Assembly: GCA_944322555.1 (NCBI GenBank)
Contig: CALUPJ010000111.1
Location: forward strand, 1 to 32,348
Direction of reading: 5' to 3'
DNA length: 32,348 bases
Source of the DNA: Candidatus Gastranaerophilales bacterium
Lineage (GTDB): Bacteria; Cyanobacteriota; Vampirovibrionia; Gastranaerophilales; Gastranaerophilaceae
Of this stretch, positions 1 through 32,348 are shown in pieces. The notes beneath the pieces were generated by a model. That model searched no databases, was not told the origin of the DNA, and was given only the letters and a program-made list of their open reading frames with translations. Position numbers and translations under genes: made by a program. Every line of letters starts with the position of its first letter. The first letter of the stretch is position 1.

Positions 1-1
1 T

Positions 2-1279
2 ATTGCAATTGATAAGGTTAAAAAACTTTCAAGACCTGTTAATACTAAAGAAGAAATTGCTCAGGTTGCAGGAATCTCTGCCGGCAATAATTCCGAAATT
101 GGTGAACTTATAGCCGAAGCTATGGAAAAAGTCGGTCATGATGGTGTTATTACTGTTGAAGAAAGCAAATCATTCGGTACTAACCTTAAAGTAGTTGAAG
201 GTATGCAGTTTGATAAAGGTTATATCTCACCTTATTTTGTTACAGACCCTGAAAGAATGGAAGCTGTTTTAGAAGATGCTTACGTTCTTTGTGTTAACAA
301 AAAAATCAACCTTATAGCTGATTTGGTACCTGTTCTTGAACAGGTTGCACGTGACGGACGTTCACTTCTTCTTATAGCGGAAGATGTTGAAGGCGAAGCT
401 CTTGCAACCTTAGTTGTTAACACTATGAGAAAAGTTTTAAGAGCTGTAGCAGTTAAAGCTCCTGGGTTTGGCGACAGAAGAAAAGCTATGCTTGAAGATA
501 TCGCTATCTTAACAGGCGGGCAAATGTTCACGGAAGAACTCGGTATTAAGCTTGAAAATATTACGACGGATATGATGGGACTTGCTAAACGTGTTACCGT
601 TACCAAAGACGAAACAACTATCGTTGTAGGTAATGAAACAAAAGAAGCGGTTCAGGAACGTGTAAGACTTATCAAGAAACAGATAGAAGCTTCTGACAGC
701 GAATACGACAAAGAAAAACTTCAAGAGCGTATGGCTAAATTGTCAGGCGGTGTTGCAGTTATAGAAGTAGGTGCAGCTACAGAAATCGAACTTAAAGAAA
801 GAAAATTAAGAATAGAGGATGCACTTAACGCTACAAGAGCCGCTAACGAAGAAGGTATCGTTCCCGGAGGCGGTGTTGCATTAATAAGAGTTCAACAAGA
901 ACTTGAGTCAAAACTCAACACAATGACATTTGAATCCGATGATGAAAAGAGCGGATACAAAATCCTTATGACAGCATTGGATGTTCCGTTAAGAGCCATT
1001 GCATTCAACTCGGGTGCTAAATCGGATGTTGTTGTAGAAAATGTCAGAGCTGAAAAAGATGCATACGGATATGATGCACTACTCGACAGATACACTGATA
1101 TGTTCTCGGCAGGTATTGTTGACCCTGCCAAGGTTACAAGAAGTGCTCTTGAGAATGCCGCATCAGTAGGCTCTATGCTTCTTACAACTCAAGCTGCGGT
1201 TGTTGAGATACCGGAAGAATCTAAAGGACCGGATATGTCACAAATGGCAGGCATGGGCGGTATGGGCGGCATGATGTAG
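2..1279 (+). CDS. groL: Chaperonin GroEL (60 kDa), 5' end outside the window
   Basis: This is the C-terminal 425 residues of the ATP-dependent cytosolic chaperonin that folds proteins inside a double seven-fold ring with GroES. The frame is open from base 2, and by alignment from memory with E. coli GroEL (548 residues) about 120 N-terminal residues are missing. Visible family signatures include [11 protein letters not shown] and SPYF at the intermediate/apical boundary, [11 protein letters not shown]-type residues (here [12 protein letters not shown]), [14 protein letters not shown] in the apical domain, [16 protein letters not shown], the VPGGGVAL nucleotide-binding segment and the C-terminal repeat GGMGGMM. 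There is no frameshift. The stop is followed at once by an A/T-rich inverted repeat and then by the 191-bp tandem repeats, so transcription probably ends there. groES is expected upstream but is not in view. Confidence 0.98.
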
Positions 1280-1419
1280 TTACTTTTTCTTTACTTAAAA
1301 GAAAAAGTAACCAAAAAGAAAAGACCATACTGTCGGGCAACAAAAGTCAATATTTTCTAATTGAGATTAATTTCACAGGTTGCCCTCTTATGTGAGGCTA
1401 TTGGTTTAAAGAAACACGA

Positions 1420-1456
1420 GAGGCAGGGATTTTATATTTATCCCTGCCTCCCTCTT
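1420..1456 (+). terminator. Terminator-like hairpin of repeat copy 1
   Basis: A perfect 11-bp stem GAGGCAGGGAT (1420-1430) / ATCCCTGCCTC (1440-1450) with a 9-base A/T loop is followed by CCTCTTTTAT. It is the first strong hairpin downstream of groEL and likely ends that transcript. The U-run is short, so efficiency is uncertain. Confidence 0.55.
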
Positions 1457-1610
1457 TTATATCCGGTCCAATTTTCTTTACCCCCTTAAAAGAAAAAGTA
1501 ACCAAAAAGAAAAGACCATACTGTCGGGCAACAAAAGTTGATATTTTCTAATTAAGATTAATTGCACAGGTTGCCCTCTTATGTGAAGCTATTGGTTTAA
1601 AGAAACACGA

Positions 1611-1647
1611 GAGGCAGGGATTGTATATTTACCCCTGCCTCCCTCTT
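1611..1647 (+). terminator. Terminator-like hairpin of repeat copy 2
   Basis: This is the second copy of the same stem (1611-1621 / 1631-1641) at a 191-bp offset. One base of the right arm is changed (ACCCCTGCCTC), giving a single mismatch near the loop. It is followed by CCTCTTTTAT. Confidence 0.45.
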
Positions 1648-1801
1648 TTATATGCGGTTCAATTTTCTTTACTTTCTTAAAAGAAAAAGTAATTATTAAG
1701 ATAAGACCATACTGTCTGGCAACAAAAGTTGATATTTTCTAATTAAGATTAATTGCACAGGTTGCCCTCATATGTGAAACTATTGGTTTGAAGAAACACG
1801 A

Positions 1802-1841
1802 GAGGCAGGGATTTTATATTTATCCCTGCCTCCCTCTTTTT
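1802..1841 (+). terminator. Terminator-like hairpin of repeat copy 3
   Basis: This is the third copy of the stem (1802-1812 / 1822-1832), perfect again, followed by CCTCTTTTTC. It lies 24-33 bp beyond the stop of the convergent GtrA-like gene, so it could also stop transcripts arriving on the minus strand, although the T-run on that side is interrupted (CGTGTTTCTTT). Confidence 0.5.
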
Positions 1842-1864
1842 CTTGTACTTACCCTTCTATCCCT

Positions 1865-2302
1865 TTACTCCTTTAACTCCATGTTTTTATTTTTGAAGGC
1901 AAATTTTTTGAATAACACGTATGTGAAGATAGCCGCAGCCAGTGTTGCAATAATTTGTGCCGCAAATACGTTTAATTTCAAAACTTTAACAGTAAATTCC
2001 AAAAGTCCTGCGTTTATTAAATAACTGAAAAACCAGGTTGTGCAGCACTTAATATATTCTTTCTTCCAGTTGCCGCTGCTTTCAAACACCAGAAATTTCT
2101 GGGTAGTAAAAGAAATTACCGAAGAGATGCCCCAGGCAAGTGCAAGTGCTGCCTGATATATATTTTCACCCCAAACAAGGCAAATAACGGAATATATAAG
2201 ATAAGAAACTCCGGCATTAAATCCGCCTACGAGCAAAAATCTTATTTTATCGGATATTTTAAACCAGAAAGTTTTCATCAGTTCAATTTTCCAAATTCTC
2301 AA
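1865..2302 (-). CDS. GtrA-like polytopic membrane protein
   Basis: This small inner-membrane protein of up to 145 residues has four predicted membrane helices. The family signature is RFLLVGGFNAGVSYLIYS in helix 1, followed by the short basic loop with TQKFLVFES between helices 2 and 3. GtrA-family proteins are thought to help flip undecaprenyl-phosphate-linked sugars for surface polysaccharide glycosylation; the specific role here is unknown. The longest frame begins at TTG (2302), whose TTGA overlaps the TGA stop of the upstream phosphoglucomutase-like gene, as in translational coupling. An internal ATG at 2278 (MKTFWFKISDKIRF) is an equally good start. Neither has a clear Shine-Dalgarno sequence. 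Co-transcription with a sugar-phosphate mutase fits a polysaccharide role. Confidence 0.8.
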   Translation of the reverse strand: MRIWKIELMKTFWFKISDKIRFLLVGGFNAGVSYLIYSVICLVWGENIYQAALALAWGISSVISFTTQKFLVFESSGNWKKEYIKCCTTWFFSYLINAGLLEFTVKVLKLNVFAAQIIATLAAAIFTYVLFKKFAFKNKNMELKE

Positions 2303-4560
2303 AATTTATATTCGGGAATGACAAATACTTCATTGTTTGCATCTTTTTCCACAAATCGCAAATAATAATCCAAAGCTTTTTCCTTAGCTCCATTATAGAA
2401 TTCATCAGAGATAAGTTCTTTATGCAGTTCTGTGCGTGTTCCGGGATAATTTCCCAGTACCCGTGCAAATTTTTCTATTTCTTTCAAATTCTCACCGCCT
2501 GCATATGCTTTAGTTTTTGCATCGGTTCCGGAAGGTCTGATTTCAACATATTTATCCGAAAACTTAAGATATGTGCCGTCGCCTACAAATTTTACAGATT
2601 TGAGATTATCAAAATTCAATTCTGCAAATGCACTGTTCAGGACTTTTTTAACGGCTTCCAAATCCGCAATTCCTTCTTTTATGGCTATAGCGAGTGACAG
2701 ATAGAATAAATCGTTTTGTGTTCTGAGAGCTTCTCCCTCTACTTTAGCTTTCTTAAGTTTTTCAATATCCGGTTCGGATTCGTTATAATAGGCAATATCT
2801 TCTCTTACGTCAAATTTTGCAAGAATATTATTTTCATCGAAAATTTCGCTTAAATATTCGGATAAAGTTTTATTATCTTTTTCCAGTCTTGCAGCAAGTG
2901 CCGAAGCGACAATTATTGCTTCGGTTGCACTTTTTTCTCTCATGGCAATTGCTTTTCTTCCCGCAAGAGATTCTATCAAATCTTCCGAGCCCATAATCAT
3001 TCCGCCGGATTCCTCACCGCCGAAAATAAGTCTGGGCTGAATTCCCAGATTAATTGAGTTTCCGAAAACATCGTCCACTACAACGTCTTTTTCAGGATTA
3101 TTCTTAATCTGAAGCTCTACTTTTTTCATTATATTTGCAATTTCTTTAAACCCGACAGGCACATTTACAACTTTAATACCGTGAGCTTTTGCCCATTCAT
3201 CCCAGGAAAGGGCAGATGCAGTCGTTTTTATCATAAAACGCGGATGATTTTTAAACTGTCCGTTATGTTTCAACTGCTTAACTCTGTAATTCATAAGCAT
3301 TAAAAATGCCTGGTTTGCACTGTATACAGTCAAGATTCTTTCTTCATCAAGCGGAATATATGAAATTCCGTATTCATCAAGAGCGGGTTCATTACCTATT
3401 GCTTCAATCTGGCATACAGTAAGCCTGTCATGATCAGGGTCGGTGATTAAAACTATTGTACCCAGAGGGCAGCCGGCAAGGACTTTTTCATAGTGCAATG
3501 ATTCAATTACGGGGAAGAATTTCTCTCCGTTCGGACGTTTTGCCAGAACGGTTGCATCAACGGAATAATCATAAAATGCTTTATTTCCCTTCGGATCGGT
3601 ATCATATTTTCCTATTGAATGGAAAAACGGGTCTTCTTCCGTATTATTCCAAATATATTTATCTTGAATACCCAATTTATCTAAAACGCGGCTTAAAGTT
3701 CTGTATGCACAGCCTCCGACACATTCAACAAACAGTTTGGAATGCATTTTCTTTACCCTGTCTAAATCTTGTGCAACTCCAGCTTTTAAATATTCAACAT
3801 ACAAATCTATTCCGTCATTTAATTTTTCCATAACGGATTCATCAATAAGCGGACTATTTTTTGCCGAAAAATTAATTGTATAAGAACCGTTCTTCTCAAC
3901 TTTATCAAAAATCTCCTGAATTTTATCAACAAATTCAAGCGACTCCTCGGGCAGATACTGGCTGCCCTGAGAGTTCAAATCTTTTGTTGCCGTTTTAACA
4001 GATATCCCGTGGCTTGAAGTAATATATTCCCCGCCGACCAAATCAAGTTTGAAAGCAAGAAAAGATGCCAGCCATATAGGAATAGTTCTGCGTCCTTTCG
4101 GTAAAAGTGTTTTTATTCCCTGCTCCGCTTGGACGCGGGCAATAGCATCAAGATACAATGCGGAATTATATCGAACTTCACTTCCCGCAAGCTTTAAAAT
4201 TTCTTTGCCGGCATATTTTTCCTTGGCTACAAGAGCTTTAGCAAGAGTTGCAAGTACAATACCGACTAAATTAATAGGAAATCTTGTATCCTGTGGATAA
4301 AGGATATTTTGCGGCCCTCGAATACCTGCAGTAGACACTTTTGCTTCTTTGGAATAATTGGCAAACCATTCTAAAAGATTTAATCCTTCTGGATTTGAAT
4401 CCGAATGCGGGTACAAATGCTCACGTTTTAATCTGAACGAAAAACCATTTTCATTATCAAAGTTTAATAAATCTAAGTTTTTTATATAATCGGGAGTTTT
4501 TTCATACACATTTTTAAACAACTCGCCTTCTAATTCGCAACTTGGTTTTAATTTATACAT
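2299..4560 (-). CDS. Phosphoglucomutase/phosphomannomutase family protein (enlarged)
   Basis: This 753-residue member of the alpha-D-phosphohexomutase superfamily interconverts sugar 1- and 6-phosphates. The four active-site loops are all visible. The phosphoserine loop is TSSHGIS (Ser about 183), the Mg-binding loop is DPDHDR (374-379), the sugar-specificity loop is GGEESGG (514-520) and the phosphate-binding loop is RPSGTD (675-680). An intact catalytic set suggests a working enzyme, but the substrate (glucose, mannose or glucosamine phosphate) cannot be decided. At 753 residues it is clearly longer than the usual 450-600. The extra length is spread through the N-terminal 120 residues and the region between about 190 and 370. 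The start ATG has a good AGGAGAG ribosome site just upstream. The GtrA-like gene follows with a 4-base overlap. Confidence 0.88.
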   Translation of the reverse strand: MYKLKPSCELEGELFKNVYEKTPDYIKNLDLLNFDNENGFSFRLKREHLYPHSDSNPEGLNLLEWFANYSKEAKVSTAGIRGPQNILYPQDTRFPINLVGIVLATLAKALVAKEKYAGKEILKLAGSEVRYNSALYLDAIARVQAEQGIKTLLPKGRRTIPIWLASFLAFKLDLVGGEYITSSHGISVKTATKDLNSQGSQYLPEESLEFVDKIQEIFDKVEKNGSYTINFSAKNSPLIDESVMEKLNDGIDLYVEYLKAGVAQDLDRVKKMHSKLFVECVGGCAYRTLSRVLDKLGIQDKYIWNNTEEDPFFHSIGKYDTDPKGNKAFYDYSVDATVLAKRPNGEKFFPVIESLHYEKVLAGCPLGTIVLITDPDHDRLTVCQIEAIGNEPALDEYGISYIPLDEERILTVYSANQAFLMLMNYRVKQLKHNGQFKNHPRFMIKTTASALSWDEWAKAHGIKVVNVPVGFKEIANIMKKVELQIKNNPEKDVVVDDVFGNSINLGIQPRLIFGGEESGGMIMGSEDLIESLAGRKAIAMREKSATEAIIVASALAARLEKDNKTLSEYLSEIFDENNILAKFDVREDIAYYNESEPDIEKLKKAKVEGEALRTQNDLFYLSLAIAIKEGIADLEAVKKVLNSAFAELNFDNLKSVKFVGDGTYLKFSDKYVEIRPSGTDAKTKAYAGGENLKEIEKFARVLGNYPGTRTELHKELISDEFYNGAKEKALDYYLRFVEKDANNEVFVIPEYKF

Positions 4561-4582
4561 AATCTCTCCTGTTTTTTGAATA

Positions 4583-4591
4583 ATTATAACA
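4583..4591 (-). promoter_or_regulatory. Extended -10 promoter for the phosphohexomutase gene
   Basis: On the minus strand the 9-mer TGTTATAAT (an extended -10) lies 22 bases from the start codon, leaving room for the AGGAGAG ribosome site. No good -35 is seen. The same 9-mer precedes metG and comF. Confidence 0.5.
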
Positions 4592-4714
4592 CAAAGACAT
4601 TTGTTATGAAGGACAGGCTAACTGAACAAGTTGGTAAATTATTGTTTTAAGCGAAGCTGTGTTTATAGTTCATAAAAATGTATACAAATGTAACAATTTC
4701 ATACGGATATAGGG

Positions 4715-4743
4715 TTGAAAAATGATAATCCATGTCTTATAAT
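4715..4743 (+). promoter_or_regulatory. SigA-type promoter of fliD
   Basis: TTGAAA (4715-4720), a 17-base spacer and a perfect TATAAT (4738-4743) predict a start near 4750 and a leader of about 47 bases. The leader carries AAAAAGGA about 9 bases before the fliD ATG. No sigma-28 or sigma-54 motif is evident. Confidence 0.7.
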
Positions 4744-4796
4744 GAATATATATAGTATATACTCTAATTGACAAAATATAAAAAAGGATTTTTATT

Positions 4797-6533
4797 ATGA
4801 CAATATCATTCAGCGGTTTGGTTTCAGGCTTGGACACCTCTTCGTGGGTAGAAGCACTGCTATCTGTAAAACAAGAAAAAGTTACAGCTCTGGAAACGGA
4901 TTTAAAGGACATTCAGGCGATAAAGACAACTTTGACTGATACGAGAAATGCGTTTTCAACATTGAGAAGTGCTCTTGAAAAGCTTACGGATGCAAAATTC
5001 GGCGGTTCTTTTGACCTGTTCGGCCAGAATATTGCAACTTCTGCCAATGAAGAAATCTTTACCGCAACAGCTACAAGCAGTGCTGTAAGACAGAATTATG
5101 ATATCACGGTAAAACAGCTTGCGACATATACTCAAGCCGCATCTAAAAATGCAGCAAGTGCAGTTGCTGATGATGATACGCTGCTTTCAAATTTAGGTAT
5201 ATCTTCAGGTACTTTAACAGCCTATGTTAACGGTCAAAAACATACTGTAAATATAGAAGATACTGATACTTTAGGTGATTTGAAAGCACGCCTTGCAGGT
5301 TTTGGCATTAAAACGGATATTGATGAATCCGGTGTAATAAGTTTTTCTGCACAAAATGAAGGCGATACAATTAATATTGGAGCCACTACAGACAGCACAA
5401 ATATGGTTTCATTAATAGGTCTTGCTCAAAAGGAAGACGGAAGCTATGCCTCCACAAATTCGCTTTATAAAGCATCTGTTGCATCCGTACTTACTGATGC
5501 TGATGCAGGTTTTAACCAGCAAATTACGACGGGTACTTTTACGATAGGTGATGCTACTTTTACAATTGATGAGAAAACTACACTATCATCTTTGATTTCA
5601 GAAATTAACAGCAATGATAAGGCTCAGGCATATGCATACTGGGATGATGCAACAGGAAAACTATCTATTACATCAACAAAAGAAGGTGCTTCTTATATTA
5701 ACATAGAAGCCGGAACGAGCAACTTTACGGATGTAATGGGATTTACCACTTCCGAATGGGATGAAAACGGAGAGCTTGTTTCATCAAGAATGTATACAGA
5801 TGCGCAAACACTGGGACAAAACGCTATCTTTACCGTAAACGGTACAACAATGACTTCTACTTCCAATACGGTAACTTCCGATATTTCAAGAATGGAAGGT
5901 GTTACATTGACTCTTAAAAGAGCAAGCACTGAAGATGACGGCAATACCCAGCTCAGTGTAACACAGGATACTACTAAGCTTGTTGAAGCCGTAAACGAAT
6001 TTATAACAGCCTACAATGATGCTATTGCAAAAGTAGAAGAAGTAACAGCTTCAGGTGCGGATCTTCACGGAGAAACATCCCTGACCAGTTTAAAAAATAC
6101 ACTGAGAACGTATGCAAACGCTTCAAATACTACAAATGGCGGGGTGTATAAACTTTTGTCAGATATCGGTATTTCTACAAGTGAAGCAGATGGAAATAAT
6201 CTTTCTACAGACACTTACCAATTAAGCCTTGATGAAGAAAAGTTTAAAAAAGCTCTTTCCGAAAATCCGGAATCAGTGAAATCAATTCTGGCAGGTGATA
6301 ACGGTATTCTGAATATGATGGAGAATACTGTAGAACAAAGCTTGAAAGCTACTGTAGGATTTTTTGATGTTAAAACTTCTACTCTTGATTCTGATATAAC
6401 AAGAATGGAAGAAAAGATTTCTAAACAAAATGCAAATATAGAAACATACAGAAGCAGACTTGAAAGTCAGTTCTATCAAATGGAAATGGCTATTGCTCAG
6501 ATGCAGCAGAACTACAGTTCCTTCCTGTCATAG
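4797..6533 (+). CDS. fliD: Flagellar hook-associated protein 2 (filament cap, FliD)
   Basis: This 578-residue protein forms the pentameric cap at the filament tip, where it helps flagellin subunits fold in. The N-terminus MTISFSGLVSGLDTSSWV is the typical FliD opening (G-L-x-S-G-L-D-T). It is followed by a helical D0/D1 segment, a long beta-rich Ala/Ser/Thr middle (about 90-390) containing FTVNGTTM and GVTLTLK-type motifs of the FliD core, and a C-terminal coiled coil (about 520-575) with the final YRSRLESQFYQMEMAIAQMQ typical of the family. Start: AAGGA about 9 bases upstream of ATG 4797. It is a single-gene unit with its own sigA-like promoter and a strong hairpin after the stop. fliS, fliT and flagellin genes are not adjacent. 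Confidence 0.95.
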   Translation: MTISFSGLVSGLDTSSWVEALLSVKQEKVTALETDLKDIQAIKTTLTDTRNAFSTLRSALEKLTDAKFGGSFDLFGQNIATSANEEIFTATATSSAVRQNYDITVKQLATYTQAASKNAASAVADDDTLLSNLGISSGTLTAYVNGQKHTVNIEDTDTLGDLKARLAGFGIKTDIDESGVISFSAQNEGDTINIGATTDSTNMVSLIGLAQKEDGSYASTNSLYKASVASVLTDADAGFNQQITTGTFTIGDATFTIDEKTTLSSLISEINSNDKAQAYAYWDDATGKLSITSTKEGASYINIEAGTSNFTDVMGFTTSEWDENGELVSSRMYTDAQTLGQNAIFTVNGTTMTSTSNTVTSDISRMEGVTLTLKRASTEDDGNTQLSVTQDTTKLVEAVNEFITAYNDAIAKVEEVTASGADLHGETSLTSLKNTLRTYANASNTTNGGVYKLLSDIGISTSEADGNNLSTDTYQLSLDEEKFKKALSENPESVKSILAGDNGILNMMENTVEQSLKATVGFFDVKTSTLDSDITRMEEKISKQNANIETYRSRLESQFYQMEMAIAQMQQNYSSFLS

Positions 6534-6555
6534 AAATCAGGTAACCAAAATTTGC

Positions 6556-6590
6556 AAGAGGTGTTCCGTACGAAACACCTCTTCTTTGTG
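6556..6590. terminator. Bidirectional terminator between fliD and lepA
   Basis: A perfect 10-bp stem AAGAGGTGTT (6556-6565) / AACACCTCTT (6574-6583) with an 8-base loop sits between the convergent stops of fliD (6533) and lepA (6596). The plus-strand side runs into CTTTGTGTG, so the U-run is weak. It may serve both genes. Confidence 0.7.
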
Positions 6591-6595
6591 TGATT

Positions 6596-8398
6596 TTATT
6601 CTTCATCCAGACTCAATACTGCCATAAAAGCTTCCTGCGGCACTTCTACACGACCGACAGCTTTCATACGCTTTTTACCTTTTTTCTGTTTTTCAAGGAG
6701 TTTGCGTTTACGGGTTATGTCACCGCCGTAACATTTATCCAGGACACTTTTTCTAAGTGCTTTTATGTTGGTTCTTGCAATAACTCTGCCGCCAATTGCT
6801 GCCTGAATAGGCACTTCAAACATCTGACGCGGGATAATTGTTTTTAATTTTTCCGTTAGTTTTTGCCCGATATAATACGCATTATCCTCGTGGCAGATTA
6901 CCGAAAGTGCGTCCACGACTTCTCCTGCCAGCATTATATCGAGTTTTATAAGTTTAGAGCGTTTGTAATCCTCAAATTCATAATCCAAACTTGCATATCC
7001 TTTGGAACGGGATTTTAATTGGTCATAAAAGTCCGTAATTACCTCACTCAGGGGCAAATGATAGATTAAATCTACCCTTACCTTATCCAGATAATTCATA
7101 TTGATAAATATACCGCGCTTTGTCTGGCATAAATCCATTAGAGTTCCGACATAGTCGTTAGGTGTAATTATTGAAACTTTTACATACGGCTCTTCTATAT
7201 AATCTCTATACTGTGCAGGCGGCAGGTTTGCCGGGTTGTCAATCTCTATAATTTCACCGTTTGTCTTATGCACCCGATATACAACGGAGGGAGCCGTTGT
7301 TACGATAGAGAGATCGTATTCACGCTCAAGTCTTTCCTGTGCGATTTCCATATGAAGCATACCTAAGAAGCCGCACCTAAATCCAAATCCTAATGCGCTT
7401 GAAGTTTCCGGCTCAAAAGTGATTGAACTATCTGAAAGCTTAAGTTTTTCTAAAGCTTCTTTAAGTTCGTGGTAATCCTCGTTATCTACAGGATACATGC
7501 CTGAAAATACCATCGGTAAAGCTTCTTTATAGCCTGGAAGCGGTTCACTTGCAGGTTTTTCAACATGCGTTACCGTATCCCCGACAAATCGTGTAATCTC
7601 TTTAATAGAGCCTGCAAAATATCCTACATCACCGCATACGAGCTCTTGTACCTGTACTCTGTGAGGTGTAAGGTATCCGAGTTCTACTATTTCGTACTCT
7701 TTTCCGGAAGCCATAAACTTAACTTTGTCGCCGAGTTTCATTTTTCCGTCCATAATCTTAAAGAAACAAAGTGTTCCCAGATAGGGGTCATACGCACTGT
7801 CAAAAACAAGTGCCCGCAGCGGCTTCTCGGTAGTGTCTACAGGCGGAGGAACATATTTTACAATTGCTTCCAGCACTTCATTAATACCGATACCCGTTTT
7901 GGCACTTACGGGTATTGCCATTGAGGTATCTATACCCAGAATTTCTTCAATTTCGGATTTCACTCTCTCAACATCTGCAGATGGCAAATCAATTTTGTTT
8001 ATGACCGGAATAATTTCCAAATTTTGTTCTATTGCCATATATACATTGGCAAGTGTTTGTGCTTCAACTCCCTGCGTTGCGTCTACGACGAGAAGTGCGC
8101 CTTCGCAGGCAGCAAGAGAACGTGAAACTTCGTATGAAAAATCGACATGTCCCGGTGTATCAATCAAATTAAACACATACTTTTGATTGTCTTTTGCCGT
8201 ATAGTTCATTCTTGCGGCATTCAGTTTAATGGTAATTCCCCGCTCGCGCTCAATGTCCATTGTGTCGAGAAGCTGATTTTGCATATCTCTTTCTGCAATG
8301 GTACCAGTTGCTTCCAGCAGTCTGTCGGCAAGTGTTGATTTTCCGTGGTCAATATGTGCTATTATACAAAAGTTTCGTACATTATCTCTGTGTTTCAT
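6596..8398 (-). CDS. lepA: Elongation factor 4 (LepA), ribosome back-translocating GTPase
   Basis: This 600-residue translational GTPase acts on stalled or mis-translocated ribosomes. The G-domain motifs are AHIDHGKST (P-loop), the switch [18 protein letters not shown] and SAKTG. They are followed by EF-G-like domains II, III and V and the LepA-specific C-terminal domain with [22 protein letters not shown], a basic rRNA-contacting segment. The ending [10 protein letters not shown] is diagnostic. The longer frame begins at an ATG at 8413, but I choose the ATG at 8398. It gives the E. coli-like [19 protein letters not shown] start and lies 6 bases after a perfect TATAAT. No Shine-Dalgarno sequence precedes either ATG. 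It appears monocistronic. Confidence 0.97.
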
Positions 8399-8404
8399 AA
8401 TTTT

Positions 8405-8410
8405 ATTATA
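8405..8410 (-). promoter_or_regulatory. -10 box directly before lepA, implying a leaderless mRNA
   Basis: Minus-strand TATAAT lies exactly 6 bases before the chosen lepA ATG (TATAAT-AAAATT-ATG). A transcript starting 6-8 bases after the -10 box would begin at or next to the AUG. There is no Shine-Dalgarno sequence, which fits. No convincing -35 is visible. Confidence 0.45.
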
Positions 8411-8472
8411 CATGAAAAATTATATTTTAATTTATTGCAGAGAACTATTTATCAAATTTATAACAAAAGAAA

Positions 8473-8500
8473 AAGCAAGATTTTTGTTATAATCTTGCTT
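8473..8500 (-). terminator. Terminator after the pilin-like gene
   Basis: A perfect 10-bp stem AAGCAAGATT (8473-8482) / AATCTTGCTT (8491-8500) with an 8-base loop is flanked by A-runs on the left and T-runs on the right. Read on the minus strand it follows the pilin-like stop (8515) and leads into TTTTCTTTTG, separating that gene from lepA. It would also work on the plus strand. Confidence 0.75.
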
Positions 8501-8514
8501 TTTTATTTTTTTAA

Positions 8515-9387
8515 TTAATAAGTAATTTTATATCCTTCCTGAATTACTCTTGCAGTACATCCGCCGCCATTATTCTGTACATTTCCCTCTATGCAGCGCC
8601 ACATGTTGCCGGAACCGTTCCAGGTGTCTGCACGGGTTCCGTCTCCATATATCGCAACATCAAGACCGCCGCATGGGTAGAGAATACCATCTGAGCCCAG
8701 ATAGAATATAAATATATCACGGCCTCTGGTATTAGGAGGATTTTTTCCGTTTACATCTATTGTAATATCAGCAGCTTCAGATATTAATGTACCTCCGGCT
8801 CTATGTATTTCATCAATATCTTCCTGCGTAACTTTTGACAAGCCATCACCGTTTGCGAATACACGAGCCCAGATTACGGCACCGTTTTTTAGTTCAATAG
8901 CGAACGGATCCGCATTATTAGGATTAATTAAAGCTCCTTGAGAAAAATCGCCAGCTAATGCATATGGTCCGTCATTATCATAATATTCTGTATATGAATC
9001 TCTTGAGAATCCGCTTACATACAGAAATTCACCCAATCTTCCGACAAATTCCGCAATTTGATCCTCATTGGAAGATCTATTAAGCTGTGCGACATTGTTA
9101 GAAGGATCAATATAGTCGTTTCCGGGTTGATTATGGTCATCAGAATTCCAGTCTACCCCTTGTGCAACACCCCAGGCTCTTGTGCCATATAGTGTGGTAG
9201 CTCCTTCTCTGGCAATCATTGTTGTAAGCGCGTTTTCTATATTAGAAACAACAACTGAAAGTTTCGCGGCATTTGCTTCATTTTGTCCGTTTTGTATTAA
9301 AGCCGGAATAGTTAAAGCGCCAATAACACCTATAATACCCAGAGTTATCAAAACTTCGGTTAAAGTAAATCCTCGTTTATTAAGCAT
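8515..9387 (-). CDS. Type IV pilin-like / pseudopilin protein
   Basis: This 290-residue protein has a class III prepilin signal: a short basic leader MLNKRG, the cleavage site G/F, Glu at mature position 5 (FTLTE) and a 20-odd residue hydrophobic helix (VLITLGIIGVIGALTIPALI). A prepilin peptidase would cut and methylate it at the inner membrane, and it may join a type IV pilus or a type II-like pseudopilus. The large soluble domain is rich in Asp, Asn and Gly and contains IDVNGKNPP and FIFYLGSDGILYPCGG. Four cysteines near the C-terminus could form disulfides. TAGGAGAG stands a few bases before the ATG. It is a lone gene, downstream of the fliR operon and without pilus machinery nearby, so it is likely one of many scattered pilin-like genes. 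Confidence 0.88.
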   Translation of the reverse strand: MLNKRGFTLTEVLITLGIIGVIGALTIPALIQNGQNEANAAKLSVVVSNIENALTTMIAREGATTLYGTRAWGVAQGVDWNSDDHNQPGNDYIDPSNNVAQLNRSSNEDQIAEFVGRLGEFLYVSGFSRDSYTEYYDNDGPYALAGDFSQGALINPNNADPFAIELKNGAVIWARVFANGDGLSKVTQEDIDEIHRAGGTLISEAADITIDVNGKNPPNTRGRDIFIFYLGSDGILYPCGGLDVAIYGDGTRADTWNGSGNMWRCIEGNVQNNGGGCTARVIQEGYKITY

Positions 9388-9454
9388 TTAAAAACTCTCC
9401 TAATTTAAATATCACATATTCATAATATCATATTATCTTCGCTAAGTACAGATA

Positions 9455-10234
9455 TTAATAGATTTTTGAGAAAGATATAAAAAATTCGGAAATTACATTG
9501 ATGAGCATCGGCAAAATCCAAATCATAATTGCAGCACCAAAAACAGGTTTAAACAGGAAACTTAATTGGAATACGTTGACCTGTGGAGCGGTTTTTGAAA
9601 TTACACCGAGAATAATATCCTGCCCCAAAGTTGCCAAAAGGACCGGAGACGCTATTTGGAGGCCCATATACAAAACATTTGAAGTAGTTGTTACAAGATA
9701 ATCAATATTAATTATTTTCTCAAGAGGAATACTGACGGCATAAATCGGAAAAATCTCAAAACTTCTTATAAGTGCATTAAACATCCAATAGAACCCGCCG
9801 AGTTCAATAAAAATACATAATCCGAGCAAAGTAATAAGACGGCTCAAAATGGAAGTCTGGCTGTTTGTTGTCGGATCCATAACCATGGCGGAAGAAAGCC
9901 CCATTTGCGTATTAATCATATCTCCGCCCGCTTCAATTGCCAAAATTAAGAGCTGTGCAATATATCCGATTATAGCTCCCGCTGCAAAATTCAACAGTAA
10001 TAAAAGAAGCGGAGAAATATCACCGGGAGGTGCAGCAGGCTTTAGTATCGGTGTAAGCATTAGTGTCAGTAAAAAAGCAAGCGCAAGTTTAACTAAGCCG
10101 GCAATCTCTTTCCTGTTAAATATCGGAGCAAATCTTATAAATCCCAAAAGACGTGCAAAAACTATAAACCCTGCCGAAAACCAGCGTTCAAAATCAGGAA
10201 ACATTATTGCTATTTGAGTTACAAGCTGATCCAT
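9455..10234 (-). CDS. fliR: Flagellar export gate protein FliR
   Basis: This 259-residue polytopic membrane protein is one copy of the FliP5-FliQ4-FliR1 gate through which the flagellar type III apparatus exports subunits. The sequence shows the family pattern: an amphipathic N-terminus, FARLLGFIRFAPIF in the first helix, GAIIGYIAQLLILAIEAGGDMINTQMG-type helix with the conserved G-x-Q-M-G (here in ...NTQMGLS), and a hydrophobic C-terminal third with ISKTAPQVNVFQLSF. The start ATG overlaps the stop of the upstream exported protein by one base (TAATG), and AGGGA lies inside that gene's last codons, so translation is coupled. The operon ends here; flhB, which often follows fliR, is absent. Confidence 0.95.
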   Translation of the reverse strand: MDQLVTQIAIMFPDFERWFSAGFIVFARLLGFIRFAPIFNRKEIAGLVKLALAFLLTLMLTPILKPAAPPGDISPLLLLLLNFAAGAIIGYIAQLLILAIEAGGDMINTQMGLSSAMVMDPTTNSQTSILSRLITLLGLCIFIELGGFYWMFNALIRSFEIFPIYAVSIPLEKIINIDYLVTTTSNVLYMGLQIASPVLLATLGQDIILGVISKTAPQVNVFQLSFLFKPVFGAAIMIWILPMLINVISEFFISFSKIY

Positions 10235-10602
10235 TATTTTCCCTCGCTTAACCCCGGAGGCAAATCAAGTTCATAGTCATAAATCTCCGGCGGCTCATCA
10301 ATTTGTAAAATGTCAAACCCCTCAACAGGGTCTATAACGGTTTTTCCAGGAGTTATTTTGACATTAAATACATATTTATCCTTGCCGTTTTTAATGACAG
10401 AAAACAGTGTCTCACCCTCTTTCAGAGGATGTATAATCAAAGTGTTCCGTTCATTCATAACAGTTATAAGCGGATAAACATCTATAACATCATTTTTTTC
10501 AATACTGATATCTGTCAATTTGCCGTCAGTAGATATTACACAGTCCTCAAATGCCTGTGCGGGAAGAATTATTAAACATAACAAAAGTAAAAATCGTTTC
10601 AT
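10234..10602 (-). CDS. Unrecognised exported protein encoded between fliQ and fliR
   Basis: This 122-residue protein has a clear Sec signal peptide (MKRFLLLLCLIILPAQAF, cleavage likely after AQA). The mature part of about 105 residues reads as beta strands: ISIEKNDVIDVYPL, NTLIIHPLKEGETLFSVI and KYVFNVKITPG. It ends in an acidic, proline-containing tail (EPPEIYDYELDLPPGL). The strand pattern 'constraint, then I-x-P-x-x-x-G-x-T, then strand' resembles the small N-terminal domain of secretin/pilus-assembly proteins (T2SS-T3SS pil_N type). This is a weak resemblance from memory, not a call. Both junctions are 1-base TAATG overlaps (fliQ stop/this ATG; this stop/fliR ATG) with local GGGAG and AGGGA sites. 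The gene is therefore an integral part of the export-gate operon. A periplasmic role near the basal body is inference. Confidence 0.85.
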   Translation of the reverse strand: MKRFLLLLCLIILPAQAFEDCVISTDGKLTDISIEKNDVIDVYPLITVMNERNTLIIHPLKEGETLFSVIKNGKDKYVFNVKITPGKTVIDPVEGFDILQIDEPPEIYDYELDLPPGLSEGK

Positions 10603-11090
10603 TATCTCCCTAACATTTTATTTATCTCTACAAAATTACCCTTTGGCATCGGTGCTTGCGGCGCGGGATCATATTTAATCTTTTGTGCCTTGTCTATATA
10701 AGGAACTTTACCCGGATTTTTCATAATCTCTTTTACGGTTGGGGCATCTTTGAATGAATCATGCATTTCGCCTTCAAACGGAGTTGTATATTTATAATAA
10801 TCCGCAGGCAGAACAAAAGCATCATTTTTAGGTACTGCATTAAATGCGAGAGCTGCTCCCTCCGAGAAAAGATTGGTTAAAAGTTTTATAAATCCCATTC
10901 CGCCTATAATAATAACCAGAAATACCGCAAAAATCTTCGGAGCCGCGGCAATTGTTTGTTCCTGAACCTGAGTGACGGCCTGAATAATACCTACAACCAG
11001 ACCTATAGCTGCCGCTACCAGTACACAAGGCATAGAGATTGCAAGCATTACCATAAATCCTTTTGCTAAATATTCGGTTAACATTTCCAT
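10602..11090 (-). CDS. fliQ: Flagellar export gate protein FliQ with C-terminal extension
   Basis: The first 90 residues are a typical FliQ: two membrane helices (KGFMVMLAISMPCVLVAAAIGLVV-type helix 1 and IFAVFLVIIIGGMGFIKLL helix 2) joined by the conserved GIIQAVTQVQEQTIAAAPK loop that lines the export gate. Known FliQ proteins are about 85-95 residues. This one has 162, adding about 70 polar, proline-rich residues (about 92-162, ending FVEINKMLGR) with no obvious fold. GAGG lies 8 bases before the ATG. It follows fliP after 26 bases and its stop overlaps the next gene by one base. No frameshift is evident; the tail is in frame and not a read-through into another gene. Confidence 0.93.
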   Translation of the reverse strand: MEMLTEYLAKGFMVMLAISMPCVLVAAAIGLVVGIIQAVTQVQEQTIAAAPKIFAVFLVIIIGGMGFIKLLTNLFSEGAALAFNAVPKNDAFVLPADYYKYTTPFEGEMHDSFKDAPTVKEIMKNPGKVPYIDKAQKIKYDPAPQAPMPKGNFVEINKMLGR

Positions 11091-11116
11091 AGCTTATACC
11101 TCAAATTGTTTTCCGG

Positions 11117-11755
11117 TTAGTTGTAACTCTGAACCAGCCCCTGAACGATGAGCGCCCAGCCATCTACGGCTATAAATATCAGAAGCTTGAACGGGAGTGA
11201 AATAATCGTCGGAGATAACATGAACATACCTAATGCAAGCAAAATGTTTGCAACTACAAGGTCAAGTACTATAAACGGAACAAATACAACAAATCCGATT
11301 TCAAATGCCGTTTTAAGTTCGCTTAAAATGAATGCGGGTGCGACTTCCCAGATTGTTATATCTTCCGGAGTTTTAGGCGGTGTCTTATGTTTCAATTCGA
11401 CAAAAAATGCAAGATCACTTTCACGCGTCTGTTTCATCATAAATTCTTTTAAGGGTTTTGAGCCTTCATCAATTGTAGCAATAAGATTTCCCGTTTTCTG
11501 ATACGGAACGGAACCCCTTTCATACATCTGCTGAAAAACCCCGCCCATGGTGTAAAAGGTTAAAATCATACACAAACCTATTGTTACAATTGCGGGTGGA
11601 ACCTGTACACCCATAGCAGTTTTTAGAAGTGAAAATACTATAGTAAATCTTAGAAAACAGGTCATACAGCAAAATACAAACGGCAAAAGCGAAAATAACG
11701 TCATTACCGTCAGCATTTGTAAAACAGGGTTCATATCTTTTATTACCGAATCCAT
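11117..11755 (-). CDS. fliP: Flagellar export gate protein FliP
   Basis: This 212-residue membrane protein forms the pentameric core of the export gate. It aligns well from memory with E. coli FliP: CFLRFTIVFSLLKTAMGVQ, LTFYTMGGVFQQMY, the conserved KEFMMKQTRESDLAFF block before the periplasmic domain, PAFILSELKTAFEIGFVVFVPF and the C-terminal LPFKLLIFIAVDGWALIVQGL. Many FliP proteins carry a cleavable signal peptide before the first conserved segment. This one starts almost directly at MDSVIKDMNPVLQMLTVMTL, so it seems to lack one. The start has AGGATTAGGA upstream. It is preceded by fliO (21-base gap) and followed by fliQ. Confidence 0.96.
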   Translation of the reverse strand: MDSVIKDMNPVLQMLTVMTLFSLLPFVFCCMTCFLRFTIVFSLLKTAMGVQVPPAIVTIGLCMILTFYTMGGVFQQMYERGSVPYQKTGNLIATIDEGSKPLKEFMMKQTRESDLAFFVELKHKTPPKTPEDITIWEVAPAFILSELKTAFEIGFVVFVPFIVLDLVVANILLALGMFMLSPTIISLPFKLLIFIAVDGWALIVQGLVQSYN

Positions 11756-11776
11756 AATTCCTAATCCTCTTTCGGG

Positions 11777-12199
11777 TTAAATTTTTATCTTGTCCGCAAG
11801 ATTTCGCATAACTGATTTTTCCGCATTTTCATGAAGCAGGCTCGATTTTATGCCGATACTTTTTCTGTCCATATAATCGGATTTTTTATTTTCCGGCTTT
11901 GTAAGGCTCTGCATAGTTTCTTTAAATGTTTCCTGTACGGACAAGTTCTCAGAACCTGTTTCAAGCTTTGAAATAAGTGAAGTTTTGTCAACATCACCTG
12001 CAATCAGAAATTTTTCCCTGCCCGTTGATACTATATAAAGAGTCTTTCGCGGAGCCAGCGAAAGCGTATCAATCACTTTCAGACATTTAGAGCTGCGTTT
12101 GCCGCCGGAGGACGATGTACTCTTAAATACAAGAAGAGCAACGGCTATAACTCCGGTCATTGCGAGCGTATATACAATAAAATTTGCTAAATATCCCAT
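11777..12199 (-). CDS. fliO: Flagellar biosynthesis protein FliO
   Basis: This is a 140-residue single-pass membrane protein. One N-terminal helix (ANFIVYTLAMTGVIAVALLVF) is followed by a small beta-rich cytoplasmic domain with the FliO signature LKVIDTLSLAPRKTLYIVSTG and EKFLIAGDV, and then a polar tail. FliO is a scaffold that stabilises FliP during gate assembly. A longer frame starts at a TTG (12226), but ATG 12199 has AGGA at a 7-base spacing and places the membrane helix close to the N-terminus, so I use it. Its position directly before fliP is the conserved order and supports the call despite low sequence conservation of this family. Confidence 0.88.
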   Translation of the reverse strand: MGYLANFIVYTLAMTGVIAVALLVFKSTSSSGGKRSSKCLKVIDTLSLAPRKTLYIVSTGREKFLIAGDVDKTSLISKLETGSENLSVQETFKETMQSLTKPENKKSDYMDRKSIGIKSSLLHENAEKSVMRNLADKIKI

Positions 12200-12270
12200 A
12201 TAAATATCCTCTTTTATCGGTTTCAAAACTTGAACCGCATACTGTTTTTTTAATTACTTTGCGGTTTTCG

Positions 12271-13362
12271 TCAAGCTTCCTGATTATTCTCTACTTCAAA
12301 GTCACTGTAGTCAAAGTCTTCCTGCCCCTCTGCCTGATTATTTTCCTGCACAGGTTGTACAGTTTCTTCCTGCGGAGCGGAATCATTAACCCTTTCTATT
12401 CTTACGCCGAATCTGTCGTTAATAATAACAAGTTCTCCGTCGGCAACTGTTTTTCCGCCGACTTTTAATGAAACTTTGTTATCATAAACCGAACACAAAT
12501 CAACAATAAGACCTTCTTCTATACTCTTCAGCTCTCCCAGAGTCACTTTGACTTTATCAAACTCAGCCGTCATGTCGACTTGAATACTGTCCCACAAGTT
12601 AGCATTTGTATTTTCATCCATACTGTTTCCTCCGCCCGTCTCATAAGGTACTATGATTTTATTATTTGGTTTTATCTGAAATTTTTGTACTATATTTTCG
12701 CATATAAGTGTCATTTCGGAAGAGTTGCTGTTTTCAAACACGACAATATCTCCGATGTCCAGCCTCTTTATATCTGCTACCGGGAATGTTGTGGTTCCTA
12801 ACAGCAAATTGACATCAACGAGGCTGTTTGCAAAATCTTTGTCACTAAACCGCTCTTCTTTCAACTCTATTTCCTGCGGTTTTAAGATGTCTTTGGGAAG
12901 TGATATGATAAATTTTGCGGCGTTGTCGGAAATCTCACTTTTTACAAAATAAGTAAGATGAAGGATTTCTGAATATCTTCTGTGCGGTTCTATAGTAAAA
13001 TTGGGGGCAAGCGATTCATATAAAAAATCATTAAATGCCGTGATTATTCTTGCTTCCAGTTCCGTAACTTCCGTAAGATCAAAGCGTCTGTTATTTTTTC
13101 CCAGAACTTTATCAAGAATAACATTTATAGCTTCCTGGGAAATTCTTATATATACATCATTTTTCGCATTTATTTTCACTTTGGTAACAAAAAAAGTATC
13201 ATTCTGGGCAAGTACATTCATATTGGTGCTGATTGATTCAAGCTTGTATTCAAAACCGTCATAAAAAAATTCGTTGCTGCAACTTTTTACAACCGGTGTG
13301 AATATTGAATCAAACCAGGCAAATTGTTTATATAATTCGTCAAAAAATACGGAATTTATCAT
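12271..13362 (-). CDS. FliM/FliN-type flagellar motor switch protein with two SpoA domains
   Basis: This is a 363-residue C-ring protein. Residues 1-170 look like a degenerate FliM middle/CheC-like domain (YIRISQEAINVILDKVLG, ELEARIITAFNDFLYESLAP). Residues about 182-235 form a first SpoA domain (VDVNLLLGTTTFPVADIKRL, DIGDIVVFE). Residues 258-325 form a clear FliN-type SpoA domain (VKVTLGELKSIEEG, YDNKVSLKVGG, VADGELVIINDRFGVRI). An acidic Gln/Glu-rich tail ends the protein. The N-D-R-x-G-V-R-I motif is diagnostic of FliN. Known FliM ends in one SpoA and FliN is one SpoA; both in one chain recalls SctQ of type III secretion. A strong internal ribosome site precedes Met248 (see that entry). 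It is the first gene of the operon leading to fliO. A separate fliM may exist elsewhere. Confidence 0.88.
   Translation of the reverse strand: MINSVFFDELYKQFAWFDSIFTPVVKSCSNEFFYDGFEYKLESISTNMNVLAQNDTFFVTKVKINAKNDVYIRISQEAINVILDKVLGKNNRRFDLTEVTELEARIITAFNDFLYESLAPNFTIEPHRRYSEILHLTYFVKSEISDNAAKFIISLPKDILKPQEIELKEERFSDKDFANSLVDVNLLLGTTTFPVADIKRLDIGDIVVFENSNSSEMTLICENIVQKFQIKPNNKIIVPYETGGGNSMDENTNANLWDSIQVDMTAEFDKVKVTLGELKSIEEGLIVDLCSVYDNKVSLKVGGKTVADGELVIINDRFGVRIERVNDSAPQEETVQPVQENNQAEGQEDFDYSDFEVENNQEA
12619..12633 (-). promoter_or_regulatory. Internal ribosome-binding site and in-frame ATG inside the FliM/N gene
   Basis: On the minus strand GGAGGA (12633-12628), a 6-base spacer AACAGT and ATG (12621-12619, codon 248) form the best Shine-Dalgarno/start combination in this operon, much better than that of the full-length start. 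The frame is the same as the parent gene. Initiation here would give a 116-residue FliN-like protein (12271-12621) holding only the second SpoA domain and the acidic tail. Confidence 0.7.
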
Positions 13363-13393
13363 ACCATACCCTACTATAGTCCAAAACTATGAT

Positions 13394-13421
13394 AAGATAT
13401 TTTCGGGTATAAACACATCAA
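13394..13421 (-). promoter_or_regulatory. Possible promoter of the fliM/N-fliO-P-Q-R operon
   Basis: Minus-strand TTGATG (13421-13416), a 16-base spacer and TATCTT (13399-13394) lie about 32 bases before the start codon, in the divergent spacer shared with the hydrolase gene. The match to consensus is only moderate. Confidence 0.35.
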
Positions 13422-13523
13422 CTGTTTAGAGGAAATTTAAAAGAATAATTAATATTGCGGTTTGGGATAAATTATTTATTTTGGATTATTTTTGTGCTAA
13501 AAATTTTACGAGAGGAAATATAA

Positions 13524-14399
13524 ATGCAAGTTGATATTAATAATACAGTTTCGCATAAGGGAATGCCGCGTTGTATAAATTTGATAAATCCGATTTATCA
13601 TTACAGCCGGAAAGCTTTTAATAGAATGGCTGCTGCAAGTACTAAAAAAATAGAACCGGTAACACCTTTTCTGGAAGGTAAAATTAAACAAGTTTCGTTA
13701 AAAAATGCTTCAGCCTGGGATATCAATCCGAATCATTCGTCCAAATATGTTTTTTTTATGCATGGAATGGCGCAGAATGTAAGCGGTTATCAGGCTTTAT
13801 ATGAAGAAGTTATAAACAAGGGGTTTGGTGTATTGGCGGTAGAATACCGCGGTCACGGTGTAAATAAGCGTGCCTCAATCACCGAGGATAAGCTTCGTAA
13901 TGATGTGAAAAAAGCATATCAATATTTAACCCAAAAGGAAAAAATCCGGCCTTCTGATATAACCATTATGGGGCATAGTATGGGAGGCGGTCTGGCTGCT
14001 GATTTTGCCGGCAAGCATAAAGATATTAAGTCCTTGATTTTAATTTCGCCTATAGCGAGTGTGGCGCTGATTAGCCGGAAGTTTATGCTTAATAAAAATA
14101 TTGGAATGGGCATCCCTGAGAAGGTAAAGAATTTAACTGACAGTATAAAACCTCTGAAGCAGTTGTTTGAATTATGCTTTAATTCAATATCAAAGATGAA
14201 AAAAGTAGAGGCGCCGACATATATAATACACTCGAAAAATGATCCTGTTACATTGACTGGCGGCTCCAGAAGGCTGGCAAAAGCGGCTAAAAGGAAAGGC
14301 GTATTGAAAGATTTTATTATTTTCCCAAAAGGAGGTCATAATATTGACAAAAGTAAGCTGGAGGCAGTTTCAAACATACTGGGAGAATTAAAAGGTTAA
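13524..14399 (+). CDS. Alpha/beta hydrolase
   Basis: This 291-residue serine hydrolase lacks a signal peptide and is probably cytoplasmic. The catalytic triad is visible: nucleophile Ser152 in GHSMGGG, Asp240 in HSKNDPV and His272 in KGGHNID. The oxyanion loop is FMHGMAQN (about 78-84), and VEYRGHG (107-112) is typical of the lysophospholipase/monoacylglycerol-lipase and bacterial 'BAAT-like' branch. The substrate cannot be told; an ester or acyl chain is likely. AGAGGA stands about 8 bases before the ATG. The N-terminal 70 residues precede the fold and are basic. The stop abuts the convergent HNH-like gene with no gap, so no intrinsic terminator fits between them. Confidence 0.88.
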   Translation: MQVDINNTVSHKGMPRCINLINPIYHYSRKAFNRMAAASTKKIEPVTPFLEGKIKQVSLKNASAWDINPNHSSKYVFFMHGMAQNVSGYQALYEEVINKGFGVLAVEYRGHGVNKRASITEDKLRNDVKKAYQYLTQKEKIRPSDITIMGHSMGGGLAADFAGKHKDIKSLILISPIASVALISRKFMLNKNIGMGIPEKVKNLTDSIKPLKQLFELCFNSISKMKKVEAPTYIIHSKNDPVTLTGGSRRLAKAAKRKGVLKDFIIFPKGGHNIDKSKLEAVSNILGELKG

Positions 14400-15473
14400 T
14401 CAGTGTTTTTTCAAACGGAAGCGTATTTCAGCCGTTCTTGCAGCGGCTTCAGTATATTTATAATTCGTTATTTTTATTTTTATAAGCCCTTTAGATTCAT
14501 TAAACAGGCATTTTTTTATTTTATACGGATAAGTTTCAAATCCTTTCAAAGCTCCGGCATTCATTAGTTTCAGAAGTTTATTAATATATTTTTGGCAATT
14601 TGCCGGAATGTCGGGAAATCTGTTTATGTATTTATTCAGAGGCATATTAGATCTATAGCTGTTAGCACTTGCGGAAGCAAGCACAAAATTATCTAAAGAA
14701 TTGCTTCCGCCGAGAGATTCCGGTTTTATATGTTCAATAGTTGCAACAGATGCCCGCAATAGTCGTTTAGCAGTTTCAGCATGTGATCGGTTTGCGTATT
14801 TGACAATAAATGCATTTTCACTGCTGCCGGATGTCGGTAAATATAGCGCCATATCTTTCATTTGTTCAAAAACAGCCGCCTCTCCGGGAAGCGGAGTAAT
14901 TTCGTTAAGCGAGTTGAGAAAAGTTTTTCTCTTAAAAGTATCTTCCTGGTTGTTTGCTAAAATAATCTGCCGGCAGCGCGTAGTTTTGCTGCGCAGTATT
15001 AATGCTGTTTGAGGCGATAGCTTTTGTGAAATTTTATCTACATTATCAAGAACATTAAATTCTTCTAATTTAAGTTTTATTATTGCATCGTCGTACCATT
15101 CTCTTAAGCAACTGTCAATTGTAGAGTTCGGAGATTGGCCGGCTTTTATTTTTAACCTCTCATATATTGCTTTCTCTGTTTTTTGCATGAAAGCGGTATA
15201 TTTTGAGAGTTCTGTTATTGTATCGTTAAGGTTTTTACATTTATCTAATTTTTTTTCAATTCGTGATAACTCACCTCCCGGTATCATTTTACATCCATAA
15301 TACGGGCATGTAAGACCGTGAAGTTTTTTTAGGACATTCCCTGCTGAAGTCGCAGATTTAAAAACGATATTTTTTTCAAAGATATCTGCTGTATTTGAAT
15401 GTTTAAGTACAACCGTTGCCGGTTTGCAGTTATTATAGCTAAAATTGCCGGCTGAAATAGCGTTAATTTGCAT
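14400..15473 (-). CDS. HNH-endonuclease-like protein with a large helical insertion
   Basis: This is a 357-residue protein of uncertain function. Near the C-terminal third it has an HNH-like segment: ATIEHIKPESLGGSN (Glu247-His248-Ile), then LDNF (Asn262) and ANSYRSNMPL (Asn271). This is the usual His...Asn...Asn spacing of HNH nucleases. The metal-knuckle cysteines that normally come shortly before lie far upstream (LTCPYYGCKM, Cys56 and Cys61), separated by about 185 mostly helical, charged residues. The second cysteine pair expected near Asn271 is missing. DNA cleavage is therefore possible but unproven. A longer frame starts at TTG 15506. I choose ATG 15473, which has GGGAAA 8 bases upstream and gives MQINAISAGNF, like other small orphans here. 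Confidence 0.55.
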   Translation of the reverse strand: MQINAISAGNFSYNNCKPATVVLKHSNTADIFEKNIVFKSATSAGNVLKKLHGLTCPYYGCKMIPGGELSRIEKKLDKCKNLNDTITELSKYTAFMQKTEKAIYERLKIKAGQSPNSTIDSCLREWYDDAIIKLKLEEFNVLDNVDKISQKLSPQTALILRSKTTRCRQIILANNQEDTFKRKTFLNSLNEITPLPGEAAVFEQMKDMALYLPTSGSSENAFIVKYANRSHAETAKRLLRASVATIEHIKPESLGGSNSLDNFVLASASANSYRSNMPLNKYINRFPDIPANCQKYINKLLKLMNAGALKGFETYPYKIKKCLFNESKGLIKIKITNYKYTEAAARTAEIRFRLKKH

Positions 15474-15624
15474 TTTGATATTTCCCAAGAAAATCATATC
15501 AGGCAAATTTTATTTTTACAACTTTTGTTACAAAGCTAAAATTTAAATATGACTAATAACATTCTGTTTTTAAAATTGTCGGGATATTATCAGCAAAAAA
15601 TTTTTTTACGGTCTTTTAATAATT

Positions 15625-16260
15625 ATGATATCCGGCAATATAAATTTTTACGGTATTCCTGTTGCTGAAGTGAAAGCTGCAGGGAATAACTTAAAATTAT
15701 ACAGGTTAAATTCAAAAGACAAGGGTTTTACGGATAATCTTTATAAAACCCTTGATTTACGGCGGCTTTATCCCGGGTTCAATAACCTGCAATATAATAT
15801 ATGGGATGAAGTTACCAAAATGGCATTGAAATATGCTGATAATAACGGCAAGCAGACTTTGCTTCTGACATGTAATAACAGTCCTTGCGGAGTTGCAAAT
15901 TATTCACATCAAACGCCTAAATTCAGGCTTAATTATATAAGCACCTGGCCTGTGAATGTGGCGCAGAAAGTTCCTTATGCCGGTAAAGTACTTTTTATGG
16001 AATTATTCAGGCAATTTTTGGATAAAGATTGTTATTCAATGGAATTATCAGCATTAAAATATGCTCCTTTTAATGCGATATGCAAATATCTCTCTTTAGG
16101 TTTTATACCGTGCGGCGGCGATAATTACCAGGAGATTATGCGGGCCAATAAAAAAAATATAAGCAACTCTCTGAATAATTTGAAACAAAATATAAATTTT
16201 ATACCGATAAATCACGGACAGGAAATTAATCTGACCGAGCATTTAAATATTATTTTATAA
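15625..16260 (+). CDS. Probable GNAT-like acetyltransferase
   Basis: This is a 211-residue soluble protein. The pattern of a strand (TLLLTCNNSPCGVANYS), a following strand with LNYISTWP, then VPYAGKVLFMELFRQFL (a G-K-x-L-x-x-x-L acetyl-CoA-binding-like helix), YSMELSALKYAPFNAICKYLSLGFIPCGG and an I-M end matches the N-acetyltransferase fold. In that fold the 'A-x-x-x-Y-x-x-L-G-F' motif follows the CoA loop. The usual Q/R-x-x-G-x-G/A loop is not canonical, so the call is tentative. The start ATG 15625 lacks a Shine-Dalgarno sequence. The N-terminus MISGNINFYGIPV carries the aromatic-x-G motif seen in two other orphans. The stop is 4 bases from the convergent metG stop. Confidence 0.45.
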   Translation: MISGNINFYGIPVAEVKAAGNNLKLYRLNSKDKGFTDNLYKTLDLRRLYPGFNNLQYNIWDEVTKMALKYADNNGKQTLLLTCNNSPCGVANYSHQTPKFRLNYISTWPVNVAQKVPYAGKVLFMELFRQFLDKDCYSMELSALKYAPFNAICKYLSLGFIPCGGDNYQEIMRANKKNISNSLNNLKQNINFIPINHGQEINLTEHLNIIL

Positions 16261-16264
16261 CAAA

Positions 16265-17818
16265 TTATTTTTTCTTATCAGCCAGTTCGCTGTCCATTCT
16301 GAGAAATACGGGCTTGATATTTTCTTTGTCAATTAAATGACCGCTTGTTAAATATTCACAGGTTATATCATCAAGCTTAGTCTTAATATCATAGCCGAGC
16401 TGGTCTGCCATTGCCTGAGCTATATTCGGACAAAACGGATATATTAGTGAGGCAATAACTGTCATTACCTGAAGGACATTTGTTAAAACTATGCCGCATT
16501 TTTCGGTTTGTCCTTCTTTAGCAAGAGTCCATGGCGCATTATCAGTAACGTATTTGTTTACAAAATCCACCAGCTCCATAATTTTCATGGAAGCTTCCTG
16601 TACTTCAAAATAATCAAAATGATGTTTGACGGATTTTACGGTCTCCAGAGCATTGTTTTTTAGTTCATTTTTACCGAGAAATTCGGGTCTAATATTTCCG
16701 TCAAAATATTTAACCAGCATTGAGAGTGTTCTGTTCAAAAGATTTCCCATGGAATTTGCAAGATGTGCATTAACTTTTTCTTTGAAATCTTCATCTGAAT
16801 AGTTTCCGTCTTTTCCGCAGGGTGCGGCGGAAGCCATGTAATATCTGAAAGGATCGGGTATATTAAGATTAAAAGCTTCTAATACAGCCGTAGGTGATAT
16901 TACATTACCTAAAGATTTTGACATTTTTGTCTGATCTATTGTAATCCAGCCGTGAGCAAGAATATGTTTTGGCAGCGGTAAATCAAGCGCCAGAAGAATG
17001 GCAGGCCAGTATATACTATGGAATTTTAAAATATCTTTTCCTATAATCTGAACATCCGCAGGCCACAGGTTATTAAATTTTTCGCTGCTTTTTTCGGTAT
17101 CATATCCGAGAGCGGTTATATAGTTTGAAAGTGCATCTATCCAAACATAAATAACCTGCGAATCATCCCCTAAAACCGGAATCCCCCAGCTTACATTTGA
17201 TTTTGCACGCGAAACGGATATGTCTTCGATATTTTCAAGCTGATTTAAGACTTCATTTGCGCGGAATGAAGGAACTATAAAGTCCGGATTGGTTTTAATA
17301 TGCTTAATTATAGCGTCTTTATATTTTGTAAGTTTGAAAAAATAGTTTTCCTCTTCAACAACTTCCGGTTTTTTCATATGGTCAGGGCAAAGACCGTCTT
17401 CCGTCAGGTCTTTTTCACTCAAAAAGGCTTCGCATCCGGAGCAATATAACCCTTTGTAGGAGTGTTTATAGATGTCTCCCTTGTCTGTCAATTTCTTGAA
17501 AATCTTTTGTACAATTTTTGTGTGCTGTTCGTCTGTTGTTCTGATGAATTGAGAATAATCAACGTTAAGAGCTTTCCAGGCATCTTTAAACTTTTGGGCG
17601 TTGGTATCACAAAATTCCTTTGGTGAAATACCTTTTTCCGCCGATGTTTTTTGGATTTTGATACCGTGTTCATCAGTCCCTGTTAAAAAATATGTATTTT
17701 CACATCTTTGTGTAAAATGTCTGTATATTACATCGGTTAATATTTTCTCATAGGCATGTCCGATATGCGGAGCTCCGTTTACATAATCAATTGCTGTTGT
17801 TGTATAAAATTTTGTCAT
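16265..17818 (-). CDS. metG: Methionine--tRNA ligase
   Basis: This 517-residue class I aminoacyl-tRNA synthetase charges tRNA-Met for initiation and elongation. It begins with YVNGAPHIGHAYEK, carrying the HIGH motif, followed by the TGTDEHGIKIQ block. The connective peptide has a single zinc knuckle of the form C-x2-C ... C-P-D-H (YCSGCEAF, LCPDH), the T. thermophilus-like type. The KMSKSLGNVISP motif and a helical anticodon-binding domain follow (NLLNRTL, DNAPWTLAKEG). The chain stops at LADKKK without the C-terminal Trbp111-like tRNA-binding/dimerisation domain that many bacterial MetG proteins add, which makes it one of the short forms. AGAGGA is about 10 bases before the ATG. It separates the two flagellar clusters and is divergent from fliF. 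Confidence 0.97.
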   Translation of the reverse strand: MTKFYTTTAIDYVNGAPHIGHAYEKILTDVIYRHFTQRCENTYFLTGTDEHGIKIQKTSAEKGISPKEFCDTNAQKFKDAWKALNVDYSQFIRTTDEQHTKIVQKIFKKLTDKGDIYKHSYKGLYCSGCEAFLSEKDLTEDGLCPDHMKKPEVVEEENYFFKLTKYKDAIIKHIKTNPDFIVPSFRANEVLNQLENIEDISVSRAKSNVSWGIPVLGDDSQVIYVWIDALSNYITALGYDTEKSSEKFNNLWPADVQIIGKDILKFHSIYWPAILLALDLPLPKHILAHGWITIDQTKMSKSLGNVISPTAVLEAFNLNIPDPFRYYMASAAPCGKDGNYSDEDFKEKVNAHLANSMGNLLNRTLSMLVKYFDGNIRPEFLGKNELKNNALETVKSVKHHFDYFEVQEASMKIMELVDFVNKYVTDNAPWTLAKEGQTEKCGIVLTNVLQVMTVIASLIYPFCPNIAQAMADQLGYDIKTKLDDITCEYLTSGHLIDKENIKPVFLRMDSELADKKK

Positions 17819-17851
17819 AGTCTTGTATATCCTCTTCCATATTATATTCAG

Positions 17852-17860
17852 ATTATAACA
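17852..17860 (-). promoter_or_regulatory. Extended -10 promoter of metG
   Basis: The minus-strand extended -10 TGTTATAAT lies 33 bases before the metG ATG, upstream of the AGAGGA ribosome site. A second TATAAT sits at 17841-17846. No clear -35 is seen and there is no room for a T-box leader. Confidence 0.5.
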
Positions 17861-17921
17861 TAAAGTTTCGACAACAAAATGCCCTGCAAAATCTCAAAAT
17901 TTCTTTACACTTATTAATAAT

Positions 17922-17950
17922 TTGAAAAGATTTTTGGCTTAGGTTATTAT
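17922..17950 (+). promoter_or_regulatory. SigA-type promoter of the fliF-G-H-I operon
   Basis: TTGAAA (17922-17927), a 17-base spacer and TATTAT (17945-17950) predict a start near 17957. This excludes the TTG at 17955 as start codon and supports ATG 17979. The hexamers and spacing closely match the fliD promoter. Confidence 0.65.
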
Positions 17951-17978
17951 TATATTGAATAATTGTGCGTGGGGAGAC

Positions 17979-19523
17979 ATGGAAAATAATTATTTTGCAC
18001 TTTTAGCTACTGATGTGAAGAAACTGTGGAGCGGTTTGGACGGGAACCAAAAGCTCGGCATGCTTGCGTTGATTGTTGTCACAATCGTTGCGGCGACGTT
18101 TTTTCTTTCAAAAGCAATGGAGCCCGATTGGGTGGTTTTATACACGGACTTAAATGAAGTTAATGCAACAAGTATCGTCGAAGGGATGAAGAAAAACGGA
18201 TACAGATATAAAGTCTCCGAAGATCATCAGACAATTTTGGTGCCTTCTAATGTCAGAGACGAAATGCGTATATTTGTTGCGGAAAATGACTTAATTAAAA
18301 ATGCGGATACCGGATTTGAGCTGCTTGATGATATGCAGCTCGGTTCTACCGATTTTAAAAACAAGCTGACAAGACAGAGAATTTTTCAGGGTGAGCTTAC
18401 ACGTTCTATTGAAAAAATTCAGGGTATCAGATATGCCAGAGTTCAGCTTGCCGAACCGGAACGCTCAATTTTTGAAGATAATGATGAAAAACCTTCGGCA
18501 TCGGTAGTGCTTGTATTAGAGCCGGGTTATAAAATTAAGAGTGCACAGGTTAAGGCAATAAAAAATCTTGTTGCATATGCAGTGCCGCGTCTGTCACCGG
18601 AGCAGGTGTTTATTACCGATCAGAACGGAAACAGTCTTTCTGACGAAACTTCAAAAAGTTCGACCGATATGGAGAGCTTTAAAACAAATCTTGAAAAAGA
18701 TACTGCCAAAAAGGTTTCCGATGTTTTGGAAAAAATTGTCGGCAAGGGAAATGTATCGGTTCAGGTTAATGCGGATATAGATTTTAATTCCGCAAAATCA
18801 ACCATCGAAAGTTATATTCCCGTTAATGATAAAGGCGAGGGTGTTGTGACTAGTTCACAGACTGAAGTTGAAACTTATGAAAATCCGAATAATGTACCGG
18901 AGCCTAATAATGTTAACCGTAGAAATCTTAATTATTCAAAACAAAAGACTGCGATTAACTACAGCGTATCAAAAGAGGTGAAGCAGGTTGTATATGCTCC
19001 CGGAACGGTTAAGAGACTTTCGATTGCCGTTGCCGTTAACAAAATTCTGACCGAGTCCGAGAAGGAAGAACTTAAAAATCTTGTTCTTTCCGCATCCGGT
19101 GTAGATTATTCAAGAGGAGATGTAATTTCAATTTCCGGACTTCAATTTGAGGGTGCGACAATTGATAAAAAGGCTCAGGAAGATTTTACCAAGCAGTATC
19201 AGCAGGAACAAATGTTCTATTTTATAACATCTTCCGTTATTCCGCTGATTATAGTATTTGTTCTCGGTTGTTTTGCGTTGTATATTCTGAAGAATTTTAT
19301 ATCCAAAATGCCTTCGGCAAGACGCCAGGAACGCAAAATGCAGGAAGAGATTGTTGAAAGGCCTATGGAAGAGGTTGAACCCGAAGAGGATTTACCTAAA
19401 ATAGAAATTAATAAGAAGGAGATAAAGTCCCAGAAGGACCAGAATATTAATGAATTAAATGAAGCAGTTATGGCATCGCCGGAAGAAGCGGCAAAATTGT
19501 TAACATCATTTATAAGAGATTAA
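17979..19523 (+). CDS. fliF: Flagellar M-ring protein FliF
   Basis: This 514-residue inner-membrane protein forms the MS ring, the base on which the export gate and rotor assemble. It has a first membrane helix (about 20-45, LGMLALIVVTIVAATFFL). The YscJ/FliF periplasmic ring-building motifs follow: WVVLYTDLNEVNATSIVEGM, KNADTGFELLD and RQRIFQGELTRSIEKIQGIRYARVQLAEPERS. A low-complexity periplasmic region comes next, then the second membrane helix (about 415-440, FITSSVIPLIIVFVLGCFALYIL) and a cytoplasmic tail that binds FliG. At 514 residues it is slightly shorter than the usual 550. A longer frame from TTG 17955 overlaps the predicted transcription start; ATG 17979 follows GGGGAG, though with a short spacing. 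It is the first gene of the operon. Confidence 0.96.
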   Translation: MENNYFALLATDVKKLWSGLDGNQKLGMLALIVVTIVAATFFLSKAMEPDWVVLYTDLNEVNATSIVEGMKKNGYRYKVSEDHQTILVPSNVRDEMRIFVAENDLIKNADTGFELLDDMQLGSTDFKNKLTRQRIFQGELTRSIEKIQGIRYARVQLAEPERSIFEDNDEKPSASVVLVLEPGYKIKSAQVKAIKNLVAYAVPRLSPEQVFITDQNGNSLSDETSKSSTDMESFKTNLEKDTAKKVSDVLEKIVGKGNVSVQVNADIDFNSAKSTIESYIPVNDKGEGVVTSSQTEVETYENPNNVPEPNNVNRRNLNYSKQKTAINYSVSKEVKQVVYAPGTVKRLSIAVAVNKILTESEKEELKNLVLSASGVDYSRGDVISISGLQFEGATIDKKAQEDFTKQYQQEQMFYFITSSVIPLIIVFVLGCFALYILKNFISKMPSARRQERKMQEEIVERPMEEVEPEEDLPKIEINKKEIKSQKDQNINELNEAVMASPEEAAKLLTSFIRD

Positions 19524-19571
19524 TCGGAAAGGTTGGGAAGAATAAATTATTAAACTTCCAAATATGACACT

Positions 19572-20621
19572 ATGGGTATAGAAGAAATAAAAAAAGCAAA
19601 AGAAGAAGCCAAAAAGACAATAACGCGTCCGAGCCAGAAGGTTGCGGCACTTCTTATTGCGTTAGGGCCTACGACTGCTTCCGAAATTCTAAAGAATATA
19701 AAAGATGAAGATCTTCTTGAGCAGATTACGCTCGACATTGCTAATCTCGGTAAAATATCGGATGAGGATCTCAATGATGTTTTATTGGAATTTAAAACCG
19801 TCTTTCAGGCAAAAAATTATATTGCACAGGGCGGTGTAAGTTATGCTAAACAGCTTTTATCACAAACATACGGTGAGCAGGAAGCGGCTAAACTTCTGGA
19901 AAAAGTTAACTCTATGGTTAACACGAATCCGTTCTACTTTCTGAACGAAGCCGATCCTTCTCAGCTTGCAAATACATTTGCTTCGGAAAATCCGCAGCTT
20001 CTGGCGCTGATTCTTGCATACCTCAGACCGGAACTTTCCGCACAGGTCCTTGCGTTTTTACCGCCTGATGTTCAGGCTGTGGTATCAATGAGAATTGCGG
20101 ATATGACTCCGACAAACCCTGAAATTTTGTCTACCATTGAAGATATTGTAGAACGTAAATTTTCCGCGTTGTTGGTTCAGGATTTCTCAAATGCGGGCGG
20201 TGTTGAATCTCTGGCTAATATTCTTAACTGTTGTGACAGAGGTACCGAAAAGAATATTATGGAATGGCTTGATATTGAAAATCAAAAAATGGCTCAGGAA
20301 GTTCGTGACCTGATGTTCGTATTTGAAGATATTATTATACTTGATGACAGAGCTATTCAGAGACTGCTTAGAGAAATTGATACAAAACAACTTGCTATGG
20401 CTCTTAAAGGTACTAAAGACGAAATTAAAGAAAAAATATTCAAAAATATGTCCGAAAGAGCGAAACAAATGCTTGTCGATGATATGGAATACCTTGGTCC
20501 CGTACGTGCGAAGGAAGTTCAGGAAGCTCAAACGGGTATTGTTAATTCTATCAGAAATCTTGAAGCATCGGGTGAAATTACAATTACACGTGCAAGTATT
20601 GAGGATGAATTAGTTGAGTAG
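19572..20621 (+). CDS. fliG: Flagellar motor switch protein FliG
   Basis: This 349-residue cytoplasmic protein couples FliF to FliM and takes torque from the stator. The N-terminal FliF-binding domain has SQKVAALLIALGPTTASEIL. The middle domain contains ENPQLLALILAYLRPELSAQVLAFLP, in which the usual E-H-P-Q is E-N-P-Q. The C-terminal domain carries the charged torque helix FEDIIILDDRAIQRLLREID and the RAKQMLVDDMEYLGP motif. All core charged residues look intact. There is no clear Shine-Dalgarno sequence before the ATG, 48 bases after fliF, so expression may depend on weak initiation or coupling. Its 3' end overlaps fliH by 8 bases if fliH starts at TTG. Confidence 0.96.
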   Translation: MGIEEIKKAKEEAKKTITRPSQKVAALLIALGPTTASEILKNIKDEDLLEQITLDIANLGKISDEDLNDVLLEFKTVFQAKNYIAQGGVSYAKQLLSQTYGEQEAAKLLEKVNSMVNTNPFYFLNEADPSQLANTFASENPQLLALILAYLRPELSAQVLAFLPPDVQAVVSMRIADMTPTNPEILSTIEDIVERKFSALLVQDFSNAGGVESLANILNCCDRGTEKNIMEWLDIENQKMAQEVRDLMFVFEDIIILDDRAIQRLLREIDTKQLAMALKGTKDEIKEKIFKNMSERAKQMLVDDMEYLGPVRAKEVQEAQTGIVNSIRNLEASGEITITRASIEDELVE

Positions 20622-21372
20622 TAACAGAATTAAAGGTCAGGAAATTCAAATGGGCGACAGTTTTGTTCTGCCAATAGAACAGACGCGTGTGACCAAACAG
20701 CAGGCTAAAGTGCAAAAAATCCTTGAAGAAACCGATGCACAGGCAAAGCAAATTATTGCAGGTGCGGAGAACAAGTCTCAGGTCATTATACAAACGGCCA
20801 ATACAGAAGCTGAAAGAATAATTGAAGAAGCTCAAAAGAAAGCCCAAAAAGAATATGATACAATAAAAAATCAAGCTTATGACGAAGGGTTTAAGAAGGG
20901 CGAACAGGACGGATTATATAAATTTCAAAATGATGCCAGAGAGGGCATCAATTCCCTGGAAACTCTTGCAAGCAGTTCTTTTGATTTGAAAAAAAATATA
21001 ATAGATTCTGCCTCCCGTGATATTGTAGAGCTTGTGAGCGCTATTGCGGATAAAGTTTGTCACCAAAAATTCAATGAAGAAGTTTTGTATCAAATTACGC
21101 TGGATGCGATTAAACAATTAAATGACAAAGAACAGATAACTGTTATTGTTAATCCGAAACTTGTAGAAAATATTAATAATCTTGCCCCCGAATTTAAAAA
21201 TCAAATTCCGAAGCTTCAATCATTAAAGATTTTGGAGGATAATTCGCTTTCACCCGATGGTGTAATTGTGGAAACCCTTAATACAAGATTAGATTCACGG
21301 ATATCATCGCAGATTGCGGAAATTACACAAAATATGTTAACGGGTGCGGATAATGAGTTGGGACAAGAGTAA
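20614..21372 (+). CDS. fliH: Flagellar assembly protein FliH (ATPase regulator/stator)
   Basis: This protein of up to 252 residues binds the FliI ATPase and links it to the C-ring. It has a short N-terminus (IKGQEIQ...SFVLPIEQ) and a long coiled coil rich in Ala, Gln, Glu and Lys (about 35-110, including AERIIEEAQKKAQKEYD and the GFKKGEQDG element). A C-terminal domain related to V/F-ATPase stator subunits follows (ADKVCHQKFNE, ITVIVNP, GVIVETLNTRLDSRISSQI). Two starts are possible. TTG 20614 overlaps fliG and has GAGGA 8 bases upstream. ATG 20650 has AGGA 7 bases upstream and would give 240 residues. I keep the longer one because FliH proteins often begin with a short 'S-x-x-I-K' segment. 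The gene overlaps fliI. Confidence 0.9.
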   Translation: MSSNRIKGQEIQMGDSFVLPIEQTRVTKQQAKVQKILEETDAQAKQIIAGAENKSQVIIQTANTEAERIIEEAQKKAQKEYDTIKNQAYDEGFKKGEQDGLYKFQNDAREGINSLETLASSSFDLKKNIIDSASRDIVELVSAIADKVCHQKFNEEVLYQITLDAIKQLNDKEQITVIVNPKLVENINNLAPEFKNQIPKLQSLKILEDNSLSPDGVIVETLNTRLDSRISSQIAEITQNMLTGADNELGQE

Positions 21373-22678
21373 GTATTTAGATATAATAAAAAATACCCGA
21401 ACCATAAGAGATATCGGAAAAATTACCGAGATTATCGGGCTTACTATTGAATCTGACGGGCCAAAGTCTTCAATAGGTGATTTGTGTTACATATATAACA
21501 ATTATAATGACACTCCTACAATGGCGGAAGTTGTCGGATTTAAAAGCGACAAAATTCTTTTAATGCCTCTGGCTTCTCCTGACGGTATTCATCCGGGTGC
21601 GCTTGTCGTTAATACGGGAAGTGCGATGAAAATAGGTGTCGGGAACCAGCTTATAGGCAGGGTATTAAATGGCTTGGGACAACCTATTGATACTCTGGGC
21701 GAAATAAGTTTTTCCGAATATCGTTCGACTGTTGCAGATGTTATTAATCCGCTGAAACGAAAACGCATTTCAGAGGCTCTGTCATTAGGAATTAAATCTA
21801 TTGACGGTTTTATAACTGTAGGTAAAGGCCAGAGAATGGGTGTTTTTGCCGGCTCAGGTGTCGGAAAGAGCACTACAATAGGTATGATGGCAAAAAATAC
21901 AACCGCAGATTTGAACGTAATAGCACTTATCGGGGAACGCGGACGTGAGGTTAAAGAGTTTATTGAAGAAATCCTCGGGCCGGAGGGTATGAAACGCTCT
22001 ATCGTAATTGCGGCTACTTCAGATCAGCCTTCGCTTGTAAAAATCAAGGCAGCTTTTGTTGCGACATCCATTGCGGAGTATTTTAGAGATAAAGGAATGG
22101 ATGTCTTGTTCATGCTGGACTCCATAACCCGTATTGCCATGGCTCAAAGAGAAGTCGGGCTTGCAATCGGTGAGCCTCCTGCAACGAGAGGCTATACTCC
22201 TTCTGTATTTGCTCTTATGCCCAAACTTATGGAAAGAGCCGGGACAAATGAATTTGGAACTATTACAGGGCTTTATACCGTTCTTGTTGAGGGTGATGAT
22301 TTTAATGAACCGATTTCCGATACGGCAAGAAGTATATTAGACGGTCACATTGTTTTATCAAGAGATTTGGCGCATAAGAATCATTATCCCGCAGTTGATG
22401 TTTTGCAGTCATTAAGCAGAGTTATGGGAGATGTGACAACGAAAGAACACAGAAATGCGGCAGGGATTTTAAGAAATCTTCTTGCCGTACATAAAAAGAA
22501 TGAGGATTTGATTAATATCGGAGCTTATGTTAAAGGTTCTGATGCGTCTTGTGATAAAGCTATTATGATGATGGATGATATTAATAAATTTTTGTTACAA
22601 TCAACTGATGAAAAAATTGAATACGAAGAGACCGTAAATCAGCTTATACAGCTTGCGCAGCTGGCAGGCGGAAGATAA
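21353..22678 (+). CDS. fliI: Flagellum-specific ATP synthase FliI
   Basis: This 441-residue hexameric ATPase, homologous to the F1 beta subunit, energises flagellar export with FliH and FliJ. The Walker A motif is GSGVGKST (about 167-174). GERGREVKEF, Walker B FMLDSITR with RIAMAQREVGLA, GEPPATRGYTPSVF and MLERAG-type residues (here LMERAGTNEFGTITGLYTVLVEGDD) are all in place. The longest frame begins at GTG 21344. ATG 21353 (MSWDKSKYL) is preferred although the upstream GGGTGCGGATA is only a weak ribosome site. The start lies 20 bases inside fliH, so translation is probably coupled. fliJ, which normally follows, is not recognisable. Confidence 0.97.
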   Translation: MSWDKSKYLDIIKNTRTIRDIGKITEIIGLTIESDGPKSSIGDLCYIYNNYNDTPTMAEVVGFKSDKILLMPLASPDGIHPGALVVNTGSAMKIGVGNQLIGRVLNGLGQPIDTLGEISFSEYRSTVADVINPLKRKRISEALSLGIKSIDGFITVGKGQRMGVFAGSGVGKSTTIGMMAKNTTADLNVIALIGERGREVKEFIEEILGPEGMKRSIVIAATSDQPSLVKIKAAFVATSIAEYFRDKGMDVLFMLDSITRIAMAQREVGLAIGEPPATRGYTPSVFALMPKLMERAGTNEFGTITGLYTVLVEGDDFNEPISDTARSILDGHIVLSRDLAHKNHYPAVDVLQSLSRVMGDVTTKEHRNAAGILRNLLAVHKKNEDLINIGAYVKGSDASCDKAIMMMDDINKFLLQSTDEKIEYEETVNQLIQLAQLAGGR

Positions 22679-22692
22679 TTTGTTTACATTAT

Positions 22693-22721
22693 TTAACAAT
22701 AAGGCAATTTCTCTGTATAAA
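22693..22721 (+). promoter_or_regulatory. Promoter of the 77-residue protein gene
   Basis: TTAACA (22693-22698), a 17-base spacer and TATAAA (22716-22721) predict a start near 22728. The downstream gene has AAGGGAAA shortly before its ATG. This suggests expression independent of the fliF operon. Confidence 0.55.
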
Positions 22722-22768
22722 ATGTTTTTATATAAATATAGGGAAATATTTTATAAGGGAAATTTATT

Positions 22769-23002
22769 ATGGCAGTCGGAGCAAGAGATTACATTGACAA
22801 ATTGTTAGTTAAAAAGTATGCGGATGAGCAGGTTGATAACCATGATGCAATGGAATCAATGATTGATCCGAATAAAATGCTTGAAGCAATGAATGATGTT
22901 GCAAACATTAAAAGAAATATGTTTATGATGTCAGCAAAACTCTCGGCAGTTTGTTACGGAGTTAACGCAAAAGCAAGATATCAGAAAAGAGAAGTTTCAT
23001 AA
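22769..23002 (+). CDS. Unrecognised 77-residue protein downstream of fliI
   Basis: This is a small, probably soluble protein with no signal peptide or membrane helix. The sequence appears helical: ARDYIDKLLVKKYADEQV, a short acidic link, then MIDPNKMLEAMNDVANIKRNMFMMSAKLSAVCYG and a basic end (NAKARYQKREVS). It is Met-rich (eight Met). I do not recognise the family. It occupies the place of fliJ but is half its length and does not show FliJ's long coiled coil, so I do not call it FliJ. A good ribosome site (AAGGGAAA, about 9 bases before the ATG) and a sigA-like promoter with a 17-base spacer support it as a real gene. Its stop is 4 bases from the convergent isomerase gene. Confidence 0.75.
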   Translation: MAVGARDYIDKLLVKKYADEQVDNHDAMESMIDPNKMLEAMNDVANIKRNMFMMSAKLSAVCYGVNAKARYQKREVS

Positions 23003-23006
23003 ATCT

Positions 23007-24086
23007 CTAGATATTTTTGTCTACCACGACTTTATGCAATCCTTTCGGATGGTCAACATTGCGTTTCAACTTTAATGCTGTTTCAAATGCAAGCTGCTGG
23101 CATATTACTACATTTGCAAACATTTGCTGAATTTCATTTTCGCATTCTATATTAATATTAAAATCCGGTTTTAGTTCGGCTGATGAAGGACCTATTATAA
23201 CCAGTTTCGGACTGTAATCCGTTTTAATTTTACAAAGATTTGAAATTGAGCGTTTTGAAATTTTATCAACGGATATGTATATTAAAAGCCCTTTGTTATT
23301 GAATACGGCAACATGTCCGTGCATAAATTCGCCTAAAATTGCTGCACTTATATTTTTATATGAGGTTTCTTTTATCTTCAGCGCGGCTTCTTTAGCAAGA
23401 GAATAAGATATTCCATCTGCCGTTATGACAATAAGATTTTCTTTTGATAAAACTTTTGCCAGTTCTTTTATTTCTTTCCGCTTTGCCAGAGCCTTTTCAA
23501 TAATTCCGGGCAGGCTGAATAATGATTTTTTGTACATATTTGTAGCTTCTCTGCCGTGAATATTTTCTACCAATTTCAATGAAATCAATATTAAACAGAG
23601 CATTTGTGAAGTGAAAGATTTTGTTGCGGCTATTCCGTGTTCAGTTCCTGCATAGCAGGCGACTTTATAATCACATTTCTGCCAGATGGTGGAGTTTTCA
23701 TTGTTTGTGATACAAAGAGAGGGAAGTGAAGAAAGAGTTTTAACTTTTTCAACCGATTTCAGGGTATCACTGGTTTCACCGGATTGCGTAATGAAAATAT
23801 ACAGTGTATTTTCATCATGCGGAATAACATTTTTTAATAAAAATTCGCTTGAATATATGGCTCTGGATTCAATTTTAGAAATCTTTTCGAGCAAATCAAC
23901 CGCAAATCTTGCGCAATGATATGAAGAACCGCTCGCAACCAGAACAATTTTAGTTGTATTCTGCGGTAAATCAATTTTTATTTCGCCTGTTTCAGGGTTA
24001 ATATATTTCATCAAAATATAGGGAATAATTTTCGCCTGTTCGGCAATTTCCGATTCCATATATGTCTTAACGGATTTTTTAAACAT
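23007..24086 (-). CDS. GlmS-like double-SIS sugar isomerase lacking the glutaminase domain
   Basis: This 359-residue cytoplasmic protein has two SIS domains. Motifs match the isomerase half of glucosamine-6-phosphate synthase: VLVASGSSYHCARF, FITQSGETSDTL, AGTEHGIAATKSFTSQ, ADGISYSLAKEAALKIKE, ILGEFMHGH and the closing NVDHPKGLHKVVV. The roughly 240-residue N-terminal class II amidotransferase domain of GlmS, with its catalytic Cys1, is absent and the ATG has a strong AGGAGAG site just upstream, so this is the natural start and not a fragment. Without glutaminase it may act as an amino-sugar isomerase/deaminase or deglycase (AgaS/FrlB-like roles); the substrate is unknown. It is followed on the same strand by no other gene, and lies downstream of comF. 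Confidence 0.87.
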   Translation of the reverse strand: MFKKSVKTYMESEIAEQAKIIPYILMKYINPETGEIKIDLPQNTTKIVLVASGSSYHCARFAVDLLEKISKIESRAIYSSEFLLKNVIPHDENTLYIFITQSGETSDTLKSVEKVKTLSSLPSLCITNNENSTIWQKCDYKVACYAGTEHGIAATKSFTSQMLCLILISLKLVENIHGREATNMYKKSLFSLPGIIEKALAKRKEIKELAKVLSKENLIVITADGISYSLAKEAALKIKETSYKNISAAILGEFMHGHVAVFNNKGLLIYISVDKISKRSISNLCKIKTDYSPKLVIIGPSSAELKPDFNINIECENEIQQMFANVVICQQLAFETALKLKRNVDHPKGLHKVVVDKNI

Positions 24087-24110
24087 AGCTCTCCTGAATA
24101 TATTTTTATT

Positions 24111-24755
24111 TTAACATACGGGAGATGAAGATGCCATACATACAATTTCATTTATACCGTATTTTTTTAATGTATTAATCATTTCTTCAAAAGTAGCACC
24201 TGTTGTACAAATGTCGTCAAGAATTAATATTGGTTTATTTAAATTTTTTGAAATATCAACTTCAAATGCTCCCGATAGATTTTCGATACGGGCTTTTCGC
24301 GAAAGTTTATATTGAGGTTTTGTATCTTTTATTCTTGTAATTAAATCAAAATTTGGTATCATTCCTGACATTTTACAGAACTCATATGCTACAAGTTCCA
24401 TATGATTGTATTTCCGTTTTTTAATTCTGTTTTTATGCAAGGGGACGGGAATAACTTGAAATTCGCAATTATCTTTTACATTTATCCAATACTCGTACAT
24501 AAATTTTGCAAGATAATGAGCAAGTTCTTTTTGTCTGTGATATTTAAGGCCTCGTATAAGTTTTTGCAGGTTCTTATCATATGTACCGCAGGTGTAAATA
24601 TCTATTCCGTTTATTATTCTGTTAGGGCGAAAATCTGAAAAAGCCAGTTCGTTATAACACTTCGGACACATTTTAAGCGAATATTTGGAGGATTGGCAGA
24701 AGTAGCATTTCTTACGATAAATTAAATCTAAAAATGATTCCAGAAAATTTTTCAT
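24111..24755 (-). CDS. ComF family phosphoribosyltransferase-like protein
   Basis: This 214-residue protein has an N-terminal zinc-binding pair of CxxC knuckles (KKCYFCQ and MCPKCYN). A phosphoribosyltransferase-type core follows, with VIPVPLHKNRIKKRKYNHME, the ComF-typical P-x-x-x-x-R...R-x-F/Y-N segment, TKPQYKLSRKAR and the PRPP loop ILILDDICTTGATFEEM. ComF proteins act in the cytoplasm during uptake of single-stranded DNA in natural transformation, but the family is also found in non-competent species. No other competence gene is present here. The gene likely shares a transcript with the SIS isomerase 24 bases downstream. The ATG has no Shine-Dalgarno sequence and lies 6 bases after a TATAAT. 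Confidence 0.92.
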   Translation of the reverse strand: MKNFLESFLDLIYRKKCYFCQSSKYSLKMCPKCYNELAFSDFRPNRIINGIDIYTCGTYDKNLQKLIRGLKYHRQKELAHYLAKFMYEYWINVKDNCEFQVIPVPLHKNRIKKRKYNHMELVAYEFCKMSGMIPNFDLITRIKDTKPQYKLSRKARIENLSGAFEVDISKNLNKPILILDDICTTGATFEEMINTLKKYGINEIVCMASSSPVC

Positions 24756-24761
24756 AAAGTT

Positions 24762-24770
24762 ATTATAACA
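24762..24770 (-). promoter_or_regulatory. Extended -10 directly before comF, implying a leaderless mRNA
   Basis: Minus-strand TGTTATAAT is followed by six bases (AACTTT) and the comF ATG. The predicted transcription start falls on or next to the AUG, and no Shine-Dalgarno sequence is present. The lepA start shows the same 6-base spacing. Confidence 0.5.
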
Positions 24771-24848
24771 TATTTGATGCCAAACTCTTGTCAGGTTTAT
24801 CGGCCAAAATGTATGTTCCTTTATTTAGCTGAAAATTGTTACTTTTTA

Positions 24849-24877
24849 TTTACAACTTTTTGAAAATAGTTTAATAT
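24849..24877 (+). promoter_or_regulatory. SigA-type promoter of the RND efflux operon
   Basis: TTTACA (24849-24854), a 17-base spacer and TAATAT (24872-24877) predict a start near 24884, about 29 bases before the adaptor ATG, which has GAGAGAGGT just upstream. No regulator gene or clear operator palindrome is seen beside it. Confidence 0.6.
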
Positions 24878-24912
24878 TAACATGGGGTTTTTTTATAGTT
24901 GGAGAGAGGTAA

Positions 24913-26079
24913 ATGAAATTTAATATAACAAGAAAACAAGCAGGCATTGGTATTTTACTGATTATAATTGTGCCTATTATATATAATAAAATTTCCGGTC
25001 AAATAACCGGTTTTATTCAAAGACAGGCAATGCTTATGCCTAAAGAGGTTGTGGTTGACAATCCGCATACTGAAAAAGTTAATATCTCGGCTGAAGCAAC
25101 AGGGAGGGTAGAAGCTAAATATTCGGTTGACGTTGTTGCAAGGGTTCCGGGGTTTTTAATTAAAAAATATTTTAAAGAAGGCGATTTTGTAAAGAAAGGT
25201 CAATTAATTTTTAAAATAGATCCCAGGGAATACCAGATTGAGGTTAATAATTCACTCGCAAATGTTAATCAATACAGTGCACTGTTAAAAAATGCACAAC
25301 AAGAATTAAACAGGGCAAATGCATTGATAAAAGAAGATTTAATAAGCCGCTCCGATGTGGATCAGAGTCTTGCTACGAGAAATCAAAACAAAGCTCTTTT
25401 GGATGCCGCAAAGCAGCAATATGAACTGGCCAAAGTAAATTTAAGCTACACCGATATAAAATCTCCTATCGACGGACGTATAGGTAAAGTTCAGATTACT
25501 GAGGGTAATTATGTCACTGCAACTTCGGGTTCTCTTGTAAATATATCCAGTACAAATCCGGTGTATCTGGCTTTTAGTCTGAAAGGAGATGATTTTGTCC
25601 GGCTTTTGCAAGCCAGCAATAATTTTAATGATGTAGAAGTCAAGGTTCAGTTTGACAGCGGAGAATGGTATGATGAAACAGGTGTTATTGATTTTGTAGA
25701 CAATAAAATTGATAAAGACTCGGGGACGATAAGCTTGCGTGCTGTTTTTGACAATTCAAAAGGCTGGCTGGTTCCGGGCAATTACATGAAAGTTAAACTG
25801 ACTGCACCGAAAATAGTTGATTATATGGTAGTTCCGCAATCCTGTACAAAAGGCGATCCGATGAGCGGTTATTATGTATGGACTGTTAAAGATAATAAGG
25901 CCGTTCGTAAAGACATTGAAGTTTCAAACAGCGTAAACAATAACTGGATAGTAGAAAGCGGCTTGAACTTTAGTGATGTGGTCGTTGTTGCGGGGATACA
26001 AAATGTTTCCGCAGAAGGTCAAAAGCTGAAAATTATTGATAATGAAGATTACGTTAAAAATCTGAATGCGGGTAAATAG
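24913..26079 (+). CDS. RND efflux pump periplasmic adaptor (membrane fusion protein)
   Basis: This 388-residue AcrA/MexA-type adaptor bridges the inner-membrane pump and the outer-membrane channel. An N-terminal membrane anchor (about 9-26) lacks a lipobox Cys, so it is not a lipoprotein. The lipoyl/barrel-sandwich halves are visible around [31 protein letters not shown] (about 75-105) and [23 protein letters not shown] (about 180-205). A helical hairpin with heptads lies between them (about 110-175), followed by the beta-barrel and membrane-proximal domains ([29 protein letters not shown]). It is the first gene of a three-gene unit, 8 bases before the permease. The exported compound (drug, bile acid or lipid) cannot be told. 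Confidence 0.93.
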
Positions 26080-26087
26080 GATATATA

Positions 26088-29000
26088 ATGAAAAAGATTT
26101 TTGATAAAGAAAAATTATACTTTTTTATAAGAAAGCCGAGATTTGCACTGGTAATATCAGTATGTATAGTCATTATGGGTTTAATTTCAATGGCGACATT
26201 GAAACAGGAAAACTATCCCGACGTTACGCCGCCTCAGGTAAGAGTGTCCGCATCATATACGGGGGCGAATGCCGAGGTTATTGAATCATCAATTGCTACG
26301 GTTTTGGAAAATAAGCTGAACGGTGTAGAAAATCTTTCTTATATGACATCCACTTCTTATGACGGTTCGTATTCATTAACAATGTATTTTAAAGTCGGAA
26401 CGGACAAAAACGTAAACCTGATGAACGTACAAAACAGAATACAGCAGGTATTATCACAACTGCCTGAAGAAGTTCAAAGAACGGGTGTAACTGCTTTGAG
26501 CAGAACATCAGGCTCGGGAGCATTGATATTAAATATTATGCCGCTTACGGATAATTGGACACAGCTTAATATGACGAATTACGGTTCAATTTATATTAAA
26601 GATGAACTGAAACGTGTTGAAGGAGTTGCTGACATTGATGTATACGGTTCGGGTGACTATTCTATGCGAATTTGGCTTGATCCGCAAAAAATGGCCGGAC
26701 TTAATATTTCCACAACAGAAGTTAAAAATGCCGTTATAAGTCAAAATACACAGGTAACCGCAGGTTCTCTGGGTGCTCTGCCTACGGATGATGAGCAGGC
26801 ATTGCAGCTTACATTAAAGTCAAAAGGAAGATTATCCGATGTAGAAGAGTTTGAAAATATAATAATCCGCTCAAATATGGACGGAAGTAAAGTAAGGTTG
26901 AAAGATATTGCCCGTGTTGAACTCGGTGCAGTTTCATACTCAAACTTAGGTACCGTAAACGGTAAGCCTGCCGCTCTGATTATGGTTTCGCAGTTATCTG
27001 ACGCAAACATTTTGAATCTGTCAAAAGCAGTAAAGCAAAAAATCCAGGAAATAAATTCAAGGCTGGATAACGGGCTTAAAATTCAGATTATAAAAGATGA
27101 TTCCGATTATATCCATGAATCAATGAAGGAAGTTGAATTTACAATTCTGCTTACTGCCGTAATAGTTATAATAATTATTTTCCTTTTTCTTGGCGATGCT
27201 ATGGCAACATTGGTTCCGTGTGTTACAATTCCTGTTTCATTGATAGGGACTTTTATTGCACTAAAAGCCCTGAATATGAGTATTAACCTGTTGTCACTGT
27301 TTGCTCTGGTTCTTGCGGTCGGTGTTGTAGTAGATGATGCAATTGTTGTTATAGAAAACGTAAAACGCCATCTTGAGGAAGGTAAAACGGCAGTTATTGC
27401 GACACAGCTTACAATGGAAGAAGTGGGTTCTTCTCTGGTTGCAATGGCTATGGTATTAATGGCTGTATTTGTACCTATTATATTTATGGGCGGAATGACG
27501 GGAGTTATGTATAAACAGTTTGCCGTTTGTATTGCCGTATCCATTGCCATTTCGGCAATATGTGCTCTGACGCTTTCACCAGCAATGTGCTCACACTTTC
27601 TCGGAAAACATGAACATAAGGCGGGAAAATTAGATAAACTGCCGTTTTATGATGAAATTAACGGTCTGTTTGAAACAATTAAATACAGAACATCTATAAT
27701 AATAGAAGATTTTAACAAATTTTTTGCTAAAGCTGAAGATATTTATATTGAATACGAAAACAAATTTGTACATGATAAAAAATCTGCAATAGTGCTTTAT
27801 TTATCACTCGTAGTACTTACGCTTGCCTGCTTTAAAATAATACCTACAGGTTTTATCCCTGATGAAGACCAGGGTGTATTGCTTGCAAGTATAACGCTTC
27901 CTGATGGAGCTTCGCTCTCAAGAACAGAAGAGGTCGGAATGAGGCTTATAGAACAGGTTAGAAATCTTGAGGGAGTAGATGAAGAGAGATTGATGCTTTT
28001 CGGCGGAAATGGGGCTACTAATACTGCTACGGCTATTATATCTCTTGACGATTATGCGGACAGAAAAGTTGCAGGTTTTAACTGGATAAAAAGAAAGCTG
28101 ACCGGACGCCCGACAAACCTTTCTCACACGGCAATACTTAACAGAATAAGAGCAATTGCATCCAATACAAAAGAAGCTTCAATTGTTGTATTCTCTCCGC
28201 CTGCTATCAGCGGTATGAGTATGCTCGGCGGATTTGAGTTTCAAATGCTTTCAAAAGGCGAATATACTCCGCAGGAACTTGAAACGTGGGCAAACAAACT
28301 TATACAAGCCGCAAATCAGAATCCGGCCCTTTCAAGTGTTTATACTAACTTTCAGGCAAATGTTCCGCAGTATACCGTTGAAATTGATTATGAGAAGGCT
28401 TTGGCACAAAGTATTGATTTGCAGGAACTTTATTCTACACTCGCCTCAATGCTCGGAACTTATTATATTAATGATTTTAATAAGTATGACAGAGTGTTTA
28501 AAGTTCAAATGCAGGCAGAAAGTCAATTTAGGAATACGGCAACAGATTTGTCGGGAATATACGTAAAAAATACAAATGGTGTAATGGTTCCGATACTTTC
28601 CGTAATAAAACTTAAACAAACTATCGGTACGGCATCTATTTCGAGATACAACCTGTATAAGTCGGTGCAAATTCAGGGGCAGGAAGCGGCAGGCAAAAGT
28701 TCGGGAGACGCTATGAAAGCTATGGAAAGCGTAGCAAGACAAGTACTGCCTTCCGATATAGGTTATGACTGGTCAGGAACTTCCGCTCAGGAGAGAGAAG
28801 CCTCCGGTCAGACTGCAATTATTGTTGCAATGGCATTAATATTTGTGTATCTGTTTCTTGTTGCCCTATACGAAAGCTTTACAATTCCGATTGCGGTACT
28901 TTTAATTTCGCCGATTGCGGCACTCGGAGCCTTGATTTTCCAAATGATGATTAACCAATCCTTTGACATATATTCACAGGTTGGTATGATTACGTTAATC

Positions 29001-29351
29001 GGACTTGCAGCAAAACAATCCATTTTAATTGTTGAGTTTGCAAAGGAAGAACACGAAAAACACGGACTTCCTGTTAAAGAAGCTGCTGTTAAAGCGGCTA
29101 AATTGAGATTCAGAGCTATTATGATGACCGAACTTGCATTTGTTCTCGGAGTTATGCCGATGCTTTTTGCAGTCGGGGCCGGTGCAAATTCAAGAATCTC
29201 CGTCGGTTCAACAGTTTTTGGCGGTATGATAGCGGCTGCAACAATTGGTGCGGTTCTCACTCCCGCTTTTTATGTAATTATTCAGGAATTTGTCGATAAA
29301 TTTCCAAAACAAGACATAACCGAAAAAGATTTGGAGATTGAAGAAAAATGA
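26088..29351 (+). CDS. RND family efflux permease (HAE1/AcrB type)
   Basis: This 1087-residue trimeric, proton-driven inner-membrane exporter has the duplicated RND plan. Helix 1 (about 18-36) ends in [10 protein letters not shown], and a first periplasmic loop holds porter domains. Helices 2-6 carry the proton-relay pair Asp416-Asp417 in [17 protein letters not shown]. The second half repeats this after [26 protein letters not shown]. The C-terminal helices contain [20 protein letters not shown] and [13 protein letters not shown]. It is about 40 residues longer than AcrB. The extra length is a charged cytoplasmic segment between helices 6 and 7 (about 505-570, from [13 protein letters not shown] to [11 protein letters not shown]). 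Class HAE1 implies hydrophobic or amphiphilic substrates. The last codon overlaps the channel gene (ATGA). Confidence 0.95.
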
Positions 29352-30880
29352 AAAAGTTAAAAAGGTTTATAAATACATTTTTAATCTGTTCGCTAATATC
29401 ACTCTGCGGGACCTATACCGCGGCTAAGGAAAAGGGGGAAGTCCCGTTGAATTATATTGCGAAAAAAGATGAACAGGTTCATATTGTTAAACCGGAAAAG
29501 AAAAAGAAAATAAATCTCAGACGCCAGAGAAAGCAAAATATCGAAAATGCCAAAACAAAGGTCGAAACTTCCAAAGAAGCAGAAGGAATGTATGAAACAA
29601 AATTCCCTACAATTAACAGTAAAATAGAATATGCTGATATGAACGGAGAAGTAACTCTTAGTGATTGTATAAAACTTGCAATTACGCATCATCCCGCAAT
29701 CATGTCTGCTATAAGTAATGCTGAAATTTATAAATCAAGAGTCGGGCAGGCCTGGTCAAACTACTTTCCTACAATAAATGCCGGAGTTAATTATTCAAGA
29801 AATGATATGTTCATGACAATGTCCAGTGCATATATGAGAATGATGAGTCAGAAATATAATATGTATTATATGCCTCAAATTTCGGCGGATTTGCTTTTAT
29901 TTGATTTTGGTAAAACCAAATCAATGGCAGACTATGCAAAGAGAAGTTATGAAGCTTCAAGATATGATGCCGAAACCAGTATTGAACTTGTTATATATAA
30001 CGTGAAAGTTGCATACTATAACCTCGTTTTTGCTAAAATTCAGAAAACAGTCTACGAAGATACCGTAAAAGACTTTGAATTACAGTTAAAACAGGCAAGG
30101 GCACAATATGAAATAGGAAGAAAGGCTAAAATTGACGTTACAACAGCGGAATATAACCTGGGTAATGCAAAAGTAAATCTTATTAAGGCAAAAAATACAA
30201 TGGAACTTGCAGCGGCAGAGCTTGCGAATGCCGTCGGTATTCCTGAATTGGAAAATGTTATTTTAAAAGATGAATTGAACAGCAAAAAATACGATGTAAA
30301 TTTTAAAGACTTGCTTGCTACGGCTGAAGCTTCCCGCCCTGCATTGCTTTCTGCCAAAAAACAAATGGATGCGGCAGAAATGAATGTCAGAAGTGCAAAA
30401 AGAGCGTTTACGCCGGATATTAGTGCTTTCGGCTCCTATAGTCAGGGGGGACGTCAAATCGATGCGGATTACGGATATCAGGTAGGTGTTCAACTAAACT
30501 ATACGGCATTAAATCTTATGCTTTTGAAAAAACAAGTTGATGAAATGACTGCTGCTTATAAAAAGGCGGTTGCGGATTACGAACAGCAAAGGCAAAATGT
30601 TTATCTTGAAGTAAAGAGTGCATATATAAGCCTCTTGAATTCCCACGACAGTTTAGGGGTTTCGAAGTTGGCTCTTCAGCAGGCAAAAGAACGCCAATAT
30701 CAGGCTTTTAGACGGTATCAGGTCGGATTGGGAGATGCAATAGAATTTAAGGATGCGGAAAATTCATACTTGAATGCTCAGCTTGATTATTATTCAAATC
30801 TCCTAAACTACAATATCAATGCGGCTGAAATTGAGCGTGTAATCGGTGCACCAATAAAAGAATCTGATATAGATTTATAA
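29348..30880 (+). CDS. TolC family outer-membrane efflux protein
   Basis: This 510-residue outer-membrane factor completes the tripartite pump. A signal peptide ([26 protein letters not shown]) is followed by an unusual, very basic stretch (about 45-75, [21 protein letters not shown] in part) before the first conserved OEP segment [20 protein letters not shown] (about 100-120). Two tandem OEP repeats follow. Each has long Ala/Gln/Lys-rich coiled helices ([27 protein letters not shown]-type; second repeat with [19 protein letters not shown] and [20 protein letters not shown]) and short beta segments ([22 protein letters not shown]). Translation is coupled to the permease by a 4-base ATGA overlap. 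No obvious terminator follows. Confidence 0.93.
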
Positions 30881-30930
30881 GAATAGGAACAATACTTGCA
30901 CTGTGTAATATACGATTATATTTACTGCTC

Positions 30931-30958
30931 TTGAAAATTGATACTGTTATTGTATAAT
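30931..30958 (+). promoter_or_regulatory. SigA-type promoter of the 169-residue orphan gene
   Basis: TTGAAA (30931-30936), a 16-base spacer and TATAAT (30953-30958) predict a start near 30965. The ATG at 30977 has AAGGAG about 6 bases upstream; the longer frame from 30938 would begin inside the promoter and is rejected. Confidence 0.65.
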
Positions 30959-30976
30959 TATCAAAAAGGAGTGTGT

Positions 30977-31486
30977 ATGAAAATATTATCGACCAATTTA
31001 GCAGCTACTTCTGTTAAATCTTCTTATCTTTCCGGAACAAATTTTAAAGGGTTGTGGGGCCATCAAAATGTATCGTGTGTAACCAATGATTGCGGCTATG
31101 TTTATTCATCGGTACGTAATTATTATCCGTTTAAAGATGAAATTGTAAAAGAATTTCCGCAAATGCAAAAACATGCTGCGGATTGGACAAATGCCGGAAC
31201 GGATATTCGTGAATTTTATAGTATTGATGTTCATACGCCGTTATCTTTTTCAGCAGAAGAATATAAAATTTATAAAAATTTTGAAAAAGATAGAAAAGCA
31301 TCGGGAGTTCTTGTAGAGGCTGTGGAAAAAGAACTTATAAACAGGGATTTGTTAAAATATTTAAATGCTGACGGGTTAGAAAAATTTAAAGCAACTCAAA
31401 AAAAGTTATTAGTACAAAAAAGACCGACTTTTGATATTAGCGATTGTTTTAAAAAATTCTTTCGAATGTTCAAAATTTTGAAATAA
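30977..31486 (+). CDS. Unrecognised 169-residue protein with N-terminal NFKG motif
   Basis: I do not recognise this family. The start is MKILSTNLAATSVKSSYLSGTNFKG, with a Ser/Thr-rich, mildly basic N-terminus ending in N-F-K-G at 22-25. A segment with two cysteines (VSCVTNDCGYVY) comes next, then aromatic-rich, charged helices (YKIYKNFEKDRKASGVLVEAVEKEL, LEKFKATQKKLL). The C-terminus is Phe/Lys-rich (CFKKFFRMFKILK) and could form an amphipathic membrane-seeking helix. There is no classical signal peptide or transmembrane helix. A good AAGGAG ribosome site and its own promoter support a real gene. Its stop is 14 bases from the convergent DNA glycosylase gene. The N-terminal motif resembles that of the orphan at 15625. 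Confidence 0.75.
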   Translation: MKILSTNLAATSVKSSYLSGTNFKGLWGHQNVSCVTNDCGYVYSSVRNYYPFKDEIVKEFPQMQKHAADWTNAGTDIREFYSIDVHTPLSFSAEEYKIYKNFEKDRKASGVLVEAVEKELINRDLLKYLNADGLEKFKATQKKLLVQKRPTFDISDCFKKFFRMFKILK

Positions 31487-31500
31487 TTCAATTTTAGCAA

Positions 31501-31989
31501 TCAAATTACAGTTTTCCATTTATCAATTAGTTTTGCTAAATTATAACGGGCATTTGCAGGACTTGTGGAAGGCAATTTATAACAAATATAGCTTTCCAAT
31601 ATGTCGGGAAAGTATTTTTTGAAAGCCGAATATGCCTTGTTGCCGTTTAAATATATTCTTTTGATATTAGGATATTTCAATAAAAGTTTTCTTATGTCGT
31701 TCGGAATTTCGTTTAATATGTTGGAATCAAGGCTTCCCTCACGCTTACAGGTTTTTATTGTATCCCACAGGGCAATCTTATTTTTAAGCAGTGTGTTTAA
31801 TTTTTCCTGATAAGTTTTTTCGTGAAGTTTCGGAGTTTTACATAAATATGCCATAACTTTCCAAAAACGGTTCTGCGGATGAGCATAATACTGCTGCTCC
31901 TCAAGTGATTTTACTCCTGGCATGGAACCCAAAATAAGAATTTCTGAAAGGTTATCTATTGAAGGTTTAAAACTTTTACATTTCGACAT
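31501..31989 (-). CDS. DNA-deoxyinosine glycosylase-like protein (uracil-DNA glycosylase superfamily)
   Basis: This 162-residue base-excision repair enzyme belongs to the uracil-DNA glycosylase fold. The family hallmarks are ILILGSMPGVKSLEEQQYY (G-S-x-P-G active-site loop), HPQNRFWKVMAYL, ALWDTIKTCKREGSLDSNI, IYLNGNKAYSAFKKYF and the C-terminal KLPSTSPANA loop. This combination is that of hypoxanthine (deoxyinosine)-DNA glycosylases, UDG family 6, which remove deaminated adenine. A longer frame starts at a non-ATG codon at 32067, but ATG 31989 (MSKCKSFKP) fits the usual family length, so I use it. A GGAG lies 12 bases upstream, which is rather far. A possible promoter TTGTTT-16-TATAAA (32036-32009) lies just before it. 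Confidence 0.88.
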   Translation of the reverse strand: MSKCKSFKPSIDNLSEILILGSMPGVKSLEEQQYYAHPQNRFWKVMAYLCKTPKLHEKTYQEKLNTLLKNKIALWDTIKTCKREGSLDSNILNEIPNDIRKLLLKYPNIKRIYLNGNKAYSAFKKYFPDILESYICYKLPSTSPANARYNLAKLIDKWKTVI

Positions 31990-32348
31990 AGAAATTTTAC
32001 TCCAATTGTTTATATGCCTGATTTTACAACAAACAATCCAAATAAAATACCGATTTATAGGCAGCAAAGATTAGAAATGACAAAAATTGTCATATTAAAT
32101 TCTGCCGGGGTAAAACTTTAACCTGTAAGCTTCATGGTTCAAAGTTTTCGTATTTAAACTTATATAAAATACAAAGCAGCAGATTGTGTCACCTGTACAT
32201 CCAAAAATTTTATTTATAAGATAAAATCTTACTTATGAATTGGCGCGGCTGCTGTTTCATTTTATTTTACAGAATGCACTGAAAAGATTTTTTCAAAAAA
32301 TGTGAGCATTTTGTGAGCATAACGTCACCTAACCCTAATAAAAAAATA
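31990..32348. other. Non-coding end region with inverted and direct repeats
   Basis: No supported gene occurs in this A/T-rich stretch. It holds a perfect 7-3-7 palindrome ATGACAA-AAA-TTGTCAT (32077-32093), a 6-3-6 palindrome TAAGAT-AAA-ATCTTA (32217-32231), an imperfect 20-bp palindrome centred on AAGCTT near 32130, and two direct copies of TGTGAGCAT (32301-32309, 32312-32320) 11 bases apart. They may be regulatory sites for the glycosylase gene or for a gene beyond the window. Confidence 0.5.

What the first reader, a model, noticed from the sequence alone, without database searches (positions are those of the whole stretch)
12271..12633. Strong internal start inside the FliM/N gene could make a separate FliN-like protein
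The sequence shows GGAGGA, 6 bases and an in-frame ATG at codon 248, exactly in the linker before the second SpoA domain. The full-length start has only a weak GGG-type site. In type III secretion SctQ proteins (YscQ, SpaO) and in some phage and flagellar relatives, an internal start makes the C-terminal SpoA fragment, which pairs with the full-length protein in the cytoplasmic ring. The same device in a flagellar gene would let one gene supply both FliM-like and FliN-like subunits.
Basis: partly seen in the sequence, partly recalled or inferred. Interest (0 to 1): 0.72.

Follow-up and report, generated by a model that had tools for sequence, protein, structure and literature searches.

The report
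Second start inside a secretion-ring gene
A gene in a gut bacterium of the non-photosynthetic cyanobacterial lineage very probably makes two proteins from one reading frame by an internal start that evolution has kept across its whole order, and the gene belongs not to the flagellum but to a second, overlooked flagellum-like secretion machine that every member of the order carries.

Summary
In detail: GGAGGA, 6 nt, in-frame ATG (codon 248), 116-residue C-terminal SpoA fragment. It is not chance. In 98 orthologues from 44 genera of the order (down to about 30% identity), 96 have ATG (90) or GTG (6) in the hypervariable linker, and 82 have a strong Shine-Dalgarno (duplex <= -8 kcal/mol) against 0 of 503 other in-frame ATGs of the same genes. 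Keeping the protein but shuffling synonymous codons gives 50.7 +/- 3.6 instead of 82. The SD is built from different residues and frames, yet its spacing to the start is largely held. The genome has its own flagellar fliM and fliN. The window gene, with fliO-P-Q-x-R, belongs to a second set (FliF2, FlhA2, FliP2 in all 78 panel genomes; FlhB2, FliI2, rod proteins in all 24 checked), whereas flagellin is in only 38 of 78. FliG, flagellin and FliM/FliN are absent where only this set exists. The gene is a natural FliM-FliN fusion, built like SctQ. Best reading: full-length protein plus internally started fragment form the C-ring or sorting scaffold of an overlooked non-flagellar type III machine of Gastranaerophilales. 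Expression is untested.

The parts
12271..13362 (-). sctQ-like gene (natural FliM-FliN fusion: CheC/FliM-middle-like domain + SpoA1 + SpoA2), 363 aa
   Evidence: ORF; Pfam FliMN_C twice; N-terminal domain matches FliM middle domain/CheC by fold, Z 12.4
12868..13350 (-). CheC/FliM-middle-like N-terminal domain (residues about 5-165)
   Evidence: AlphaFold2 blocks mostly pLDDT 59-87 there; VIA-align 4gc8_B Z 12.4, 144 aligned, rmsd 3.7; 1xkr Z 12.4, 159 aligned, rmsd 3.8
12691..12822 (-). SpoA1 domain (FliM_C position)
   Evidence: PF01052 25.2 bits
12628..12633 (-). internal Shine-Dalgarno GGAGGA
   Evidence: sequence; conserved in orthologues
12619..12621 (-). internal start codon ATG (codon 248)
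   Evidence: ATG in 90, GTG in 6 of 98 orthologues
12271..12621 (-). predicted internally initiated product, 116 aa, SpoA2 (FliN/SctQ-C-like)
   Evidence: inference from the conserved start; SpoA2 PF01052 58 bits at 12388-12591
11777..12226 (-). fliO2 of the second system
   Evidence: PF04347 34 bits; 51% to fliO2 of non-flagellated G018
11117..11755 (-). fliP2
   Evidence: FliP tree: in the system-2 clade, apart from the same genome's flagellar FliP
10602..11090 (-). fliQ2 (162 aa, longer than the 88-position FliQ model)
   Evidence: TIGR01402 56 bits; 73% to G018
10234..10602 (-). conserved 122-aa protein 'x' between fliQ2 and fliR2, signal-peptide-like N terminus
   Evidence: no family at cut-off; conserved position; orthologue weakly like T2SS-T3SS_pil_N, E 0.12
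9455..10234 (-). fliR2
   Evidence: TIGR01400 150.5 bits; 63% to G018

Best explanation
The gene is the SctQ-type C-ring/sorting-platform scaffold of a second type III machine. Two products are translated from it: the 363-aa full-length protein (FliM-middle-like domain + SpoA1 + SpoA2) and, from the internal GGAGGA/ATG, a 116-aa SpoA2-only protein. By analogy with SctQ, the fragment dimerises and joins full-length protein (1 full-length : 2 fragment), building pods or a ring under the export gate that holds FliH2-FliI2. The stronger internal SD would give the excess of fragment that this stoichiometry needs. The machine has FliF2, FliE2, rod proteins FlgB/C/F/G2, a lytic transglycosylase, FlhA2/FlhB2 and FliO/P/Q/R2 but no FliG, hook or filament, so it probably exports proteins rather than rotates. 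Shown: anatomy, conservation and selection on the start site, universality and separateness of the second system. Inferred: that the fragment is made, its stoichiometry, its binding partners, and the secretory role.
For: Start in the linker in 96/98 orthologues of 44 genera and strong site in 79 of 80 public loci (the other was not evaluated; overlapping set). SD <= -8 in 82/98 vs 0/503 control ATGs; synonymous null 50.7 +/- 3.6, max 60 in 200 runs. First Gly of the Gly-Gly SD is GGA in 56 of 58 vs 34% background; where Met is replaced by Val the codon is GTG in 6 of 6 genes vs 9.5% background, while dS is saturated (1.7-4.2) and dN/dS 0.03-0.06. Spacing mostly held while position and codon phase vary. 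Second system universal: FliF, FlhA, FliP in 78/78, two-SpoA gene in 284/286 (the two misses have fliP2 at a contig end), flagellin in 38/78, FliG in none of 38 genomes without flagella. FliP tree splits the two systems, 100/100. SctQ precedent: PMC4443714, PMC4832279, PMC8553256.
Against: No expression data. Genus g18 (L089, L090) lacks the site; g22 and g26 are weak (-5.1 to -5.7). In the sister order (five genomes, two-SpoA gene in the same operon) a Met is kept in the linker but the SD is weak or absent, so the strong signal is shown for one order only. The SpoA half of the predicted model is of low confidence. The null tests treat related genomes as independent.
Confidence: 0.8

Rival explanations
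1. The Gly-Gly...Met motif in the linker is kept for the protein (flexible hinge), and the SD/start look is incidental.
For: Gly-Gly precedes the start residue in about 58 of 98 orthologues; a Met is also present in the sister order without a strong SD.
Against: The SD is made from GG, EGE, EE, MED, KED, EV and in two codon phases; synonymous codons are biased beyond what the protein needs (82 vs 50.7 +/- 3.6; GGA 56/58; GTG 6/6).
Confidence: 0.08
2. The gene serves the flagellum as an extra C-ring protein.
For: It lies about 4.6 kb from flagellar fliF-G-H-I in this window, and flagellated species keep it.
Against: Present in genomes lacking flagellin, FliG, FliM and FliN; its operon partner FliP2 belongs to a clade apart from the same genome's flagellar FliP; in G144 it is over 100 kb from flagellar fliF.
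Confidence: 0.06
3. The second gene set is a decaying flagellar remnant (the reading of Di Rienzi 2013 for MEL.A1 and of Soo 2014), so the start site matters little.
For: Published genomes with 'incomplete flagella' were so read (PMC3787301, PMC4040986).
Against: Flagellated genomes carry both sets; core genes of the second are present in 78/78 genomes with conserved operons; dN/dS of the window gene 0.03-0.06.
Confidence: 0.04
4. Internal initiation is real, but the fragment acts mainly outside the ring (stabiliser of the full-length protein, or part of a cytosolic shuttle).
For: [quoted passage not shown]
Against: No direct data either way here.
Confidence: 0.15

Closest known systems
SctQ (YscQ, SpaO, Spa33, SsaQ, HrcQ) of injectisomes
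   Same: Two tandem SpoA domains; internal start in the linker before SpoA2 making a C-terminal SpoA fragment, ATG or GTG; one gene supplies both forms
   Different: Below the SctQ model cut-off (59.7 vs 100.8 bits); N-terminal domain is CheC/FliM-middle-like; system has FliE, FlgB/C/F/G rod and long FliF; export proteins score higher on flagellar than on injectisome models
FliM + FliN of flagella (and engineered FliM::FliN fusions)
   Same: CheC-like middle domain + SpoA + SpoA; best PDB sequence match is the FliM::FliN fusion 4yxb; fold match to FliM
   Different: One gene instead of two; no FliG or flagellin in genomes that have only this system; own fliM/fliN exist for the flagellum
Thermotoga maritima fliY alternative product FliN*
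   Same: Suggested internal initiation giving a FliN-like fragment from a flagellar relative (PMC4832279)
   Different: There a flagellar gene with only preliminary evidence; here order-wide conservation in a non-flagellar system
'Subset of flagella genes' of Melainabacteria (Di Rienzi 2013, Soo 2014)
   Same: The 13 'flagellum-related' genes of Di Rienzi's MEL-COG list (among them flgG, flgG, flgC, fliF, fliH, flhA, fliI in one run, and fliP, fliQ, fliR) follow the gene order seen here for system 2
   Different: Read there as a flagellum or its reduction; here as a separate, intact, universal second system

Membership tests
SctQ / SpaO_YscQ (TIGR02551) | score above curated cut-off 100.8 bits | tested here: not met
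   59.7 bits
SctQ / SpaO_YscQ (TIGR02551) | two tandem SpoA domains at the C terminus | tested here: met
   PF01052 twice
SctQ / SpaO_YscQ (TIGR02551) | internal translation start making a SpoA2 fragment | tested here: inconclusive
   sequence signal conserved under selection; the product itself cannot be tested here
SctQ / SpaO_YscQ (TIGR02551) | belongs to an injectisome (export genes of Sct type, secretin SctC, needle) | tested here: inconclusive
   FlhA2 700 bits FlhA vs 589 SctV; FliP2, FliR2, FliI2, FliF2 also higher on flagellar models; secretin not searched
FliM (TIGR01397) | score above cut-off 219.6 bits | tested here: not met
   30.8 bits
FliM (TIGR01397) | CheC-like middle domain | tested here: met
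   4gc8_B Z 12.4, 144 aligned, rmsd 3.7, by predicted structure
FliM (TIGR01397) | works with FliG in the switch complex | tested here: not met
   FliG_C absent from all 38 non-flagellated genomes tested that carry the system
FliN (TIGR02480) | score above cut-off 84.05 bits | tested here: not met
   63.9 bits
Flagellum (for the second system) | flagellin filament | tested here: not met
   no Flagellin_N in 40 of 78 genomes that all have the system's FliF, FlhA, FliP
Flagellum (for the second system) | hook (long FlgE) and hook-associated proteins | tested here: not met
   in the non-flagellated genomes of the 24-genome panel PF06429 hits only frames of about 143-164 and 232-270 aa
Flagellum (for the second system) | rod proteins, FliE, MS ring, export gate | tested here: met

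The most novel reading that the evidence does not exclude
Gastranaerophilales (and a sister order) carry a universal, unrecognised class of type III machine: a rod-bearing but hook-, filament- and FliG-less basal body whose one-gene C-ring is a natural FliM-FliN fusion that supplies its own FliN by internal initiation. It was mistaken for an incomplete flagellum and may deliver proteins in the animal gut.
Probability: 0.65. Interest if true: 0.88.

Novelty: new variant of a known kind. Interest (0 to 1): 0.8.

Why it matters
It gives comparative evidence that the two-products-from-one-gene device of injectisome SctQ also operates in a flagellum-type apparatus, bridging FliM+FliN and SctQ. It also re-reads the 'incomplete flagella' of gut Melainabacteria as an intact second secretion machine kept by every species, which makes its cargo and role in the gut a directly testable question, and it warns that flagellar gene counts in this group mix two systems.

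Tried and rejected
Flagellar setting rejected: separate fliM/fliN, FliP tree. Chance rejected: control ATGs and synonymous shuffles. FliG in system 2: the 330-349 aa protein between fliF2 and fliH2 was compared with FliG by hhalign, probability only 35.8%, and has no Pfam match above cut-off, so it is not called FliG. Replacement of the lost site in g18 by the extra 99-aa SpoA gene seen there was considered; in g17 (G120) such a gene lies near a long axial protein and g17 keeps the internal site, so this is not supported. The two genomes without the SpoA gene (G174, G258) have fliP2 at a contig end, so the absence is probably assembly. Literature searches for a type III system in Melainabacteria/Gastranaerophilales/Vampirovibrio found none in the titles and passages seen from the held open library; most subscription papers are not in it.

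Full report
WHAT WAS CLAIMED AND CHECKED. This is exact: gene 12271-13362 on the - strand, 363 aa; SD 12633-12628; ATG 12621-12619; product 116 aa. Pfam finds two SpoA domains, 25 and 58 bits, and the ATG lies in the linker between them. The annotated start has only an AGGG-type site (-4.0 kcal/mol against -9.5 for the internal one).

IS IT MORE THAN CHANCE. Orthologues were fetched from 44 genera of six families. After removing one duplicate genome, 96 of 98 have a start codon (ATG 90, GTG 6) in the linker 5 to 12 codons before a conserved Trp-Asp; 91 have an SD duplex of -6 kcal/mol or better and 82 of -8 or better. Of 503 other in-frame ATGs in the same genes 4.2% reach -6 and none reaches -8. 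Keeping every protein and drawing synonymous codons from pooled usage gives 50.7 +/- 3.6 sites at -8 (maximum 60 in 200 runs) against 82 observed. The linker is hypervariable in length and sequence, and the SD is spelled by Gly-Gly, Glu-Gly, Glu-Glu, Met-Glu-Asp, Lys-Glu-Asp and others, in two codon phases, with one spacing in 53 of 95. The first Gly of the Gly-Gly type is GGA in 56 of 58 (background 34%); where the start residue is Val in the full-length frame the codon is GTG in 6 of 6 genes (background 9.5%); synonymous sites are otherwise saturated (dS 1.7-4.2 within the genus, dN/dS 0.03-0.06). The public loci found by a separate scan, which overlap in content, agree: 79 of 80 strong, one not evaluated. 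In four species of the window's genus (L031-L034) the site has moved: a new ATG four codons downstream uses an SD made of the codons ATG GAG GAT/GAA. Exceptions: genus g18 (L089, L090) has no such site; g22 and g26 are weak (-5.1 to -5.7). In the sister order (f8, five genomes) a Met is kept in the linker but the SD is weak or absent.

WHOSE GENE IS IT. The genome has a normal fliL-fliM-fliN operon (C86). Across 78 genomes of the order (45 genera) FliF, FlhA and FliP occur in all, in two clearly different score classes; the flagellar class goes with flagellin, which only 38 have. In a 24-genome subset FlhB and FliI also occur once in non-flagellated and twice in flagellated genomes, apart from one weak extra FlhB hit. 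The two-SpoA gene is in 284 of 286 genomes of the order, and the two misses have fliP2 at a contig end. FliG is absent from all 38 non-flagellated genomes tested. The FliP tree puts the window's FliP with the non-flagellar set, separated from the same genome's flagellar FliP with 100/100 support; the sister order's set joins the non-flagellar one (the tree has no injectisome outgroup and is midpoint-rooted). So the window holds parts of two systems: sctQ-fliO-P-Q-x-R (9455-13362) of system 2, and fliF-G-H-I (17955-22678) of the flagellum.

ANATOMY OF SYSTEM 2. In non-flagellated G109 one operon reads flgF-flgG-flgB-flgC-SLT lytic transglycosylase-fliE-fliF-(330 aa unknown)-fliH-flhA-fliI; sctQ-fliO-P-Q-x-R and flhB lie elsewhere. 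The same clusters, sometimes split, recur in the other genomes examined, including this one (C50, C37, C60, C15, C53). In the non-flagellated genomes of the panel PF06429 finds only short rod-type proteins, no hook or hook-associated proteins. The 330-349 aa protein in the fliG position is not detectably FliG.

THE PROTEIN. AlphaFold2 gives a reasonably confident N-terminal domain and a low-confidence SpoA half. The N-terminal domain matches FliM middle domain and CheC (Z 12.4, rmsd 3.7-3.8). The best PDB sequence match is the FliM::FliN fusion. It is thus a natural FliM-FliN fusion that begins at the CheC-like domain, and it has the SctQ layout.

HOW IT WORKS. In SctQ proteins the internally started SpoA2 fragment dimerises and joins full-length protein, and the SpoA pair holds the ATPase regulator (PMC4443714, PMC4832279; HrcQ in PMC8553256). 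The same logic fits here: a strong internal SD with a weak primary one would give excess fragment. That the fragment is made, and its partners, are inferred.

COMPARISON AND NOVELTY. By curated cut-offs it is neither SctQ nor FliM nor FliN, but it is built, and probably works, like SctQ. Internal initiation as such is known; its order-wide conservation in a flagellum-type, non-flagellar apparatus is the new variant. [quoted passage not shown] No report of a type III system in the group was found in the open library. Taxon: close public matches are Candidatus Gastranaerophilales MAGs.

Noticed in passing
L037 560-3457, L039 1585-4202, L041 14856-17737, L045 276-3574: Near fliE2-fliF2-x-fliH2-flhA2 in several non-flagellated genomes lie a 320-530 aa protein (MGMAASQARYLGLTARKTN... 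with coiled-coil-like C terminus), a 272-aa, a 90-aa and a 108-aa helical protein with similar ends; no Pfam family. Candidate exported axial or needle-like proteins of system 2.
   Followed up: partly
window 10234-10602: Conserved small protein with signal-peptide-like start between fliQ2 and fliR2, in the same place in relatives; its orthologue in L036 resembles a pilus/secretin N-terminal domain only at E 0.12.
   Followed up: partly
window 10602-11090: FliQ2 is 162 aa, about twice the length of the FliQ model, with a C-terminal extension.
   Followed up: no
L048 6859-7635, L039 12260-12961, L124 10823-11608: FliH2 proteins share a striking basic motif (QRQERRxGxRRRGYRR..DRN.ISRA) before the coiled coil.
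   Followed up: no
L118 15742-16578: A FlgE/F/G-like 278-aa protein in the flhB2 region of non-flagellated G018 (LlgE_F_G_D1): possible cap or short hook of system 2.
   Followed up: no
G120, G136, G093 (g17), G091, G157 (g18): Flagellated members of these genera carry extra SpoA proteins, including stand-alone ones of about 99-109 aa; g18 is also the genus that lacks the internal start.
   Followed up: partly
window 24913-30880: A membrane-fusion protein, RND pump and TolC-like outer membrane protein in a row (efflux system), by look of the sequences.
   Followed up: no
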